Source: Xanthomarina spongicola (GTDB lineage: Bacteria; Bacteroidota; Bacteroidia; Flavobacteriales; Flavobacteriaceae). From it: a DNA stretch of 64,000 nucleotides. The DNA lies in NCBI RefSeq assembly GCF_003148645.1, contig NZ_QGGP01000003.1, positions 62,001 through 126,000 on the forward strand, given 5' to 3'. The notes below the pieces were generated by a model, which was given only the letters and a program-made list of their open reading frames with translations, had not been told where the DNA came from and did not search any database. The position numbers and the translations under genes are program-made. Below are positions 1 through 64,000 of this stretch, in pieces; positions within the stretch are counted from its first letter, which is position 1, and each line of letters begins with the position of its first letter.

Positions 1-1
1 C

Positions 2-745
2 ATTAATTGATAGGTTAACACTAGTAGTTCCAGGTGTAAATACAGCACCTTCAGCAGGTGTATTTATAGTAAGAGATGGTTCAGTTGGAGTTGCATAAAC
101 TAAAACATCGTCAAAAGTTTGCCCAATCATTAAATCATCAACACGAACAGTTTCATTTTCAGATGAATCTGATTGACGAAGGTCAAAAGAATCAATGCTA
201 TTAGCACCATCTTCAGTACCAGAAACACTCGTGCTACCTGCATTAGCAGGATCAATCCAAAGTTGAGCTAAACCAAGGTCTTGGTCATATCTAACAACAG
301 CTCTATAGGTTTGACCATAAGTCAAATCAGTTGCCCACCAAGTTGGTTGACCTGCAGAAGATGATTTAATACCAACCGTATAATCACCACCACTGGTTCC
401 AGGACCTACTGTAAGTCGAGCATTGAAATTAACATGTGCAAAATATTCGTTATCAGTTCCAACATAAGCTGCTCCTAAATCATCCACAGAGAAATCTAAA
501 GCAAAATATATGTCTCCTGAAACAGAAGTAAAACTTTTTCTAGCATCTTCACTAGGAGTACCATGTTGTACCACAGCTTGACCAGAAGAAACTAGTAAGT
601 CACCTGCTGTACCGCTGCCTGTAGTCCATCCTCCATTTGGAACAAGGCTACCGTCAGGATAAGAAAAGTCTTCTGCTACTATTACTTGTCCAAAAGACAA
701 GCTTGTAATCATTAGAGCAAATAATAAAAAGTAAATTTTTTTCAT
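2..745 (-). CDS. Secreted protein, N-terminal part only (cut by window edge)
   Basis: The frame opens at ATG 745 and is still open at the left edge, so about 248 residues are visible. It starts with a signal peptide ending near LSFGQ. A region rich in Ser, Gly, Asp and aromatic residues follows and resembles a LamG-like jelly roll. Then comes a Pro/Thr spacer with TPAEGAVFTPGTTSVN, a pattern I associate with Bacteroidetes Ig-like spacer domains. Secretion is well supported by the signal peptide. T9SS export is inferred, because any sorting domain would lie outside the window. CAAATATA at 775-782 gives TATATTTG on the minus strand, a good -7 element for this gene. Confidence 0.7.
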   Translation of the reverse strand, partial: MKKIYFLLFALMITSLSFGQVIVAEDFSYPDGSLVPNGGWTTGSGTAGDLLVSSGQAVVQHGTPSEDARKSFTSVSGDIYFALDFSVDDLGAAYVGTDNEYFAHVNFNARLTVGPGTSGGDYTVGIKSSSAGQPTWWATDLTYGQTYRAVVRYDQDLGLAQLWIDPANAGSTSVSGTEDGANSIDSFDLRQSDSSENETVRVDDLMIGQTFDDVLVYATPTEPSLTINTPAEGAVFTPGTTSVNLSIN

Positions 746-857
746 AATTGAGTATTTATATAAAATTAAGAAAACAAATATAAGGAGATTTTAGCGTTTT
801 ATCTAAAAAAAATAAATTAACTCAAGTCATTTTACGCTTATATAACATAAAGTCTAA

Positions 858-1190
858 TTACTTAACAATTAGTTTCCTAGTTGCTGTAATGTTATTTTCT
901 GTTATTTTTATGATATAAATGCCTGCTTTAAGTTTTGAAATATTTAACTCATTTTGAGAAATGGAAACAGTCAAAATAACTTTACCTAATACATTATAGA
1001 TTTCAATTTTTTTCTGAGAATTATTGACTGTATTTATATAAACTTTCCCTTGACTAACTGGATTTGGATAAATAGATAAATTCTCTATGTCTGATGTGTC
1101 ATTTATCAAAACACTATTATTCTGACTAAACCCGTTAAAACTTGTTAAAAAAAGTAAAAAAACTATAATAATGAGGTATTGCTTTTTCAT
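858..1190 (-). CDS. Small secreted protein made almost only of a T9SS type A sorting domain
   Basis: 110 residues from ATG 1190. A longer frame back to 1241 exists but puts residues before an obvious signal peptide, so I reject it. Residues 1-22 are a signal peptide ending GFSQ. After a spacer of about 16 residues the rest is a T9SS C-terminal domain: SIYPNP near residue 38, then IEIYNVLGKV, LKAGIYIIKI and a basic end ATRKLIVK. Such domains normally target and anchor a large cargo. Here no cargo domain precedes it. It may be a stand-alone domain, a remnant of a larger gene, or a small surface protein. The domain call is firm; the role is unknown. Confidence 0.75.
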   Translation of the reverse strand: MKKQYLIIIVFLLFLTSFNGFSQNNSVLINDTSDIENLSIYPNPVSQGKVYINTVNNSQKKIEIYNVLGKVILTVSISQNELNISKLKAGIYIIKITENNITATRKLIVK

Positions 1191-1331
1191 TTTAAAAATA
1201 TTTAATATAAATATAATTAGTATTGTCAAAAATGATACCAAAAAAACAGTTAAATATTTTAATTAGTTTTGAATGTTAAATCAATGTAATTAACAGATTA
1301 TCTAAAAGTTATTTGTTTTTGTTTAAACCTC

Positions 1332-1339
1332 TATCTTTG
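1332..1339 (+). promoter_or_regulatory. Putative -7 promoter element of the two-component operon
   Basis: TATCTTTG matches the Bacteroidetes -7 consensus TAnnTTTG and lies about 45 bases before the response-regulator ATG. TTTG at 1312-1315 could serve as the -33 element, though the spacing (16 bases) is shorter than usual. Confidence 0.45.
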
Positions 1340-1383
1340 TTATTAATATTATATTTACGCAATGAAAGTAAACAATATAATAA

Positions 1384-2067
1384 ATGAACGAAAAGGACAT
1401 TAAAATACTTCTAGTTGATGACGAGCCAGATATATTAGAAATTATTGGCTACAATTTATCTAATGAAGGATATCAAATAATTACTGCAGAGAATGGAATT
1501 AAAGCTATAAAAAAAGCCAAAAAAGAAAAGCCACAACTAATAATTCTTGATGTAATGATGCCAGAAATGGATGGTATAGAGGCTTGTGAAAATATTAGAA
1601 AAATCCCAGAATTAAAAGATACTATTATTACTTTTTTAACTGCTAGAGGAGAAGATTATTCTCAAGTTGCAGGTTTTGAAGCAGGAGCAGACGATTATAT
1701 AACAAAACCAATTAAACCTAAATTGCTAGTTAGTAAAGTAAAAGCTTTGTTAAGACGATTAAAAGAAGACGGATTAGAAGAGTCTGTTGTAAAAATTGGA
1801 AACCTAATTATTAATAGAGAAGAGTATAAAATTATCTTAAAGAACGAAGAGATTCTTTTGCCAAGAAAGGAATTTGAGTTATTATCTTTACTAGCTTCTA
1901 AACCCGGAAAGGTTTTTAAACGTGAAGAAATACTAGATAAAGTATGGGGAAATGAGGTTGTTGTTGGAGGCAGAACCATTGATGTTCATATTAGAAAACT
2001 TCGTGAAAAAATTGGAGACGATACTTTTAAAACAGTAAAAGGAGTAGGTTATAAGTTTGTAGATTAA
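1384..2067 (+). CDS. Response regulator transcription factor, OmpR/PhoB family
   Basis: 227 residues. An N-terminal receiver domain (about 1-120) shows the acidic pair D12/D13, phospho-acceptor D56 in LIILDVMMP, T86 and K108 in DDYITKPI. A winged-helix DNA-binding domain (about 130-227) ends with the OmpR-type pattern GRTIDVHIRKLREKIG and a final TVKGVGYKF. The stop overlaps the kinase start by one base (TAATG), so the two genes are translationally coupled. In Bacteroidetes this pair is usually called PhoB/PhoR-like and linked to phosphate or envelope stress. The family is certain; the signal is not shown by the sequence. Confidence 0.93.
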   Translation: MNEKDIKILLVDDEPDILEIIGYNLSNEGYQIITAENGIKAIKKAKKEKPQLIILDVMMPEMDGIEACENIRKIPELKDTIITFLTARGEDYSQVAGFEAGADDYITKPIKPKLLVSKVKALLRRLKEDGLEESVVKIGNLIINREEYKIILKNEEILLPRKEFELLSLLASKPGKVFKREEILDKVWGNEVVVGGRTIDVHIRKLREKIGDDTFKTVKGVGYKFVD

Positions 2068-3104
2068 TGCAAAAAATTAAAAAAACATATAAATTCGCTA
2101 TTAAAACAGCGTTATATATTTCCATATCATTAACACTCCTCTTGAGTGTTTTTTTATATTTCTCGGCAAGTCTTAATGCATATGTTATTCTGTTTGGAAT
2201 TCTATGTTACCTTATTTGTTTTTTTATTATTCAATATCGTGTTGAACGATTTATTTATAGACGAGTAAAAAAAATCTACGACGATTTAACTTTGCTTGAA
2301 TCTGCATCTTTAACAAAACAGCCTATTACTACTGATATGGCAACGCTTACAAAAGAAATTGATAAATATGCTAAAGACAAAAAGTTAGAAATTGAAACCC
2401 TTAAAATAAGAGAAGAATACAGAAAAGAGTTTATTGGCAATGTGTCTCACGAACTAAAAACACCTTTGTTTACTGTTCAAGGCTATTTGCTAACATTAAT
2501 TGATGGTGCCATAAATGATGAAAAATTTAGAGATAAATATTTAAATAGAGCTAATAAAGGAGTTGAAAGACTTATCTATATAGTAAAAGATTTAGATATG
2601 ATTACTAGATTTGAAGCTGGCGATTTAAGACTAAATATAACAACATTTGATATTGTTGAATTAGTTAAAAATGTTTTTGATCTTCTTGAAATGAAAGCTG
2701 CCAAGAAAAAAATAACACTAACTTTTGATAAAGATTACTCTAAACCCATAATGGTTAATGCAGATATGGAACGTATTCAGCAAGTGCTAACCAACCTTGT
2801 AGTAAATTCAATTAAATACGGAAGAGAAAAAGGTACAACAGAAATAAGTATAGAAAACTTGGTAAAAAATAAGGTAATAGTTAGAGTTACAGATAATGGC
2901 GAAGGTATAGCTAAAGCAAATTTGTCAAGAATTTTTGAGCGTTTTTACAGAGTTGATAAAAGTGGTTCCAGAAAAGAAGGAGGTTCTGGCTTAGGGCTAT
3001 CTATTGTAAAGCATATTATCGAAGCTCACGACGAAAAAATTTATATAGAAAGCGAACTTGGTGTAGGTAGTGAGTTTTCATTTAGTCTTGAAAAGGCTAA
3101 ATAG
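2067..3104 (+). CDS. Membrane sensor histidine kinase, PhoR-like
   Basis: 345 residues. Two hydrophobic segments (about 11-33 and 38-57) anchor it in the inner membrane with almost no periplasmic loop, so sensing is probably intramembrane or cytoplasmic. The HisKA domain carries H128 in VSHELKTPL. The ATPase domain has the N box around NLVVNSIKYG (243-252), DNGEG (276-280), an F box IFERFYRVD and GSGLGL (306-311), so it should be active. It partners the regulator immediately upstream. Its last 27 bases overlap the 3' end of the convergent glycosyltransferase gene. Confidence 0.93.
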   Translation: MQKIKKTYKFAIKTALYISISLTLLLSVFLYFSASLNAYVILFGILCYLICFFIIQYRVERFIYRRVKKIYDDLTLLESASLTKQPITTDMATLTKEIDKYAKDKKLEIETLKIREEYRKEFIGNVSHELKTPLFTVQGYLLTLIDGAINDEKFRDKYLNRANKGVERLIYIVKDLDMITRFEAGDLRLNITTFDIVELVKNVFDLLEMKAAKKKITLTFDKDYSKPIMVNADMERIQQVLTNLVVNSIKYGREKGTTEISIENLVKNKVIVRVTDNGEGIAKANLSRIFERFYRVDKSGSRKEGGSGLGLSIVKHIIEAHDEKIYIESELGVGSEFSFSLEKAK

Positions 3105-4133
3105 TTTTTTGTAGTTTATTTCATAATCAAAATCACTTAATCCTTTATAATTAGTTATATTTTCTAATTTAGATATATTAAATTCATCTTGACTACAACT
3201 TGGTACTAAGCCTTGACTGTTTAACCTTTCTGCTAAGTACTCTTGTTCAAACTGTCCTGGAGTTGGAATAAAAAATGCCTGTTTCTTTAGTTTTGCTAAA
3301 TCCATTACAGATGTATAACCAGATCTAGAAATAATCAACTTACTTTCATTTAAAGATGTTTCTAAATTTTCAGTTGTCATAAAATTATAAATAGTCATAT
3401 TATTATTAGTCTTAACTGTTTGCTTGTCTTCAACAACACCTCTTACAAATAATATAGTCCCAGAATAGGACTTTAACTCTTCAAAAAGTTTTTTTTCAAG
3501 TAAAGTTCGTTGAGGTTCTGGTCCAGAAAGCAATACCATCAGGTCATTTTTAATTAGACTTTCTTTTAAATTAAACCTACTCAATGGTCCAAAATATTTA
3601 ACTAAAATATTGTTTGTATTTAAATGTCCTAATTCGCCACTTAAATTAGGAATACCTTTACAATCTGGAACCCAACATTCGTTAAATTTTTTTATAATTT
3701 TTAAATGCAATTTGGTGCTAATCCAGGTAGTATTACCACTTAGCACTTGAAGCTGATGTGTTATAAAAACACAAGGAACTTTTTTTGAATAAACACCAAG
3801 CCTGTTATCAGAAATTATTCCATCAATTTGATGCGTTTCAATAAGTTGTTTAACTAAGTTTTTTTCAGCTTTAATTATTTTAAGCAATTTAGGAGAATGC
3901 TGTAATAATTTTAATTTGAATAGATGTCTGTTTTTGGAGTAAGTAATATTATAAGCAGGAAGTTCTATATGTTCTAATTCTGGAAACTCTTTTATTAAAA
4001 GCTTAAGAGCCATACCATCACTTGCTATAATTGGAGTAAAATTATTATCAATTAAGGCATTAATAATTGGAATGCATCTTGTAGCATGACCTAATCCCCA
4101 ATTTAAAGGAGCAATTAAAATTCGTTTCTTCAT
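3078..4133 (-). CDS. MurG-like glycosyltransferase (GT28-type fold)
   Basis: 351 residues. The N-terminus KRILIAPLNWGLGHATRC holds the glycine-rich loop found in MurG-like and UDP-glycosyltransferase (GT-B) enzymes. The C-terminal half has the donor-binding pattern IISRSGYTSVMDLA and later PTPGQFEQEYLAERL, as in MurG/GT28 C-terminal domains. It is expected to transfer a sugar from a nucleotide-sugar to a lipid or glycan acceptor at the inner membrane. Substrate is unknown, and it is not MurG itself since no peptidoglycan neighbours are present. It converges on and overlaps the sensor kinase. CAAAGATA at 4247-4254 gives TATCTTTG on the minus strand as a likely -7 element. Confidence 0.8.
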   Translation of the reverse strand: MKKRILIAPLNWGLGHATRCIPIINALIDNNFTPIIASDGMALKLLIKEFPELEHIELPAYNITYSKNRHLFKLKLLQHSPKLLKIIKAEKNLVKQLIETHQIDGIISDNRLGVYSKKVPCVFITHQLQVLSGNTTWISTKLHLKIIKKFNECWVPDCKGIPNLSGELGHLNTNNILVKYFGPLSRFNLKESLIKNDLMVLLSGPEPQRTLLEKKLFEELKSYSGTILFVRGVVEDKQTVKTNNNMTIYNFMTTENLETSLNESKLIISRSGYTSVMDLAKLKKQAFFIPTPGQFEQEYLAERLNSQGLVPSCSQDEFNISKLENITNYKGLSDFDYEINYKKLFSLFKTK

Positions 4134-4323
4134 TTGGTAAATTATGGCGTGTCTTTTACAAGTAAAAGTCAGGCTTTATGCTAAATCTTTTTTAAAAAAA
4201 TAAAAAAGGATATCGCTTCAATCCTTCACGCAAATTTTGATAAAAACAAAGATAAGGATAATACCACTTACATATATTTCCTTAATTTTACCGAATTATA
4301 TTTATAATAATAAAATTAATTCT

Positions 4324-4998
4324 GTGGGAAGTAAAAATAAACTAAAACGATTCAAAGAGAACGAAACTTTTGCAAATGTGTTTCAACCAACTAGAGACGA
4401 ATTAGTAAATAATCAATATAATTTAAAAGGGAATTGGAACAAAACCTTTTTTAAAAATAACAATCCCTTAGTTTTAGAACTAGGTTGTGGAAAAGGAGAG
4501 TATTCTGTAGCACTAGCTAAAAAATATCCTAACAAGAATTTTATTGGAATCGATATTAAAGGAGCACGTTTTTGGAGAGGAGCGAAAACAGCTATTGAAG
4601 AAAAATTACCTAATGTTGCTTTTTTAAGAACTCAAATAGAATTAATCGATTTTGCTTTTGGGCAAGGCGAAGTAGATGAAATTTGGATAACCTTTCCAGA
4701 CCCACAAATAAAATATAAACGCACTAAACATAGAATGACAAATGCTGAATTTTTAAAACGCTACAAAACCATTTTAAAACCTGAAGGCGTTGTTAATTTA
4801 AAAACTGATAGCGAATTCATGCATGGTTACACACTTGGCTTGCTCCATGGTGCAGGACATGAGGTTCTTTATGCAAATCATAATGTATATAAACAAGAAG
4901 GAAGTCCGGAAGAAGTAACTAGTATCCAAACCTATTATGAAAGTCAATATTTAGAACAAAACAAACCAATTACGTATATTCGGTTTAAAATCAAATAA
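4324..4998 (+). CDS. trmB: tRNA (guanine(46)-N7)-methyltransferase
   Basis: 224 residues from GTG 4324, which gives the usual flavobacterial start VGSKNKLKRFKENETF. A TTG at 4237 in the same frame would add 29 hydrophobic residues unlike the family and is rejected. The SAM-binding motif LELGCGKGEYSVAL and the TrmB signature FPDPQIKYKRTKHRM are present. The enzyme makes m7G46 in the variable loop of tRNA in the cytoplasm. It is followed after 3 bases by the LysE-type gene, suggesting joint transcription. Confidence 0.92.
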   Translation: MGSKNKLKRFKENETFANVFQPTRDELVNNQYNLKGNWNKTFFKNNNPLVLELGCGKGEYSVALAKKYPNKNFIGIDIKGARFWRGAKTAIEEKLPNVAFLRTQIELIDFAFGQGEVDEIWITFPDPQIKYKRTKHRMTNAEFLKRYKTILKPEGVVNLKTDSEFMHGYTLGLLHGAGHEVLYANHNVYKQEGSPEEVTSIQTYYESQYLEQNKPITYIRFKIK

Positions 4999-5001
4999 GT
5001 T

Positions 5002-5634
5002 TTGAGTTTACCAGCCATATTTTTTATTGCCATGCTTGTTGCTTTTTTAGCTGCAGTGCCACCTGGTTTATTAAATATGACTGCTGCTAAAATAAGCCTA
5101 AAAGAAGGTTACACAAGAGGTATCATGTTTTCAGTTGGAGCTGCTCTTGTCTTTACCATTCAAACACTTGTGGCAACGGTATTTGCAAGATATTTAAGCA
5201 AACATCCAGATGTTATAGATATTTTACAACAGGTAGCTTTTGTTATATTTGTTCTAATAACTATATATTTCTTATTAATAGCAAAAAAACAAAAAACAGA
5301 AGAATCAGATATTGAATCTAAAAGTAAACGAAGTCGATTTTTTCAAGGCATGTTTTTGTCTAGTATCAATATGTTTCCTATTCCTTTTCAAGCATATATT
5401 ACTATTACTTTTGCTTCGTTTGGCTGGTTAACGTTCGACACTATTGGAATTTCCACATATGTAGCTGGTGCAGCAATGGGATCGTTTATAAACTTATATG
5501 TATATATATTCTTTTTCGACAAAATAAAAAAGACCAAAGAAACATCCCAAAAAAGAATGAATTACATCATTGGGATTATTACAGGAATTATCTCCATTAT
5601 TACTTTAATTAGTATACTGAGAAAGTATTATTAA
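5002..5634 (+). CDS. LysE-family membrane exporter
   Basis: 210 residues with about six hydrophobic segments. The pattern AAVPPGLLNMTAAKISLKEG near the N-terminus is characteristic of LysE/RhtB-type exporters of amino acids or small metabolites. The frame begins with TTG 5002, three bases after trmB. An in-frame ATG at 5032 (MLVAFLAAVPPG) would shorten the first helix, so I keep the TTG but the start is uncertain. The substrate cannot be read from the sequence. It lies between trmB and an alkyltransferase-like gene, probably in one operon. Confidence 0.8.
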   Translation: MSLPAIFFIAMLVAFLAAVPPGLLNMTAAKISLKEGYTRGIMFSVGAALVFTIQTLVATVFARYLSKHPDVIDILQQVAFVIFVLITIYFLLIAKKQKTEESDIESKSKRSRFFQGMFLSSINMFPIPFQAYITITFASFGWLTFDTIGISTYVAGAAMGSFINLYVYIFFFDKIKKTKETSQKRMNYIIGIITGIISIITLISILRKYY

Positions 5635-5643
5635 AGATTAAAC

Positions 5644-5973
5644 ATGCAACCAGAAACTCTCAATTTTTTCGATAAAGTTTATCAGGTAGCTAAGCAAATT
5701 CCGTATGGTCGTGTAACAAGTTATGGAGCCATAGCTAAATATCTTGGTGCAGCAAAAAGTGCCAGAATGGTTGGTTATGCCATGAATGGATCGCATAATA
5801 AAGACGTTCCAGCACATCGCGTGGTAAATAGAAAAGGCTTGCTAACAGGCAAGCATCATTTTGATGGCACAAACCTCATGCAACAGCTTTTAGAAAGCGA
5901 AGGAATTAAAGTTAAAGACTTACAAATTCAAGATTTCGATAAGGTGTTTTGGGATCCAGCTAATAATTTGTAA
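5644..5973 (+). CDS. Alkyltransferase-like protein (MGMT/ATL family, no acceptor Cys)
   Basis: 109 residues, the size of the C-terminal DNA-binding domain of O6-alkylguanine-DNA alkyltransferase. IPYGRVTSYGAIAKYLG and RMVGYAMNGS are family signatures. The active-site motif PCHRV is PAHRV here, with A57 in place of the alkyl-accepting cysteine. Family knowledge: such ATL proteins bind O6-alkylguanine without repairing it and hand the lesion to nucleotide excision repair. It should therefore act as a damage sensor rather than a transferase. It is the last gene of the run starting at trmB. Confidence 0.9.
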   Translation: MQPETLNFFDKVYQVAKQIPYGRVTSYGAIAKYLGAAKSARMVGYAMNGSHNKDVPAHRVVNRKGLLTGKHHFDGTNLMQQLLESEGIKVKDLQIQDFDKVFWDPANNL

Positions 5974-6080
5974 TTATTTGAAAATTTACAAATAATTACA
6001 AATCTAGAATCCAATAGCAAAACTAAATTCTACCATCAATCATTTCAATTAATCTTTTTCAAATTCTAAACATTTCGCAT

Positions 6081-6088
6081 TATATTTG
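6081..6088 (+). promoter_or_regulatory. Putative -7 element upstream of the Mrp/NifU genes
   Basis: TATATTTG fits TAnnTTTG and lies 77 bases before the Mrp ATG. No clear TTTG sits at the expected -33 distance. Confidence 0.4.
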
Positions 6089-6164
6089 CTGTTTAGAATA
6101 AATCTTAATAAAAATCGAAAATAAAATCTAATCTCTAGATTCTATTTTATAGTCTTAATAAATA

Positions 6165-7301
6165 ATGAAACTCAATAAACAAGACATATTAAAAGCTTTA
6201 GAAACTATTTCGGCTCCTGGAGAAGGAAAGAATATGGTAGAAAGTGGTGCTGTAAAAAATGTGGTAACCTTTGCCGATGAGGTAATAGTAGATATCACTA
6301 TAAATAATCCTAGCCTTCAAGCAAAAAAGAAAACCGAAGTAGAAATCATGCAAACCATACACAAATTGGTGTATGAAAAAGCTAAAATAACAGTTAATGT
6401 AAAAGTAGATGCACCTAAAAAATCTGCTCCTAATGTTATAAAAGGGAAAGCTATTCCAGGTATTAAAAATATAATTGCCGTAGCTTCTGGAAAAGGTGGT
6501 GTAGGGAAATCTACAGTTACTTCTAACTTAGCAGCTACTTTAGCAAAAATGGGTTTTAAAGTTGGAGTTTTAGATGCAGATATATATGGTCCATCTATTC
6601 CAATCATGTTTCAAGTAGAAAACGAAAAGCCATTAGCTGTAAATATTGATGGGAAATCTAAAATGAAACCTGTAGAGAATTATGGTGTAAAGATACTATC
6701 CATCGGATTTTTCACAAAACCAGATCAGGCAGTGGTTTGGAGAGGTCCAATGGCAGCAAAAGCTCTAAATCAAATGATTTTCGATGCACATTGGGGAGAA
6801 TTAGATTTTATGCTAATCGATTTGCCTCCTGGAACTGGAGATATCCATTTAAGTATCATGCAATCTTTACCAATTACAGGAGCAGTTGTAGTAAGTACAC
6901 CTCAAAATGTAGCTTTAGCAGATGCAAAAAAAGGTGTTGCTATGTTTCAACAGGAAAGCATTAATGTTCCAGTTTTAGGAATCATTGAAAACATGGCATA
7001 TTTTACACCTGAAGAATTGCCTGAAAATAAATATTATATCTTCGGAAAAGAAGGTGCCAAAAATTTAGCTCAAGATTTAAACGTTCCATTTTTAGGAGAT
7101 ATTCCATTGGTGCAAAGTATTCGTGAGGCTGGAGATGTTGGTCGCCCAGCAGCTTTACAAACAGCAACCTCTCTGGAAGCAGCTTTTGAAAAGTTAACAC
7201 AAAATGTGGTTCAAGAAGTGGTAAAACGAAATACAGATTTACCACCAACCGAAGCAATAAAAATTACTACAATGGCTGGATGTTCAGCAGTTAAAAAATA
7301 G
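6165..7301 (+). CDS. apbC: Mrp/NBP35-family P-loop ATPase (Fe-S carrier family)
   Basis: 378 residues. Residues 1-80 form a DUF59/MIP18-like domain. The deviant Walker A motif GKGGVGKS lies at about 109-116, and DLPPGTGD matches the Mrp family. These cytoplasmic ATPases carry iron-sulfur clusters to apoproteins. The classic CxxC that bridges a cluster is absent: where it is expected, after IENMAYF, the sequence reads TPEELPENKYYIFG. The only Cys in the protein is C374 in MAGCSAVKK. The NifU-like gene follows after 3 bases, supporting an iron-sulfur role. Confidence 0.9.
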   Translation: MKLNKQDILKALETISAPGEGKNMVESGAVKNVVTFADEVIVDITINNPSLQAKKKTEVEIMQTIHKLVYEKAKITVNVKVDAPKKSAPNVIKGKAIPGIKNIIAVASGKGGVGKSTVTSNLAATLAKMGFKVGVLDADIYGPSIPIMFQVENEKPLAVNIDGKSKMKPVENYGVKILSIGFFTKPDQAVVWRGPMAAKALNQMIFDAHWGELDFMLIDLPPGTGDIHLSIMQSLPITGAVVVSTPQNVALADAKKGVAMFQQESINVPVLGIIENMAYFTPEELPENKYYIFGKEGAKNLAQDLNVPFLGDIPLVQSIREAGDVGRPAALQTATSLEAAFEKLTQNVVQEVVKRNTDLPPTEAIKITTMAGCSAVKK

Positions 7302-7304
7302 GTT

Positions 7305-7547
7305 ATGACTACAGAAGAATTAAAAATTAACATTGAAAAAGCACTAGACGAAATTCGTCCGTTTTTACAAAGCGATGGTGGAGATATTTCATTATTGTCA
7401 ATTGAAGACGATAAGCTTGTAAAGGTACAACTTCAAGGTGCTTGTGTAGGTTGTAGTGTAAACCAAATGACATTAAAATCTGGTGTGGAGATGACCATTA
7501 AAAAATATGCACCTCAAATTGAACAGGTTATTAATATTGAAGCTTAA
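7305..7547 (+). CDS. NifU-like C-terminal domain protein, Fe-S scaffold/carrier
   Basis: 80 residues, a stand-alone NifU C-terminal (Nfu) domain. It contains LRPFLQSDGGDI-type residues (IRPFLQSDGGDISLL) and the cluster-binding pair in GACVGCSVNQMTLK. Nfu proteins hold a 4Fe-4S cluster between two subunits through this CxxC and pass it on. It is three bases downstream of the Mrp ATPase, so the two probably work together, perhaps with Nfu supplying the cysteines missing in Mrp (inference). Confidence 0.92.
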   Translation: MTTEELKINIEKALDEIRPFLQSDGGDISLLSIEDDKLVKVQLQGACVGCSVNQMTLKSGVEMTIKKYAPQIEQVINIEA

Positions 7548-7585
7548 ATGTGACATTTATCACATTTAATTAATAAAGTAAATAA

Positions 7586-7593
7586 TAACTTTG
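7586..7593 (+). promoter_or_regulatory. Putative -7 element of the ferredoxin reductase gene
   Basis: TAACTTTG matches TAnnTTTG and lies 21 bases before the ATG at 7614, giving a short leader. Confidence 0.45.
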
Positions 7594-7613
7594 TTTCTTG
7601 AAATTTACAATTC

Positions 7614-8681
7614 ATGATTAAAACAGATATTCTTATCATAGGAGCTGGTCCAACTGGGTTATTTACCGTTTTTGAAGCTGGACTTTTAAAATTAAAATGC
7701 CATTTAATAGATGCTTTACCACAACCAGGAGGACAATGTTCTGAAATATATCCAAAGAAACCTATCTACGATATTCCTGCATATCCAGAAATTCTAGCTG
7801 GCGATTTAACTGATAAATTATTGGAACAATGTAAGCAATTCGAACCTGGATTTACATTAGGTGAACGTGCAGAAACTATTGAAAAACAAGAAGATGGTTC
7901 GTTTATTGTAACTACAAATAAAGGAACAAAGCATCAAGCTCCTGTAGTTGCGATTGCTGGTGGATTAGGATCTTTTGAACCAAGAAAACCTTTAATCCAT
8001 AACATCACAAGCTTTGAAGATAAAGGTGTTGAGTATATAATTAAAGATCCAGAAATTTATAGAAATAAAAGAGTTGTAATTGCTGGAGGAGGAGATTCTG
8101 CATTGGATTGGAGCATCTTTTTAAGTGATGTCGCTAGCGAAGTCACTTTAATTCATAGAAGAAACGAATTTAGAGGGCATTTAGATTCTGTTGAAAAAGT
8201 TCAAGAATTAAAAAACAAAGGAAAAATAAATTTAATAACACCAGCCGAGGTTACTGGAATTGTTGGCGACCATAAAGTAGATGGTGTTGTTATTAAAGAA
8301 TCAGATAATATTCATATTGACAAAGAATATGTTTTAGAAACCGATCATTTCATTCCTCTTTTCGGATTGTCTCCTAAACTTGGACCTATTGCAAATTGGG
8401 GATTAGAGATAGAAAAAAATGCCATTAAAGTGAATAATGCTTTAGACTATCAAACTAATATTCCTGGGATTTTTGCTATTGGAGATGTTAACACATATCC
8501 AGGCAAATTAAAACTTATTTTATGTGGTTTTCATGAAGCGACTTTAATGTGTCAAGCTGCTTACCAAATTATTAATCCAGGCAAAAAATATGTTTTAAAA
8601 TATACAACTGTTAGTGGTATAGATGGTTTTGATGGAACACGAAAAGAAGCTCCGAAAGCAGTTGTAAAGAGTATTCAGTAG
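7614..8681 (+). CDS. Ferredoxin/flavodoxin--NADP+ reductase, thioredoxin-reductase-like type
   Basis: 355 residues. An FAD-binding motif IIGAGPTGLFTVFEAG starts at about residue 8 and a NAD(P)-binding motif VVIAGGGDSALDWSI lies mid-protein. There is no redox-active CxxC between them, so it is not a thioredoxin reductase. The C-terminal pattern GIFAIGDVNTYPGK is typical of this FNR class. It moves electrons between NADPH and a small iron-sulfur or flavin carrier in the cytoplasm. A 2Fe-2S ferredoxin gene follows at 8820 and is the natural partner. Confidence 0.88.
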   Translation: MIKTDILIIGAGPTGLFTVFEAGLLKLKCHLIDALPQPGGQCSEIYPKKPIYDIPAYPEILAGDLTDKLLEQCKQFEPGFTLGERAETIEKQEDGSFIVTTNKGTKHQAPVVAIAGGLGSFEPRKPLIHNITSFEDKGVEYIIKDPEIYRNKRVVIAGGGDSALDWSIFLSDVASEVTLIHRRNEFRGHLDSVEKVQELKNKGKINLITPAEVTGIVGDHKVDGVVIKESDNIHIDKEYVLETDHFIPLFGLSPKLGPIANWGLEIEKNAIKVNNALDYQTNIPGIFAIGDVNTYPGKLKLILCGFHEATLMCQAAYQIINPGKKYVLKYTTVSGIDGFDGTRKEAPKAVVKSIQ

Positions 8682-8792
8682 ATAGTAAATATTTGTTGCC
8701 TCGAACATTGGTTGAAATGAAAATATATTATCATTGAAATCACATTGCAAAGCAATACGAGAGGTCTTGATTTAATGTAAAACTAAAAAATA

Positions 8793-8813
8793 AGATTCCC
8801 ACTTTCGTGGAAA
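8793..8813 (+). repeat. Short REP-like hairpin, copy A, next to the ferredoxin start
   Basis: Contains TTCCCACTTTCGTGGAA, an imperfect hairpin with TTCCAC/GTGGAA arms. It ends six bases before the ferredoxin ATG. Related elements occur at 10246-10266 (same flanks, inner part inverted) and 25648-25670. Confidence 0.6.
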
Positions 8814-8819
8814 CTAAAG

Positions 8820-9152
8820 ATGGAACAAGATGTAAATATTAAAATTATAGATAGAGACGGAGTTGCTCATGATGTTTTAGCACCAACAGATATGGCTATG
8901 AATTTGATGGAAGTAGTACGTAGTTACGAACTAGCTCCAGAAGGAACTATAGGTGTTTGTGGTGGTATGGCAATGTGTGCTTCTTGTCAATGTTATGTGA
9001 TTAGTGAAACAGAATTACCTGAAATGCAGGATGACGAAGAAGCTATGTTGTCTGAAGCATTCTATGTTAAAGATAATTCTCGTTTGGGATGTCAAATTCA
9101 AATTACCCCAGAAATGGAAGGTTTGGAAGTTGAGCTTGCTCCAGAATCTTAA
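8820..9152 (+). CDS. 2Fe-2S ferredoxin, adrenodoxin type
   Basis: 110 residues with the cluster-binding pattern Cys47-x5-Cys53-x2-Cys56 (CGGMAMCASCQCY) and a distant Cys91 in RLGCQI, as in vertebrate-type/adrenodoxin-like ferredoxins. There is one extra Cys58. It is a small acidic cytoplasmic electron carrier that probably receives electrons from the reductase encoded 138 bases upstream. A hairpin element ends just before its start codon and may lie in its ribosome-binding region. Confidence 0.92.
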   Translation: MEQDVNIKIIDRDGVAHDVLAPTDMAMNLMEVVRSYELAPEGTIGVCGGMAMCASCQCYVISETELPEMQDDEEAMLSEAFYVKDNSRLGCQIQITPEMEGLEVELAPES

Positions 9153-9155
9153 ACG

Positions 9156-9237
9156 GTCATTACGAGAACGAAGGACGTGGCAATCTGTTTGTTTTTAGTT
9201 TCCGTTTTATTAGATTTTTCGCTTTGCTTTTAATGAC
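9156..9237. repeat. Degenerate palindromic intergenic element
   Basis: The left end GTCATTACGAGAACGAAGGA and the right end TTTCGCTTTGC...TAATGAC are imperfect inverted copies. This resembles the GTCATTGCGAGGA..GCAATC-type intergenic palindromes I recall from Bacteroidetes genomes. It sits between the convergent ferredoxin and phosphoesterase genes. Confidence 0.5.
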
Positions 9238-9246
9238 TAAGTATGG

Positions 9247-10146
9247 CTATTCCGTTTTATAATCAACTAGTTTTCGTGGTCCTTCTAACAATAATCTTAC
9301 AATTTGAAGTGTCCCATTTTCTGTAGTATCTACATACCATTTAATTAAAGAGATTTCACCATTTTCAATTTCAAGACCTGTTATACTTCTTGGATGCACA
9401 CAACTACCATCGTTAAAAAAAGCGATGTCTCCAGGATTTGGAAATCGAGGTCTATGTGTATGACCAACAATGGTAATTAAATTATTGTTTTCAATAATCC
9501 ATTTTTTTGTTCTTCGTTCTACTTTAATCAGTTCTTTATAGTTTTTTGCAGGACTTGTTGGGTCGGCAATACCCATTACATTTAAAGGTTTCCAGAGAAC
9601 ACGTACCATGAAACGACTAAATTTCCAAAAGGTATAATTCCACCAATCTGCTTGATGCCCATGAGTTAAAAATAATTTTTGTTTTGAGTCTTTGTGATTT
9701 AGAATTATCCCTTCATGATATTTTAAATTGCAAAAAAGATCTACATCCTTTTCAAGTTTTGGATCGAAATAAGTTGATAGATGTTTCTCGACATAATTGG
9801 GATTTCTATAAACCATATCATGATTACCCCAAATCATATGCAATCTATTTTGATCATGGAATAATTTCATTAGTAAATAAACATTTTTATGAGCTTCAAA
9901 AATGGGTTGAAAGGATGTGTTTTCCCAAAGCTCATCTCCATCTCCAATTTCACAATACTGAAACCCTTCAGCATAATAATGTTTTAGAGCATGGAAGTAG
10001 ATGTTTCTATTGTTGGCAAAATCGTCAGCAAAACTATTGTCTCCTCGATGACAATCACTAAAAAGGATAAACTTACTAGAATCATCAAAGTAGATGGTTT
10101 TAGCTTCTTTATAAGCTTTATCTAATCGTTTTTTACTTGAAAACAT
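9247..10146 (-). CDS. Metallophosphoesterase, UDP-2,3-diacylglucosamine hydrolase-like
   Basis: 299 residues from ATG 10146; the longer frame to 10200 adds an atypical tail and is rejected. Calcineurin-type metal-binding motifs are visible: FSDCHRGD near the N-terminus, GDGDELW, GNHD (in WGNHDMVY), a later LTHGHQ and GHTHRPRF. This is the order seen in LpxH-like enzymes, which cleave UDP-2,3-diacylglucosamine in lipid A synthesis. It is longer than LpxH of enteric bacteria, so the exact substrate is uncertain. No lipid A genes are adjacent. Confidence 0.75.
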   Translation of the reverse strand: MFSSKKRLDKAYKEAKTIYFDDSSKFILFSDCHRGDNSFADDFANNRNIYFHALKHYYAEGFQYCEIGDGDELWENTSFQPIFEAHKNVYLLMKLFHDQNRLHMIWGNHDMVYRNPNYVEKHLSTYFDPKLEKDVDLFCNLKYHEGIILNHKDSKQKLFLTHGHQADWWNYTFWKFSRFMVRVLWKPLNVMGIADPTSPAKNYKELIKVERRTKKWIIENNNLITIVGHTHRPRFPNPGDIAFFNDGSCVHPRSITGLEIENGEISLIKWYVDTTENGTLQIVRLLLEGPRKLVDYKTE

Positions 10147-10245
10147 AAAGTAAATGTAAACAAATTTCAATAAAAAATGCTTCCCGTAAAAGAGAAGCAT
10201 TTAGATAATTTTTTATAAACTTCATGGTGTTGAATTTTTACCATG

Positions 10246-10266
10246 AGATTCCCACGAAAGTGGAAA
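10246..10266 (+). repeat. Short REP-like hairpin, copy B
   Basis: Contains TTCCCACGAAAGTGGAA. The outer bases match copy A at 8793-8813, but the inner ACGAAAGT is the reverse complement of copy A's ACTTTCGT. It lies three bases beyond the stop of the acyl-CoA dehydrogenase. Confidence 0.6.
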
Positions 10267-10268
10267 TT

Positions 10269-11447
10269 CTACTTAAACGCGTTTAAGCCAGTTACATCCA
10301 TTCCAGTAATTAATAAATGAATATCGTGAGTTCCTTCATAAGTAATTACGCTTTCTAAGTTCATAGAATGACGCATAATGCTGTATTCTCCTGTGATTCC
10401 CATGCCACCTAACATTTGTCTAGCTTCTCTTGCAATATTAATAGCCATGTCCACATTATTGCGTTTTGCCATGGATATTTGGGCTGAGGTTGCTTTGTCT
10501 TCATTACGTAATACGCCAAGTCTCCAAGTTAATAATTGAGCTTTGGTAATTTCGGTAATCATTTCAGCTAGTTTCTTTTGTTGTAATTGGAATTGACCAA
10601 TAGGTTTTCCAAATTGGATGCGTTCTTTACTATAACGTAAAGCTGTATCGTAGCAATCCATGGCTGCTCCAATAGCTCCCCAAGCAATACCATATCTAGC
10701 AGAATCTAAACATCCAAGAGGTGCACCAAGACCAGATTTGTTTGGTAATAAATTTTCTTTTGGGATTTTTACATTATCGAAAATAAGTTCTCCAGTTGCT
10801 GAAGCTCTTAAAGACCATTTATTATGTGTTTCTGGAGTTGTAAAACCTTCCATACCACGTTCCACGATTAGTCCGTGAATTCTTCCTTCTTCATTTTTAG
10901 CCCAAACAACTGCTACTTGAGCAAAAGGCGCATTCGAAATCCACATTTTTGCACCATTTAAAAGATAGTGGTCTCCCATATCTTTAAAGTTGGTTACCAT
11001 ACCTCCAGGATTAGATCCATGATCTGGTTCTGTTAAACCAAAGCAACCCATCCATTCGCCAGAAGCTAATTTTGGTAAGTATTTATTACGCTGTTCCTCG
11101 TTTCCGTATTTCCATATTGGATACATGACTAAAGACGATTGTACAGAAGCTGTACTTCTTACACCAGAATCTCCTCTTTCAATTTCTTGCATGATTAAAC
11201 CATAAGAAATTTGGTCTAATCCAGCTCCACCATACTCAGCAGGAATGTATGGTCCAAAAGCACCTATTTCTGCTAAACCATTGATGATTTGTGTTGGAAA
11301 TTCTGCTTTTTGAGCATAATCCTCTATAATTGGAGATACGTCACGTTTTACCCATTCTCTGGCTGCATCACGTACTAATTTATGTTCGTCAGTTAATAAT
11401 TCGTCTAGATTATAATAATCAGGAGCTTCAAATAAATCAGGTTTCAT
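10269..11447 (-). CDS. Acyl-CoA dehydrogenase, glutaryl-CoA dehydrogenase-like
   Basis: 392 residues, the normal family length. Family signatures are CFGLTEPDHGSNPGGM, the mid-protein beta domain, RIQFGKPIGQFQLQQ and QMLGGMGITGEYSIMRH. The catalytic base is the Glu in ITYEGTHDIH. The closest subgroup by these patterns is glutaryl-CoA dehydrogenase, which oxidises and decarboxylates glutaryl-CoA using FAD, with electrons passing to ETF. CAAATGTA at 11560-11567 gives TACATTTG on the minus strand, a possible -7 element. The gene stands alone between unrelated genes. Confidence 0.88.
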   Translation of the reverse strand: MKPDLFEAPDYYNLDELLTDEHKLVRDAAREWVKRDVSPIIEDYAQKAEFPTQIINGLAEIGAFGPYIPAEYGGAGLDQISYGLIMQEIERGDSGVRSTASVQSSLVMYPIWKYGNEEQRNKYLPKLASGEWMGCFGLTEPDHGSNPGGMVTNFKDMGDHYLLNGAKMWISNAPFAQVAVVWAKNEEGRIHGLIVERGMEGFTTPETHNKWSLRASATGELIFDNVKIPKENLLPNKSGLGAPLGCLDSARYGIAWGAIGAAMDCYDTALRYSKERIQFGKPIGQFQLQQKKLAEMITEITKAQLLTWRLGVLRNEDKATSAQISMAKRNNVDMAINIAREARQMLGGMGITGEYSIMRHSMNLESVITYEGTHDIHLLITGMDVTGLNAFK

Positions 11448-11575
11448 CTGCTAGTTTTTATTGTTTTAGAGGTCAGATGTAATTCGCTAAAAAGCTCATT
11501 TCATTTATTCCTCTGTAAACTTTTTTATTAATAGAATATTAGAAAATATATTGATAAAGCAAATGTAACAAAATG

Positions 11576-12292
11576 CTACATTTTAAGATAGAAATCTTTC
11601 GTCAAATTTATATAGCTTGTTGTGTATTGATGTCGAGAAGTTTCAATAATAAGTTCTTCTTGTATAGGGTTGCTTTTTTTGAATGAAAACTCAATAAGAC
11701 TTCTTTTAATTTCTGAAGTTGGAGAGCCTTTAACCTGCAAGATTCTATTAGGAAATAAGTTGACCTTTGAAGCTAAAGCTATAAATGTTTCTTCTTCCTT
11801 GAATGGAATAATAACAGAAAACAAACCGTTCTCAGATAATAATTTTGAAGCACTTTCAATTAAATGGTTAAACGGCATGGCATCTGCAAAACGTGCCAAA
11901 TCACGTTGATTGTTATCGGTTTTGTAATCTTCAGAATAGAATGGAGGGTTTGAAATAATTAAGTCGTATTTGTCTTCTATTTCTTCAACAAATTCTTCAA
12001 GAGAAGCATGATAGCAAAAAAGTCTGTCGCTCCAAGATGAGTTTTCAAAATTTTCAACACATTGTTCGTAAGCATTTTCATCAATTTCTAAAGCGTCAAT
12101 AACTTCTGCATGACTTCTTTGAGCCAACATTAAAGATAAAACGCCTGTGCCAGAACCAATATCTAAAATTGAAAACGGTTGATGTTTAATAGAGGTCCAA
12201 GCACCAAGAAGTACAGCATCTGTACCAATTTTCATGGCACAACGGTCTTGTTTAATTGAGAATTCTTTGAATTTGAAAGGTTTTTTAGACAC
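11576..12292 (-). CDS. tRNA1(Val) (adenine(37)-N6)-methyltransferase-like
   Basis: 238 residues. The SAM site ILDIGSGTGVLSLMLAQ and the N6-adenine methyltransferase motif NPPF (IISNPPFYSED) match the TrmN6/YfiC family, which makes m6A37 in tRNA1(Val). KIGTDAVLLGAW near residue 22 is a family signature. The start is GTG 12292, two bases after the rimM stop, and the close spacing supports it. It is third in the rpsP-rimM run, a sensible set of ribosome and tRNA maturation functions. Confidence 0.87.
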   Translation of the reverse strand: MSKKPFKFKEFSIKQDRCAMKIGTDAVLLGAWTSIKHQPFSILDIGSGTGVLSLMLAQRSHAEVIDALEIDENAYEQCVENFENSSWSDRLFCYHASLEEFVEEIEDKYDLIISNPPFYSEDYKTDNNQRDLARFADAMPFNHLIESASKLLSENGLFSVIIPFKEEETFIALASKVNLFPNRILQVKGSPTSEIKRSLIEFSFKKSNPIQEELIIETSRHQYTTSYINLTKDFYLKM

Positions 12293-12294
12293 AA

Positions 12295-12825
12295 TTATTC
12301 TTCTAAGTACAAATCTATAAGTCCATCAGGAGTTTCAACAAATACTGTTTTGTTTACTCTATCGATTTTATTTATAAACTCGTCGTTCATAGGAATTAAA
12401 ATTTCAATACCATCTCTATCTATTTCAAAAAGCGCTTGAGCTGTAGAGTCGTTAATAGACACTATGGTTCCAACAGTTCCATAGTTGATGTCTTCTACTT
12501 TAAACCCAATAACTTCATGGAAATAGAACTTGTTTCCTTCCAGTTTAGGTAAAAATTCTAAAGGCAGATACACATCACATTTAATCAAAGCGTCAGCATC
12601 TGGTTCGTTATCAACATCCTCAAAACGCACACGTAATAAATCTGATTTATGTAATTGAGACGATTCTATAAAAAATGGCACTAAATTATTTCGTAAATCA
12701 ATAAACATAGCGTCTAAATTCTCGTATAAACCAGGTTCGTCTGTATCTAGTTTTATAAGAAGTTCTCCTTTAAAACTATACTTAGATACGATTTTTCCTA
12801 AATAAAAACATTCTTCTTTTTTCAT
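12295..12825 (-). CDS. rimM: Ribosome maturation factor RimM
   Basis: 176 residues. The N-terminal RimM domain has YLGKIVSKYSFKGELLIK. A PRC-barrel follows with FYFHEVIGFKVED and a conserved end IPMNDEFINKIDRVNKTVFVETPDGLIDLY. It binds S19 and helps mature the head of the 30S subunit. It lies downstream of rpsP, as in most bacteria, but here a terminator-like hairpin and a palindromic element separate the two. Confidence 0.94.
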   Translation of the reverse strand: MKKEECFYLGKIVSKYSFKGELLIKLDTDEPGLYENLDAMFIDLRNNLVPFFIESSQLHKSDLLRVRFEDVDNEPDADALIKCDVYLPLEFLPKLEGNKFYFHEVIGFKVEDINYGTVGTIVSINDSTAQALFEIDRDGIEILIPMNDEFINKIDRVNKTVFVETPDGLIDLYLEE

Positions 12826-12838
12826 GGTGATTCTTTCT

Positions 12839-12905
12839 GTTCGAGCGCAGTTGAGAACTTTTAAATGTCAGGTTAATTGCATCTCGATTGCGCTCGATGT
12901 GACAT
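12839..12905. repeat. Imperfect palindromic element between rpsP and rimM
   Basis: Arms TCGAGCGCAGTTGAGA (12841-12856) and TCTCGATTGCGCTCGA (12882-12897) pair at 14 of 16 positions around a 25-base loop. The flank GATGTGACAT matches a class of TGTCA...GAGCGCAGTCGA intergenic repeats I recall from Flavobacteriaceae. It begins 14 bases upstream of the rimM start codon (12825), so it would be part of the rpsP-rimM message. Confidence 0.65.
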
Positions 12906-12915
12906 TTGTAGATAT

Positions 12916-12944
12916 AAAAAACCCAGACTTATTAAGTCTGGGTT
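12916..12944 (-). terminator. Rho-independent terminator after rpsP
   Basis: Arms AACCCAGACTTA (12920-12931) and TAAGTCTGGGTT (12933-12944) are perfectly complementary. On the minus strand the stem runs into TTTTTATATC. It should end or attenuate rpsP transcription before rimM. Confidence 0.75.
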
Positions 12945-12968
12945 CAAAAGTATAAAAAATAACTCTTT

Positions 12969-13523
12969 TTATTCTTCTTCGTTAGAAGCTTCTGTATCTA
13001 CTGCAGGAGCATCTTCAGTTGCTGCTTCTTCAGCTACAACTTCTTCTGTTGTTTCTTCAACAACTTCTTCTTCAACAGGAGCATTAGCTGCAATACGAGC
13101 TTCGTTAGCTGCTTTTTCAGCTTCTAAAGCTTTAGCTCTAGCCTCTGCTTCAGCTTTAGCTAAACCATCTGTTTTTGCACCAACTTTACTAGCTTTTTCT
13201 TCTAACCAAGCAGTGAATTTTGCTTCAGCTTGTTCTTCAGTTAAAGCACCTTTTCTTACACCACCAGCAAGGTGATTTTTAAGCATTGCGCCTTTGTAAG
13301 ATAAAATTGCTTTAGCAGTATCAGTTGGTTGTGCACCATTCTGTAACCATTTTACAGCACTATCTACATCTAATTCAATAGTTGCTGGATTTGTGTTTGG
13401 ATTGTAAGCACCTATTTTTTCTAAGTATTTACCATCTCTTTTCGATCTTGCATCTGCTGCAATAATCCAGTAATAAGGTTTTCCTTTTTTACCGTGTCTT
13501 TGTAATCTAATTTTAACTGACAT
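12969..13523 (-). CDS. rpsP: 30S ribosomal protein S16 with long acidic C-terminal tail
   Basis: 184 residues. The N-terminal 80 or so are a standard S16: SVKIRLQRHGKKGKPYYWI, ARSKRDGKYLEKIGAYNPNT and VDSAVKWLQNGAQPT. S16 is commonly 80-100 residues, so the second half is an extension. It is rich in Ala, Glu and Lys, then becomes strongly acidic (EEEVVEE..., TEASNEEE). The tail probably projects from the 30S subunit and its function is unknown. CAAAGATA at 13570-13577 is a TATCTTTG -7 box on the minus strand. Confidence 0.95.
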   Translation of the reverse strand: MSVKIRLQRHGKKGKPYYWIIAADARSKRDGKYLEKIGAYNPNTNPATIELDVDSAVKWLQNGAQPTDTAKAILSYKGAMLKNHLAGGVRKGALTEEQAEAKFTAWLEEKASKVGAKTDGLAKAEAEARAKALEAEKAANEARIAANAPVEEEVVEETTEEVVAEEAATEDAPAVDTEASNEEE

Positions 13524-13569
13524 AAAAATTAATTAGTGAGGTTCGCGACCTCGATTATTAATAAGTGTG

Positions 13570-13577
13570 CAAAGATA
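13570..13577 (-). promoter_or_regulatory. rpsP promoter -7 element
   Basis: TATCTTTG on the minus strand. TTG at 13596-13598 (minus strand) lies 18 bases upstream as a -33 element. It is 47 bases before the rpsP ATG. Confidence 0.6.
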
Positions 13578-13674
13578 CGATTATTTTTTAAATTTCAACT
13601 TTTTAATTAAAAACTAAATCTTTGTTTTTTTTATCATATTTTTGAATTCTTAATTATTAACATCCAAATTGATT

Positions 13675-14358
13675 ATGAAAAAATTCTTGGTACTTATATT
13701 GACCATTTTAACAGTTGTTAGTTGTGGCGATGAAATAGAGTTTAACTCTCCTGCTATGCAAGGTAAAAAGGATGGAAACTTCTGGAAGGCAATATCTTAT
13801 TCTGCAGATATAGACAATGGTGGTTTCTTAATAGAAGGTGAAGATAATAATGGCACTGTTCAATTAATTACAAATAATGATGTAAGAGGAACTTTCGATT
13901 TAGGTGAAGGAAGTCGAAGTGAAGCTATATATGTAGATGATGAAGGGGTTGTTTATTCTACAGCTTTTGATCCTGACCCGAGTCTTACCTTATATCCTGC
14001 AGATGGACAAATAACGGTAGATAATGTAGAAGATGGGGATCCAAAATTAATTACAGGAACCTTCTGGTTTAATGCCTATTCTGCAGATGGGTTAAAAGTA
14101 GTAAATTTTAGTAAAGGTATATATTATAAGGTGTCCTTAGTAGGAGGTTTAGTTTCAAGTGGAAGTGGATGTTTAGAAGCGACTCAGGCGTCAAACACTG
14201 CTGGTCAAAACTTCGCAGCCACAGACCCTTCTATGCCTGAATATACAGATCTTTGTAATGCCTATAAAAATGCTCTAATGGGAAGAATTAATGCTTGTGG
14301 AGATGCTTCTGGTAGCTTACAAGCAATTATAGATTCTTTAGGAGATTGCATGCCTTAA
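13675..14358 (+). CDS. Lipoprotein of the DUF6252 type
   Basis: 227 residues from ATG 13675; the TTG two codons upstream is not needed. A lipoprotein signal peptide ends LTVVSCGDE, with the lipidated Cys at about residue 18. The mature part has KKDGNFWKAISYSADID, which I recognise as the Bacteroidetes DUF6252 pattern, then beta-rich sequence. A Cys-containing C-terminal stretch (SGSGCLEATQ, LCNAYKNAL, INACGD, GDCMP) could form disulfides. Location is inferred as outer membrane or periplasm. The function is unknown. A strong terminator follows. Confidence 0.75.
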   Translation: MKKFLVLILTILTVVSCGDEIEFNSPAMQGKKDGNFWKAISYSADIDNGGFLIEGEDNNGTVQLITNNDVRGTFDLGEGSRSEAIYVDDEGVVYSTAFDPDPSLTLYPADGQITVDNVEDGDPKLITGTFWFNAYSADGLKVVNFSKGIYYKVSLVGGLVSSGSGCLEATQASNTAGQNFAATDPSMPEYTDLCNAYKNALMGRINACGDASGSLQAIIDSLGDCMP

Positions 14359-14371
14359 ACATTTTTAATAA

Positions 14372-14415
14372 ATAAACAAAAAACGCAACTTAAAAGAGTT
14401 GCGTTTTTTGTTTAT
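14372..14415 (+). terminator. Rho-independent terminator after the DUF6252 gene
   Basis: AAAAAACGCAACT (14378-14390) pairs with AGTTGCGTTTTTT (14397-14409) around a six-base loop. The pairing extends outward through ATAAAC/GTTTAT. Confidence 0.85.
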
Positions 14416-14571
14416 AAATGTTTATAACTTCACTTCCAAAAAGCAATAATTATCTGTAATTTTAAAAACTTTTCTTATAAAGAAAATCAGCCATATTTTT
14501 AGGGTTTTAATCATACATACTCGTAAAGAACAATCAACTTAACGACTAAACAGCAAACAATTAAAGAACAG

Positions 14572-17500
14572 ATGTATTTAATTTTCGATACTGAAACCAC
14601 TGGATTACCAAAACGTTGGGATGCACCAATTACAGATACTGATAATTGGCCAAGATGTATTCAAATTGCCTGGCAATTGCATGACGATATGGGAAACTGT
14701 ATCGATCATCAAGATTATTTAATCCAGCCAGAAGGATTTAATATTCCTTACGATGCAGAAAAAATTCATGGTATTTCTACCGAATTAGCGCATGAGCAAG
14801 GAGCTCCTTTAGCAGAAGTATTAGAGAAATTTAATGAAGCCTTAAGTAAAACAAAATTTGTAGTTGGACAAAATGTCAAATTCGACCTCAATATTATGGG
14901 AGCTGAATTTGTTAGGGAAGATATAGCTAACCAATTGCAAGAGCTACCAGTTTTAGATACCTGTACAGAACATACAGCTACACTTTGCCAGCTTCCAGGT
15001 GGACGTTATGGAAAATTCAAACTTCCTACTTTAACCGAGTTACACCAATTTCTATTTAACAAACCTTTTGCTGAAGCTCATAATGCCACAGCCGATGTGG
15101 AAGCAACCACACGTTGCTTTCTGGAATTAATTCGTCGTCAAGAATACACCAAAGAAGAGTTAGACGTTCAGCCAGATTACTTTAAGAATTTTTCTGAAGC
15201 CAATCCTAAAGAAATTCAGTTAATTGGTTTAAAGCACATAAATCTGAAAAAGGAAAGTGCTAAGATTAATCAACGCTTACAACAAGCTCAAACCAGTGAC
15301 GTTTCAGAAGCTGAATTAAAAGAAAATATCTCAGAATTAGCTGAAGTTGAGTTTGTTCATCTTCATAATCATTCTCAATTTTCAGTTTTACAATCAACTA
15401 TTAGTATTCCAGACTTAGTTGCATCAACAGCAGAACAAAACATGTCAGCCGTTGCATTGACAGATCATGCGAATATGATGGGAGCTTTTCATTTTGTAAA
15501 AGTAGTAACCAATCATAATAAAGGAATTCAGGCTAAAAATAAGGAAGCTGAAGCAAGAGGAGAAACTCCATTGTTAAAAGAAATAAAACCCATTTTAGGT
15601 TGTGAATTTTTTGTTTGTGAAGATCATTTAGACAAATCTAGAAAAGATAATGGCTATCAAATTGTATTACTTGCCAAAACAAAAAAAGGCTATCATAATC
15701 TAGCAAAACTATCATCTCATGCATATACAGACGGGTTTTATTATGTGCCAAGAATAGATAAAAAACTCATCCAACAATACAAAGAAGACCTAATAGTACT
15801 AACAGGTAATCTATATGGTGAAGTACCAAGCAAAATATTAAATATTGGTGAAAACCAAGCAGAAGAAGCTTTACTTTGGTGGAAACAGGAATTTGGCACA
15901 GATTTGTATATCGAGTTAATGCGTCACAATCAAGAAGATGAGAACCGAGTAAATCCAGTACTTATAGAGTTCTCTAAAAAACATCAGATTAAACTTGTAG
16001 CAACTAATAACACCTATTACTGCAAACAAGATGATGCCAATGCACATGATATTTTATTATGTGTAAAAGAAGGAGAGAAACAAGCGACACCTATAGGTAG
16101 AGGTCGTGGTTATCGTTACGGAATGCCAAATAAAGAATATTATTTTAAGTCTTCTGAAGAGATGAAAAATCTTTTTAAAGAGATTCCTGAAGCCATTTCA
16201 AACATTCAAGAAGTTGTTGATAAAATTGAAAACTATCAACTAGCAAGAGAAGTTTTACTGCCTAAATTCGATATACCTTCAGAATTTAAAAATGAAGATG
16301 ATTATTTAAGACATTTAACTTATGAAGGTGCTAAAAATCGTTATGAAGACTTAACAGACGAAATAAAGGAACGTATAGATTTCGAGTTAGATGTTATTAA
16401 AAACACAGGTTATCCAGGTTACTTTTTAATTGTTGAAGATTTTATTCGTGAAGCCAGAAAAATGGATGTTTCGGTTGGTCCAGGTCGTGGTTCGGCAGCT
16501 GGATCTGTTGTTGCCTATTGCTTAAAAATAACGAATATAGATCCACTTAAATATAATTTGCTTTTTGAGCGTTTTTTAAATCCAGATCGTATTAGCATGC
16601 CAGATATCGATATCGATTTCGATGATGAAGGTAGAAGTCGAGTTATGGATTATGTTATTGAAAAATATGGAAGTAATCAGGTAGCGCAGATTATTACCTA
16701 TGGTACAATGGCTGCAAAATCTTCCATTCGTGATACAGCTAGAGTGCTCGATTTACCACTTTTTGACGCAGATAGAATTGCAAAGTTAATTCCTACCATG
16801 TCTAAGCTTCATAAAATATTTGGAGCAGACGAGAAGGCATTAAAGAATATGTTTAGAACTGAGGATTTAGAAAAAGTGAATCAGCTTTTAAATATTTCAG
16901 ATGGTGAAGATCTGGAAGCAGAAACAGTAAACCTTGCAAGAATGCTTGAAGGTTCTGTTAGAAATACTGGAATTCATGCTTGTGGTGTTATTATTACACC
17001 AGACGATATTACCAAGTTCGTCCCAGTTGCAACTGCCAAAGATTCCGATTTATACGTTACCCAATTTGATAACTCAGTTGTGGAAGATGCAGGCTTGTTA
17101 AAGATGGATTTCTTGGGTTTGAAAACCTTGACTTTAATAAAAGACACGGTAAAAATTGTAAAAGCCAAACACAACATCGATCTCGATCCAGATACTTTCC
17201 CTTTAGATGATGAAAAAACCTATGAGCTTTTTCAAAAGGGAGAAACAGTTGGTGTTTTTCAATATGAATCTCCAGGTATGCAAAAGCATCTTAAAGAACT
17301 AAAACCAACAGTTTTTGAAGATTTAATTGCAATGAATGCCTTGTATCGTCCAGGTCCAATGGAATACATTCCAAGTTTTACGAGACGTAAACATGGCGAT
17401 GAAGAGATTGATTACGACCTTCCTGCTATGGAAGAATATCTTAAAGAGACCTACGGAATTACTGTTTACCAAGAGCAAGTAATGCTTTTATCTCAAAAAT

Positions 17501-18924
17501 TAGCAGGCTTTACCAAAGGTGAGGCAGATGTTCTTAGAAAAGCCATGGGTAAAAAACAGATTGCGGTTCTAGATAAAATGAAACCTCAATTTATTGAGCA
17601 AGCAGGAGAGAAAGGACATGATAAAGAGAAGCTTGAAAAAATCTGGAAAGATTGGGAAGCCTTTGCAAGTTATGCATTTAACAAATCGCATTCAACTTGT
17701 TATGCTTGGATTGCTTATCAAACAGCCTATTTAAAAGCACATTATCCTGCTGAATATATGGCAGCTGTATTATCCAATAACATGAATGATATCAAGCAAG
17801 TTACTTTCTTTATGGAGGAATGTAAACGCATGAAATTAAATGTGCTTGGTCCAGATATTAACGAATCTTACTATAAATTTTCTGTAAATCAAGATAATGC
17901 AGTTCGTTTTGGAATGGGAGCCATAAAAGGTGTTGGACATGGAGCTGTAAAAACAATTGTTAAGAATAGAAAAGAAGATGGACATTATAAATCAATTTTC
18001 GATTTTGCAAAACGTATTGATTTAAGAGCTGCAAATAAAAAGGCTTTTGAGAATTTAGCTTTGGCTGGAGGTTTTGATTGTTTTGATGATACACATAGAG
18101 CGCAATATTTTCATGATGATGGAGATGGCATCACCTTTTTGGAAAAGGCAATTAAATATGGAGCCAAACATCAGGAAAACGAAAATTCGGCTCAGGTAAG
18201 TTTGTTTGGTGAAGCTAGTAATGTACAGATTGCAGAACCATTAGTGCCTCCATGCGAGGAATGGGGAACTATGGAAAAATTAGCACGAGAAAAAGAAGTA
18301 GTAGGTATTTATATTTCTGGTCATCCTCTAGACGATTTTAAAATAGAAATGAAAACCTTTTGCAATGCCAGTTTGGCATTATTAAGAGATTTGGAGACTT
18401 TTATTAATAGAGAATTGACCTTTGGAGGTGTAGTAACAGATGTGCAACATCGTGTAAGTAAGCAAGGTAAAGGTTGGGCATTATTTACAGTAGAAGACTA
18501 TACAGATAGTTTCGAATTTAGAATTTTTGGGGAAGAATATTTAAAATTTAGACATTTCTTATTAAAGAATTCTTTTATCTATGTAAAATTATTTGTTCGA
18601 GAAGGTTGGCTAAATAGAGACACTGGAAAAAAGAGTGATCCAAGAATTCAATTTAATAATTTCCAATTATTGCATGATGTCATGGATACTTATGCTAAGA
18701 AATTATCAATTCAATTAAATATATCTGATTTAGAAGATACTCGTATTTCAAAGCTTAAAGAATTGTTTACCATGCATGCTGGGAGCCATATGCTTAATTT
18801 TGTTATTTACGATAACGAAGAGCAGATTAAAATTAACATGCCAAGCAGAAAACAAAAAGTAAAAATATCTCAAGAGCTGTTGGATGAATTAGAATTGAAT
18901 GATGTTTTTTATAAATTGAATTAA
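14572..18924 (+). CDS. dnaE: DNA polymerase III alpha subunit with fused N-terminal proofreading exonuclease
   Basis: 1450 residues. Residues 1-190 are a DEDDh 3'-5' exonuclease with Exo I FDTETTG, Exo II around VVGQNVKFDLN and Exo III HNATADVEA, so proofreading should be active. A PHP domain follows (VHLHNHSQFSVL, ALTDHANMMG). The polymerase core has GPGRGSAAGSVVAYCL and the catalytic PDIDIDFDDEGR. The C-terminal part has helix-hairpin-helix and OB-fold regions (LTFGGVVTDVQHRVSKQGKGW). This is the replicative polymerase. DnaE of many bacteria is about 1160 residues; the extra length is mainly the exonuclease. Confidence 0.95.
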   Translation: MYLIFDTETTGLPKRWDAPITDTDNWPRCIQIAWQLHDDMGNCIDHQDYLIQPEGFNIPYDAEKIHGISTELAHEQGAPLAEVLEKFNEALSKTKFVVGQNVKFDLNIMGAEFVREDIANQLQELPVLDTCTEHTATLCQLPGGRYGKFKLPTLTELHQFLFNKPFAEAHNATADVEATTRCFLELIRRQEYTKEELDVQPDYFKNFSEANPKEIQLIGLKHINLKKESAKINQRLQQAQTSDVSEAELKENISELAEVEFVHLHNHSQFSVLQSTISIPDLVASTAEQNMSAVALTDHANMMGAFHFVKVVTNHNKGIQAKNKEAEARGETPLLKEIKPILGCEFFVCEDHLDKSRKDNGYQIVLLAKTKKGYHNLAKLSSHAYTDGFYYVPRIDKKLIQQYKEDLIVLTGNLYGEVPSKILNIGENQAEEALLWWKQEFGTDLYIELMRHNQEDENRVNPVLIEFSKKHQIKLVATNNTYYCKQDDANAHDILLCVKEGEKQATPIGRGRGYRYGMPNKEYYFKSSEEMKNLFKEIPEAISNIQEVVDKIENYQLAREVLLPKFDIPSEFKNEDDYLRHLTYEGAKNRYEDLTDEIKERIDFELDVIKNTGYPGYFLIVEDFIREARKMDVSVGPGRGSAAGSVVAYCLKITNIDPLKYNLLFERFLNPDRISMPDIDIDFDDEGRSRVMDYVIEKYGSNQVAQIITYGTMAAKSSIRDTARVLDLPLFDADRIAKLIPTMSKLHKIFGADEKALKNMFRTEDLEKVNQLLNISDGEDLEAETVNLARMLEGSVRNTGIHACGVIITPDDITKFVPVATAKDSDLYVTQFDNSVVEDAGLLKMDFLGLKTLTLIKDTVKIVKAKHNIDLDPDTFPLDDEKTYELFQKGETVGVFQYESPGMQKHLKELKPTVFEDLIAMNALYRPGPMEYIPSFTRRKHGDEEIDYDLPAMEEYLKETYGITVYQEQVMLLSQKLAGFTKGEADVLRKAMGKKQIAVLDKMKPQFIEQAGEKGHDKEKLEKIWKDWEAFASYAFNKSHSTCYAWIAYQTAYLKAHYPAEYMAAVLSNNMNDIKQVTFFMEECKRMKLNVLGPDINESYYKFSVNQDNAVRFGMGAIKGVGHGAVKTIVKNRKEDGHYKSIFDFAKRIDLRAANKKAFENLALAGGFDCFDDTHRAQYFHDDGDGITFLEKAIKYGAKHQENENSAQVSLFGEASNVQIAEPLVPPCEEWGTMEKLAREKEVVGIYISGHPLDDFKIEMKTFCNASLALLRDLETFINRELTFGGVVTDVQHRVSKQGKGWALFTVEDYTDSFEFRIFGEEYLKFRHFLLKNSFIYVKLFVREGWLNRDTGKKSDPRIQFNNFQLLHDVMDTYAKKLSIQLNISDLEDTRISKLKELFTMHAGSHMLNFVIYDNEEQIKINMPSRKQKVKISQELLDELELNDVFYKLN

Positions 18925-18978
18925 TATTTTGTTGTAACTTTTTTTATTATCATATACAGATAAGTAAGATATATTATT

Positions 18979-19146
18979 ATGAAAGCATCAAAATATGTAT
19001 TGTTAGTTATTGGGCTTTTAGCAATAGCGGCTATAGTGTATAACTTATTTCAAGGCGAAGCATTTATAAATCAAATCATAACTTTAGTTTGTGGAGCTAG
19101 TTTAATTTATGGGTATTTTGAACTAGATAGATCTGAAAATAAGTAG
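18979..19146 (+). CDS. Small membrane protein, 55 residues, unknown function
   Basis: ATG 18979 to TAG 19144-19146, starting MKASKYVLLVIGLLAIAAIV. Two hydrophobic stretches (about 5-21 and 32-46) with a polar end FELDRSENK suggest two membrane helices. It lies between dnaE and trxA on the same strand, with 54 bases to dnaE. I do not recognise the family. Reality as a gene is supported by the sensible hydrophobic pattern and reading direction but not by homology seen here. Confidence 0.55.
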   Translation: MKASKYVLLVIGLLAIAAIVYNLFQGEAFINQIITLVCGASLIYGYFELDRSENK

Positions 19147-19263
19147 ATATAACCGGACTCAATAACTTTATAAGAAAAACAAATTGTCAGCTTGTAAGCT
19201 TTGGCAAAATTTTTGACTAATATTGCATAATAAACAGAAGTAGAACATATTAAATTATAGATT

Positions 19264-19581
19264 ATGGCATTAGAAATAACAGATGCAACGTTTGAAGAAA
19301 CAGTATTAAAAAGTGATAAACCAGTAATGGTAGATTTTTGGGCAGCTTGGTGTGGACCATGTAGAATGGTAGGGCCAATCATAGATGAAATAAGTAAAGA
19401 ATACGATGGGAAAGCTGTTGTAGGAAAAGTAGATGTAGATGCTAATCAAGAATTTGCTGCAAAATATGGTGTACGTAATATACCAACCGTTTTAGTATTC
19501 CAAAACGGAGAAGTTGTTGGTAGACAAGTTGGTGTAGCACAGAAAAGTGCTTATACTGAAGCTATCGATTCGCTTTTGTAA
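19264..19581 (+). CDS. trxA: Thioredoxin
   Basis: 105 residues, the normal thioredoxin length. It has the active site WCGPC (Cys30/Cys33) within MVDFWAAWCGPCRM, the buried Asp at about 24, and the cis-proline loop RNIPTVLVF. It is a cytoplasmic dithiol reductant for ribonucleotide reductase, methionine sulfoxide reductases and others. It has its own terminator at 19604. Confidence 0.97.
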   Translation: MALEITDATFEETVLKSDKPVMVDFWAAWCGPCRMVGPIIDEISKEYDGKAVVGKVDVDANQEFAAKYGVRNIPTVLVFQNGEVVGRQVGVAQKSAYTEAIDSLL

Positions 19582-19603
19582 AATACTTTCTAAAAGAAAA
19601 GAT

Positions 19604-19634
19604 AAAAGGTTTGCTTTAACGGCAAACCTTTTTT
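19604..19634 (+). terminator. Rho-independent terminator after trxA
   Basis: AAAAGGTTTGC (19604-19614) pairs with GCAAACCTTTT (19622-19632), followed by T residues. Confidence 0.85.
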
Positions 19635-19711
19635 AGTTTAGAACATTAATTTATTTATAGAAATATTGAATTCTTCTCTTTGGGAAGATGTCGCTTGCGA
19701 CAGTTGGGATA

Positions 19712-20641
19712 ATGGATTTACTACAAGAACTTAATAAAGCTGGAGGATTTAAGAACTTAGACTTACTTGCTAAGCAAGTAGTAGAAGGGTTTATTGCTGG
19801 CATGCATAAAAGTCCGTTTCATGGGTTTTCAGCAGAATTTGCAGAACATAAAATCTATAATCAAGGAGAAAGTACTAAACATATAGATTGGAAGCTATAT
19901 GCTAAAACAGATAGACTCTATACGAAAAGATACGATGAAGAAACCAATCTAAGGTGTCATTTAATTATTGACAATAGTAGCTCTATGCACTATCCAGAAT
20001 TAAAGTCTTATTCAATAGATAGTCTAAATAAAATAGCCTTTTCTGCCTTAGCATCAGCTTCATTAATGCATATTTTAAAAAAGCAGAGAGATGCTGTTGG
20101 GTTAAGTGTTTATAGCGATTCTTACGATTTTTATTCACCTGAGAAAGGAAGTGAAAGACATCATCAAATGCTTTTACATCAATTAAATAATCTTGTACTT
20201 TCGAAACCAGAAAATAAGCAAACAAAAACCTATACGTATTTACATCAAATTGCAGAAAAAATAAAAAGACGCTCTTTAATATTTTTCTTTACAGATATGT
20301 TACAAACGTCTGTTGATCAAGATAAATTATTTGATGCATTAAGGCATTTAAAACATAACAAACACGAAGTTATTCTATTTCATGTATTCGATAAAGAAAA
20401 AGAATTGTTGTTTGATTTTGATAACACGCCAAAACGTTATGTAGATGTTGAAACTGGTGAGCATATAAATTTGTATGCAGAAAACATAAAAGACACTTAT
20501 AAAATAGCTGTTAGTGATTATTTTGAAATCATTAAACTGAAATGTGCTCAATACAGGATAAAATATGTAGAAGCAGATATAACAAAAAAATTTGATAATA
20601 TCTTGACAACCTATATGATAGAGAGACAAAAGTTTGGTTAA
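19712..20641 (+). CDS. DUF58-domain protein (VWA-like)
   Basis: 309 residues from ATG 19712 (MDLLQELNKAGGF), the usual start for this group. An upstream ATG at 19688 lies inside a short repeat-like sequence (GTCGCTTGCGAC) and is rejected. The DUF58 signature YNQGESTKHIDWKLYAKTDR is followed by a VWA-like fold with a MIDAS-like DNSSS. Such proteins are usually encoded with a MoxR ATPase and act in envelope or metal-centre assembly. No MoxR gene is adjacent here. Cytoplasmic or membrane-associated location is inferred. Confidence 0.88.
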   Translation: MDLLQELNKAGGFKNLDLLAKQVVEGFIAGMHKSPFHGFSAEFAEHKIYNQGESTKHIDWKLYAKTDRLYTKRYDEETNLRCHLIIDNSSSMHYPELKSYSIDSLNKIAFSALASASLMHILKKQRDAVGLSVYSDSYDFYSPEKGSERHHQMLLHQLNNLVLSKPENKQTKTYTYLHQIAEKIKRRSLIFFFTDMLQTSVDQDKLFDALRHLKHNKHEVILFHVFDKEKELLFDFDNTPKRYVDVETGEHINLYAENIKDTYKIAVSDYFEIIKLKCAQYRIKYVEADITKKFDNILTTYMIERQKFG

Positions 20642-20672
20642 AGGAAAAAAACGAAAAAAACCTCAAAAAATA

Positions 20673-20703
20673 TTTGTGAAGTTAAAATTGCAATGTATAT
20701 TTG
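20673..20703 (+). promoter_or_regulatory. tRNA-Asp promoter
   Basis: TTTG at 20673-20676, then 19 bases, then TATATTTG at 20696-20703, a full match to the Bacteroidetes -33/-7 consensus. The tRNA starts 18 bases later. Confidence 0.8.
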
Positions 20704-20721
20704 CCCTCGCAATAAAGCAAC

Positions 20722-20795
20722 GGTCTGGTAGTTCAGTTGGTTAGAATGTCGCCCTGTCACGGCGAAGGTCGCGGGTTCGAGTCCCGTCCAGACCG
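20722..20795 (+). tRNA. tRNA-Asp (anticodon GTC)
   Basis: 74 bases. The acceptor stem GGTCTGG (20722-20728) pairs with CCAGACC (20788-20794), with discriminator G20795. The D arm is followed by anticodon stem TCGCC/GGCGA with loop CTGTCAC and anticodon GTC at 20756-20758. The T arm has GGGTTCGAGTCCC. CCA is not encoded. A terminator follows directly. Confidence 0.97.
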
Positions 20796-20800
20796 CTAAA

Positions 20801-20840
20801 ATTGCTAAAGCTCCAAGAAGTTGGAGCTTTTTTTAGCAAT
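20801..20840 (+). terminator. Terminator after tRNA-Asp
   Basis: AAAGCTCCAA (20807-20816) pairs with TTGGAGCTTT (20821-20830) around loop GAAG, followed by T residues. Outer arms ATTGCTAAA/TTTAGCAAT can extend the stem. Confidence 0.85.
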
Positions 20841-20851
20841 AAAATTTAGTT

Positions 20852-20960
20852 GTGTTGTTTTGACAGATGTAGTAGTCTGTCAATAGGTTTAAGTAGTTAA
20901 ACCAATGGAAAGCTTTCCTTTTTTCTGTATAGAAGATTGGGATGCTTTTTTGTTTTAGGG
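20852..20960 (+). repeat. Three-hairpin element, copy 1 (possible small RNA gene)
   Basis: Three consecutive hairpins are visible: TTGACAGA...TCTGTCAA with an 8-base loop, GGTTTAA-GTAG-TTAAACC, and GGAAAGCTTTCC followed by six T, which looks like a terminator. A tail AGAAGATTGGGATGC then T6 follows. A near-identical copy starts at 21106. No open frame fits either copy. It could be a duplicated small RNA or a short mobile structured repeat. Confidence 0.7.
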
Positions 20961-21105
20961 CTATTTCTAAGTAGTCAATTTATCAAGTTTCTACACCTTA
21001 AAAGGTGTCCAATTCGGTGTCAATTCACTTCTCTAAAATGCGCACCTTTTAAAAAATCAATTAGCAACTTAAAAACATAAAATTATGAATAACAGTGTAA
21101 TACAC
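20961..21105. other. Spacer between the two three-hairpin copies
   Basis: 145 bases without a credible gene. It holds one inverted repeat, ACACCTT-AA-AAGGTGT (about 20993-21008), and otherwise AT-rich sequence. I see no promoter or coding frame. Confidence 0.5.
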
Positions 21106-21234
21106 GTGTTGTTTTGACAGATGTAGTAGTCTGTCAATAGGTTTAAGTAGTTAAACCAATGGAAGCTTTCCTTTTTTCTCTTTAGAAGATTGGGATGCCT
21201 GCCTGTCGGCAGACAGGCTTTTTTGTTTTAGGGG
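21106..21234 (+). repeat. Three-hairpin element, copy 2, with an inserted palindrome
   Basis: The first 57 bases are identical to copy 1; then one A is missing (GGAAGCTTTCC keeps the hairpin) and a few bases differ before AGAAGATTGGGATGC. At 21199-21218 there are 20 extra bases absent from copy 1, holding the hairpin GCCTGTC-GGCA-GACAGGC. The end TTTTTTGTTTTAGGG matches copy 1 again. Confidence 0.75.
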
Positions 21235-21632
21235 ATTGTAACTGTATTTAATTCTGTGTAAACACATCTTTTTCAATAGATAACAAAATGTTAATTTAAT
21301 TTCAAATAACTTTATTCTTTATAAAAATTTATCAAAAAACGCATTTCATCGAACATAAATTACATTTCATCGATTAAATGTTAATTCAGACACAAGATTG
21401 ATTTATATTAGCAGTCCTTCTTAAGTCCCTAAATCGAGAAATCAGCTTAAAAGGTTAATTATTCCATTCTAGACATTTTTTGTCTATTCCCTCATGTTGT
21501 TAAAATATGTTAGTAATTTATTTATGCGCATATTTTAAAATTTAATTATCCATTTATTCCCTCAATTAAAGTTTTGCAAAAAGCAAGGCTTGTTAAACAT
21601 TAATTATTTGTATAACTATAAATTGAGCACCT
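21235..21632 (+). promoter_or_regulatory. Long leader/regulatory region before the small peptide gene
   Basis: About 400 bases without a gene. It contains a direct repeat CATTTCATCGA at 21342-21352 and 21363-21373, 21 bases apart (two helical turns). A TATATTAG at 21404-21411 is close to the -7 consensus. There is a hairpin AGACA-TTTTT-TGTCT at 21471-21485, and two copies of TATTCCCTCA at 21485 and 21555, exactly 70 bases apart. The layout suggests activator sites, a promoter and a structured leader of about 200 bases. This is inference from spacing only. Confidence 0.4.
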
Positions 21633-21824
21633 ATGAAATCCCTAACAATTACACTATTAGTAGCATTATTTTGTGTAACCGTATCTGGAGTTAACCTTAA
21701 AGATACTGAACCAACAAAAATTAGTAAAGAAAACAGCATTTCAACTGTCGATAACTTTGAATATGATTTTGGAGTTAATAGACATGTAAGAAAAGGAGGA
21801 TCTTCAGTTCCTTCAAACGGATAA
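21633..21824 (+). CDS. Small secreted peptide, 63 residues, unknown
   Basis: It has a typical signal peptide: MKSLTITLLVALFCVTVSG, then a polar mature part of about 44 residues. The end RHVRKGGSSVPSNG is basic then Gly/Ser-rich. A perfect 16-bp terminator follows within 20 bases, so it is its own transcript or the first, abundant part of the locus. A TPR sensor kinase and response regulator lie directly downstream on the same strand. It could be a secreted signal, a small envelope protein or a regulated effector; I do not recognise a family. Confidence 0.6.
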   Translation: MKSLTITLLVALFCVTVSGVNLKDTEPTKISKENSISTVDNFEYDFGVNRHVRKGGSSVPSNG

Positions 21825-21842
21825 TTTAAAAAAGTATTTTAA

Positions 21843-21884
21843 GATAAACACACCTTTTCAAAATTAAAAGGTGTGTTTATCTTT
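21843..21884 (+). terminator. Terminator between peptide and sensor kinase
   Basis: GATAAACACACCTTTT (21843-21858) pairs perfectly with AAAAGGTGTGTTTATC (21866-21881) around a seven-base loop. The T tail is weak (TTTACTTTA), so read-through into the kinase is possible. Confidence 0.75.
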
Positions 21885-21979
21885 ACTTTATGTTGATTAT
21901 TATTTAATCAATATATTCAATACATTAGACTCATGTCATAAAATATTTTAAATTTGAATGACTTTGAAATAAAAATGTA

Positions 21980-23998
21980 TTGTATCAAAAAATAATATTC
22001 ATACTCACATTATTTTTTTTCTTACCATTAAATGCCCAAAACACGGCTTTTAATAGGCAATTAGATAGTATATACTATTACAGAGATTTAGCAGAAAAAT
22101 CTTTAAATACTAAAGATAGAATTCAATATGCCAAATATGCTATAAAATTATCTGAAGCAACCAAACAAGATTCTACTATTTTAAAAAGTAAACGTTTACT
22201 TTCAACACTCTACTTAAGAGAAAGAGATGTCAATTCTTTATTTGACTTAAATCATGAAAATTTAAAACTTGCAAACAAGTTGCAAGATTCTATTGCTATT
22301 GCTAACATAACGAATGTTTTAGGCTGGTATCATGGGCAAAAAGCTCAAATTGATAGCTCTTATTACTACTATTATAAAGCTTCTAAAGCATTTAAAAAGA
22401 TTCATGATGTTGAAAATGAGGCTTTCACATTGTATAATATGTCAAATATTCAATTTGATCAACGGGATTATATTGGTTGTGAACAAAATGCCGTAGCTTC
22501 TATTAGATTATATCAAAGCCTTCCTGAAACTGAAGAAACATTAGATTACTTATGGGCATTACACAATTTAATTGCTATTGCGTCTGATGAATTGGAATTA
22601 TTTGATAAAGCTATTGAATATCATGCAAAGGCATTAACTTTTAGTGATAAGATAAGCAATAATTTTATTTACACATTATATTCTAATAGCAACATTGCTT
22701 TAATTTATAAAGAATTAAAACAGTATGATAAAGCTTTAAAAATCTATGAAGACTTATTTCAAAACAAAGAGATTCTCCTTGAAGAACCAAATAATTACAC
22801 TCTCATATTAGGTGACTATGCGTATATTAAACATCTCACAAAAAATTTTAAGGAAGATGATATTGCAAACATGCTCTCGGAAGCATATAAAATTAGTGAT
22901 AGTATAAGAGATGCTTATAGTATTATGTCTGTAAGTTTAAATGCTTCTGAATTTTATAAGGACATAGAAAATAAGGACTCTGCGCTGTTCTTTGCAAATA
23001 GAGCTTATAATCTTAGTAAAGAAACCAAAACTAACGATGTGATTTTAAAATCACTGATGCTTAAATCTAAAATAGAAGATGAGGCAAAGGCAAAAACCTA
23101 TTTAACAGAATATATACATTTAAGCGATAGCCTTCAAAATAAAGAACGAGCCATAAGAAACAAATTTGCCAGAATAGAATTTGAAACAGATCAAATTGTT
23201 GAGAGAAGTAAACAAATAGCTAAAGAAAGATTATGGTTGTTAATTTTATCCATTGGATTAATTTTTACATTATTATTACTTTATATTATAATAACTCAAA
23301 GGTCAAAGAACAAGGAATTAAAATTTAATCAGCAACAACAGGAAACCAACGAAGAAATTTATAACTTAATGCTTTCTCAACAGGATAAAATTGATGAAGC
23401 TAGAGTTATTGAAAAAAAGAGAATTTCTGAAGAATTACATGATGGCATTTTAGGTCGTTTGTTTGGAATTAGATTGAGTTTGGATAGCTTGAACATGAGT
23501 TCAAAACCAGAAGCTATAGAAAATCGAGAAAAATATTTAGGAGATCTTAAAGAGATTGAACAAGACATAAGAAAAGTGTCTCATGAACTTAACACAGATT
23601 TTGTTTCTGGGTCTAATTATATTAGCATTATTAAATCACTTTTAGAAACACAAACTAAAGCTTATAAGCTTAGTTACACTTTAAGAAACGATGATAATAT
23701 TGATTGGGATAGCATATCTAACAAAACCAAAATTCATTATTATAGAATAATCCAAGAAACACTTCAAAATATATACAAGCATGCCAATGCTACAGAAGTT
23801 CATATTAGTTTTAAACAAAAAAATAATGTAATTTGCTTATCTATTTCAGACAATGGTTCTGGTTTCGATGTCAACAAAGTTAGAAAAGGCATTGGGTTAA
23901 AAAACATCAACTCAAGAGTAAAAGAAATTAATGGAGAACTAGAAATTAAATCAACTATCAATTCTGGAACAGAACTAATTATTAAAGCCCCAATTTAA
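21980..23998 (+). CDS. TPR-containing sensor histidine kinase (HisKA_3 type)
   Basis: 672 residues from TTG 21980. The order is a signal peptide (IIFILTLFFFLPLNAQ), an extracytoplasmic region of TPR-like helices (about 20-400), a transmembrane helix at about 417-435, a coiled-coil, a HisKA_3 dimerisation domain with H487 in EELHDG, and a HATPase with DNGSGFD and GIGLKN. It senses from the periplasm and phosphorylates the regulator 12 bases downstream. The start is odd: ATG 21975 is out of frame, and one extra A in the A6 run at 21987-21992 would join it to this frame as MYCIKKIIFIL. Confidence 0.88.
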   Translation: MYQKIIFILTLFFFLPLNAQNTAFNRQLDSIYYYRDLAEKSLNTKDRIQYAKYAIKLSEATKQDSTILKSKRLLSTLYLRERDVNSLFDLNHENLKLANKLQDSIAIANITNVLGWYHGQKAQIDSSYYYYYKASKAFKKIHDVENEAFTLYNMSNIQFDQRDYIGCEQNAVASIRLYQSLPETEETLDYLWALHNLIAIASDELELFDKAIEYHAKALTFSDKISNNFIYTLYSNSNIALIYKELKQYDKALKIYEDLFQNKEILLEEPNNYTLILGDYAYIKHLTKNFKEDDIANMLSEAYKISDSIRDAYSIMSVSLNASEFYKDIENKDSALFFANRAYNLSKETKTNDVILKSLMLKSKIEDEAKAKTYLTEYIHLSDSLQNKERAIRNKFARIEFETDQIVERSKQIAKERLWLLILSIGLIFTLLLLYIIITQRSKNKELKFNQQQQETNEEIYNLMLSQQDKIDEARVIEKKRISEELHDGILGRLFGIRLSLDSLNMSSKPEAIENREKYLGDLKEIEQDIRKVSHELNTDFVSGSNYISIIKSLLETQTKAYKLSYTLRNDDNIDWDSISNKTKIHYYRIIQETLQNIYKHANATEVHISFKQKNNVICLSISDNGSGFDVNKVRKGIGLKNINSRVKEINGELEIKSTINSGTELIIKAPI

Positions 23999-24010
23999 AA
24001 ATTAAACCTA

Positions 24011-24685
24011 ATGCAAGAAACCATTCGCATATTAATGACAGACGATCATCCGATGATTATTGAAGGATATCAAAATACATTAATAGCTACTAAAAAAGAA
24101 TCTCAAGATTTAAAAATTGATATAGCAAATAGTTGCGATGAGTCTATTAAGTATATGAATAAAGCCATATCGTTAGAAAATCCATACGATATTCTATTTA
24201 TGGACATCAGCTTGCCTCCATCCACAGATGGAAAATTTACATCAGGCGAAGACCTAGCTCTTTATGCTAGAAAAATTATGCCAAAAGCAAAAATTGTTAT
24301 TCTTACCATGTTTAATGAATCGTATAGAATACATAACATTGTAAAAACAATAAATCCTGAAGGCTTTTTAATTAAAAGCGATTTAACTTCCAGAGAATTG
24401 GCAAGTGCATTTCAGGCAGTAATTAATAACCCACCATTTTATAGTGGAACAGTTAATAGTATTATTAGAAAAACTATTTCTAACGATATTGTTATAGATG
24501 AAGTAAATAGAAAAATTCTTCATTTATTATCTCAAGGAATCAAAACAAAGAGTCTAACAGATCATATAGATTTATCTATGAGTGCTATTGAAAAAAGAAA
24601 AAGGCACTTAAAAGAACTATTTATGGTAAATGATAGTAATGATGAAACACTATTAAATGAAGCTAGAAAAAAAGGATTTGTATAA
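24011..24685 (+). CDS. Response regulator with NarL/LuxR-like C-terminal domain
   Basis: 224 residues. The receiver domain has the acidic pair in TDDHP, phospho-acceptor D65 in ILFMDISLPP and the Lys in GFLIKSDL. The C-terminal 65 residues form a helix-turn-helix with LLSQGIKTKSLTDHIDLSMSAIEKRKRHL, a divergent LuxR-type recognition region. It pairs with the HisKA_3 kinase upstream, the class that normally goes with NarL-type regulators. Likely targets include the neighbouring peptide gene and the small unit at 24764-24942, inferred only from proximity and repeated sites. Confidence 0.9.
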   Translation: MQETIRILMTDDHPMIIEGYQNTLIATKKESQDLKIDIANSCDESIKYMNKAISLENPYDILFMDISLPPSTDGKFTSGEDLALYARKIMPKAKIVILTMFNESYRIHNIVKTINPEGFLIKSDLTSRELASAFQAVINNPPFYSGTVNSIIRKTISNDIVIDEVNRKILHLLSQGIKTKSLTDHIDLSMSAIEKRKRHLKELFMVNDSNDETLLNEARKKGFV

Positions 24686-24696
24686 TATTTTTAAAC

Positions 24697-24730
24697 AAAA
24701 AGTGTTAAAATCTTAATTTTTTACACTTTT
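24697..24730 (+). terminator. Terminator after the response regulator
   Basis: AAAAGTGT (24697-24704) pairs with ACACTTTT (24723-24730), with AAAA/TTTT pairing inside after one mismatch. Confidence 0.7.
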
Positions 24731-24763
24731 AAAACCTTCCAAATACATTGTATTTGTTTAGTA

Positions 24764-24831
24764 TTACGGTTTTACCGTAATTATTTTGTGGATAAACCGT
24801 AACAAAAAGTTAAAAGTTCCATTTATATTTG
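24764..24831 (+). promoter_or_regulatory. Palindromic operator and promoter of a short non-coding unit
   Basis: TTACGGT-TTT-ACCGTAA at 24764-24780 is a perfect inverted repeat. A third ACCGTAA lies at 24796-24802, 22 bases from the second. TATATTTG at 24824-24831 is an exact -7 box. This looks like a regulator site upstream of a promoter, but no protein gene follows on this strand. Confidence 0.5.
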
Positions 24832-24837
24832 AAGTAT

Positions 24838-24942
24838 CAACAACAATTAGTTAATCCCTCAAAAGATATTTCGTTGATAATAGCATTTACACTAACCTCG
24901 TGATTTTTATTTCTTAATAAAAGTCATGAGGTTTCTTCTTTT
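24838..24942 (+). ncRNA. Possible small RNA between the response regulator and DUF456 genes
   Basis: It lies between an exact TATATTTG promoter box and a terminator-like hairpin. TATCAAC (near 24835) can pair with GTTGATA (24873-24879), enclosing TTAATCCCTCAAAAG. The 3' hairpin is AACCTCGTGA/TCATGAGGTT (24894-24903 with 24924-24933), then a T-rich tail. There is no ATG-initiated frame of useful size. The 3' end touches the convergent DUF456 stop. Confidence 0.4.
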
Positions 24943-25451
24943 TAGAATGTAAAGATGGTGCTTTTATATTCCCAAGCTTTCATAATAAAAAAACCAAAAT
25001 AAATTATTGCTACAATAAACTTTATAAAAGTACCTGTTAGAAATCCAAGAAAAGAACCAAAAGCAGCTTTTACTGCTGTCTTTGAATCTGTTTTATTTAA
25101 TAATTCTCCAACAATAGCACCAACAAAAGGCCAAATTATAATGCCAAAAATTCCAAGAATTGGAAAGAAAATAGCAACCAATAATCCAAGAGTTGTACCA
25201 ATAACACCATATTTACTACCACCAAATTTTTTAGTGCCAAGTGCAGGAATAATGTAGTCTAGTGTAAAAACCATTAGAGCTATGGCTAACGTAATCCCTA
25301 AAAATAACCAATTGTTTGGAACTGCATTAGTTAAATAGAGCAGAAGTAAACCAATCCAACTTAAAGGAGGTCCAGGTAAAACAGGTAAAAAGCTACCTAA
25401 AATACCAACGAGCATAAATAAAAAACCAATAAAAGTTAATAAGATATCCAT
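24942..25451 (-). CDS. DUF456 membrane protein
   Basis: 169 residues from ATG 25451, mostly hydrophobic with about four to five membrane helices. The pattern GSFLPVLPGPPLSWIGLLLLY and the later GAIVGELLNK are typical of DUF456. The glycine-rich middle part (FFPILGIFGIIIWPFVGAIVG) suggests close helix packing. Its function is not known in any organism that I can name. It is transcribed away from the BlaI cassette. Confidence 0.85.
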   Translation of the reverse strand: MDILLTFIGFLFMLVGILGSFLPVLPGPPLSWIGLLLLYLTNAVPNNWLFLGITLAIALMVFTLDYIIPALGTKKFGGSKYGVIGTTLGLLVAIFFPILGIFGIIIWPFVGAIVGELLNKTDSKTAVKAAFGSFLGFLTGTFIKFIVAIIYFGFFIMKAWEYKSTIFTF

Positions 25452-25502
25452 ATATTTTTATTTATAAGACGAAGATATAAAATGATTGTTACAAAAGTTT
25501 TT

Positions 25503-25564
25503 AACTAAATAATTAGTTCAAACTAAATATTTAGTTATATTTGTATTCAACTAAGTTTTTAGTT
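25503..25564 (+). promoter_or_regulatory. Triple BlaI-type operator with overlapping promoter
   Basis: There are three 16-base palindromic sites: AACTAAATAATTAGTT (25503-25518), the perfect AACTAAATATTTAGTT (25521-25536) and AACTAAGTTTTTAGTT (25549-25564). A TATATTTG -7 box (25536-25543) starts at the last base of site 2. Repressor bound here would block the promoter. I infer autoregulation by the BlaI-like protein encoded at 25676. Confidence 0.75.
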
Positions 25565-25647
25565 TTAATAAAATAGTCATTCTGAACTTGTTTTAGATTC
25601 TAATGAGAGAATAACAAATAGATAACTGTTTAAAAGTATAATTAATA

Positions 25648-25670
25648 AGATTCCCAATCGAGTTGGGAAA
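25648..25670 (+). repeat. Short REP-like hairpin, copy C, next to the blaI-like start
   Basis: TTCCCAA-TCGAG-TTGGGAA is a perfect 7-bp hairpin with the same AGATTCCCA left edge as copies A and B. It ends five bases before the ATG at 25676 and so overlaps the ribosome-binding region. Confidence 0.6.
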
Positions 25671-25675
25671 TAAAT

Positions 25676-26035
25676 ATGAAACAACTCACCAAAGCCGAAG
25701 AAGAAATCATGCAAGTGTTATGGCAGCTTGAAAAAGGTAACGTAAAACAAATTATAGATGTATTACCTGAACCTAAACCAGCTTATAATACAGTATCTAC
25801 TATTGTAAGAATTCTAGAAAGTAAGGGCTTTGTAGATTACGAAAAACTTGGGAAAGGACATATCTATTTCCCAGTTATGAAAAAGCAAGATTATAGCAAC
25901 CAAAGTATAAATTCTTTGGTAGACAACTACTTTCAAGGCTCGTTTAAAAGCATGGTTTCTTTCTTTGTTAAGAAAAACGACATCAGCTTAAAAGAACTAG
26001 AATCCGTTTTAAAAGATATTAATAAAGAAGACTAA
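25676..26035 (+). CDS. BlaI/MecI/CopY-family repressor (cassette 1)
   Basis: 119 residues. The winged-helix signature LTKAEEEIMQVLWQLEKGNV and KPAYNTVSTIVRILESKGFVDYEKLGKG match BlaI/MecI. The C-terminal half mediates dimerisation and holds the region normally cleaved on induction. It should bind the AACTAA...TTAGTT sites upstream. The M56 protease gene follows two bases after the stop, as in bla/mec systems. No beta-lactamase gene is nearby, so the regulated function is unknown. Confidence 0.93.
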   Translation: MKQLTKAEEEIMQVLWQLEKGNVKQIIDVLPEPKPAYNTVSTIVRILESKGFVDYEKLGKGHIYFPVMKKQDYSNQSINSLVDNYFQGSFKSMVSFFVKKNDISLKELESVLKDINKED

Positions 26036-26037
26036 TT

Positions 26038-27627
26038 ATGGCACAATATATCATTCAGGCAATTGCATTTCAACTATTTTTTTTAATAGTTTACGATGTG
26101 TTTTTAAAAAAAGAAACCTTCTTTAATTGGAATAGAGCCTATCTTTTAATAACAGCAATTTTATCATTTGTTTTGCCATTTATTAAGATTGAGATGTTTA
26201 AAAACATCGTTCCACAGCAATATATTATAACGCTTCCTGAGGTTGTTATTGGGAAACAAAACCCAATAGTTTTAGACGAAGTTTTCATTGAAGGCGCTAA
26301 TCAAGCATCCAGCTTTTCGTGGTCTTGGATGTATCTATTTTATTTTGGTTCTGCTATCGCTTTTTCAATTTTTGCTTACAAACTGATTAATATTATCCGA
26401 CTGATTTACAGTAATCCAAAACAAGAAGAACAAAATTTACAGATTGTGAATTTAGAAAACAGTCGTGATGCCTTTTCATTCTTCAATTACATTTTTATAG
26501 GGAAGCAATTAGAAAGTGAAGAACGAGAAACTATTATAAAACATGAGTTAGTGCATGTAAAGCAAAAACACACGTTCGATATGTTGTTTTTCGAAATTCT
26601 TCGGGTTTTTTTTTGGTTCAATCCACTTATTTATATGTATCAAAACCGGATTTCTGTAGTACACGAATTTATTGCAGATGCCGAAGCTGTAAAGCACAAT
26701 AAAACACAATATTATCAAAACCTGTTATCGCAAGTGTTTCATGCCAAGCAGGTATCATTCATCAATCCATTTTTTAAAGAATCATTAATCAAAAAACGAA
26801 TCGTTATGTTACAAAAATCAAAATCAAAACAAGTACAATTATTAAGGTATGCCTTATTAATTCCCATGGTAATTGGAATGTTAATTTATTCATCGTGTTC
26901 AGATGAAAATCAAAAACGAGAAGATCTAATGGAAGAAAATTCAATAAAAGAACTTTCAATATTAGAACAGATTGAAGCAATTAAAAAGGAAATTGAAATA
27001 CAAGGAGAAGTTACACAAGAAGGAGAAAAAGGCTTGTTTTTATTATTAGGAAGAACAACTTTTAATATAAACCAAGATTTCCTCGATAAAGTAGATGAAT
27101 ATAATGAAGCAGAAAATAAGAATGAAATTCATAAAAAAATAACATACTTGTTTAAGTCACTTCCAACAGAAGGAAGTATAACAGATGAAGAGATTTTCGC
27201 AATAAAAAAACTAATAACAATAACACAAGGATCTTCATTAAATTCATCAGAGTATGAAGGAAAATCCGAAGTACCGTTTTCAGTAATTAGTCAAGTCCCT
27301 GTTTTTCCAGGTTGCAACTCACAGGCAGATGAAGCTGGAAAAAAAGTTTGTTTTAATGAGGGAATAAGTAATTTTGTTGCTAAAAACTTCAATGCAGATT
27401 TAGCTAAAACATTAGATTTAAAAGGGTCTATTAAAATATCTGTTTTCTTTAAAATAGATAACCAAGGTAATATTATTGAAGCCAAAGCAAGAGCTCCAAA
27501 ACCAGAACTGGAAGTAGAAGCTGTTCGCGTTGTCAATATGCTACCAAAAATGACACCAGGAATGCATGGAGGAAAGGCAGTAAACGTACCTTATTACTTG
27601 CCTATTAAATTTGAAATTAAAGAATAA
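26038..27627 (+). CDS. M56 (BlaR1-like) membrane metalloprotease with TonB-like C-terminal domain
   Basis: 529 residues. The N-terminal half is membrane-bound with four hydrophobic segments and the zinc-protease motif HELVH (169-173) in a cytoplasmic loop, followed by FFWFNPLIYMY and a further helix around RYALLIPMVIGMLIY. The periplasmic part ends with a TonB C-terminal-like domain: PVFPGCNSQADEAGKKVCF, IKISVFFKIDNQGNI and YYLPIKFEIKE. There is no penicillin-binding sensor domain, so it does not sense beta-lactams in the classic way. It probably cleaves the BlaI-like repressor encoded just upstream. Confidence 0.9.
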   Translation: MAQYIIQAIAFQLFFLIVYDVFLKKETFFNWNRAYLLITAILSFVLPFIKIEMFKNIVPQQYIITLPEVVIGKQNPIVLDEVFIEGANQASSFSWSWMYLFYFGSAIAFSIFAYKLINIIRLIYSNPKQEEQNLQIVNLENSRDAFSFFNYIFIGKQLESEERETIIKHELVHVKQKHTFDMLFFEILRVFFWFNPLIYMYQNRISVVHEFIADAEAVKHNKTQYYQNLLSQVFHAKQVSFINPFFKESLIKKRIVMLQKSKSKQVQLLRYALLIPMVIGMLIYSSCSDENQKREDLMEENSIKELSILEQIEAIKKEIEIQGEVTQEGEKGLFLLLGRTTFNINQDFLDKVDEYNEAENKNEIHKKITYLFKSLPTEGSITDEEIFAIKKLITITQGSSLNSSEYEGKSEVPFSVISQVPVFPGCNSQADEAGKKVCFNEGISNFVAKNFNADLAKTLDLKGSIKISVFFKIDNQGNIIEAKARAPKPELEVEAVRVVNMLPKMTPGMHGGKAVNVPYYLPIKFEIKE

Positions 27628-27638
27628 GTGTTATAAAA

Positions 27639-27676
27639 CATAAAAAAACCGAAGACTTAACTTCGGTTTTTTTTAT
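27639..27676 (+). terminator. Terminator of BlaI/M56 cassette 1
   Basis: AAAAAAACCGAAG (27642-27654) pairs with CTTCGGTTTTTTT (27661-27673) around loop ACTTAA. Confidence 0.9.
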
Positions 27677-27741
27677 GTTTAAATTGTTTCATTTATGTAG
27701 GATTATCAAAAAAATTGTACTTTTCCATTTCAAATCTGTGT

Positions 27742-28218
27742 ATGAAACATTTGTACCTTTTATTTGGTTTATTGTTGTTGGTTTCTTGCAATTATTTTGA
27801 TGTCAAGAAAACAACATCAGACGCCATTTTAAATGAAGAATTAAAAACATTTAATTGGAGTGAAGTAGACGAATATCCTTCTTTTGCATCTTGTAATGAC
27901 GAAGTCTCCAAAGAGGAAAAAAAACGTTGTTTTCAAAATTCCTTAACAGCCATTATTGCCAATAAAATTCAAAGAGACACCATAGTAGTTTCACAAGATG
28001 TTAAGGATACCATTTATATTAAATTTCAAATTTCCGAAACTGGAACCTTGTCCTTGTTGGAAGCCAAAGTAGATTCTGTAACTCAAAAAGAAATTCCAAA
28101 TATCGATCAACTTATTGCAAGTAGTTTAGATTCGTTGCCAGAAATTTATCCAGCCATTAAACGAGGACAACAAGTAAAAACAGCTTTTACTTTACCTGTA
28201 ATTATTCAAGTAAATTAA
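27742..28218 (+). CDS. Lipoprotein with TonB-C-like domain related to the M56 tail
   Basis: 158 residues from ATG 27742; the earlier frame start at 27715 adds residues before the signal. The lipoprotein signal is LLLLVSCNY. The mature part carries YPSFASCNDEVSKEEKKRCF, then a beta-rich region (YIKFQISETGTLSLLEAK) and a final TAFTLPVIIQVN. This parallels the C-terminal domain of the protease just upstream, including the paired Cys spacing, so the two are probably paralogous modules. The role is unknown; it may compete with or assist the M56 sensor domain (inference). Confidence 0.65.
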   Translation: MKHLYLLFGLLLLVSCNYFDVKKTTSDAILNEELKTFNWSEVDEYPSFASCNDEVSKEEKKRCFQNSLTAIIANKIQRDTIVVSQDVKDTIYIKFQISETGTLSLLEAKVDSVTQKEIPNIDQLIASSLDSLPEIYPAIKRGQQVKTAFTLPVIIQVN

Positions 28219-28270
28219 AGTTGTTACACGAAGCTTGAAGAAGTGTCTTGTTTAGTGCAGAATAAATTGA

Positions 28271-29002
28271 TTAAAACCTAATGGCCATTTTCTTCATCAA
28301 CCTTAATATTTCAACATACAACCATATAAGAGTAACTAAAAGTCCCCAAGTTGCCAACCATTCTCTATCTTTAGGAGCTCTATTTTTATGTTTTTCAATA
28401 TAATCGAAATCCAAAAGTAAAGCTAATGATGCGAAAATAGCAGCTAGTACATTAATAACAATAGCTACCCAAGATGTTCCCCAAATAAAGGTTTTTATGC
28501 CAAAAAAACTTAAAATCCATGAAATTAAATAAACTAAAAAGATACTAGCACATGCTGTAATAATTACACTTCTAAGTTTTTTTGTAACTACAATTATTCG
28601 AGTCTGATAAAGCATTAACATGACAAAAAAAGTAATGATTGTAACTCCAATAGCTTGAAAAGGAAGATTAGGAAATTTAGCATGTGCATAACTACTTATG
28701 CCACCAAGAAAAAACCCTTTAGCTATTGCATAGAGTGGTACTAGATATTTTGCCCATTCTTTTCTAACTGAAATGACAATACTAATTACAATAGCAGAAA
28801 CCATACCTCCTGTTACAAACCACTTTATATTTGTTCCTTTAGAATATAATTGCCAGACATAAACTGTTATAGAGGCAATAATTAAAATTGAAAAAAGTGA
28901 TTTTAAAATAATTCCACGAACACTCATTTTTTTAGAAGAAATCTTATCGTTCTCCCAGAAATAATCGTTAAATGCAGGGTTAGAAGTTTTGTCTAAGCGC
29001 AT
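28271..29002 (-). CDS. Bax inhibitor-1/YccA-family membrane protein
   Basis: 243 residues from ATG 29002. It begins with a polar segment (TSNPAFNDYFW), then about seven hydrophobic helices. The pattern GGISSYAHAKFPNLPFQAIG, LLLDFDYIEKHKNRAPKDREWLATWGL and the following IWLYVEILRLM are typical of the larger Bacteroidetes members of this family. Family members are ion-leak or stress-related inner-membrane proteins. Its precise role here is unknown. It is the last of four closely packed minus-strand genes. Confidence 0.85.
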   Translation of the reverse strand: MRLDKTSNPAFNDYFWENDKISSKKMSVRGIILKSLFSILIIASITVYVWQLYSKGTNIKWFVTGGMVSAIVISIVISVRKEWAKYLVPLYAIAKGFFLGGISSYAHAKFPNLPFQAIGVTIITFFVMLMLYQTRIIVVTKKLRSVIITACASIFLVYLISWILSFFGIKTFIWGTSWVAIVINVLAAIFASLALLLDFDYIEKHKNRAPKDREWLATWGLLVTLIWLYVEILRLMKKMAIRF

Positions 29003-29005
29003 CAA

Positions 29006-29893
29006 TTATAAATTAAACTTAAAACCAAGAGCAAAATCAATTGGGAAATTCCCTTGATTTTCAATAAATAAGGCAAATAGGTTATTATATGCAAGTGTTA
29101 AGTAACCGTTTTTAGTAATTTTTATATCACTTCCTAAACCAAAAATAAAAGGCGCTTCTAAATTAGAACCAGATTGATCTTCGGTAATATAAGAACCAGG
29201 ATTTGTTGAATCTTCATAGGTTGTGGTTTGATTGTAAAAAGTATAAGTAACAAAAGTTAAATTGCCATAAATACTAAAGTTGCTTTTATTAATAAAACGA
29301 AATCTGTAACCTAAACCTAATTCTGTAGATGCATATTTAAAATCATCAGCTTCTAATGCTGTTCTTAAATTAAAATATCCAGCATGACGTTTAAAACGAG
29401 AATCACCATAAATTTCGAATTCTGCTCCAAAAAACGGGACAGATGTATTATTTGGATTATTAACAAAAGGTTGGTTTGTAACACCACCAAAAACACCTAA
29501 ACGTGATTTTAACTTGGCTCGTGGTTCATAGCTATAATTTAAATCGCTTGTAGAATTATACATATTGATATAATCTTTTAAGCTTGCTAGTGTTAAATTA
29601 ACTTTTTCAGCAGAAAGGCCATAATCTTTAGTTAATTGATTTAAAGTAGTTTTATATTGCTCTTGATATTTTTTAGTGTCTGGGTTTTTAGTATTCACTA
29701 ATTCTTGAATCGAACCATTTTCTGTTCTAACAAAATATCTGTATTGTCCATCTATAATATTCCAAAGTAAATCTAAATTACCATCCACTTCTGTTTTAAG
29801 TTGAAGGGTTTCACCATCTACAGTATAAGTTTCTTGAGCTTTTAGAGACATAAAACTCAATAATAAACACAAAATAAAGACTAGCTTTTTCAT
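29006..29893 (-). CDS. Secreted protein with probable outer-membrane beta-barrel C-terminus
   Basis: 295 residues from ATG 29893; the longer frame adds a non-signal leader and is rejected. The signal peptide is LVFILCLLLSFMSLKAQ. The N-terminal part (TYTVDGETLQLKTEVDG, about 20-130) is mixed helix and strand. The C-terminal part alternates hydrophobic residues and ends FALGFKFNL, with terminal Leu and upstream aromatics, as in outer-membrane barrels. I do not recognise a family name. It sits between GT2 and the Bax-inhibitor-like gene with tight spacing. Confidence 0.7.
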   Translation of the reverse strand: MKKLVFILCLLLSFMSLKAQETYTVDGETLQLKTEVDGNLDLLWNIIDGQYRYFVRTENGSIQELVNTKNPDTKKYQEQYKTTLNQLTKDYGLSAEKVNLTLASLKDYINMYNSTSDLNYSYEPRAKLKSRLGVFGGVTNQPFVNNPNNTSVPFFGAEFEIYGDSRFKRHAGYFNLRTALEADDFKYASTELGLGYRFRFINKSNFSIYGNLTFVTYTFYNQTTTYEDSTNPGSYITEDQSGSNLEAPFIFGLGSDIKITKNGYLTLAYNNLFALFIENQGNFPIDFALGFKFNL

Positions 29894-29946
29894 TAGATTT
29901 AGGATTTCAATTCTTGTAAATCTAACAAAAATAATTGATTTATACA

Positions 29947-31071
29947 CTATTTTCTATGCCTTCTATCTTTCCATTTATAGCTTGAAAAAACAGATATAAT
30001 AGCAATATAAACACAAAAAAACGGATATATTAAAGCACAAAATAGATAGCTTTTTAGAAGCTGTTTTTGATTAAAAAAAGTTGCTGTTTTTGCTAGTAGA
30101 ATGAAGTCAATTAACAATTTTACAAGAAAAATAAATAATAAAAAGTTGAAATTTAAATAGCCAATAGCAGTTAATAATAATGAAGAGATAATGGTAGCAT
30201 TCATAAGTAAAACTAGTAAACCAGTTAGCTTCCCAAAACTATTTTTATAATGTGTTGTTTTAGAAGCCCAACGTACTCGTTGCGATTTTAAACTCTTAAA
30301 ATTAGGTTGAGGTTTGGTTAGTACAATTGCTTGCTTTGCTTTTATAAAACGAACTTTATAAGGGTGTTTTTCTATGGCTTTTTGCAATAAAAACACATCG
30401 TCTCCACTTGCAATTTCCTTGTTGCCTTCAAAACCATTTAGTATTTTGAAGAAATCTTTTTTGTATGCTAAATTTGCGCCATTGCATAGAAAGGGCATTT
30501 TTATTCCAAACCCTCCAATTGTCGCTCCAACTAAACTTAAGAAATCAAGAGTTTGAAATCTATCTAAAAAAGTTTGCATATTGTAATATGTAACTGGAGC
30601 AGCAATCATGCTGCAATGGGTTTTATTTATAAAGTTGCTAAAACAATTAAGCCAAAATTCGGGTGCTAAACAATCTGCATCTGTGCTTACTATCCATTCG
30701 TTTTTGGCAAGTTCAATTGCCATTGTAATGGCATCTTTTTTGGGAGAATTAGAGATTCTTTGATTCTGAATAATTTGGAAATTAATGTTAGTGCCTTCAA
30801 GGTGTTTTCGTATTATTTTAACTGAAGTGTCTTCAGAAGCATCATTAACAAAAATAATTTCAAAGTTTGAAGTTGGATATTTAAGTTTTAAAATGGATTT
30901 TAATAATTCGGAAAGATTTTCAGCTTCATTACGAAAAGGAATAATTACAGAAAACGTGGATTTATTTTTACTATCTTCAAAATAAAAATCTTCAACTCTT
31001 TCGAACCCATAGATGAAACTTCCTATTAAAAGCACATATAAAAACGTGATGCAAACAATAATTGTCATCAT
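29947..31071 (-). CDS. Membrane glycosyltransferase family 2
   Basis: 374 residues. An N-terminal membrane segment precedes a GT-A domain with SVIIPFRNEAENL, the metal-binding TDAD (VSTDADCLAPEFW), GDDVFLL and SQRVRWASKTTHY, which is the Q/RxxRW acceptor motif of processive or membrane GT2 enzymes. Three or four C-terminal helices follow. It uses a nucleotide-sugar at the inner face of the membrane. The start ATGA overlaps the stop of the flippase-like gene, implying coupling. Acceptor and sugar are unknown. Confidence 0.88.
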   Translation of the reverse strand: MMTIIVCITFLYVLLIGSFIYGFERVEDFYFEDSKNKSTFSVIIPFRNEAENLSELLKSILKLKYPTSNFEIIFVNDASEDTSVKIIRKHLEGTNINFQIIQNQRISNSPKKDAITMAIELAKNEWIVSTDADCLAPEFWLNCFSNFINKTHCSMIAAPVTYYNMQTFLDRFQTLDFLSLVGATIGGFGIKMPFLCNGANLAYKKDFFKILNGFEGNKEIASGDDVFLLQKAIEKHPYKVRFIKAKQAIVLTKPQPNFKSLKSQRVRWASKTTHYKNSFGKLTGLLVLLMNATIISSLLLTAIGYLNFNFLLFIFLVKLLIDFILLAKTATFFNQKQLLKSYLFCALIYPFFCVYIAIISVFSSYKWKDRRHRK

Positions 31072-32039
31072 GACTTAACACTTTTTGGAAGTTTAAACTT
31101 TAAAACAAATACACTCCCAAGAATGCTTGGAAACACAAAATTGAGTAGCCACATACAAGTAACAATACTTAAAGTAGTTAATTCGTTAACACCAACAATG
31201 GAAAATAAATAAACTGCCACACTTCCTTTAATTATAACATCGAAAATAAAAATTGAAGGAATAATAGATGCTAATAAATACATAGACGTAATTACAATCA
31301 TAGCGTTTATATATGAAACTTCTACACCAAATAAGTGAAGTAAAAAATAAAATTGAAATGAAAAAATAAAATAACGAAGCACACTAAAAATCATGCAAAA
31401 CAAATAATGTTTAAAAGGGATGTTTTTGAAAAAAAGTAATACTTTTTCAATGGAGACACCCTTAATAGTTACTTCCTTTTTCTTTAACCCAAAAAAGGTT
31501 ATACTTGAAATAAGTATTAAAATAGCTAAAAATCTAGCAGAACTATGATAGCTAATATCTACTGGATATTTCGTAATAAAAAAGTATAAACCAAAAACAC
31601 CAAATAGAATAGTAACTAACATTTGCATTACATTACCAAGAAAATTTAACAAGACAATTTTCTTTCTAAATTCTGACGTATAAAAAATAGCTTTTGCGCC
31701 ATATTCTCCAATACGGTTTGGAGTGAATAGAGATACAGTTAAAGAGCCTAAACTTTGTTGAAGCGCATTTTTAAATGAAATCTTTGTAAAAATTGATACT
31801 AAATCTCGCCATTTTAAAATTTCTAAAAACCAGTTAAAAATGCTAAAAAGCATTAAAAAAAGCACATTTTTTACTGAAACAGAATCAGTTTTAATCAAAA
31901 AAGTGCTAAAAACTTCAAAATCTAATTGGTTGTTTGTAGTTAGTTTATTATAAATAAAATAAAATGCACCAACAACGATGCTTAATTTAAGAAGCACAAA
32001 AAAGAATTGTTTAGTTTTGTATGGTAAGGCTCTATACAT
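31068..32039 (-). CDS. Lysylphosphatidylglycerol synthase TM-like/flippase-family membrane protein
   Basis: 323 residues with about eight hydrophobic helices. The pattern SLTVSLFTPNRIGEYGAKAIFY (here read as pieces SLFTPNRIGEYGAKA) and the C-terminal IPSIFIFDVIIKGSVAVYL are hallmarks of the UPF0104/AglD2-type family, which includes the membrane half of MprF. These proteins are thought to move or modify lipid-linked molecules. There is no aminoacyl transferase domain. Its stop overlaps the GT2 start, so the two probably act on one lipid-linked glycan (inference). Confidence 0.8.
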   Translation of the reverse strand: MYRALPYKTKQFFFVLLKLSIVVGAFYFIYNKLTTNNQLDFEVFSTFLIKTDSVSVKNVLFLMLFSIFNWFLEILKWRDLVSIFTKISFKNALQQSLGSLTVSLFTPNRIGEYGAKAIFYTSEFRKKIVLLNFLGNVMQMLVTILFGVFGLYFFITKYPVDISYHSSARFLAILILISSITFFGLKKKEVTIKGVSIEKVLLFFKNIPFKHYLFCMIFSVLRYFIFSFQFYFLLHLFGVEVSYINAMIVITSMYLLASIIPSIFIFDVIIKGSVAVYLFSIVGVNELTTLSIVTCMWLLNFVFPSILGSVFVLKFKLPKSVKS

Positions 32040-32086
32040 TTATAGAATAACTATTTTATTTGCCGCAAATTAAACAATATAGTTTT

Positions 32087-32725
32087 ATGAACACATTTTT
32101 TATAAATTTCAAACAAACATTCGTTTTTATAAGTGTTATTTTTATTTCACTTTCAGGTTTTAGTCAAGCAGAAACAAGTAAATGGAAAGCACAGTTTGCT
32201 ATTGGTGTAAATCATCCTTTTTCAGAAGGATTTGTTGATGGATATTATGCAAAAGGCATAAATTTTCCTACCATAAATTTAGGGCTTCAACACATGTTTA
32301 AAAGGCAATTTGGAGCCAAATTAGATTTTGGATACAATAGGTTTTCAAATGAAGTTAACTCATTAGAATTTAAAGTGAATTATTCTAGAATCAATGCACA
32401 ATTTGTTTACGACCCAACTCCAGTTATGACATTTTTACCAGTAGGTTTTGGAATTGTTGCACATGCTGGACCAGGATTTAGTATTATTAAGCCTTTAGGA
32501 ATATATACAGAGAACAAAACATCTTTTTTAAACGTGATGGCTGGTATTGAATTGCATTATAGTATTACACAACTATTAACCGTTTATTTAGACACCTCTT
32601 ATATTTATGGATTTAGTAGCGATTTCGATCCTGTTTTTGATGGCTATGGATCTTTTAACGGAAATTTATTAACTGCAACTATTGGTGTGTCGTACTCTTT
32701 AAGTGGTTGTTATTATTGTGATTAA
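32087..32725 (+). CDS. Outer-membrane beta-barrel-like protein
   Basis: 212 residues from ATG 32087 (MNTFFINFKQTFVFISVIFI), preceded in frame by nine unlikely residues. The signal peptide ends LSGFSQ. The mature part alternates polar and hydrophobic strands (INLGLQHMFKRQFGAKLDFGYNRF is one such region, given here in part: GAKLDFGYNRF), ending TIGVSYSLSGCYYCD. The extra C-terminal Cys pair is unusual for a barrel. The function is unknown. Its stop overlaps the ruvC start by one base. Confidence 0.7.
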   Translation: MNTFFINFKQTFVFISVIFISLSGFSQAETSKWKAQFAIGVNHPFSEGFVDGYYAKGINFPTINLGLQHMFKRQFGAKLDFGYNRFSNEVNSLEFKVNYSRINAQFVYDPTPVMTFLPVGFGIVAHAGPGFSIIKPLGIYTENKTSFLNVMAGIELHYSITQLLTVYLDTSYIYGFSSDFDPVFDGYGSFNGNLLTATIGVSYSLSGCYYCD

Positions 32726-33279
32726 TGAGCAAAGAAAAAATTATATTAGGTATAGATCCAGGAACGACCATTATGGGATTTGGTCTTATAAAAGTGGTTG
32801 GAAAAACCATGAAGTTTATGCAGTTAAATGAATTGGATTTAAAAAAGTACGACGACCATTATTTAAAGTTAAAACTCATTTTTGAACGAACCATAGAGCT
32901 AATTGAAACACATCATCCAGACGAAATTGCTATTGAAGCTCCTTTTTTTGGAAAAAATGTTCAAAGCATGCTTAAATTAGGTAGAGCTCAAGGTGTAGCA
33001 ATGGCAGCAGGCCTAAGTAGAGAAATTCCTATTACTGAATATTCGCCAAAAAAAATAAAAATGGCTATTACTGGAAACGGAAATGCTAGTAAAGAGCAAG
33101 TGGCTAAAATGCTTCAAAGTTTGTTGGGAATAAAAAAGCTTCCAAAGAACCTAGATTCCATGGATGGTTTAGGTGCAGCAGTATGTCATTTTTATAATGA
33201 AGGTAGAATTGAAATTGGTAAAAGCTATTCTGGTTGGAGTGCTTTTGTAAAGCAGAATGAAGATCGCGTAAAGAAATAG
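32725..33279 (+). CDS. ruvC: Holliday junction resolvase RuvC
   Basis: 184 residues, normal length. The RNase H-like fold has the catalytic acids D11 in LGIDPGTTIMGFG, the Glu in IAIEAPFFGKN and a late Asp in LDSMDGLGAA. It cleaves four-way junctions made by RuvAB in recombination and repair. The ATG overlaps the stop of the preceding barrel-like gene (TAATG), so it is translated as part of that unit. DUF3667 and hemW follow within a few bases. Confidence 0.95.
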   Translation: MSKEKIILGIDPGTTIMGFGLIKVVGKTMKFMQLNELDLKKYDDHYLKLKLIFERTIELIETHHPDEIAIEAPFFGKNVQSMLKLGRAQGVAMAAGLSREIPITEYSPKKIKMAITGNGNASKEQVAKMLQSLLGIKKLPKNLDSMDGLGAAVCHFYNEGRIEIGKSYSGWSAFVKQNEDRVKK

Positions 33280-33283
33280 TATC

Positions 33284-34024
33284 ATGGAAAATAAATCAAT
33301 TTGTAAAAACTGTAACTCAGAAATTTCTGGTAGTTATTGTTCTAGCTGTGGTCAACGAACAACAATTCATAAAGTAACATTTAAAGAGACTTTTCAAGAT
33401 TTTATGGATGTTGTATTTTCGATAAATTCACCTCTATTTCTAACACTAAAATTATTAGTAATAAACCCTGGGAAATTATTTAATGAATATTTAAACGGTA
33501 AACGAAAAACTTACTATAGACCAGTTCCCTTTTTCATATTAACAACGATTGTATTTGTACTTATAAGAGTATTATTGGATTATGATCCAATGGAGAATAT
33601 GGTAGTTGTAGGAAATGAGAGTATGGATCAAAGCTTGATTAATAATGCTGGAATATTTATGGCAAAAAATATAAATAATATTATTTTTACTTTTGTTTTT
33701 TCTTTTGCCATTTTCGTCAAATTGTTCTTTTATAAAAAGTACACATTTGCTGAATATCTTGCTGTTTCGTTTTACGTTATTGGGTTTTATATAATTATAA
33801 CAACTATTTTAATGTTTGGTTTACAATATGCTGGGGCACAGTATAGAATGGTGCCATTTATAATCTTGTTTTTCTACATGATTTACGTTCTAACTTCTTT
33901 GTTTAAAAAGAATAAAGTATTAACGATTCTTAAAACTGTATTTGTGTTTTTATTCTCGATATTTTTTTACATGATATTTGGATATGGAATTTCATTTCTT
34001 ATTGTCTGGTTGAAAACTTTGTAA
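33284..34024 (+). CDS. DUF3667 membrane protein (paralogue 1)
   Basis: 246 residues. An N-terminal zinc-ribbon-like module CKNCNSEISGSYCSSCGQR (two CxxC pairs) is followed by the DUF3667 region NPGKLFNEYLNGKRKTYYRP and four to five membrane helices. The function is unknown. A second member of the family is encoded at 35153, on the other side of hemW, with the same zinc module and the same order of helices. The start is 4 bases after ruvC and the stop overlaps hemW by one base. Confidence 0.88.
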   Translation: MENKSICKNCNSEISGSYCSSCGQRTTIHKVTFKETFQDFMDVVFSINSPLFLTLKLLVINPGKLFNEYLNGKRKTYYRPVPFFILTTIVFVLIRVLLDYDPMENMVVVGNESMDQSLINNAGIFMAKNINNIIFTFVFSFAIFVKLFFYKKYTFAEYLAVSFYVIGFYIIITTILMFGLQYAGAQYRMVPFIILFFYMIYVLTSLFKKNKVLTILKTVFVFLFSIFFYMIFGYGISFLIVWLKTL

Positions 34025-35151
34025 TGGCAGGAATTTACATTCACATACCATTTTGCAAGCAAGCTTGTTTTTATTGCGACTTTCACTTCACTACCTCATT
34101 AAAAAAGAAAGACGAATTAGTTGGCGCTTTAGTAAGTGAACTAGAACTGCGTAAAGACGAATTTAAAAATCAAACGGTTGAAACCATTTATTTTGGAGGA
34201 GGAACACCAAGTTTATTGACTAATCAAGAATTGCAGTCTCTAATAGATTCAGTTTATAAAAATTATCAAGTAGTTACAAATCCAGAAATTACTCTGGAAG
34301 CCAATCCAGACGACTTAACTAATAGGCGAATATTCGAACTTTCTAAAAGTCCTATTAATCGATTAAGTATTGGTATTCAATCTTTTTTTGAAGACGATTT
34401 AAAATCTATGAATCGCGCACATTCTTCTAAAGAAGCAAATAATTGTTTGTCTGAGGCAACTAGCCACTTCAATAATATTACCATCGATTTAATTTACGGC
34501 ATTCCAAATATGAGCTTGGAAAAATGGAACGAAAATTTACAAATAGCATTCGGTTTTGGAGTGAATCATATTTCTAGCTATGCTTTAACAGTCGAACCGA
34601 AAACAGCTTTGGATACCTTTATTAAAAAAGGACAATATCCACCAATGGATGATGCGTTGGCGCAGCTTCATTTTAATCATTTAATTTCAGAAACAGCAAA
34701 ACAAGGCTTTGTGCATTATGAGATTTCGAATTTTGGAAAACCAAATTACTTTTCGAAACACAATACAAGTTATTGGCAAGGAAAACCCTATATTGGAATT
34801 GGACCTTCGGCTCATTCATTTCATGGAAATACGCGAAGTTGGAATGTGTCTAACAATACCAAATACATTAAAAGCATAAATGAAAACAGTTTGCCAAATA
34901 CTAAAGAAATTCTAACCATTCAAGAACAATATAACGAATATGTGATGACAGGATTAAGAACTATTTGGGGAGTTTCTTTAGAAAAAGTGCAACAAGATTT
35001 CGGAGAAGTATACAAAGCGTACCTTATTGAACAATCTCAAAAACATATTAATCAGCAATTATTGTATATTAATCAAGACAAATTACTAATCACAAAAGAA
35101 GGTAAATTTTTAAGCGATGGAATTGCTTCAGATTTGTTTAAGTTGAATTAA
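34024..35151 (+). CDS. hemW: Radical SAM heme chaperone HemW
   Basis: 375 residues. The radical SAM CxxxCxxC motif is present in HIPFCKQACFYCDFHF (Cys11, Cys15, Cys18), followed by TIYFGGGTPSLL and IQSFFEDDLKSMNRAHS. HemW-type proteins resemble oxygen-independent coproporphyrinogen oxidase but insert heme into respiratory enzymes. The family's extra fourth Cys and short N-terminus fit HemW rather than HemN. It lies between two DUF3667 genes with near-zero spacing. Confidence 0.9.
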   Translation: MAGIYIHIPFCKQACFYCDFHFTTSLKKKDELVGALVSELELRKDEFKNQTVETIYFGGGTPSLLTNQELQSLIDSVYKNYQVVTNPEITLEANPDDLTNRRIFELSKSPINRLSIGIQSFFEDDLKSMNRAHSSKEANNCLSEATSHFNNITIDLIYGIPNMSLEKWNENLQIAFGFGVNHISSYALTVEPKTALDTFIKKGQYPPMDDALAQLHFNHLISETAKQGFVHYEISNFGKPNYFSKHNTSYWQGKPYIGIGPSAHSFHGNTRSWNVSNNTKYIKSINENSLPNTKEILTIQEQYNEYVMTGLRTIWGVSLEKVQQDFGEVYKAYLIEQSQKHINQQLLYINQDKLLITKEGKFLSDGIASDLFKLN

Positions 35152-35152
35152 A

Positions 35153-35929
35153 ATGAATAATGAATCTTGTAAAAATTGTAGCGTACAATTAGTAGGTAAG
35201 TTTTGCCATAATTGTGGAGAAAAAGTAGTTGAGAAAACGGATTTTTCGTTAAAAACTTTACTTCATCAGTTCGTGGATGGTGTGTTTAATATAGATTCTA
35301 AGGTCTATAAAACTTTTATACATTTATTATTTAAACCAGGAATATTAACAATAAGATATATAGAAGGAATCCGGAAACCTTTTATGAAACCTATTCAAGT
35401 GTTTTTAATTGCCAACGTATTGTTTTTTTTACTTTTAACTCAAGCAGATATTTTAAGAATTCCAGCAAAGTATTATTTTAATAGTGGGAAGAATTTAAAC
35501 ATTGAAAAAAAAATGGTAGCAACAGGTTCTACTGAAACAGAACTTGTTCAATCTTATGATAGAGTCTCAACAAATATTTCAAAATCTGCTGTTGTTTTAA
35601 TTGTACCAGTTTTAGCAATAGCTTTTTGGGTCTTGTTTTATCAAACAAGATTTTTATTTGGTATGCATTTAATTTTTGCCATGCATTACTTGTCATTCTT
35701 TTTTTTAAGCTGTCTCTTGGCTATTTCAGTTCATAAATTTGGGAATCGAGCTGTTCAGGCTTTTATTATACTTACTAATTTTATATATTTATTTTTTGCC
35801 ATTAAAGAGGTTTATAAAAGCAGATATATTATAGCGTTTCTTAAAACAATAGCTATACTTCTAATTTTTGTAGTAATAACTGGTTTATACCGAGAATTCA
35901 TAAGTTATTTATCATTTAAAATATTATAA
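35153..35929 (+). CDS. DUF3667 membrane protein (paralogue 2)
   Basis: 258 residues. The same architecture as the gene at 33284: a zinc-ribbon CKNCSVQLVGKFCHNCGEK, then FKPGILTIRYIEGIRKPFMKP and several membrane helices (for example PIQVFLIANVLFFLLL). Sequence identity to paralogue 1 is modest, so the duplication is old. It begins one base after the hemW stop, within the same operon. The function is unknown; the zinc module suggests binding to protein or nucleic acid on the cytoplasmic face (inference). Confidence 0.87.
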   Translation: MNNESCKNCSVQLVGKFCHNCGEKVVEKTDFSLKTLLHQFVDGVFNIDSKVYKTFIHLLFKPGILTIRYIEGIRKPFMKPIQVFLIANVLFFLLLTQADILRIPAKYYFNSGKNLNIEKKMVATGSTETELVQSYDRVSTNISKSAVVLIVPVLAIAFWVLFYQTRFLFGMHLIFAMHYLSFFFLSCLLAISVHKFGNRAVQAFIILTNFIYLFFAIKEVYKSRYIIAFLKTIAILLIFVVITGLYREFISYLSFKIL

Positions 35930-35931
35930 TT

Positions 35932-36681
35932 GTGATTGCAACCATTCAATATAATTCAAAAAAACTTCAAATAGATTTATCGAAACCTTTAGATATTTCT
36001 ATACCATTAAGAGCATCGAAAAACAATGTAAATGCATGGTATTTAGAAGAGCCAAAAATCGAACCTGTAAAAGATGGCGAATGGACTGCAAGTGTGGCAG
36101 AAGGAGCAGATGTTAATTTTAATAATATTTGGTTTAATCCACATGCACATGGAACACATACAGAATGTGTTGGACATATAACTGAAAAATCGCATTCTAT
36201 AAATCAGAATTTAAAACAATTTTTCTTCTTAGCAGAAGTCATAACTGTAGCACCAGAAAAAAAAGGAGAAGACTTTGTGATTTCTAAAAAGCAGATCCAG
36301 TTTGCATTAGGAAATAAAAAACGTGATGCAGTTGTAATTAGAACCATTCCAAACACAAAAGAAAAATTATCTAAACAATATTCTCATACAAATCCACCTT
36401 ATTTATTATCTGAAGCAGCTATTTATTTGCGAGAAAAAGGAGTAAAGCATTTATTAATTGATTTGCCAAGTATTGATAAAGAACAAGACGATGGCGAATT
36501 ATTGGCACATAATGCATTTTGGAATACTGCTGGCAGGACAAGGTTTGATGCTACAATAACAGAATTTATTTTTGTGCCAAATACAGTTATAGATGGAACA
36601 CACTTTCTCAATTTACAAATTGCACCTTTTGAAAATGATGCTACACCTAGTAAGCCTGTTTTATACGAAATAATAGAGTAA
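35932..36681 (+). CDS. Cyclase-family (kynurenine formamidase-like) metal hydrolase
   Basis: 249 residues from GTG 35932, two bases after the previous stop. The metal-binding pattern HAHGTHTECVGHI corresponds to HxGTHxDxPxH of the cyclase family, with Glu in place of Asp and an altered last part. DLSKPLDISIPL near the N-terminus and the C-terminal region ending LQIAPFENDATPSKPVLYEI fit the fold. Members hydrolyse amides or lactones such as N-formylkynurenine. No tryptophan pathway genes are adjacent, so the substrate is open. Confidence 0.8.
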   Translation: MIATIQYNSKKLQIDLSKPLDISIPLRASKNNVNAWYLEEPKIEPVKDGEWTASVAEGADVNFNNIWFNPHAHGTHTECVGHITEKSHSINQNLKQFFFLAEVITVAPEKKGEDFVISKKQIQFALGNKKRDAVVIRTIPNTKEKLSKQYSHTNPPYLLSEAAIYLREKGVKHLLIDLPSIDKEQDDGELLAHNAFWNTAGRTRFDATITEFIFVPNTVIDGTHFLNLQIAPFENDATPSKPVLYEIIE

Positions 36682-36698
36682 AAGTTTTAAAAGAGATT

Positions 36699-37061
36699 AT
36701 GAACATAGAACAATTCCGTAATTACTGTTTAAGCAAAAAGGCAACAACAGAGCATTTTCCTTTTGACAATGATGTGCTGGTGTTTAAAGTGTTGAACAAA
36801 ATGTTTGCACTAGCATCATTAAAACAATGGGAAAGTGGCGATGGATATATTAACTTAAAATGCGATCCAGAATATGCCATTGAGTTAAGAGAAACTTATC
36901 AAAGTATAAAACCAGGCTACCATATGAACAAGCAATTATGGAATAGTGTTTATATTCATCGTGGCGAATTACAGACTAAATTTATCTTGGAACTTATTGA
37001 TCATTCCTATGAAATGATTGTAAAAGGCATGACCAAAAAAATGCGAGAATCTCTTCAATAA
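36699..37061 (+). CDS. MmcQ/YjbR-family protein
   Basis: 120 residues, the full length of the family. MNIEQFRNYCLSKKATTEHF, FKVLNKMFALASL and INLKCDPEYAIELRE are recognisable YjbR/MmcQ patterns, and PGYHMNKQLWNSVYI is the conserved C-terminal part. The fold is a double-wing DNA-binding-like domain found as a stand-alone protein in many bacteria. The function is unknown. It probably shares a transcript with the cyclase gene 17 bases upstream. Confidence 0.88.
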   Translation: MNIEQFRNYCLSKKATTEHFPFDNDVLVFKVLNKMFALASLKQWESGDGYINLKCDPEYAIELRETYQSIKPGYHMNKQLWNSVYIHRGELQTKFILELIDHSYEMIVKGMTKKMRESLQ

Positions 37062-37116
37062 AATAGTATGTTTGCAAAGTAGAATTTTATTCCAAAAACA
37101 AACAAACAATATTCCA

Positions 37117-37695
37117 ATGAGCGTATTACAAACATTACAAGAAAGAAGCAATCATACATGCGAATTATGTGCATCTACAGAAGGTTTAATGCAATATACC
37201 TTGCCGCCATCGTTAAATGAAAATGTAGATAATAGTGTCTTGGTTTGCAAAACCTGTTTAGACCAAATTGAGGGCAATTCAGATATGGATGTAAACCATT
37301 GGAGATGTTTAAATGATTGCATGTGGAACGAACATGTAGCAGTACAAATTTTGTCTTGGAGAATGCTTCAAAGACTTCGTGGAGAAGGTTGGCCAAAAGA
37401 TTTGTTGGACATGATGTATTTAGACGATGAAGCCATGGCTTTAGCTAGAGCTACTGGAGAACATGAAGACGAAGCCAGTAAAATAATACACAGAGATTTA
37501 AATGGCGTTATTTTAGAAAATGGCGATTCGGTTGTTTTAATAAAAGATTTAAAAGTAAAAGGATCAAGTATGATCGCTAAACAAGGAACAGCAGTAAGAA
37601 ATATTCGTTTAGATCATGAAAATGCAGAGTATATAGAAGGTAAAGTCGATGGTCAGAATATTGTTATTATAACCAAATACGTAAAGAAAACATAA
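37117..37695 (+). CDS. PhnA-domain zinc protein
   Basis: 192 residues from ATG 37117; the track start 45 bases upstream is before the natural MSVLQTLQERSNHTCELC. A zinc ribbon is formed by CELC and CKTC. The C-terminal 65 residues are a PhnA/YjdM domain with LENGDSVVLIKDLKVKGSS and KQGTAVRNIRLDHENAEYI. Despite the name, YjdM/PhnA proteins are not proven phosphonate enzymes. There is a 120-residue middle part specific to this subgroup (WRCLNDCMWNEHVAVQ). Confidence 0.85.
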   Translation: MSVLQTLQERSNHTCELCASTEGLMQYTLPPSLNENVDNSVLVCKTCLDQIEGNSDMDVNHWRCLNDCMWNEHVAVQILSWRMLQRLRGEGWPKDLLDMMYLDDEAMALARATGEHEDEASKIIHRDLNGVILENGDSVVLIKDLKVKGSSMIAKQGTAVRNIRLDHENAEYIEGKVDGQNIVIITKYVKKT

Positions 37696-37904
37696 CAAGT
37701 AATGCCTTTATTATCAAGTTGTTGTAGATTAAATGAATAAAAATCTTGTTAGTTTATCGAATAAATAGGCACGATTTTTTCGTTTGTCTAGTACTTATGT
37801 TTTTTGTCGATTTTATTATTCCCAATCCTCTTTTCATTATATATTTATATCATCAAACCTGATTAATAGCATAAACAGATTGACTAATTTAATTTTATGT
37901 TATT

Positions 37905-38183
37905 ATGAATCTAACAATTACTCACTACAACAATTTCTTTAAAGTTACAGGCATTTTAAACAGACAATCTGTTGGTGTGTTTCTAAAAGAATTTCAAGAT
38001 GTTTTTGAAAGAAATCAATCTATAACTATAAGTATTGAGGGTTTACAAAGTATTGATAAGGATGGTGTAAATGCTTTAGCAAAACTGCACAACGAATCTA
38101 TTGTATTAAAAAAACAATTATCTATTATTGGTTTTGGTTGTAAGGATTTATACGATCATTTTAAATCTCATGATGCTGCATAA
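37905..38183 (+). CDS. STAS-domain-like small protein
   Basis: 92 residues. The pattern FFKVTGILNRQSVGVFLKEF, ITISIEGLQSIDKDGVNALAKLH and LSIIGFGCKDLYDHF follows the beta-alpha order of STAS (anti-sigma antagonist-like) domains. The usual phosphorylatable Ser is replaced in GLQSIDKDGVNAL, which has S and D but not the standard DxSG. It is not next to an anti-sigma factor or kinase. A 209-base non-coding gap precedes it. Family placement is moderately sure. Confidence 0.65.
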   Translation: MNLTITHYNNFFKVTGILNRQSVGVFLKEFQDVFERNQSITISIEGLQSIDKDGVNALAKLHNESIVLKKQLSIIGFGCKDLYDHFKSHDAA

Positions 38184-38615
38184 TTAACAAGACATATCTG
38201 CTATTATTTTCCATTCACCATTAATTTTTTTAAAGATAATTATAAAAACGCCATTAGCATTGCCTACATCTCTAGTTAAATGATATTCGCCCATAACCCA
38301 ATAGGTATTATCTTCAATTTTGGAAACATCGTTAATAACAAATTCTAAAATACCACTTTCGGCTTTAGTTGGATAACCTTTTTTGTAATTATTTAAGGTA
38401 TTTTCCCAGCCTTTTGTTAAACCGCCTCCACCATAAAATTTAAGAGAATCATTTTTCCAGTAACCTTTCATGAATCCTTCCATGTCATGATTGTTCCAAG
38501 CTATTTCTTGTAAATTCATAACGGCTAAAATAGCTTCTTTATCATTATTAACACCAGTTTGTGCATTGCAAGCTATTGAGCCAAGAATGCAAAGGAATAA
38601 AAACAATTTTTTCAT
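38184..38615 (-). CDS. Secreted SnoaL/DUF4440-like (NTF2-fold) protein
   Basis: 143 residues from ATG 38615 with signal peptide LFLFLCILGSIACNAQ. The mature part has KEAILAVMNLQEIAWNNHDM and FMKGYWKNDSLKFYGGGG, typical of the NTF2-like DUF4440/SnoaL group, and ends GVFIIIFKKINGEWKIIAD. These are small cone-shaped pocket proteins of varied function. It is convergent with the STAS gene, with no gap between the two stops. A periplasmic role is inferred from the signal peptide. Confidence 0.82.
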   Translation of the reverse strand: MKKLFLFLCILGSIACNAQTGVNNDKEAILAVMNLQEIAWNNHDMEGFMKGYWKNDSLKFYGGGGLTKGWENTLNNYKKGYPTKAESGILEFVINDVSKIEDNTYWVMGEYHLTRDVGNANGVFIIIFKKINGEWKIIADMSC

Positions 38616-38872
38616 GTTTAAATATACTAACAAAAAATTACATTTCACATAATTAATAGATAGATTATAAAGCAACTTTAATCTGATATTATTATGATTT
38701 TAACGAAAAATTTAATCGGCTGTTTTTTTGTTTGCTAAAAAAGGATAAATTAGTCTCATTAACTTGCTGTTATCTTAAACTATTTAATTTCTCCCGAAAC
38801 ATTTTAATAGTAAAACAGATTGATTTCTAATATAAATTGGAATGAATTAAGTTATTAAATGTTATATATCAA

Positions 38873-39133
38873 ATGAAAAGTACAAACGAATTAAAAGCCA
38901 ACATTAAAAAATACATTTTAGAAGCATCTTTGTCTGATGTGAAAGATGTGGAAGACGATGCCTTGATTTTTGAAAATGGCTTATTGGATTCTATGGGATT
39001 ATTGTTTCTTATTGAATTTTTAGGTGAATCCTTTCAGGTTGAGGTAAGTGATGAAGAATTAAATCCAAAAAATTTCGAATCCATTAATAATATTGTCTCT
39101 TTCGTATCCAACAAACTATCTGTAAAAGTTTAA
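38873..39133 (+). CDS. Acyl carrier protein of a small biosynthetic cluster
   Basis: 86 residues. The phosphopantetheine attachment site is Ser40 in GLLDSMGLLFLIEF, with the usual helix-rich acidic character (SDEELNPKNFES). It differs from the fatty-acid ACP, which sits in fab operons and has DSLD rather than DSMG. It is followed within 30 bases by an asparagine-synthase-like gene, then NadE-like and AMP-ligase genes. The product is therefore likely an acyl or aminoacyl group carried on this protein (inference). Confidence 0.88.
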   Translation: MKSTNELKANIKKYILEASLSDVKDVEDDALIFENGLLDSMGLLFLIEFLGESFQVEVSDEELNPKNFESINNIVSFVSNKLSVKV

Positions 39134-39162
39134 GTTCTTCAGCAAACAACAACTAATTTAAC

Positions 39163-41136
39163 ATGTGTGGCATAGCTGGCTTTTATGGTAATATAAACAA
39201 AGAGCAATCTCTTCCTACATTACAACGCATGCTTACTAGAATCAAACATCGTGGTCCAGACCAAAGTGGTGTTTATGTTTCTAGCAAAGTAGGTATAGGT
39301 AGTGTTAGGCTTAGCGTTATTGACCTTAGTTCAGGTACTATGCCAATTTCCAATCAAGACGATAGCTTATGGATTGTGTTTAATGGAGAAATATTTAACT
39401 ATATAGAACTTAAGGAAGACCTAATTCAAAAAAAACACGTCTTTAAAACCCATAGCGATACCGAAGTTATTCTTCATCTATTCGAAGAATATGGTCCAGA
39501 ATGTCTCAAAAAATTAAACGGACAATTTGCCATTGCCATTTGGGATAAAAATAAAGAAGAATTGTTTTTAGCTAGAGATCGTGTAGGTATAAGACCTTTG
39601 TTTTACACAAATGTTAACGATACGTTCGTATTTGCTTCAGAAATAAAATCCTTTTTAGAATATCCAGAAATCAATCTTCAGTTTTCAGGTAAAGCCCTTT
39701 CAGAATATGTGACTTTTTGGACGGCTCTTTCACCAAATACAGTTTTTGAAGATGTTTTTGAAGTGCCTCCAGGAACTTATATGCTAATTAATTCTGAAAA
39801 AATTACAAGCAAAAATTATTGGGAGTTACCTATTGTAAAGCCAGGCGAATACAGTTATACAAATATTGAAGAAGCTGCAAAAGCTTTTGAAGATATTTTT
39901 TTAGATTCTATTAAATTGAGACTTCGAGCAGATGTACCAGTAGCAGCTTACTTAAGTGGAGGTATAGATTCGAGTATTACAACATCTTTTATTAAGCAGG
40001 TTTCTCCAGAAAAATTGAGAACCTTTTCTATTGGTTTTACTGAAAAAGATTTCGATGAATCTGCTTATCAAAACATAGCAGCTTCCTATTTTAGCACAGA
40101 ACATTCTAGTGTTACTTGTAGCGAAAAAGATATTTCGAATCACTTTAAAGAAGTTGTTTGGTTTACCGAAGCGCCACTTTTACGAACAGCTCCAACACCA
40201 ATGTGCTTGCTTTCTAAAAGTGTTAGAGACCAGAATATAAAAGTGGTTATTACTGGCGAAGGTGCCGACGAACTTTTAGGAGGTTATAATATTTTTAAGG
40301 AAACTAAAATCAAGCACTTTTGGGCAAAAGATCCACAATCTAAATACAGACCTTTATTGTTAAAAAGACTGTATCCATATTTACCACAGATTAGCAATTC
40401 TAGCAGTAACATGCTAAAAATGTTTTTTGGATATAAGCTAAATGAAACCGAATCTCCAATTTATTCGCATTTGTTAAGATGGCATAATACCAGCAGAATT
40501 AAGAACTATTTTTCTGAAACAATTAAAGAAAATATTAAAGATTATACTCCAATTGAAGATTTAGAAAACCAACTGGAATCTAAATTAAATGGCTACGATT
40601 ATCTTACAAAAGCACAATGGTTGGAAATTCATTTATTTATGTCTGGTTACTTATTGTCTTCGCAAGGAGATAGAATGGGAATGGCAAATTCTATTGAAGG
40701 TCGCTATCCGTTTTTAGACCATCGCGTTATTGAATTTTGTATGACATTACATCCAGATTTAAAACTTCATGGATTAAACGAAAAATATCTTCTTAAAAAA
40801 ATGATGGCAGGTAGATTGCCAGAAGAAATATTAAACAGATCCAAACAAGCCTATCGAGCTCCAATTAGAAGCCTTTTTGTTTCTGAAGAATTGCCCGAAT
40901 ATTTAAAAACCATGCTTTCAGAAGATTGCATTGCAGAATTTGGTATTTTTAATGTAGAGCATGTGAAAACCTTACACGCCAAGATAACAACAAATAAAGG
41001 CGTATCAGAAATAGATAATATGGCTATAACTGCTATTTTATCCATTCAGATTTTATACGATTTATTTGTAAAAAGAACCATTCCAAACCTAACTGAATCT
41101 GATTTAATCACACTAGATAAAATAATTATTGAATAA
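39163..41136 (+). CDS. asnB: Asparagine synthase-like glutamine amidotransferase
   Basis: 657 residues. The class II glutaminase domain starts with catalytic Cys2 in MCGIAGFYG and has RIKHRGPDQSG and IVFNGEIFNY. The synthetase domain has the ATP-pyrophosphatase motif SGGIDSS (265-271) and TGEGADELLGGY. Both halves look active. The enzyme would move ammonia from glutamine onto an adenylated carboxylate. In asparagine biosynthesis it acts alone, but here an ACP, an NAD-synthase-like protein and an AMP-ligase are adjacent, so another substrate is likely. Confidence 0.9.
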   Translation: MCGIAGFYGNINKEQSLPTLQRMLTRIKHRGPDQSGVYVSSKVGIGSVRLSVIDLSSGTMPISNQDDSLWIVFNGEIFNYIELKEDLIQKKHVFKTHSDTEVILHLFEEYGPECLKKLNGQFAIAIWDKNKEELFLARDRVGIRPLFYTNVNDTFVFASEIKSFLEYPEINLQFSGKALSEYVTFWTALSPNTVFEDVFEVPPGTYMLINSEKITSKNYWELPIVKPGEYSYTNIEEAAKAFEDIFLDSIKLRLRADVPVAAYLSGGIDSSITTSFIKQVSPEKLRTFSIGFTEKDFDESAYQNIAASYFSTEHSSVTCSEKDISNHFKEVVWFTEAPLLRTAPTPMCLLSKSVRDQNIKVVITGEGADELLGGYNIFKETKIKHFWAKDPQSKYRPLLLKRLYPYLPQISNSSSNMLKMFFGYKLNETESPIYSHLLRWHNTSRIKNYFSETIKENIKDYTPIEDLENQLESKLNGYDYLTKAQWLEIHLFMSGYLLSSQGDRMGMANSIEGRYPFLDHRVIEFCMTLHPDLKLHGLNEKYLLKKMMAGRLPEEILNRSKQAYRAPIRSLFVSEELPEYLKTMLSEDCIAEFGIFNVEHVKTLHAKITTNKGVSEIDNMAITAILSIQILYDLFVKRTIPNLTESDLITLDKIIIE

Positions 41137-41149
41137 AACCATTAAAACC

Positions 41150-42127
41150 ATGAAAGAAGCACGTAGACCATTTTCAAAGGAGATTATTCATATAGAAAAT
41201 ATTGACCAAGTTTGTAATAAAATTATAGCCAAACTTAAAATCGATGTGACCAAAAATTTACAACGTCGTGGAGCCATTGTTGGTATAAGTGGAGGAATCG
41301 ATTCGTCGGTTTGTTTGGCTTTATCTGCAAAAGCTTTTGGTTCAAAAAACGTGTTGGGTATCATGCTTCCAGAAAAGGATTCTAGTGATGATAGTCGACA
41401 ATTAGCCGAAAAATTAGCTGCTACCTATGGTGTAAGCACGTTAGTTGAAGACATCACAAAAGCATTAGATGGTTTTGGTTGTTACGAAAGAAGAGACGAA
41501 GCCATTTTACGTGTGATTCCAGATTTCGACAAAAAAGTAGATAAAGCTAAAATTGAAATCAAACAAAATATAGCTGAAAATATTCCAGCAATTTTCTCTA
41601 TAACTGTTATTAAACCTAATGGAGACGTGGTAAGTAAACTTTTACCAGCAAGAGAATATTTGCAGATTGTAGCTTCAACAAATTTTAAACAACGTAGTAG
41701 GATGTCTATGCTGTATTATCATGCAGAACGTATGCATTATGCAGTTATTGGAACGCCTAATAAACACGAAGTTGAGCAAGGGTTTTTTGTAAAACATGGA
41801 GATGGAGGAGCAGATGTTATGCCAATTGGGCATTTTTACAAAACGCAAGTGTATCAAATAGCAAAACATTTAGGAGTGCCACAAGAAATTATAGACAGAA
41901 CACCAACTACAGATACCTATACAGCAGAGCAGTCTCAAGAAGATTTCTTCTATCAAATGCCTTTTGCATCCATGGATTTAATCTGGTATGGTTGGGAAAA
42001 TAACTATCCAGCAGATGAGGTTGGAAAAGTAATGGGCAAAACAACCAAAGAGATTGAAAATATCTATAAAAGCTTTGAAAGAAAAAGAAAAACAACCGAG
42101 TATTTAAGGATGCGACCTATATTTTAA
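41150..42127 (+). CDS. nadE: NAD synthase-like ATP-dependent amidase/synthetase
   Basis: 325 residues from ATG 41150; a TTG at 41129 overlapping asnB is less likely. The ATP-pyrophosphatase loop SGGIDSS is at 47-53. Conserved NadE patterns are VIGTPNKHEVEQGFF and KTQVYQIAKHLGVP. There is no glutaminase domain, so ammonia is used or supplied by the AsnB-like neighbour. The C-terminal part after DRTPTTDTYTAEQ is longer than in the common 270-residue NadE. It may be the only NAD synthase or a cluster-specific paralogue. Confidence 0.82.
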   Translation: MKEARRPFSKEIIHIENIDQVCNKIIAKLKIDVTKNLQRRGAIVGISGGIDSSVCLALSAKAFGSKNVLGIMLPEKDSSDDSRQLAEKLAATYGVSTLVEDITKALDGFGCYERRDEAILRVIPDFDKKVDKAKIEIKQNIAENIPAIFSITVIKPNGDVVSKLLPAREYLQIVASTNFKQRSRMSMLYYHAERMHYAVIGTPNKHEVEQGFFVKHGDGGADVMPIGHFYKTQVYQIAKHLGVPQEIIDRTPTTDTYTAEQSQEDFFYQMPFASMDLIWYGWENNYPADEVGKVMGKTTKEIENIYKSFERKRKTTEYLRMRPIF

Positions 42128-42137
42128 ATTAGAATAC

Positions 42138-43595
42138 ATGAATGTTTTTGATTACTTTTTTAAATCTACACAAAACCTTGAAAAGGACTTTTTATTGGGT
42201 TCAAAGGAAACAATTTCATTTAATAAACTCTATTCCAACAGTTTAAAAATAGCTGCGTTTTTAAATAGATACATTGGAGCAGAAAAGAACATTATTTTAA
42301 TAAGCCCGAACTCAAAATTCTTTATAACTACTTATTTGGGCATATTAAAATCTGGGAATGTTTGCGTTCCATTAAATTTCGCTATAGAACAAGAAAATCT
42401 AGATTTTATAATCAATACAACAGAATGTGACACCATTTTCATTGCAAAAAGTGTCAGATCAAAATATACCATTCCGTCATACATTCATGTTATTGAGGAA
42501 AAGGATTTAGAACAAATTATCGACAATCAATCTATTGAGGATTATTATGTTGAGGTTAAGAAAAATCAGTTGGCAGAAATTATTTTCACTTCAGGATCAA
42601 CAGGGATTCCAAAAGGTGTCATGATAAGTCATGAAAATATTATTGCTAACACTAATTCAATTATATCTTATTTAAACCTAACGTCTAAAGATATTATGTG
42701 TGTGGTATTACCTTTCTTTTATTGCTATGGATTATCACTTTTACACACACATTTAAGAGTTGGTGGTTCTATTATTTTAAACAATAGTTTTATGTTTTTA
42801 GGAGCTGTTTTAAACGATTTAAAAGACTATAGATGTACTGGTTTTGCTGGTGTTCCAAGTCATTTTCAAATCTTGTTGAAAAAATCAAAAACTTTTAAAA
42901 CTACATCATTTCCAGATTTAAGATATGTAACTCAAGCAGGTGGAAAATTACATTCGGTTTTTATTGATGAATTTGTAAAAGCTTTCCCAAAGATAGAATT
43001 TTACGTGATGTATGGACAAACCGAGGCTACAGCCAGATTGTCTTACTTAGATCCAAAAATGATTCATAAAAAAATGAATTCCATTGGAAAACCTATCCCT
43101 AATGTCAAGTTTAAAATTGTAGATGATAAGGGTGAGACCACTGGAGTTAACCAAGAAGGCGAATTATTAGCCAAAGGTAAAAACATTATGCTGGGTTACT
43201 ATAAAGAGGAAGAAGAAACCCAAAATACCATTAAAAATGGTTGGCTTTATACAGGAGATGTCGCCATAGTTGATGAAGACGGCTATTATTATTTGAAGGC
43301 CAGAAAAAAAGAAATATTAAAAGTAGCAGGAAAAAGAGTAAGTCCAAAAGAAATTGAAGAAGTCATCCTTTCAGTTGAAGAAGTCATGGATTGTACAATT
43401 TCTGGTTACGACGACGATTTATTTGGTGAAGCAATACAAGCAACCATAGTAGTAAATGGCTCTTTTGATGAAGAACAATTAAAAGAGAAAATACTGCATA
43501 TTTGTTCTAAAAAATTGGCAATTTATAAGATGCCACAAAAAGTTGTTTTTGAAAAGGCATTAAAGGTAAGTGCTACTGGAAAAAAAATTAAATAG
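42138..43595 (+). CDS. AMP-forming acyl-CoA synthetase/ligase
   Basis: 485 residues. ANL-superfamily motifs are intact: P-loop TSGSTGIPKG starting at residue 151, YGQTEATARLSYL, LYTGDVAIVDEDGYYYLKARKKE, and C-terminal catalytic Lys in ATGKKIK at the very end. It activates a carboxylic acid as the acyl-adenylate and loads CoA or a carrier protein. The ACP encoded at 38873 is the obvious acceptor. It is last of the four co-oriented genes; the gap from nadE is 10 bases. Confidence 0.88.
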   Translation: MNVFDYFFKSTQNLEKDFLLGSKETISFNKLYSNSLKIAAFLNRYIGAEKNIILISPNSKFFITTYLGILKSGNVCVPLNFAIEQENLDFIINTTECDTIFIAKSVRSKYTIPSYIHVIEEKDLEQIIDNQSIEDYYVEVKKNQLAEIIFTSGSTGIPKGVMISHENIIANTNSIISYLNLTSKDIMCVVLPFFYCYGLSLLHTHLRVGGSIILNNSFMFLGAVLNDLKDYRCTGFAGVPSHFQILLKKSKTFKTTSFPDLRYVTQAGGKLHSVFIDEFVKAFPKIEFYVMYGQTEATARLSYLDPKMIHKKMNSIGKPIPNVKFKIVDDKGETTGVNQEGELLAKGKNIMLGYYKEEEETQNTIKNGWLYTGDVAIVDEDGYYYLKARKKEILKVAGKRVSPKEIEEVILSVEEVMDCTISGYDDDLFGEAIQATIVVNGSFDEEQLKEKILHICSKKLAIYKMPQKVVFEKALKVSATGKKIK

Positions 43596-43602
43596 TATAA
43601 TA

Positions 43603-44274
43603 TTAAGAAACCACTATTTTATTTATGGACTTATTATAAAGCACTAAATATTCGTTTGAAACTTCTTCAAATTTTATAGATTTTATAAATAAAAAACATG
43701 ATACAGTTCTTACCACATAAGGGCTAAAACCAGCATAATTATAAGATCTTGATGTGTTAATGTTTTTTACTTCGCCAAAGGTTATGGCAGATTTAGCGCC
43801 TAAGACTTTGCTCTTTTCAGATACATCATATAAGAAAGAAGGAATGATTCCCATACCTCTAAATTTTGGAATTGTAAACACATTCTCAAGTAAAACCTCA
43901 TCTGACTTAAGTTGAGGAAACCTATTTCCCCAAATGGATTTTAGTTTTTTGTTCTCTGTAGAATCAATTAACCAAACTCTAGCACATGGAATATTTTCCT
44001 TGGTAACACCAATATAACAGGTTTTAAAATTAAGAATCAAGCCGTTGTTTGGGTTGTCTATAAAATATGGCTCATCTTCTTCAATAAACTCACGAATAGT
44101 TATGGGTTTAAGCGTTCTGGGCTTTTTAAAGGGGACACTTAAATCCCGTTTAAAACCGAAAGCTATTTCTTTGGAGTACAACCTATTTAAAAATACATTC
44201 CAAACATATTTAATCCTACCTTTTTTAATTAATTTAGGTAAAATGGCAATTTTATGGAAGGGATGACTACTCAT
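43603..44274 (-). CDS. GNAT-like acyltransferase
   Basis: 223 residues. An N-terminal segment of about 60 residues is followed by a GNAT-like fold: CARVWLIDS, then VLLENVFTIPKFRGMGIIPSFLYDV, which holds the acyl-CoA loop motif RGMGI, and NYAGFSPYVVRTVSCFLF. It converges on the AMP-ligase with only 7 bases between stops. It may belong functionally to the ACP cluster as a tailoring acyltransferase, but opposite orientation makes this uncertain. Confidence 0.65.
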   Translation of the reverse strand: MSSHPFHKIAILPKLIKKGRIKYVWNVFLNRLYSKEIAFGFKRDLSVPFKKPRTLKPITIREFIEEDEPYFIDNPNNGLILNFKTCYIGVTKENIPCARVWLIDSTENKKLKSIWGNRFPQLKSDEVLLENVFTIPKFRGMGIIPSFLYDVSEKSKVLGAKSAITFGEVKNINTSRSYNYAGFSPYVVRTVSCFLFIKSIKFEEVSNEYLVLYNKSINKIVVS

Positions 44275-44355
44275 AAATCTATAAGTGAAATAGGTTTATG
44301 TAAAAATAAACATAAAGTTTAAAATACAAGGGGAAAGTACCCGATTGACAGCAAA

Positions 44356-45462
44356 TTATTTAAGTATTTTTTGTTGTTTTTCGAAAAAAGCATCTGCTTG
44401 TAACTGCATCAGTTCTCTTGCTTTTTTACGTTTATAGTTGTACAATTCTTCTTCTTCTTCTGCAATATCGTTATAAATCTTATTATTAAGGTTAATGTCT
44501 GTTTGTAATAAAGCATTTCTTTCTTTTACATTTCTATCAACCCAAGTATTTAAAGCGCTTTCGGAGTCTTCAAGTTTAAAATCGTATTCACTTTTTGGTG
44601 AAAGTATTTTTGCAAAAATTGGTGAAGTTTCAATAGCTAAAAACAATAAAAAGATAAAAAGTGAAGGCAACAAAGGCAGTTTATTTAATGCATTTACTCT
44701 AGCCATTAATCCATCAAAACCATCAATTATAGGTTGCGATGCTTCAATCTTAGAATTTAAATTGGTTCCTAATTCAGCTATTTGAGCTTCAAGAGTAGCA
44801 ATTTTAGCCTTATTATCTATTTTTAATTGTTCTAACTCTGTTAATGAAGCATCATGCTTATCTCTTTTTTCTTGATAAACAGGTCCTTTGCCTAATAACT
44901 TAGTTCCAGCAGTTCCCTCTGCTTCAGTTATATATATATTGTAAAGTGCATTTACTTCAGCTTCTTTTGTAGTTATTTGTTGTTGTAATGCAGTAATCTC
45001 ATTACTTAGATTATTGATATTTGGATTATATTGTTTAGCAATTTGTTCCTTATTAGCTAAGGTTAGTTCGTTTTTTTGTTCAAGTAAAACTTGATTGATT
45101 TCTTTTTCAAAGATTTTTAATTCAAGTGGTTTAGAAATAACTATTGCAATAATAATTGCTAAAATAATTCTTGGAAAAGCTTGGATGAATTCATCTAAAA
45201 CTTGATTTCGTTTTTTAATAGTTGAAACAATAAACCGATCTAAATTAAATATAAGTAAACCCCAAATTAGGCCGAAACCTATGGCAATAAAAGGATTATC
45301 GAAAACAGTATAAAGTGCATAGCTAGAAGCAATAAAAGCCATAACTGCTGTAAAGAAAACAGTTGCTCCAATACCAGCATATTTATTTTGTTCACCATTG
45401 GAACAAGTGTCTAAAATGTCTGAATCTGATCCAGAACAAAGGATGAAGAATTTTTTTAACAT
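44356..45462 (-). CDS. DUF4407 membrane protein with long coiled-coil
   Basis: 368 residues from ATG 45462. Membrane helices near the N-terminus (YAGIGATVFFTAVMAFIASS, then AIGFGLIWGLLIFNLDRFIV) carry the DUF4407 signature LIFNLDRFIVSTIKK. A coiled-coil of about 130 residues follows (LTLANKEQIAKQYN onwards, rich in Glu, Gln, Lys), then another membrane helix (LPSLFIFLLFLAIETSPIFAKIL) and an acidic C-terminus. The function is unknown in the family. It is next to the BlaI/M56 cassette 2 but has a terminator between. Confidence 0.85.
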   Translation of the reverse strand: MLKKFFILCSGSDSDILDTCSNGEQNKYAGIGATVFFTAVMAFIASSYALYTVFDNPFIAIGFGLIWGLLIFNLDRFIVSTIKKRNQVLDEFIQAFPRIILAIIIAIVISKPLELKIFEKEINQVLLEQKNELTLANKEQIAKQYNPNINNLSNEITALQQQITTKEAEVNALYNIYITEAEGTAGTKLLGKGPVYQEKRDKHDASLTELEQLKIDNKAKIATLEAQIAELGTNLNSKIEASQPIIDGFDGLMARVNALNKLPLLPSLFIFLLFLAIETSPIFAKILSPKSEYDFKLEDSESALNTWVDRNVKERNALLQTDINLNNKIYNDIAEEEEELYNYKRKKARELMQLQADAFFEKQQKILK

Positions 45463-45524
45463 GATTTGATTGATTTTGATTGATAGACTATTAGAACGCA
45501 AATTATGGTTATTTGTTACAAAAA

Positions 45525-45546
45525 AAGCCTTGAAATTTCAAGGCTT
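45525..45546 (-). terminator. Terminator of BlaI/M56 cassette 2
   Basis: AAGCCTTGAAATTTCAAGGCTT is a perfect 22-base palindrome (given here as positions 45525-45546, arms AAGCCTTGAAA/TTTCAAGGCTT). On the minus strand it runs into seven T. Confidence 0.85.
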
Positions 45547-45572
45547 AATATTTTATATATGTTTTAGAATTA

Positions 45573-47465
45573 CTAATCTATTGTTATTGGTTCCTTACTT
45601 ATGTAAACTTTTGGGTTTTTAGAAGATGATTCTTTAGCAGAGATATTCAAAGACTTATTTTTCTTTAACATGTTTATTGCTTGATCTGAAGTTATTTGCT
45701 TTCCTTCAAAATAAAAAGTAGCATCTTTTTTAGCCATCTCAATAACAAAATCTAAAGGCGCTTTTGGAGGTGGAGGAGGAGGTGGTGGTGGAGGAATGTT
45801 AGATTCTTCTCCTTTTTTAACCATTGAACGCATCTGATTGTATTTATCTATAGTCTTCTGATATTTTGCTTTTTCCTCAGGTGTAGCATCAGCAGGAATT
45901 GGAGGAGGTGGAGGTAAGTCGTGAGCCATTTTCATCTCTGGAGCTTTTGGTGGAGGTGGAGGAATTATTTCTTCAACGTTCTTAATGTTTTCATCTATTG
46001 ATATTGGTTCTTTGCTTAAGTAAACTTTTGGTTTAGATGTGTATGAACCTTTAACTAAAACATTCAAAGACTTATTTTCTTTTAATAAGTTAGAAGCTTT
46101 AGTTGATGAGATTTGCTCGTCTTCATAATAGAATGATGCACCTTTTTTTTCATAGGCACTTACAAAATTTGAAGGAGAATCTGGGTTTGCTGGAGGTGGA
46201 GGAGGTGGAGGAGGTGGAATGTCACTTTTTTCACCTTTTTTTACAACAGGGGAATTTGAATAGTTTTCATCATTTCTATCTGCCAATTGAATTAATATAG
46301 GCATTTTTATGTTTGAATTTGTGGTTTTTATATTAAAAATTTGAATGATTTTATCAGATTCATTCTCGTTTAAAAAGCCTATGGCTTCTTTATTTAGTTT
46401 GTTACCAGTTATTGAAACTGTTGGTTTACCTATAAATTTAATTAAAAAACTGCTTATTTCTTCACCTGTATTAGTTCCTAAAATTAATTTTTCAGTAGCT
46501 TCTTTAGATAGTTTTACTTTACAACCTTCACATTGAATACCATTTATGGTTACAATGGTTTCTTGTTGTATTTCTTTAACTATTTCATTCTTACTTTCAA
46601 TCTCTTTCTCAATAACTTTTTTTGTACTAAAGCTGTAAATTAAAAGGGCTAATACTGGGAGAAGCACAAAGCTTCTCAACCAAATTGTTGTTTTTGATGT
46701 GTGTGTTTTCATAACTGTAAATCGTTTTTTGATGAATGAATAATTAATGGCTGTTGCCAATTGTGGTTCTAAAGCATTTGATGAGAATGCCAATAATATT
46801 TGTTGATATTTTGATAGTGTAACACCTTGCTTTATTACTTCAAGGTCTGCAATAAACTCATGGTTTAATTTCACCGTTTTTTTAAGCATATAAATAAGTG
46901 GGTTAAACCAAAGTATGATTTGAAATAATTCAATAAATAAAATGTCTAACGAATGTTTTTGAACAGCATGTACTTCTTCGTGAATCAATACTTCTTCCGG
47001 TATCTGCTGAGTTTCAAAACGAGTTTTGTTTAAAAAGATATAACTTAAAAATGTATGAGGGACTATCAACTCTTCTAATAAAACATTGGTTGATTTATTA
47101 GTTTTCAACTTCGGGTTTTGGTTTATTTTGAGTATGATGCTACTTAAATTAAAAATGAATTTCAAACTAAAAATAAGTACGCCTATTAAGTAAATGCTCC
47201 AAAGAATGTATGGTAAATAGTTTACAGATGCTTCTTGTGGATTTAAAGGTGTTAATGTTGTATTACTTATTACTGTATTGTTTAAGTTTAGTGGAACTTC
47301 AATATAATGTGTGAATGTAATAAATGGAATTCCAAAAGAAATTAAAAGGCAAACCAATAAGTAAAACCGTTTAAATACATGCATGTTTTCTTTTTCTAAA
47401 AGTAATTTGTAGATAAGTAAGAAAACGGCTAGACAAGCACTGGATTTTATAATGTATACTAACAT
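45573..47465 (-). CDS. M56 (BlaR1-like) metalloprotease with proline-rich tandem sensor modules
   Basis: 630 residues. The membrane part has four helices and the zinc motif HEEVH (162-166), then LWFNPLIYML. After the last helix (SFVLLPVLALLIYSF) there is a signature EIQQETIVTINGIQCEGCKVKL and then a long periplasmic region. That region has poly-proline runs of up to ten Pro and two tandem modules of about 55 residues (FYYEDEQISSTKASNLLKEN and FYFEGKQITSDQAINMLKKN, each ending KVYxSKEPIxID). The pro-rich repeats suggest a wall-spanning sensor. It should cleave the BlaI-like repressor encoded next to it. Confidence 0.88.
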   Translation of the reverse strand: MLVYIIKSSACLAVFLLIYKLLLEKENMHVFKRFYLLVCLLISFGIPFITFTHYIEVPLNLNNTVISNTTLTPLNPQEASVNYLPYILWSIYLIGVLIFSLKFIFNLSSIILKINQNPKLKTNKSTNVLLEELIVPHTFLSYIFLNKTRFETQQIPEEVLIHEEVHAVQKHSLDILFIELFQIILWFNPLIYMLKKTVKLNHEFIADLEVIKQGVTLSKYQQILLAFSSNALEPQLATAINYSFIKKRFTVMKTHTSKTTIWLRSFVLLPVLALLIYSFSTKKVIEKEIESKNEIVKEIQQETIVTINGIQCEGCKVKLSKEATEKLILGTNTGEEISSFLIKFIGKPTVSITGNKLNKEAIGFLNENESDKIIQIFNIKTTNSNIKMPILIQLADRNDENYSNSPVVKKGEKSDIPPPPPPPPPANPDSPSNFVSAYEKKGASFYYEDEQISSTKASNLLKENKSLNVLVKGSYTSKPKVYLSKEPISIDENIKNVEEIIPPPPPKAPEMKMAHDLPPPPPIPADATPEEKAKYQKTIDKYNQMRSMVKKGEESNIPPPPPPPPPPKAPLDFVIEMAKKDATFYFEGKQITSDQAINMLKKNKSLNISAKESSSKNPKVYISKEPITID

Positions 47466-47467
47466 GA

Positions 47468-47836
47468 TTACTTGTTTTTAATTTCGTTATCGATGAGTTT
47501 TTTTAAGTCTTCCAATTCTTCTTTGGTCAGATTGGTTTCTTTAGTAAAAAAGGAAGCAAATTGAGAAGCACTATCGTTAAAAAAGTTTTTTATTAAACCA
47601 TTTACGTGCTTTGAGAAATAATCTTTCTTTTTAACCAATGGAAAATATTCTCTAGATTTCCCGTATAATTTATAATCTATAAAACCTTTATCAGCCATTC
47701 GTTTTAATAAAGTAGCTACAGTTGTTGTAGCAGGTTTTGGTTCTGGATATGCTTCTAGCAAGTCTTTCATAAAAGCTTTCTCAAGTTTCCATAAATGGTT
47801 CATTAAATCTTCTTCGGTTTTCGATAAGGCTTGCAT
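47468..47836 (-). CDS. BlaI/MecI/CopY-family repressor (cassette 2)
   Basis: 122 residues. LSKTEEDLMNHLWKLEKAFM and KPATTTVATLLKRMADKGFIDYKLYGKS form the winged helix. The stop and the M56 start are two bases apart, so the two genes are co-transcribed. It is a paralogue of the protein at 25676 with a different recognition helix (TTTVATLLKRMADKG versus YNTVSTIVRILESKG), in line with a different operator upstream. The target genes beyond its own operon are unknown. Confidence 0.92.
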   Translation of the reverse strand: MQALSKTEEDLMNHLWKLEKAFMKDLLEAYPEPKPATTTVATLLKRMADKGFIDYKLYGKSREYFPLVKKKDYFSKHVNGLIKNFFNDSASQFASFFTKETNLTKEELEDLKKLIDNEIKNK

Positions 47837-47839
47837 AGC

Positions 47840-47873
47840 TCTACAATATTAGAATGTTCTCTACAAATGTAGA
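47840..47873 (-). promoter_or_regulatory. BlaI-type operators of cassette 2
   Basis: TCTACAAATGTAGA (47860-47873) is a palindrome with the canonical TACA..TGTA core of BlaI/MecI sites. A weaker TCTACAATATTAGA lies at 47840-47853, exactly 20 bases away. Both are just upstream of the minus-strand repressor start at 47836. Confidence 0.75.
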
Positions 47874-47921
47874 ACAATAATTTAATAATCAAAATATTTT
47901 CAGCATTTATTTTTAAAAAGG

Positions 47922-47929
47922 TATCTTTG
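47922..47929 (+). promoter_or_regulatory. Putative -7 element of the M28 peptidase gene
   Basis: TATCTTTG matches TAnnTTTG and lies 28 bases before the ATG at 47958. No good -33 element is visible. Confidence 0.4.
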
Positions 47930-47957
47930 ACCCTAAATTAAAGGCTCTAAAATTTAG

Positions 47958-49325
47958 ATGAAAAGACTTGTTATTGTTGCGTTGGTATTACTTTCTGTAA
48001 GCTCTTTTGGGCAAACAGTACAAAATTTAATAGATAAAGTAGATATTAATAGATTGGAATTAACTGTTAGCGAATTTTCTGGTGAACAACCAACACTTGT
48101 TAATGGAAATGAGGTTACTATTTTAAATAGACAGCAAGCTAATAACGATTTAGCAGCACAGTATATTAAAGAAAAGTTTCAGCTGTTAGATAATTTAGTA
48201 GTTACAGAACAAGAATTTAATTTTAATGGAAAAAACATAATTGCTACACAAACAGGCAAAACAAACCCTAATGATATTTATTTAGTTTGTGCTCATTATG
48301 ATTCTGTAGCAAATTATTGTGCAGATGATAATGCCACTGGAACTGCTGCTGTTCTTGAAGTAGCTAAAATTCTTTCAACACAATGTCTAGAAAATACGAT
48401 AGTTTATGCACTTTGGGACGAAGAAGAAATTGGATTGAGAGGATCTAATTTTTATGCAAACTATGCTGAAACAAATAATTTAAATATTCTTGGTGTTATA
48501 AATATGGATATGATTGGTTACGATGGTGATTTGCCAGGACAACCTGGAGATAACGATTTTGACATTGACGTTAGAGATTTGCATGGTTCATTATCAATTA
48601 AAGACGATTTGTTAGCTTTATTAAACACCTATACTTTTAACCTAAACCCTATAGTTGTGGATCCAGGAACTATAGCAAGCGATCATGCTTCTTTTTGGAG
48701 TAAAGGTTATCCTGCAGTTTTAGTAGGAGAATCTTGGGAAACAAATGATGAATCAATTTATTATCATTCTTCAGCTGATAGATTAAGTACTTTAGATTTA
48801 CCTTACTTTAAAGAATTAACAAAATTAGTTACTGCTTATATGGCAACTAAGGGAGGTTTACTAGCAATTGATAATACAGTTACTACGTCTATAACATTTA
48901 TAAGTGCAAATCAAAATGGTGCAAGTTATCAATGGATAGATTGTGACACAAATACATTGTTGACAGATGAAACGAATCAATCTTTTGTTCCAACTGAAAA
49001 TGGAACTTATGCTGTAGAAGTTACAGTAGGATCATGTATGGAAAAAAGTGATTGTATCTCATTTAACACATTAAATACAGAAGAATTTGCTTCAGATGAT
49101 TTTCATATTTCTCCTAATCCAGTAACTAATATTTTAAGAATTCAGACGAATTTAAAAGAATCTTTTTCAGTTCAATTATTTAATATTTCAGGTAAATTAA
49201 CATTAGATAAGCCTTTAAATAATATTGAAACGGCAATAGATGTATCTTCACTCTCAGTTGGTACATATTTTTTAAAAATTAAAATGAATAATACCTCTAA
49301 GACATTTAAAATTATAAAAGAGTAG
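47958..49325 (+). CDS. Secreted M28-family metallopeptidase with T9SS sorting domain
   Basis: 455 residues. The signal peptide is RLVIVALVLLSVSSFGQ. The M28 zinc peptidase core has AHYDS (first metal His), DDNATGTAAVLEVA (bridging Asp), LWDEEEIGLRGS (catalytic Glu) and IASDHASFWSKGYPAV (last His). A short beta domain (SYQWIDCDTNTLL) precedes a T9SS type A C-terminal domain with FHISPNPVTNIL, VQLFNISGKL and LSVGTYFLKI. It is an exported aminopeptidase-type enzyme for peptide use. Confidence 0.93.
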   Translation: MKRLVIVALVLLSVSSFGQTVQNLIDKVDINRLELTVSEFSGEQPTLVNGNEVTILNRQQANNDLAAQYIKEKFQLLDNLVVTEQEFNFNGKNIIATQTGKTNPNDIYLVCAHYDSVANYCADDNATGTAAVLEVAKILSTQCLENTIVYALWDEEEIGLRGSNFYANYAETNNLNILGVINMDMIGYDGDLPGQPGDNDFDIDVRDLHGSLSIKDDLLALLNTYTFNLNPIVVDPGTIASDHASFWSKGYPAVLVGESWETNDESIYYHSSADRLSTLDLPYFKELTKLVTAYMATKGGLLAIDNTVTTSITFISANQNGASYQWIDCDTNTLLTDETNQSFVPTENGTYAVEVTVGSCMEKSDCISFNTLNTEEFASDDFHISPNPVTNILRIQTNLKESFSVQLFNISGKLTLDKPLNNIETAIDVSSLSVGTYFLKIKMNNTSKTFKIIKE

Positions 49326-49345
49326 TAATATTTTATTGAAAAAAT

Positions 49346-49380
49346 AAAAATCCGTTCAATTTAAAACTGAACGGATTTTT
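49346..49380. terminator. Bidirectional terminator between convergent peptidase genes
   Basis: AAAAATCCGTTCA (49346-49358) pairs perfectly with TGAACGGATTTTT (49368-49380), with T runs on both strands. Confidence 0.9.
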
Positions 49381-49393
49381 TTATCTAAAAATA

Positions 49394-50782
49394 TTATTTA
49401 GAAAGTTCTGTAAAATACTTATAAAATAAAGGAATTGTTTCAATGCCTTTATAGTAATTAAACAATCCATAATGTTCATTAGGCGAGTGTATAGCATCAC
49501 TATCTAAACCAAATCCCATAAGAATAGTTTTGCTTTTCAATTCTTGTTCAAATAAAGCTACAATAGGAATACTTCCTCCACTACGTTGTGGAATAGGTGT
49601 CTTGCCAAAAGTATCAAAATAAGCTTTACTTGCTGCTTGGTAACCTATACTATCTATTGGAGTCACATAACCTTGGCCTCCATGATGAGGTTTTACTTTT
49701 ACAGTAACACCTTTTGGAGCAATACTCTCAAAATGGGTTTTAAATAATTGTGTAATTTCTTCCCAATCTTGATGTGGTACTAATCTCATTGATATTTTAG
49801 CAAAAGCTTTACTGGCAATAACTGTTTTAGCTCCTTCTCCAGTATAACCTCCCCAAATTCCGTTGACATCTAGTGTTGGACGAATGGAATTTCTCTCGTT
49901 GGTTGTATAACCTGCTTCACCATAAACAGCGTCTATATCTAAAGATTTTTTATAAGCTTCTAATGAAAAAGGTGCTTTAGCCATTTCAGCTCGTTCTTCT
50001 TTTGAAAGATTTTCAACCTTATCATAAAAACCAGGAATAGTAATATGATTGTTTTCATCATGCAATGATGCAATCATTTTTGTTAAAACATTTATAGGAT
50101 TTGCAACTGCGCCACCATATAAGCCAGAGTGCAGATCTCTATTTGGACCAGTAACTTCAACTTCTACATAACTCAAGCCACGCAAACCAGTTGTAATTGA
50201 AGGAACATCTTTAGCAATCATGCCTGTGTCTGAAATTAAAATCACATCGTTCTTTAATTTCTCCTGATTCTTTTTAACAAAAATGGCCAGATTAGAACTG
50301 CCAACCTCTTCTTCGCCTTCAATCATAAATTTCACATTACAAGGCAACTGATTGGTTTTGGTCATAAACTCCATGGCCTTCACATGCATGTACATTTGTC
50401 CTTTATCATCGCAAGCACCACGAGCAAAAATTGCTCCTTCAGGATGTAACTCTGTTTTTTTTATAATAGGCTCAAAAGGAGGTGAATTCCATAAATTTAA
50501 TGGATCTGGTGGCTGAACATCATAATGACCATAAACTAAAACCGTAGGTAACTTTTTGTCAATTATTTTTTCTCCATAGACAATTGGGTAGCCATCTGTT
50601 TCGCATATTTCTACATGGTCGCAACCAGCTTCTTCTAATCGAGTTTTAACAACTTCGGCAGTTTGTTCAACATCTTTTTTATATGCTGAATCAGCGCTTA
50701 TGGATGGAATTTTAAGCAAATCGATAAGTTCGTTTAGAAAGCGATCTCTATGTTGATTTACATAAGTGGATATGTTTTTCAT
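49394..50782 (-). CDS. M20-family dipeptidase
   Basis: 462 residues from ATG 50782 (MKNISTYVNQHRDRFLNEL). Zinc-binding residues are in VYGHYDVQPPDP, GACDDKG, MIEGEEEVGSSN and the late GFGLDSDAIHSPNEHY. The dimerisation domain lies between. The sequence follows the CNDP-like/PepV-like dipeptidase group, so it should cleave dipeptides in the cytoplasm; there is no signal peptide. It ends against the convergent secreted peptidase gene, whose products it could help digest after import (inference). Confidence 0.9.
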   Translation of the reverse strand: MKNISTYVNQHRDRFLNELIDLLKIPSISADSAYKKDVEQTAEVVKTRLEEAGCDHVEICETDGYPIVYGEKIIDKKLPTVLVYGHYDVQPPDPLNLWNSPPFEPIIKKTELHPEGAIFARGACDDKGQMYMHVKAMEFMTKTNQLPCNVKFMIEGEEEVGSSNLAIFVKKNQEKLKNDVILISDTGMIAKDVPSITTGLRGLSYVEVEVTGPNRDLHSGLYGGAVANPINVLTKMIASLHDENNHITIPGFYDKVENLSKEERAEMAKAPFSLEAYKKSLDIDAVYGEAGYTTNERNSIRPTLDVNGIWGGYTGEGAKTVIASKAFAKISMRLVPHQDWEEITQLFKTHFESIAPKGVTVKVKPHHGGQGYVTPIDSIGYQAASKAYFDTFGKTPIPQRSGGSIPIVALFEQELKSKTILMGFGLDSDAIHSPNEHYGLFNYYKGIETIPLFYKYFTELSK

Positions 50783-50864
50783 AAATTTTTTGAATTTTAT
50801 CAAAAATACAAAATCATAAAGAATTTTTTATCAAAAGATAGGTATGTATATTAAAACTAATTTT

Positions 50865-50872
50865 TATATTTG
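50865..50872 (+). promoter_or_regulatory. tRNA-Leu promoter -7 element
   Basis: TATATTTG lies 11 bases before the tRNA 5' end, an exact consensus match. The -33 element is poor. Confidence 0.6.
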
Positions 50873-50883
50873 CACTCCTTATT

Positions 50884-50965
50884 GCGGGTGTGGTGGAATT
50901 GGTAGACACGCCAGACTTAGGATCTGGTGCCGCGAGGTGTGGGAGTTCGAGTCTCCCCACCCGCA
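50884..50965 (+). tRNA. tRNA-Leu (anticodon TAG)
   Basis: 82 bases, class II. The acceptor arms GCGGGTG (50884-50890) and CACCCGC (50958-50964) pair, with discriminator A50965. The anticodon loop CTTAGGA contains TAG at 50918-50920. A long variable arm TGCCGCGAGGTG follows, then the T arm GGAGTTCGAGTCTCC. CCA is not encoded. Confidence 0.97.
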
Positions 50966-50975
50966 CGAAATAAGC

Positions 50976-51007
50976 AAAAAGCTTCAACATTATGTTGAAG
51001 CTTTTTT
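50976..51007. terminator. Bidirectional terminator between tRNA-Leu and the kelch gene
   Basis: AAAAAGCTTCAACAT (50976-50990) pairs with ATGTTGAAGCTTTTT (50992-51006), followed by more T on the plus strand. Confidence 0.88.
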
Positions 51008-51028
51008 TATAAATTTGTTAAAAGTTTA

Positions 51029-52609
51029 TTATTGCTTTATTAGTTTGCAAGTATGCGTATCGCCATCTAAGTTTTCTACTTTTACAAAATACATGCTTTG
51101 AGGTAAGTTTGAAATATCAAATAAAGTGCCTTTTTCCGAATTGCCTTTAAACACTTTAATGAGTTTTCCAGTAATATCAAAAATTTGTAATTGACTTACA
51201 TCTTTATTTATTGAAAAGGAATTGCTTGTAGGATTAGGGTATAAGATTATATTCTCAATTTTGTTGTTAATATTTTCAATTCCTAAGGTGCTGTCCAAGT
51301 CGCCTTCTAAAGAAATGTTAAATGAAGAACTATTATTATAAGTTACTGTAACCAATCCATTATTTTCTGGTAGAGTGGTATTATTAAGGGTAACTTCAAT
51401 GATTAAATCTGAATTTGAGCCAAGAAAAATATCATTATAAGTTTGAGATAGACTATAATCACCTCCTGTCAATTCTATAGAATCTATAAAGGTTCCAGTT
51501 GTTCCTAAAACATTTGAAAGAGTGATTTGTAAAACAACACTACCATCAGTTTCTGAATAAATAAAAGACTTTACATATTCATCGGCTTCAAATGTTGAAA
51601 GTACATTTGGAGTTCCTACTGGATTATCTTCATTATAATATTCCATTTCTTTAAACGGAAAACCTCCTTTCCCAGCTACAACAAAAATACCATTTCCTGA
51701 GACTATAGCTTCTGTACCATCTCTGAATTTTCTTGTTGAGTTTTTTGTTGTCCAAGTATTAGTAATTGGATCCAAAGCTTCAACATCGTTAAAAGTTCCT
51801 TCAACCTCTCCAGCTATGACATAAATTTCATCTTGATAGACAGCTACAGCAACACCAGATCTTGGGGTTGGGAGGTTTTTAGATGGATTTAATGTTGTCC
51901 ATGTTTGAGTAGTAAAATTATAAATATCAATCTCTGGTACCAAAGGAAATCTTGCTCCTCCAGGCCCACCAGATTGTCTTCCTCCTAAGAGATATAAATT
52001 GTCACCATACACGGCTACTTTAAAATGGTCTCTTTCGTGAGGTGCATCAGGTAGTTGAGTCCACACACCAGTTTTAGGATCATATTCATCAAACCAAGAT
52101 TTATAATTTCCATTATGACCACCTGTATTTCCTCCAACCAAATAGATTTTATTGTTATATATGGCAGATCCTCCTGCACCTCGTCTTCTAGATGCTGGAA
52201 TTTCTATTCCTTCAGTCCATTGGTCACTTAAAGGATTATACATAAACACATGTTCTGCAGGTGCTTCATTTGGGTCATTATTATCAATTAAAGCTCCAAT
52301 TATCCAGACTAGACCTTCATATTCAATAGATTGAAAATGGTGCAATAATATTGGTGAAGCTGTGCCTGCTGTCCAAGTATCACTCGCATAGTCATATATA
52401 TCTACTACCTGAGTTTCTCTACCACCTATTAGTATGAATTTATCGCCAACTTGAATAAATCCACATTCGTGTCTTGCCGTGTAATTCTCATCTTCATCTT
52501 TAAGCGTCCACGTTTGACTGAATAAAGAATTTTCTAATGGAAAAAAGAATAGAAGCATGAATAAAAATAGGGAGAGATTCTTAATGTTAAGACTCTTAAA
52601 ATATATCAT
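51029..52609 (-). CDS. Secreted kelch-repeat protein with T9SS sorting domain
   Basis: 526 residues. The signal peptide includes LFLFMLLFFFPLENSLFSQ. Five to six kelch repeats follow, each with a GG pair and spaced Trp/Tyr (for example DKFILIGGRETQVVDIYDY, NNKIYLVGGN, DNLYLLGGRQ, DEIYVIAGEV), forming a beta-propeller. An Ig-like segment comes next (TGTFIDSIELTGGDY), then a type A sorting domain with IILYPNPTSNSFSI and LPQSMYFVKVEN. It is an exported adhesion or binding protein of unknown ligand. Confidence 0.9.
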   Translation of the reverse strand: MIYFKSLNIKNLSLFLFMLLFFFPLENSLFSQTWTLKDEDENYTARHECGFIQVGDKFILIGGRETQVVDIYDYASDTWTAGTASPILLHHFQSIEYEGLVWIIGALIDNNDPNEAPAEHVFMYNPLSDQWTEGIEIPASRRRGAGGSAIYNNKIYLVGGNTGGHNGNYKSWFDEYDPKTGVWTQLPDAPHERDHFKVAVYGDNLYLLGGRQSGGPGGARFPLVPEIDIYNFTTQTWTTLNPSKNLPTPRSGVAVAVYQDEIYVIAGEVEGTFNDVEALDPITNTWTTKNSTRKFRDGTEAIVSGNGIFVVAGKGGFPFKEMEYYNEDNPVGTPNVLSTFEADEYVKSFIYSETDGSVVLQITLSNVLGTTGTFIDSIELTGGDYSLSQTYNDIFLGSNSDLIIEVTLNNTTLPENNGLVTVTYNNSSSFNISLEGDLDSTLGIENINNKIENIILYPNPTSNSFSINKDVSQLQIFDITGKLIKVFKGNSEKGTLFDISNLPQSMYFVKVENLDGDTHTCKLIKQ

Positions 52610-52862
52610 AAGACAATGTAAATAAGTAAATTAGATTAATAGCTAATTGAAAAGATAAAGAATTATAAAATGATATAAAAAGATAGAATAATTAATTCGA
52701 TAAAGATACTTTTTTGTTCGATTATCATTCTAATAATGTGTAATCTAATTACAATAATACTTGTTAATTCAATATTTTTGTGTTGTAATTAAATAATATA
52801 TTTAGCGACTATTATTAAAATTGAAAGACTTTTTACGAATAAATTAATGGAAGGAATATACT

Positions 52863-53318
52863 ATGCTAACTTGGAAAGATGTTATTAATTTTTCAGTTAA
52901 TGGAAATCCAACACCTGATAAACGTGTTGAGAAATCTGAAGCTGAATGGCGAGCTCTATTAACTCCTGAGCAATATAGAATTACAAGACAGAAAGGAACT
53001 GAACGACCACATAGTGGTGCTCTTTGCAGTACTCATGATACAGGCAAGTACAATTGTATTTGTTGCAATGCGCCATTATTTGATTCAACCATAAAATTTG
53101 ATTCTAGTTCTGGCTGGCCAAGCTTTACTCAACCTGTAAAACCGAATGTTATTAAGTACGAAAAAGATACTGCTTTTGGTATGGTAAGAGTTGAAATAAT
53201 GTGTAGTACATGTGACGCACATTTAGGACATATATTTCCAGATGGTCCAGAACCAAGTGGTTTGAGATATTGTGTAAATTCTGAATCCATTCAATTAGAA
53301 AGGGAAGAAAATGACTAA
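52863..53318 (+). CDS. msrB: Peptide-methionine (R)-S-oxide reductase
   Basis: 151 residues. The structural zinc site is formed by Cys65/Cys68 and Cys114/Cys117 (CICC, CSTC). The catalytic Cys137 lies in [11 protein letters not shown]. Cys55 ([11 protein letters not shown]) is a candidate resolving cysteine. It reduces the R form of methionine sulfoxide in proteins and, lacking a signal peptide, is cytoplasmic. It is first of four closely spaced genes, overlapping msrA by 8 bases. Confidence 0.95.
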
Positions 53319-53862
53319 AAAGTTACAACAAGCTATATTAGGAGGAGGCTGTTTTTGGTGTACTGAAGCTGTTTTTCAAGAAGTAAAAGGTGTAGAAAAA
53401 GTAATTTCAGGTTATACAGGTGGAATTGCTCCAGGAAGACCTACTTATAGAGAAATTTGTTCTGGATTAACTGGTCATGCTGAAGTGGTTCAAGTGTCTT
53501 TTGATGCAAATGTAATTTCATATGAAGATATTTTAATTATTTTCATGACAACTCACGATCCGACTACATTGAATCGTCAAGGAGCAGATAGAGGTACTCA
53601 ATATCGATCTGTAATCTATTATCATAATCAAGATCAAAAAGAAATTGCTGAAAAAGTACTTAAAGAAATAGCAATTTATTACAAAGATGAGATTGTAACA
53701 GAATTAAGTAAGTTAGGAATTTTTTATGAAGCCGAAGAAGACCATCAAAATTATTATAAAAATAACCAAGAACAAGGTTATTGCAGTTTTGTTATTACAC
53801 CTAAATTGGCAAAACTACGTAAACTACATGCTGATAAGTTAAAGACTATTGAAGTAAAATAA
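53311..53862 (+). CDS. msrA: Peptide-methionine (S)-S-oxide reductase
   Basis: 183 residues. The catalytic motif GCFWC has nucleophile Cys14 and a second Cys17. [34 protein letters not shown] and [12 protein letters not shown] are family signatures. It repairs the S form of methionine sulfoxide and complements the MsrB encoded upstream. The start overlaps msrB, indicating coupled translation. Confidence 0.96.
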
Positions 53863-53893
53863 AATTAATTTTAAAAAAGAAAGGACTTTAAAA

Positions 53894-54376
53894 ATGTCAA
53901 ATCAAACACAAGAAGTATTTAAGGCTCCAGAATTTAAAGTAAATCAATGGATAGATGCTAACGGAAACAAAACAGAACCCATAAAACTTTTAGATTATAA
54001 AGGAAAGTTTAAAGTCATTTATTGTTTTCAGAGTTGGTGTCCAGGATGTCATAGTAAAGGGCTACCAGATTTAAAAAAAATGGTTGAAGCTTTAGAAAGT
54101 AATAAAAATGTAATATTTCTAGCTATTCAAACTGTTTTTGAAGGTCATAACGAAAATACGTATGACAAAATAATAGAGACTCAAAAACAATATAAATTAA
54201 AAATTCCTTTTGGCCATGATGCAGGAGAAGATGGTAAATCACGCTCCACTATTATGAATAACTACCAAACAGGAGGAACACCATGGTTTATATTTATTGA
54301 CAAACATGATAATATAGTATTTGCTGATTTTCATCTAAATGTAGATTCAGCTATTACCTTTTTAAGAGGAATGTAA
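53894..54376 (+). CDS. Thioredoxin-like/TlpA-type redoxin
   Basis: 160 residues with a thioredoxin fold: VIYCFQSWCPGCHSKGLPDL has the active site CPGC (Cys49/Cys52) and an extra Cys44. The cis-Pro loop is in TGGTPWFIFIDK. There is no signal peptide, so it is cytoplasmic, unlike most TlpA proteins. It lies 31 bases after msrA and is a good candidate as dedicated electron donor to the Msr pair (inference from operon). Confidence 0.87.
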   Translation: MSNQTQEVFKAPEFKVNQWIDANGNKTEPIKLLDYKGKFKVIYCFQSWCPGCHSKGLPDLKKMVEALESNKNVIFLAIQTVFEGHNENTYDKIIETQKQYKLKIPFGHDAGEDGKSRSTIMNNYQTGGTPWFIFIDKHDNIVFADFHLNVDSAITFLRGM

Positions 54377-54381
54377 ATATT

Positions 54382-54630
54382 ATGAAAAGACAAACGGAAA
54401 TTAAACTTTATGGTACCGAAAGGTGCCATAAAACTAAATACGACCAAGTTTTTTTAGAGGCACAAAAATTAAAGTACACCTTTTTTGATGTAGAAAAGAA
54501 TGAGGATTTTGCTGAGGATTTACGTAACCTATACAGCAATAGAAAACTTAATTTTCCAACTTTAGTTATCGGGAATAAAAAACTGCGAAATCCAACAGAT
54601 AAAGATTTAAATAAATGGTTAGAAAATTAA
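54382..54630 (+). CDS. Glutaredoxin-like protein with CHKT active site
   Basis: 82 residues. The glutaredoxin pattern is KLYGTERCHKTKYDQVFL near the N-terminus and FPTLVIGNKKLRNPT with the cis-Pro. The usual CPYC or CGFS is CHKT (Cys15), leaving one thiol and a basic residue, so it is a non-standard monothiol type. It is five bases downstream of the TlpA-like gene. Its last four bases overlap the convergent lipoprotein gene. Confidence 0.82.
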   Translation: MKRQTEIKLYGTERCHKTKYDQVFLEAQKLKYTFFDVEKNEDFAEDLRNLYSNRKLNFPTLVIGNKKLRNPTDKDLNKWLEN

Positions 54631-55439
54631 TTGCTTAGATTAAAAGTATAGATTTTCCCTCCAATTATGCCAATGCGCTCATCAGTAATATAAATTGTTT
54701 GTTTGTCTTTAAAACAGATGCCTTCTTTTTGAGTTAGATGATTAAAGTCAATAGATTCTATTGTACCATTAAAAAAATCATCTCCTTCAAAGTTAGATAT
54801 TTTCCACATCTTGTCTTTATTTAGTAATACGACGGTTTTACCATCGTCACTAATATCAGCAGAAGTAATTTTATTGTTCTTATCATTTAGTCTAAATTCT
54901 GTAACAAGTTCAGCTTCATGTTCGCCAATAAGATTTGGAACTTTATACATTCTACCTTTCTTATTCTCTTTATTAAAAATGTAGAAATGATTATTGTAAA
55001 TAAAAAATGCTTCAAAATTTTCCTGTTTCATTTTAACTGGTAGCCTAAAAGTAATTTTTTCAGCAGTTGTATTATGCGAGTTTTCATTTGGTTTTTTTAC
55101 TTTATATATATAATAAGATGTTCTTTCTTTTTTGTTGTTGCCAAAATCTCCAATGTAAATATTACCAATAGAATCGCTTGTTAAATCTTCCCAATCATTA
55201 TTTACAACATTAGTAATATGTAGTTCTTTAATAACTTCTCCAGATTCGTTTAAACCAAAAAGGGTGTTATTGTTTCTAGAATCTTCAATCATCCAAATAA
55301 GATTTGAGAATGGTGTTTTTTCAGCAGCTGACACTTCTTTTAATGATAATGGTAAACTTGCAATAGTATTTAATCCATCTGATTTGCAAGATGTTAGTGT
55401 TAGTATTAAAGCTAAAGTACATAAAGGTAGAAACTTCAT
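54627..55439 (-). CDS. Lipoprotein with beta-propeller-like fold
   Basis: 270 residues from ATG 55439 with lipoprotein signal LALILTLTSCKSD. The mature part has repeating strands (IWMIEDSRNNNTLFGLNESG, DWEDLTSDSIGNIYIGDFGN, EGICFKDKQTIYITDE) that match SdiA-regulated/NHL-like propeller proteins of Bacteroidetes. The function is unknown, probably ligand binding at the outer membrane. It converges on the msr operon with a four-base overlap. Confidence 0.72.
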   Translation of the reverse strand: MKFLPLCTLALILTLTSCKSDGLNTIASLPLSLKEVSAAEKTPFSNLIWMIEDSRNNNTLFGLNESGEVIKELHITNVVNNDWEDLTSDSIGNIYIGDFGNNKKERTSYYIYKVKKPNENSHNTTAEKITFRLPVKMKQENFEAFFIYNNHFYIFNKENKKGRMYKVPNLIGEHEAELVTEFRLNDKNNKITSADISDDGKTVVLLNKDKMWKISNFEGDDFFNGTIESIDFNHLTQKEGICFKDKQTIYITDERIGIIGGKIYTFNLSN

Positions 55440-55544
55440 ATTTTTTTTGAAATAAGGCATCCTTCAAAACTAATTATAAAAAATATGCAAACCCAAAAAT
55501 GAATTTAATAGTTTTGATAAATTTAAGTATTTAACTCTATTTAT

Positions 55545-56408
55545 ATGACATCAGTAAACGACCTGCTAGACCTATTAGTGTTAGAAAAGATAAACGATAC
55601 CGAATTTAATGGTATGAGTAAATCTGTTGGAAGTCCTAATGTGTTTGGAGGACAAGTTTTAGCTCAGGCTATTAATGCAGCAAGTAGAACCATAACAAAC
55701 GGAAGAATTTTACATTCTATGCATTCTTATTTTTTAGAAGCTGGAAATCTTAAATTACCTATTACTTATAATGTTAGTATTGTAAGAGATGGAGGAAGTT
55801 TTTCTGTTCGAAGAGTTACTGCTCACCAAAACGAAACTACCATTTTCATTCTGTCGGCTTCTTTTCATAAGAAAGAATCAGGTTATAACCATCAGATGAA
55901 AATGAAAGATGAAATGAAACAACCTGAGGAACTATTAAGTTGGACAGATATGTACAATCAATTTGGAGATTTTCTTCCTAAGCATGTTAAATCTTTTTTA
56001 GAAATTGAACGACCAGTTGAGTTTAAGCCAACCGAGATTGTAAATCCTTTAGACAGAAAAGATTTGCCACCTTTTAGCGATGTTTGGTTTAAATTAAAAG
56101 GAGATGTTAGCACTTTAGATTTAGCAACTAAACAACAAATATTAACTTATATTTCCGATTATAATATTTTAGTTTCGGCACTAAATCCTCATGCTAGTAA
56201 AGCACATTGGGGAAATACACAAACAGCAAGTTTAGATCACTCTATGTGGTATTTTAGAGATTTTGATTTTAACGATTGGTTGTTGTTTTCTATGGAATCT
56301 CCAAATGCATCTAATGCTAGAGGGTTTGCAAGAGGTAACATCTATACAAGAGATGGAGAATTAGTTGCTTCAGTAGCACAAGAAGGGTTGATGAGACCAA
56401 AAGATTAA
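55545..56408 (+). CDS. Acyl-CoA thioesterase II (TesB family)
   Basis: 287 residues, two hot-dog domains. FNGMSKSVGSPNVFGGQVLAQ (first domain, here in part: VFGGQVLAQAINAA) and MHSYFLEAGN lead the sequence. The second domain ends SLDHSMWYFRDFDFNDWLLF and ARGFARGNIYTRDGELVASV, with the catalytic Asp in LDHSMW. It hydrolyses acyl-CoA to free acid and CoA in the cytoplasm. It overlaps the next gene by one base (TAATG). Confidence 0.92.
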   Translation: MTSVNDLLDLLVLEKINDTEFNGMSKSVGSPNVFGGQVLAQAINAASRTITNGRILHSMHSYFLEAGNLKLPITYNVSIVRDGGSFSVRRVTAHQNETTIFILSASFHKKESGYNHQMKMKDEMKQPEELLSWTDMYNQFGDFLPKHVKSFLEIERPVEFKPTEIVNPLDRKDLPPFSDVWFKLKGDVSTLDLATKQQILTYISDYNILVSALNPHASKAHWGNTQTASLDHSMWYFRDFDFNDWLLFSMESPNASNARGFARGNIYTRDGELVASVAQEGLMRPKD

Positions 56409-57094
56409 TGAGTACAATTTTAAAAATAGGACATCGAGGAGCAAAAGGATATGTTGCTGAAAACACTATTGAATCTATTCAAAAAGCACTTGATTTTGGT
56501 GTAGATGGAATAGAAATAGATGTTCACTTATGTGCTTCAGGAGAATTGGTTGTTTTTCATGATCTAACTCTAGATAGAATGACTAATGGAATTGGCGAAA
56601 TAGGAAAATTATCACTTTCAGAATTAAAACAATTAAAAGTTAATGGAGAATTTTCAATTCCAACTTTAGAAGAAGTTTTAAACGTAATAGATAAAAAATG
56701 CTTGTTAAATATTGAATTAAAGGGGAAATATACTGCTTTAAAAACTTGTGATGTTATTCAGAAATACATCAAAGAAAAAGAATGGAATTATAATAATTTT
56801 ATAGTGTCTAGTTTTCAACATCACGAATTAGAAGCCGTTTTTAAAATAGACAATAATATTCCATTAGGTGTTTTAACAAAAGCAAATGTAGATGATGCTT
56901 TGGAGTTTGCCGAAACAGTAAATGCCATAGCCATTCATCCTAATTTTGCTTTGTTAACTAAAGAAAATGTTAAGCGTGCACAAGCAGAAGATTATAAAGT
57001 ATATACTTGGACAGTAAATGATAAGCAAACCATTGAAAGGATGAAAAGCTACAAAGTGGATGGAATAATTTCTGATGTGCCAGATAGATTATGA
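56408..57094 (+). CDS. Glycerophosphodiester phosphodiesterase
   Basis: 228 residues. The GDPD signature IGHRGAKGYVAENTIES and GIEIDVHLCASGELVVFHD contains the catalytic and metal-binding His/Glu/Asp residues; LNIELKGK and NAIAIHPNF complete the barrel. It hydrolyses glycerophosphodiesters to glycerol-3-phosphate and alcohol. There is no signal peptide, so it is cytoplasmic. It overlaps tesB-like and flavoprotein genes at both ends (1 and 4 bases), showing a tight operon. Confidence 0.92.
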   Translation: MSTILKIGHRGAKGYVAENTIESIQKALDFGVDGIEIDVHLCASGELVVFHDLTLDRMTNGIGEIGKLSLSELKQLKVNGEFSIPTLEEVLNVIDKKCLLNIELKGKYTALKTCDVIQKYIKEKEWNYNNFIVSSFQHHELEAVFKIDNNIPLGVLTKANVDDALEFAETVNAIAIHPNFALLTKENVKRAQAEDYKVYTWTVNDKQTIERMKSYKVDGIISDVPDRL

Positions 57095-58302
57095 TAAAAA
57101 AAGATGTCATAATAGTAGGAGGTGGAGCAGCAGGATTTTTTGCAGCTATAAATATTGCTGAACAGAACCCTAAACTAAAAGTAGCCATTTTAGAACGTGG
57201 AAAAGAAGGTCTTCAAAAAGTAAAAGTTTCTGGTGGTGGACGTTGTAATGTTACTCATGCTGAATTTATTCCACAAGAATTAATATTGAATTATCCTAGA
57301 GGAGAAAAAGAACTTTTAGGTCCTTTTCATCAGTTTATGACAGGAGATACCATTGAGTGGTTTGAAAAACGAGGCGTGCCTTTGAAGATTGAAGAAGATG
57401 GTAGAATGTTTCCTGAATCAAATTCATCTCAAACCATTATAGATTGTTTTTTAAATGAAGCCAAGAAATACAACGTTGAGTTGTTGTATAACCATGCAGT
57501 AAAATCAATTGAGAAAGAAGCGTTTTTATGGAAATTGGAAACTTCTCAAGACGAGTTTTCATCAGAAAAATTAGTAATAGCCACAGGAAGCAATCCTAAA
57601 ATATGGAACTTGTTAGAAGATTTAGGGCATACTATTTCTCAGCCTATCCCTTCTCTTTTTACGTTTAATATAAAAGACGAACGTATTAAAGATATTCCTG
57701 GAGTTGTAGCTCAAAATGTTGACATTAAAGTTTTAGGAACCCATTTATGGAGCGAAGGCCCTTTGTTAATCACTCATGTTGGAATGAGTGCTCCAGCCAT
57801 TTTAAAACTATCTGCTTTTGGAGCAATTGAATTAGCTAAACGTAATTATAAATTTGAAATTGAAATAAATTTTATCAGACAATCATTTGAAGATTGTTTA
57901 GATACATTAAAAGAGTTAAAGCAGAATTTAGCTAAAAAAACAGTTTATAAATCAACTCAATTTGAACTGCCAAAGCGTTTATGGCATAAATTAGTTTTAG
58001 CATCTAACATGGTTAAAGAAACACGTTGGGCAGATTTAAATAAGCAACAATTAGAAAGTTTAGCTGCACAATTAACACAAGCTGTTTTTAAAGTGGATGG
58101 AAAAAGCACGTTTAAAGAAGAGTTTGTTACTGCTGGAGGAATTGATTTAAAAGAAATTAATTTTAAAACCTTTGAAAGTAAATTACATGATAATCTTTAT
58201 TTTGCTGGAGAAGTTATCAACGTAGACGCAGTAACAGGAGGTTTTAATTTTCAGAATGCTTGGACAGGAGCCTATATTGTTGCTAAAACAATTTCAAAAT
58301 GA
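57091..58302 (+). CDS. FAD-dependent oxidoreductase, HI0933/BaiN-like
   Basis: 403 residues. An FAD-binding loop VGGGAAGFFAAINIAE opens the sequence, then KVKVSGGGRCNVTH, characteristic of the HI0933 family, and a C-terminal TAGGIDLKEIN...VTGGFNFQNAWTGAYIV. The family contains flavoproteins of uncertain substrate, including a bile-acid enzyme in gut bacteria. It overlaps GDPD and the DUF1697 gene by four bases each, so all are co-translated. Confidence 0.9.
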   Translation: MIKKDVIIVGGGAAGFFAAINIAEQNPKLKVAILERGKEGLQKVKVSGGGRCNVTHAEFIPQELILNYPRGEKELLGPFHQFMTGDTIEWFEKRGVPLKIEEDGRMFPESNSSQTIIDCFLNEAKKYNVELLYNHAVKSIEKEAFLWKLETSQDEFSSEKLVIATGSNPKIWNLLEDLGHTISQPIPSLFTFNIKDERIKDIPGVVAQNVDIKVLGTHLWSEGPLLITHVGMSAPAILKLSAFGAIELAKRNYKFEIEINFIRQSFEDCLDTLKELKQNLAKKTVYKSTQFELPKRLWHKLVLASNMVKETRWADLNKQQLESLAAQLTQAVFKVDGKSTFKEEFVTAGGIDLKEINFKTFESKLHDNLYFAGEVINVDAVTGGFNFQNAWTGAYIVAKTISK

Positions 58303-58826
58303 AAACATACATCGTGCTTTTAAAAGGCATTAACGTTGGTGGACACAAAAAAGTACCAATGGCAGAATTGCGTGAGCTACTTACTAAATCAGGTTTTGAA
58401 GATGTGCAAACCTATATTCAAAGTGGTAATGTGATTTTAAAATCTTCTGAAAATAAAAATATAATAGAAAATAAAATTCAGGAAGCTATTATGGCTCATT
58501 TTGGATTTGAAGTGTCTGTATTAACAAATACAAGACAGGGTTTGAAACGAATTTTTGATAATTGCCCATTTTCAGAAGAAAAAAAGAAAGCAAGTTACTT
58601 TATGATGCTTCATGAAAAACCAGAAGATGATTTAGTAAAAGTGGCTTCAGAAAAAGTTTATGATGGTGAGGAATATGAAATTATTGACGATTGTATTTAT
58701 TATTACTGCCAGAAAGGTTTTGGTCAGGCTAAATTCAATGCAAATTTTTTCGAGCGTAAGCTAAACACATTTGCAACAGCAAGAAATTATAACACAATGG
58801 TAAAGTTATTATCTTTGTCAACTTAA
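58299..58826 (+). CDS. DUF1697 protein
   Basis: 175 residues, full family length. YIVLLKGINVGGHKKVPMAE, QTYIQSGNVILKS and the C-terminal NTFATARNYNTMVKLLSL are DUF1697 hallmarks. The function is unknown. It is a small cytoplasmic protein and lies in the operon between the flavoprotein and the mevalonate genes, with an ATGA overlap at its start. Confidence 0.9.
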   Translation: MKTYIVLLKGINVGGHKKVPMAELRELLTKSGFEDVQTYIQSGNVILKSSENKNIIENKIQEAIMAHFGFEVSVLTNTRQGLKRIFDNCPFSEEKKKASYFMMLHEKPEDDLVKVASEKVYDGEEYEIIDDCIYYYCQKGFGQAKFNANFFERKLNTFATARNYNTMVKLLSLST

Positions 58827-58834
58827 TTTACAAC

Positions 58835-59914
58835 ATGACAGAACAAGATTTTATTCCAGAGGTATATCATTCTAAGATTGAAAATGGAAAAGTAACTTGG
58901 GAATCTCCAAGTAACATTGCTTTGGTGAAATATTGGGGAAAAAAGAAGAATCAAATTCCAGAAAACCCTTCCATTAGTTTTACTTTAAATGAGTGTAAAA
59001 CTATTACAACTTTAAACTATACATTAAAAGAAAATAAAACAGATTTTGAATTTGATGTGTTTTTAGATGGAAAGAAGGAGGATGCTTTTAAGCCTAAAAT
59101 TCAAACATTTTTTGAACGAATTGAATCATATGTACCTTTTTTAAGAGATTACTATTTTAAAATTGAGACTTCAAATACGTTTCCACATAGTTCCGGAATA
59201 GCATCTTCTGCATCAGGTATGAGTGCTTTGGCTTTGTGTTTAATGAGTATAGAAAAAGAGTTAAATCCAGAATTATCAGATGTATTTTTCAACCAAAAAG
59301 CATCCTTTTTAGCAAGACTAGGTTCTGGAAGTGCTTCTAGAAGTATAGAAGGTGACTTAATTGTTTGGGGAAAAACAGATTCTATTACAGGAAGTACAGA
59401 TCTATTTGGAATTAAATATCCTTATAAAGTTCATGAGAATTTTAAAGAATATCAAGACACCATTCTATTAGTTGATAAGGGCGAAAAGCAAGTGAGTAGT
59501 ACAGTTGGTCATAATTTAATGCATAACCATCCATTTGCAAAAAATCGTTTTGATCAAGCACATGAAAACTTAGAAACACTAAAAACTATTTTGGAATCTG
59601 GAGATTTAAATCAATTTATAGCATTGATTGAAAGTGAAGCATTGACATTACATGCTATGATGATGACAAGCATGCCTTATTTTATTTTAATGAAACCAAA
59701 TACGCTTGAAATAATAAATAAAATCTGGAGTTTTAGAAAAGACACAGGTTTACATATAAGTTTCACTTTAGATGCAGGAGCTAATGTACACGTGCTTTAT
59801 CCAAAAAAAGAAGCTAAAGTAATTCTAGAATTCATTAAGAATGAATTAGTTGCATATTGTCAAAACGAACAATATATTTGCGACAGAATTGGTTTTGATG
59901 CAAAACAATTGTAA
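58835..59914 (+). CDS. mvaD: Diphosphomevalonate decarboxylase
   Basis: 359 residues of the GHMP kinase superfamily. NIALVKYWGKKK and the ATP loop PHSSGIASSASGMSALAL are present, with SGSASRSIEGDLIVWGK supplying catalytic residues. It converts mevalonate diphosphate to isopentenyl diphosphate using ATP. The next gene encodes a mevalonate kinase-like GHMP protein, and a prenyltransferase follows, so isoprenoid synthesis is the theme here. Confidence 0.93.
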   Translation: MTEQDFIPEVYHSKIENGKVTWESPSNIALVKYWGKKKNQIPENPSISFTLNECKTITTLNYTLKENKTDFEFDVFLDGKKEDAFKPKIQTFFERIESYVPFLRDYYFKIETSNTFPHSSGIASSASGMSALALCLMSIEKELNPELSDVFFNQKASFLARLGSGSASRSIEGDLIVWGKTDSITGSTDLFGIKYPYKVHENFKEYQDTILLVDKGEKQVSSTVGHNLMHNHPFAKNRFDQAHENLETLKTILESGDLNQFIALIESEALTLHAMMMTSMPYFILMKPNTLEIINKIWSFRKDTGLHISFTLDAGANVHVLYPKKEAKVILEFIKNELVAYCQNEQYICDRIGFDAKQL

Positions 59915-59942
59915 CTTTATATTTCCAAATCAATAATTTTCT

Positions 59943-60872
59943 ATGAAAGGACCACTTTTTTACTCTAAAATATTGCTCTTCGGAGAATATGGCATCATTA
60001 AAGATTCCAAAGGTTTATCTATACCTTATAATTTTTATAATGGTGCTTTAAAAACTGTAGATAATACGTCTGAAGTTGCCTTGAAATCTAACGAAAGTTT
60101 AAAACGTTTTGTTTCTTACCTAAAGGGGTTAGATGCGTCTTTAGTGACATTTGATATTGAAAAATTACAAAATGATGTGGATGCAGGAATGTATTTTGAT
60201 TCTTCAATTCCTCAAGGTTATGGCGTTGGTAGTAGTGGTGCTTTAGTAGCTGCAATTTATGACAAATATGCGTTCAATAAAATTACAGTTTTAGAAAATT
60301 TAACTAGAGAAAAATTATTGAATTTAAAATCTATTTTTTCTGAGATGGAATCTTTTTTCCATGGAAAATCTTCAGGGTTAGATCCATTAAACAGTTATTT
60401 GAGTATTCCAATTCTAATCAATTCTAAAGATAATATTGAAGCTACTGGAATTCCATCGCAAAATACAGAAGGTAAAAATGCCGTATTTTTATTAGATAGT
60501 GGTATTACTGGAGAAACGGCTCCAATGGTAAGTATTTTTATGGAAAACATGAAGCAAGAAGGCTTTAGAAAAATGCTTAAAAATCAATTTATTAAACATA
60601 CAGATGCTTGTGTAGACGACTTCTTAAAAGGAGATATAAAATCCCTATTCGGAAACACAAAGAAACTATCTAAAGTGGTTTTGAATAACTTTAAACCTAT
60701 GATTCCTCAGCAATTTCATGAACTTTGGAAAAAAGGAATTGAAACAAACGAATACTACCTGAAACTTTGTGGCTCTGGTGGAGGAGGTTATATTCTTGGC
60801 TTTACAGAAGATATTGAAAAAGCAAAACAATCTCTTAAAGACTACAAATTGGAAGTTGTCTATAACTTCTAA
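59943..60872 (+). CDS. Mevalonate kinase (GHMP family)
   Basis: 309 residues. KILLFGEYGII (N-terminal GHMP motif), PQGYGVGSSGALVAAIYDK (ATP loop), EMESFFHGKSSGLDPLNSYL (catalytic Asp region) and CGSGGGGYILGF (third motif) are all visible. The HGxSSGLDPL pattern fits mevalonate kinase. It phosphorylates mevalonate. It sits between mvaD and the UbiA prenyltransferase, in line with a mevalonate route to isoprenoids. Confidence 0.9.
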   Translation: MKGPLFYSKILLFGEYGIIKDSKGLSIPYNFYNGALKTVDNTSEVALKSNESLKRFVSYLKGLDASLVTFDIEKLQNDVDAGMYFDSSIPQGYGVGSSGALVAAIYDKYAFNKITVLENLTREKLLNLKSIFSEMESFFHGKSSGLDPLNSYLSIPILINSKDNIEATGIPSQNTEGKNAVFLLDSGITGETAPMVSIFMENMKQEGFRKMLKNQFIKHTDACVDDFLKGDIKSLFGNTKKLSKVVLNNFKPMIPQQFHELWKKGIETNEYYLKLCGSGGGGYILGFTEDIEKAKQSLKDYKLEVVYNF

Positions 60873-60883
60873 TCTTTCTAACG

Positions 60884-61786
60884 ATGCTTTCGCGTAAACA
60901 CAAACACATTTTACTAAAGTTTTTTAGTATGTTTTCTGTGGTACGTGGTTATAACATTTTAATAATTGTTATTGCTCAATATTTAGCTTCCGTTTACATT
61001 TTAGCACACGATAAACCATTAAGGGAAGTTGTTTTAGATCTTAATTTATTAATGCTTGTTTTAGCATCTTCAGCAGTAATTGCAGGTGGCTATATTATAA
61101 ATAATTTCTACGATTCAGAAAAAGATTTAATTAATAGACCACAAAAATCGATGTTAGATAGATTAGTTAGTCAAAATACAAAACTATCTTTCTATTTTGT
61201 ATTAAATTTTATTGCTGTTGTATTATCTAGCTATGTCTCTTTTAGAGCAGTTATTTTCTTTTCTATCTATATTTTTGGTATTTGGTTTTATTCACATAAA
61301 TTAAAAAAATTACCGTTTATTGGTAATTTAACTTCAGCCATATTAACTATCACACCTTTTTTTATCGTTTTTATTTATTATAAAAATTTCGAAACCGTAG
61401 TTTTTGTACATGCTATGTTTCTCTTTTTAATTATTTCTATGAGAGAGTTAACAAAAGATTTAGAAAATATAAAAGGAGATTTAGCTCAAAATTATCAGAC
61501 AATTCCTATAGTTTATGGTGAAAAAGTTTCTAAAATTATGCTTACCTTTTTAACGGTTTTAACTCTTATTCCAACATATTTATTGGTTAATTATTTTAAT
61601 GTTGGCTACATGAGTTACTATTTTTATTTCAGTATTTTATTTTTGCTCATATTTATTTTTCTATTATGGAAATCCAGATCCAAAACACATTACCTTATTT
61701 TGCATAATATCTTAAAACTTATAATTGTTGCTGGAGTTTTTAGTATTACTCTTATCAATGTAGACTTACTATTAAACAGAATTTAA
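60884..61786 (+). CDS. UbiA-family membrane prenyltransferase
   Basis: 300 residues with about eight membrane helices. The two Asp-rich prenyl-binding motifs are NNFYDSEKDLINRP and RELTKDLENIKGDLAQN. In flavobacteria this gene is often annotated as geranylgeranylglycerol-phosphate geranylgeranyltransferase, an archaeal-type ether-lipid enzyme; a menaquinone or heme-O role is less likely as neither context is present. It follows mevalonate kinase by 11 bases. Confidence 0.85.
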   Translation: MLSRKHKHILLKFFSMFSVVRGYNILIIVIAQYLASVYILAHDKPLREVVLDLNLLMLVLASSAVIAGGYIINNFYDSEKDLINRPQKSMLDRLVSQNTKLSFYFVLNFIAVVLSSYVSFRAVIFFSIYIFGIWFYSHKLKKLPFIGNLTSAILTITPFFIVFIYYKNFETVVFVHAMFLFLIISMRELTKDLENIKGDLAQNYQTIPIVYGEKVSKIMLTFLTVLTLIPTYLLVNYFNVGYMSYYFYFSILFLLIFIFLLWKSRSKTHYLILHNILKLIIVAGVFSITLINVDLLLNRI

Positions 61787-61804
61787 GATTTATAATTTAG
61801 TTGC

Positions 61805-61834
61805 TTGATTGCAATTAGTCTTTCTGTATCTTTG
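61805..61834 (+). promoter_or_regulatory. Promoter of the pseudouridine-synthase-like gene
   Basis: TTG at 61805-61807, 19 bases, then TATCTTTG at 61827-61834. It lies 16 bases before ATG 61851 and supports that start over an in-frame one at 61809. Confidence 0.6.
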
Positions 61835-61850
61835 CATAAAATTAGTAATC

Positions 61851-62759
61851 ATGAGCAGACATCAAGGTAGCAGTAGTAAAGGAAAATCTTCAGGAAGAGG
61901 ACAGCAGAAAGAAGGAGCTAACCAAGCAGGTCGTGGAGGCAATACATCTCATAACAAAAGTTATTCTAGAGGAAATTCGCCTATTAAAAAGCAACAATTT
62001 TCTGCAAGTAAGCCTCAAACAGAGAAAAAGGCTTCTGCTAAAAAGTCGAATCCAGATGAGATTCGTCTTAACAAATACATAGCTAATTCTGGGATTTGTT
62101 CACGTAGAGAAGCAGATGCACATATTGCTATTGGACTTGTAACCGTTAATGGGAAAGTGATTACTGAAATGGGTTACAAAGTAAAACTGGAAGATGAGGT
62201 TCGATATGATGGAACTCGTATAAATCCAGAAAAGAAGGCTTATGTTTTATTAAATAAGCCAAAAGGATTTGCAACTACAACTGCAGAAGGAAAAGGTAGA
62301 ACTGTTATGGATTTGGTGGCAAATGCTACATCATCTAGAATAAAACCAATTGGTCGTTTGGGCAGAAACTCTAAAGGACTTTTATTGTTTACTAATGATG
62401 AAACTATAACCAAAAAATTCACCAATTCTAAAAATGGAGTACCACGTTTATTTCAAGTTGAATTGGATAAGAACTTAAAAATTGAAGATCTTAAAAAAAT
62501 TAGAGAAGGTTTTAAAGTAGATGGTAAACATATTGCTGTAGAAGAAATTAGTTATATAGATGGAGCCTCAAAAAAAGAAATTGGTCTAAAAATTAAGAAT
62601 ACAGGAAACACTATTTTGAGAACTATTTTCGACGAATTAAAATACGAAATTATAAGTATAGATTGCGTTGCTATAGGACATCTTACTAAAAAGGATATTC
62701 CAAGAGGACATTGGAAACATCTTACTGAGCAGGAATTAAATACTCTAAAAATGTTATAG
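61851..62759 (+). CDS. RsuA/RluB-family pseudouridine synthase homologue, active site altered
   Basis: 302 residues. A Gly/Ser/Lys-rich basic N-terminus (1-68) precedes an S4 RNA-binding domain (IRLNKYIANSGICSRREADA) and the synthase domain. The catalytic motif GRLDRxTxGLL reads GRLGRNSKGLLLFTND, with Gly171 (codon GGC 62361-62363) for the catalytic Asp. Motif II KxYxV is RLFQV and the late LDR is IDC. LTKKDIPRGHWKHLT is normal. It may bind RNA without modifying it. The frame is intact, so it is not a broken gene by sequence. Confidence 0.85.
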   Translation: MSRHQGSSSKGKSSGRGQQKEGANQAGRGGNTSHNKSYSRGNSPIKKQQFSASKPQTEKKASAKKSNPDEIRLNKYIANSGICSRREADAHIAIGLVTVNGKVITEMGYKVKLEDEVRYDGTRINPEKKAYVLLNKPKGFATTTAEGKGRTVMDLVANATSSRIKPIGRLGRNSKGLLLFTNDETITKKFTNSKNGVPRLFQVELDKNLKIEDLKKIREGFKVDGKHIAVEEISYIDGASKKEIGLKIKNTGNTILRTIFDELKYEIISIDCVAIGHLTKKDIPRGHWKHLTEQELNTLKML

Positions 62760-62762
62760 GTT

Positions 62763-63257
62763 TTATTCTATACCATATAAATTTTTTACATGTTTTAAGT
62801 TGGTGTTGCTATCTATCTCTATAAAATAATTTAGTTGCCACTTTTGCGTTTGTTTTGCCTGTTTATTATTAGTAATGTCCCAAGATGGATATACACGAAA
62901 ACCTCTTTTCCCAACTTTTTTATTAGATGAGACTATTCCTTTTTCGATTAAAATTGATTTTGGTAATATAAACTGACCCAGTTTGCTTTCTTTAATAACA
63001 TTAATAACATAATAATCAATCGAGTCTTTTTCATTTAAAGGTTCTGTAATTCCGTTTTTATTACGTTTCCAGAAAGTTACAAACTGTCCTATTTTTTTTG
63101 GAGTTATTTTGGCATCTCTACAAACAATATGAAATCCGTTTAAAGTAAACCTACATGCTTCATATTCTCTGCTTTCAGGCTCGTTTAAAAACTCAGATAT
63201 TTGCAAAGAACATTTCTCGTAAATGGTATTATTTATATGTGTAAGCACTTTATTCAT
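62763..63257 (-). CDS. MepB-family protein
   Basis: 164 residues. EACRFTLNGFHIVCRDAKITP and KKIGQFVTFWKRN, then SKLGQFILPKSILIEKGIVS and GKRGFRVYPSWDI are MepB patterns. MepB was named from a gene next to a multidrug efflux pump, but its own function is unknown. It is cytoplasmic by sequence. It converges on the pseudouridine-synthase homologue with four bases between stops and is 9 bases downstream of the GNAT gene. Confidence 0.82.
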   Translation of the reverse strand: MNKVLTHINNTIYEKCSLQISEFLNEPESREYEACRFTLNGFHIVCRDAKITPKKIGQFVTFWKRNKNGITEPLNEKDSIDYYVINVIKESKLGQFILPKSILIEKGIVSSNKKVGKRGFRVYPSWDITNNKQAKQTQKWQLNYFIEIDSNTNLKHVKNLYGIE

Positions 63258-63266
63258 TGCTAATAA

Positions 63267-63698
63267 TTAAAGTGTCTTTATTGTATGTAACCTTAAAACA
63301 GTATTTCCACTTTCTTCATGTTCATATTGCTTGATTTGTTTAAAACCATATTTATTATAAAAAGCCCTTCCAATAGTATTTTTCTCAAAAACCTCGACTT
63401 CCAACACATTATTTTCTTTAGAAACAAAGTCAACTAATTTTGTACCTATTCCTTTTGAATGATTATTTGGTAAGACAAAGAGTCCTCCAATTTCATTTTC
63501 TATCATGCTAATAAATCCAATAATTGAATTGTTTTGTTCGAATACCCAAGTCTGTGAACCTGGTATATAAAGATGCCTCATATCAGACGCTACTTTTTCA
63601 ACAAACTCTTTAGTAAGAAAAGGATGTGCTAATGCTGATGCATCATTCCAAATGTTCATTATTTGTTCAAGGTCTTGCTCTTTATGTTTTCTAATCAT
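63267..63698 (-). CDS. GNAT-family N-acetyltransferase
   Basis: 143 residues, one GNAT domain. IRKHKEQDLEQIMNIWNDAS opens it. The acetyl-CoA loop is in GGLFVLPNNHSKGIGTKLVD (R/QxxGxG/A type: HSKGIG), then NTIGRAFYNKYGFKQI near the end. It resembles YjaB-like acetyltransferases that modify small molecules or tRNA-related targets. Substrate unknown. It is upstream of the MepB gene on the same strand. Confidence 0.88.
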   Translation of the reverse strand: MIRKHKEQDLEQIMNIWNDASALAHPFLTKEFVEKVASDMRHLYIPGSQTWVFEQNNSIIGFISMIENEIGGLFVLPNNHSKGIGTKLVDFVSKENNVLEVEVFEKNTIGRAFYNKYGFKQIKQYEHEESGNTVLRLHTIKTL

Positions 63699-63737
63699 TT
63701 TGTTAATTTTAACTTTATTATTCGATCCAAAACGATT

Positions 63738-63998
63738 TTAGAACTCTTTATTTGTATAGTCACACTCTTCTTGAATAATAATTTTTTTATCAATTTTCCA
63801 AAAATTCACCAATTTCTCTCTCGAAGTTATATTACCTAAATAATCAATATAATACTTTTCAAAGTAAATGCCACTAGGTAGGTTTTTATTGTCTTTCCAT
63901 TCTTCGTAAGCAGTTGAAAAATTGAAAATAGGTAAATGAAAATTGGTTTTTTTATCTATAATATAATAATTAGTTCCAATTTTTTTTCGTTTAGCTTT
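63738..63998 (-). CDS. Unknown protein, C-terminal 86 residues (cut by window edge)
   Basis: Open frame on the minus strand from the right edge to TAA at 63738-63740. The visible part includes NYYIIDKKTNFHLPIFNFS, AYEEWKDNKNLPSGIYFEKY and a final IIIQEECDYTNKEF. It is Lys, Tyr and Asn rich with no clear motif. I do not recognise it. Its start and true length lie outside the window, and it runs in the same direction as the GNAT gene 40 bases downstream. Confidence 0.5.
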   Translation of the reverse strand, partial: KAKRKKIGTNYYIIDKKTNFHLPIFNFSTAYEEWKDNKNLPSGIYFEKYYIDYLGNITSREKLVNFWKIDKKIIIQEECDYTNKEF

Positions 63999-64000
63999 CT

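Follow-up and report, generated by a model that had tools for sequence, protein, structure and literature searches.

What do a stand-alone carrier protein, two amide-forming enzymes and an acyl-activating ligase make when their genes lie end to end, and is their grouping more than an accident? Such a set occurs in the window (the whole 64,000-nucleotide stretch of Xanthomarina spongicola DNA that was analysed), where the genes for an acyl carrier protein (ACP), an AsnB-like enzyme, a NadE-like enzyme and an AMP-ligase form a tight operon (38873-43595) with intergenic gaps of 29, 13 and 10 bp; a convergent gene for a GNAT-fold protein, reaching to 44274, is separated from the ligase gene by 7 bp. 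All five genes were located where the original prediction had placed them:

38873..39133, + strand: ACP, 86 aa, with the attachment Ser in DSM
39163..41136, + strand: AsnB-like glutamine amidotransferase/ATP-pyrophosphatase, 657 aa, two domains intact
41150..42127, + strand: NadE-like ATP-pyrophosphatase of the PRK00876 clade, 325 aa
42138..43595, + strand: AMP-forming acyl ligase with a 'type I' pocket, PF00501 plus PF13193
43603..44274, - strand: GNAT-fold acyltransferase, 223 aa, convergent to the operon, recognised by fold search

The assignments made in that prediction stand for each of the five products. The carrier has its phosphopantetheine Ser intact in the motif LLDSMG; its NCBIfam matches are to carrier proteins, including AmcB (the best, 3.8e-9) and DltC (PRK05087, 1.1e-8), none of which reaches its curated cut-off, and its PDB matches are carrier proteins as well, with 2my5 the best (6.8e-10) and the D-alanyl carrier 6bug at 8.1e-6. 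The motif [IVLN][IVLMF][DE]S is present in 64 of the 65 loci with a called ACP, the last one reading FIDS. The glutamine amidotransferase is complete, with the Pfam glutaminase and Asn_synthase domains (PF13537 and PF00733), an N-terminal MCGI and the motifs SGGIDSS and GEGADE; it is above the NCBIfam cut-off of the general model TIGR01536 and below those of TIGR03108 and TIGR03104, and its best PDB match is the hydroxyamidotransferase 7ylz. The acyl-activating enzyme is recognised by PF00501 plus PF13193. Pfam and NCBIfam searches of the 223-aa convergent protein gave no match, and its GNAT assignment comes from the predicted structure (pLDDT 82.8), for which Foldseek returned PDB GNAT enzymes with a best E of 8.8e-8 and a probability of 1.00, at a moderate TM-score of about 0.5 (query length).

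The listed start of the NadE-like gene is a TTG at 41129; the ATG at 41150 agrees better with the relatives, whose matches start between residues 6 and 10 of the longer version. The NadE-type ATP-pyrophosphatase predicted here is confirmed by the motif SGGIDSS and by a score of 428.8 bits against NF002048/PRK00876 (curated cut-off 313), and the best PDB fold match of its AlphaFold model (pLDDT 90.9) is 2e18, a NAD synthetase according to its sequence record. We compared 91 NadE-like sequences, which include two same-genome pairs (L024/L040 and L026/L064), with 17 canonical NadE sequences taken from relatives only. The motifs SGGxDS, GTxNxxE and KxGDG and a Lys at window residue 231 are each kept in 90-91 of the 91 NadE-like and in 17 of the 17 canonical sequences, and the NadE-like enzymes also retain GF(F/Y)xKxGDGxxD and an NxxxRxR helix. 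The catalytic motifs of NAD synthetase are thus retained in this clade, and NAD(+) synthase is the name that NCBIfam gives it. A clade-specific insert lies at about residues 111-160, a loop starts with PTTDTY in place of the canonical PSDGL-type sequence, and an aligned C-terminal position is Thr in 83/91 NadE-like versus His in 17/17 canonical sequences. In the human enzyme a C-terminal His contacts the adenine ribose, according to the available text of PMC6946656; we infer that the altered positions correspond to the P2 loop and to human His648, and the replaced His of canonical NadE is probably an adenosine contact. The NadE-like enzymes have the ATP-pyrophosphatase core of the NAD synthetases and differ from them in the substrate region, as judged by the putative P2-loop start and the C-terminal His.

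The five genes form one unit within the genus. The NadE-like, this AsnB and the GNAT gene occur in the same five of eight congeneric genomes, all five genes together, and the block is missing from its site in the other three, where the DUF4440 and DUF4407 genes are present. It had been suggested to look for a second nadE and asnB, and to regard the genes as housekeeping genes placed together by chance if no other copies existed and the order was not conserved; instead, a canonical nadE lies apart from the module in 8/8 congeners and in 16/16 further module genomes checked, a standard-length asnB is present in 8/8 congeners, and the gene set is conserved.

A search in other phyla, also proposed at the outset, recovered the four-gene core in Bacteroidota, Chloroflexota, one cyanobacterium and Alphaproteobacteria including Sinorhizobium meliloti pSymB. 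Patterns of the NadE-like clade were found in at least 584 stretches and in 116 plasmid records; the best 80 of these stretches, mostly from Bacteroidota and including a few near-duplicates, are our named loci, and all fractions describe that sample. Among the 46 loci with at least 5 kb of flank on each side (34 with short flanks were dropped), ACP, AsnB and ligase genes lie within 5 kb in 36 and within 10.5 kb in 43; the set is found at 0/17 canonical-nadE control loci. L086 and L111, for which the first filter gave no NadE-like ORF, are part of this analysis. Since the set recurs and the control is empty, the grouping exceeds chance, and the claim of a dedicated, conserved biosynthetic set, made up of a carrier, a ligase, two amide-forming enzymes and a GNAT, is upheld. 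Of eight alphaproteobacterial plasmid records that were opened, five have the four genes annotated next to one another, and the remaining three are from S. meliloti, one with three genes annotated and AsnB found by HMM and two unannotated, in which AsnB, ligase and NadE were detected by HMM. The AsnB-like, ligase and NadE-like genes are present on pSymB of S. meliloti 2011.

The neighbourhoods indicate where the product may go. A polysaccharide-assembly family (sugar-phosphate-transferase, Wzc, Wza or GT4) is near the module in 28/45 loci and an acyltransferase family (LbH, MBOAT or GNAT) in 24/45, with neither among the tested families in 8/45; the same glycan-assembly and acyltransferase families were looked for at the control loci and none was found. 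In 14/78 named loci other than the window, the stretch with the module also has a clear MBOAT (>200 bits); that of locus L068 has DltB as its sole PDB matches and hits the DltB model TIGR04091 at 1.8e-47, under its cut-off. A GNAT-related protein of about 360 aa adjoining the module is homologous between three alphaproteobacterial and two Bacteroidota loci (E about 1e-41 to 1e-30). The window copy lies outside any polysaccharide locus: the Pfam scan of 18 window genes found, outside the module, only GT2 and LPG_synthase_TM (29.9-32.0 kb) as possible glycolipid genes, and no DltB-type MBOAT is in the five-gene block. The one MBOAT of this genome sits on another contig, at a locus showing no module genes, and MBOATs are present also in congeners without the module (G001 and G007), so that no link from the module to a surface transferase of the genus emerged by this route. 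The annotated genes closest to the module in S. meliloti and Shinella belong to transport, min and regulation. A gene for a VOC protein resembling methylmalonyl-CoA epimerase, below the TIGR03081 cut-off, was seen near seven loci, in one case on the opposite strand; it could mean that the alpha carbon of the acid is acidic, and we give this little weight.

The ligase offers a view of the acid itself. In an alignment of the ligases of 64 named loci and the window (n=65), the 'type I' pocket of the window ligase, LPFFYCYGLSLLH / YGQTEATARLSYL, is shared by 49/65. An oxalate-CoA ligase is the top PDB match of the window ligase; the aligned pocket differs, the His of LPLFH in the oxalate enzyme being a Tyr here, and we did not count the match in favour of oxalate. 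At the amino-group (A4) position the window ligase has Cys, and 14/65 ligases, all from other loci, have Asp; the acid of this second type is probably an amino acid. A gene for a PrmC-like glutamine-amide methyltransferase is found in 7/14 Asp-ligase loci versus 0/51 others (the window among the latter), is an extra paralogue in 7/7 genomes, and recurs in Mesorhizobium beside the same ligase type; within the stretch read it was not found in S. meliloti. Asp-type loci without it are L066, L077, L106, L112, L113, L114 and L118, some of them incomplete. That the gene tracks the ligase type suggests that the amide is part of the acid handled by the ligase, and its product probably N-methylates that amide in part of the Asp-ligase loci. 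All seven PrmC-bearing named loci fall in one ligase clade, so the association may represent a single acquisition.

It is established that the genes form one unit in the genus, that the set is conserved, which families its members belong to, and that the NadE-like clade has kept its catalytic motifs while its substrate region has changed. On this basis we propose, with modest confidence, that the genes are a Dlt/Alm-like carrier-protein acylation module in which an acyl group with a carboxamide is built and then placed on a glycan. The AMP-ligase would adenylate a small carboxylic acid and load it on the ACP, as its family and the conserved Ser suggest. The AsnB-like enzyme would release ammonia from glutamine and amidate one of the acid's carboxylates, either prior to loading or afterwards, and the NadE-like enzyme, with its ATP-pyrophosphatase core and no glutaminase of its own, may amidate a second carboxylate or catalyze an adjacent step, perhaps with ammonia from AsnB. 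An acyltransferase would then shift the group from the carrier to a precursor of a cell-surface glycan, where an amine or hydroxyl would accept it; this would be the GNAT in the genus of the window, and a GNAT, LbH or DltB-like MBOAT elsewhere.

It is very improbable that the NadE-like enzyme is a second NAD synthetase among chance housekeeping neighbours: its NCBIfam name and its retained ATP and catalytic motifs would agree with this, but canonical nadE and asnB occur separately, the block is present or absent as one, the set is conserved with an empty control, and the clade has its own insert and altered loop. The first three of these observations led us to reject chance neighbours altogether. 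The likeness to exosortase-A (XrtA)-associated clusters seen in the original prediction did not hold up, and a fragment of such a cluster is a scarcely credible origin. The best named relatives do include TIGR03108 and TIGR03098, and the type II ligase of locus L091 is nearer to TIGR03098 (442.8 bits, cut-off 592.35); however, the window enzymes score far under the curated cut-offs (433.5 versus 816.9 bits for TIGR03108 and 286.4 versus 592.35 bits for TIGR03098), and the exosortase family PF09721 is absent from all five module-bearing genomes of the genus (its own and four congeners), as had been noted for the window. A genome of another genus, G032, has one PF09721 match barely above cut-off (26.2 versus 25.7 bits).

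Alternatively, the AsnB-like and NadE-like enzymes might amidate a sugar, e.g. by turning an NDP-uronic acid into a uronamide, with a separate acyl group added to the same sugar by ligase, ACP and GNAT. NaAD and NDP-sugars both have a diphosphate-linked ring able to bear a carboxylate, the NadE-like enzymes keep GF(F/Y)xKxGDGxxD and the NxxxRxR helix, and a family read as nucleotide-sugar dehydrogenase is near the module in three loci; according to PMC7468200, the T9SS linking sugar of Porphyromonas gingivalis has a glucuronamide that requires the AsnB homologue PGN_1234 (WbpS), and the amino acid of that sugar is set by the GNAT-like VimA. We nevertheless regard sugar amidation as unlikely: the putative dehydrogenase is in only 3/90 loci, the PrmC-like methyltransferase follows the ligase type and so suggests an amide on the ligated acid, and the His that probably contacts adenosine is replaced. 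Less likely again is that the module makes a diffusible amide natural product in free form, with transfer to a small amine by the GNAT as the release step. The lack of a polysaccharide cluster beside the window copy, the PDB matches to a hydroxyamidotransferase (7ylz, AsnB) and a peptidyl carrier protein (2my5, ACP) and the neighbours in S. meliloti and Shinella would suit it, but no exporter or thioesterase was recognised among the first 30 recurrent neighbour families, and glycan-assembly genes and DltB-like MBOATs recur near the module. Release of a small amide, the outcome originally predicted, is less probable than transfer to a glycan, which is favoured by the polysaccharide-assembly neighbours and by the DltB-like, GNAT and LbH proteins that accompany the module elsewhere.

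If glycan acylation is correct, a large family named NAD(+) synthase by NCBIfam, of the extent given above, does something else, and a cross-phylum pathway of surface chemistry becomes testable in the legume symbiont S. meliloti 2011, with two handles on its product: the type of pocket in the ligase, and the methyltransferase acting on amides that accompanies one type. No published description of this gene set was found in a search that covered mainly non-subscription literature. A broader and more tentative proposal is that a widespread clade of NAD-synthetase homologues was co-opted together with an AsnB homologue for the synthesis of acyl groups with one or two amides, carried by a stand-alone ACP. 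In some lineages a captured PrmC-type glutamine methyltransferase would N-methylate these groups, and GNAT, LbH or DltB-like transferases would put them on surface glycans. Dlt and Alm would then be joined by a third route of carrier-protein glycan acylation, whose product would be a chemical group not described so far.

D-alanylation by the Dlt system employs the ligase DltA, the carrier DltC, the MBOAT DltB and DltD. The module likewise has a ligase and a carrier, an MBOAT in the 14/78 named loci (DltB being the sole PDB match of the one searched) and recurrent secreted or membrane-anchored proteins beside it; it differs in its two extra amide-forming enzymes and, in the window, in a ligase whose amino-group position is Cys instead of Asp and in a GNAT in place of an MBOAT. 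AlmEFG, which glycinylates lipid A in Vibrio cholerae, acts on a surface glycolipid through a ligase, a stand-alone carrier and an acyltransferase, all of which have counterparts in the module, but it is without the amidotransferases that the module has. From the XrtA/PEP-CTERM clusters come two of the named families nearest to the large enzymes of the module, TIGR03098 (ligase) and TIGR03108 (amidotransferase), with scores below cut-off; the genus genomes searched have no exosortase, and the NadE-like enzyme is an addition. In the O-polysaccharide locus of F. psychrophilum, wfpD encodes an ACP and wfpG a PglD-like acyltransferase, and an ACP-bound acyl group is predicted to reach an NDP-amino sugar in this Flavobacterium, a transfer comparable to the proposed one, although that acyl group comes from a fatty-acid-type pathway and the available text mentions no ligase (PMC6519341). 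The Wbp/Vim linking-sugar pathway, for which no NadE-like enzyme, AMP-ligase or acyl carrier is named in the available text, resembles the module in combining an AsnB homologue with a GNAT-like transferase to give an amide-/aminoacyl-bearing surface sugar in Bacteroidota (PMC7468200).

The module is real and conserved; it is probably partly mis-annotated and, as a set, has apparently gone without description in the literature searched. In the window, its four core genes are all co-oriented and separated by 29, 13 and 10 bp; a further, convergent gene lies 7 bp from the AMP-ligase gene:

38873-43595, first of the four: ACP gene (carrier protein family match)
38873-43595, second of the four: AsnB-like gene (GATase_7 and Asn_synthase)
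38873-43595, third of the four: NadE-like gene (NAD_synthase)
38873-43595, fourth of the four: AMP-ligase gene (AMP-binding and AMP-binding_C)
beginning at 44274, convergent: fifth gene, without a family match in Pfam and NCBIfam searches

The structure model of the fifth gene's product is a GNAT; VipF, a glucosamine N-acetyltransferase and mycothiol synthase are among its best fold matches (TM-scores near 0.5), with WecD, a TDP-fucosamine acetyltransferase, at rank 50. The coordinates, the family matches and this GNAT-like model together bear out the original prediction of four co-oriented genes and a convergent GNAT. Elsewhere in the window, the DNA polymerase III alpha subunit (14572-18924, plus strand, 1450 aa) has an RNase_T-type exonuclease domain (residues 3-182) preceding PHP, with exonuclease and polymerase in a single chain.

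The original prediction allowed that these could be housekeeping genes placed together by chance, were they the sole nadE and asnB and their order not conserved. This explanation fails on both counts, since separate nadE and asnB genes exist. The organism's own genome holds another nadE, and a canonical nadE is present in 38 of the 40 relatives searched, including all eight genomes of the genus (congeners). A second AsnB of about 555-585 aa, which its length suggests to be the standard asnB, is likewise found in 8/8 congeners. A NAD synthetase gene apart from the module was found in all 16 further module genomes reached via the named loci, although that of G471 is only a weaker match, within a 670-aa frame.

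Within the genus, the NadE-like gene is present in G000 and G002-G005 and absent from G001, G006 and G007; the GNAT gene and the module AsnB (85-100% identity) have the same distribution, and the four other positive congeners have all five genes in the window's arrangement. The negative congeners keep the flanking STAS, DUF4440 and DUF4407 genes at 72-89% identity, and a search limited to these flanking-gene stretches gave no match to the ACP or the ligase. The DUF4440-DUF4407 spacing is 56 bp in G007, 88 bp in G001 and about 730 bp in G006 (a genome only 75% complete), where it holds one other ORF of 168 aa. The five genes are thus present or absent as one block. The adjoining site also varies in gene content, as G003 and G005 have two extra genes between the DUF4440 and ACP genes (L024:13082-15098 and L026:12920-14936).

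Of 395 genomes taken from across the phylum, 13 scored above the cut-off of the NadE-like model NF002048; among 14 control genomes only the archaeon Methanosarcina acetivorans did. AsnB, NadE and ligase occur together in nine of the 12 loci other than the window's, with AsnB split in L031 and the ligase on the opposite strand in L029 and L031; of the remaining three, L030 lacks a called AsnB, L032 lacks a called ligase, and the NadE gene of L036 was missed by the ORF filter. Named genomes gave at least 584 confirmed NadE-like stretches, the best 80 of which are mainly from Bacteroidota, with Chloroflexota, one cyanobacterium, Acidobacteriota and others. Six-frame HMM searches of the 46 of these 80 loci flanked by 5 kb or more at both ends detected, within 5 kb of the NadE-like gene, an ACP in 40, AsnB in 40, a ligase in 42 and all three in 36; within 10.5 kb the counts were 45, 45, 44 and 43, the exceptions being L078 (no ACP called), L087 (no ligase) and L115 (neither AsnB nor ligase). 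The L115 genome, an Acidobacteriota MAG, has two NadE-like genes and one canonical gene. The 17 canonical-nadE control loci of relatives had no ACP, AsnB, ligase or any neighbour family tested.

The NadE-like protein also occurs in 116 plasmid records, mainly from Sinorhizobium (76), Azospirillum (12), Ensifer (9), Shinella (8) and Mesorhizobium (7). In five of eight records examined (Mesorhizobium, Nitratireductor, Shinella, Azospirillum and Rhizobium ACO-34A) the four genes are annotated side by side, so that the set proposed for a search in other phyla is indeed conserved there. The other three are from S. meliloti: in ml21 the ACP, ligase and nadE are annotated and AsnB was detected by HMM, split over two ORFs; in the two unannotated records AsnB is a single 645-aa ORF (HMM) and the ACP was not called by the ORF filter. 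The module lies a few kb from minCDE in S. meliloti (L202) and Rhizobium sp. ACO-34A (L206).

Neighbours were surveyed in 90 loci, made up of the 80 named ones and 13 from the phylum and relatives searches less three lacking a NadE ORF; labels were assigned from sequence and context, except for the database-based MBOAT, methyltransferase and VOC. The recurring neighbours include sugar-phosphate transferases (26), Wzc-like proteins (21), left-handed-helix acyltransferases (20), Wza-like proteins (18), MBOAT (16), GT4 (15) and a secreted F-x-H-[HQ]-S-x-G family (15). Of the 45 named loci flanked by 5 kb, one or more of four glycan-assembly families occur in 28 and a left-handed-helix acyltransferase, MBOAT or GNAT in 24; eight have neither kind. 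A clear MBOAT (>200 bits) is found on 14 of 78 stretches; that of L068 matches the DltB model TIGR04091 at 1.8e-47, under the cut-off, and its PDB matches are DltB only (6bug, 4.1e-25; 8jem, 2.5e-24). Mapped on the NadE tree, MBOAT presence takes seven changes, to which incomplete loci add noise. The secreted-looking family, many members of which have the F-x-H-[HQ]-S-x-G type motif, adjoins the module across phyla (L027, L062, L063, L067, L073, L079, L091, L102, L114, L119 and others) and possibly comprises surface acyltransferases or esterases; the two members tested, from L091 and L027, gave no Pfam or NCBIfam match. Profile comparison ties three of the secreted families together (probability 95-97%); they gave matches in 22 of the 117 loci covered, with no control among the 22. 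Two further families first called SGNH-like proved unrelated to them. GNAT-related proteins of about 360 aa, with weak or missing Pfam matches, adjoin the module in Shinella, Nitratireductor and Rhizobium ACO-34A, and are homologous to their counterparts in two loci of the window's phylum, L028 and L029 (E about 1e-41 to 1e-30); the Azospirillum module has an annotated GNAT neighbour.

Comparison of 91 NadE-like with 17 canonical sequences revealed that SGGxDS, GTxNxxE, KxGDG, D222, P225, K231 and the NxxxRxR helix are common to both. The NadE-like proteins have an insert of about 50 residues missing in canonical NadE, with Y112, A118 and K134 invariant and C111, R114, R115 and D116 in 85-88 of 91. 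Where canonical NadE reads PSDGL they read PTTDTY, and a C-terminal His is replaced by Thr in 83/91. The site of human NadE is closed over by its P2 loop, and a C-terminal His there contacts the adenine ribose (PMC6946656); PTTDTY and the Thr would correspond to these positions. The model (pLDDT 90.9) has the NAD synthetase fold (2e18, TM 0.84 by target length, 0.67 by query length). With catalytic motifs and fold kept and insert, loop and His differing, the protein appears to be an ATP-pyrophosphatase that is competent to form amides but has an altered substrate site. Since single-domain NadE uses ammonia (PMC3376133), the adjacent AsnB glutaminase is a natural source of NH3; channelling between the two is speculation.

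The window's ligase pocket, LPF[FY]YC[YF]G with YGQTEATARL (type I), is shared by 49 of 65 ligases (the window's own and those of 64 named loci); Asp replaces the Cys in 14, of which 13 read LPL[AS]FDYGLYQ, and Ile in two. The FDYG Asp aligns with the FD of adenylation domains (alignment to linear gramicidin synthase), in which this Asp contacts the alpha-amino group of the amino-acid substrate; with Cys at this position, a non-amino acid is the likelier substrate of the window's ligase. The ligases of Mesorhizobium and S. meliloti are of the Asp type, and those of three other Alphaproteobacteria have Gly. A PrmC-like protein is encoded in seven named loci (in L068, 200.7 bits against the TIGR03534 cut-off of 199.1), with NPPY kept in all copies except one of two in L093; it is an extra paralogue, as all seven genomes hold another, higher-scoring prmC. 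The gene occurs in 7/14 Asp-type loci versus 0/51 others, and these seven fall within a single nine-tip ligase clade (support 1.0). On the NadE tree, by contrast, presence of the gene takes four changes, which suggests that ligase and methyltransferase moved jointly across NadE backgrounds. In Mesorhizobium AR07 an NPPY HemK-like gene adjoins the Asp-type module, apparently an independent case. The PrmC-like gene is optional, being absent from the stretches examined of the other seven Asp-type loci and S. meliloti.

The simplest scheme employing all five parts is loading, amidation and transfer: a small acid would be loaded on the ACP, the AsnB-like and NadE-like enzymes would form an amide, and the acyltransferase would transfer the group to a glycan. 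Precedents for this scheme come from the T9SS linking sugar, with WbpS and VimA (PMC7468200), and from the F. psychrophilum O-polysaccharide, with wfpD and wfpG (PMC6519341). The chief alternative is that the sugar itself is amidated. The PrmC-like neighbour suggests that the ligated acid bears an amide, because PrmC, by its family name, methylates a glutamine side-chain amide. The Dlt (D-alanylation) and Alm (lipid A glycinylation) systems are further precedents for the scheme of loading, amidation and transfer.
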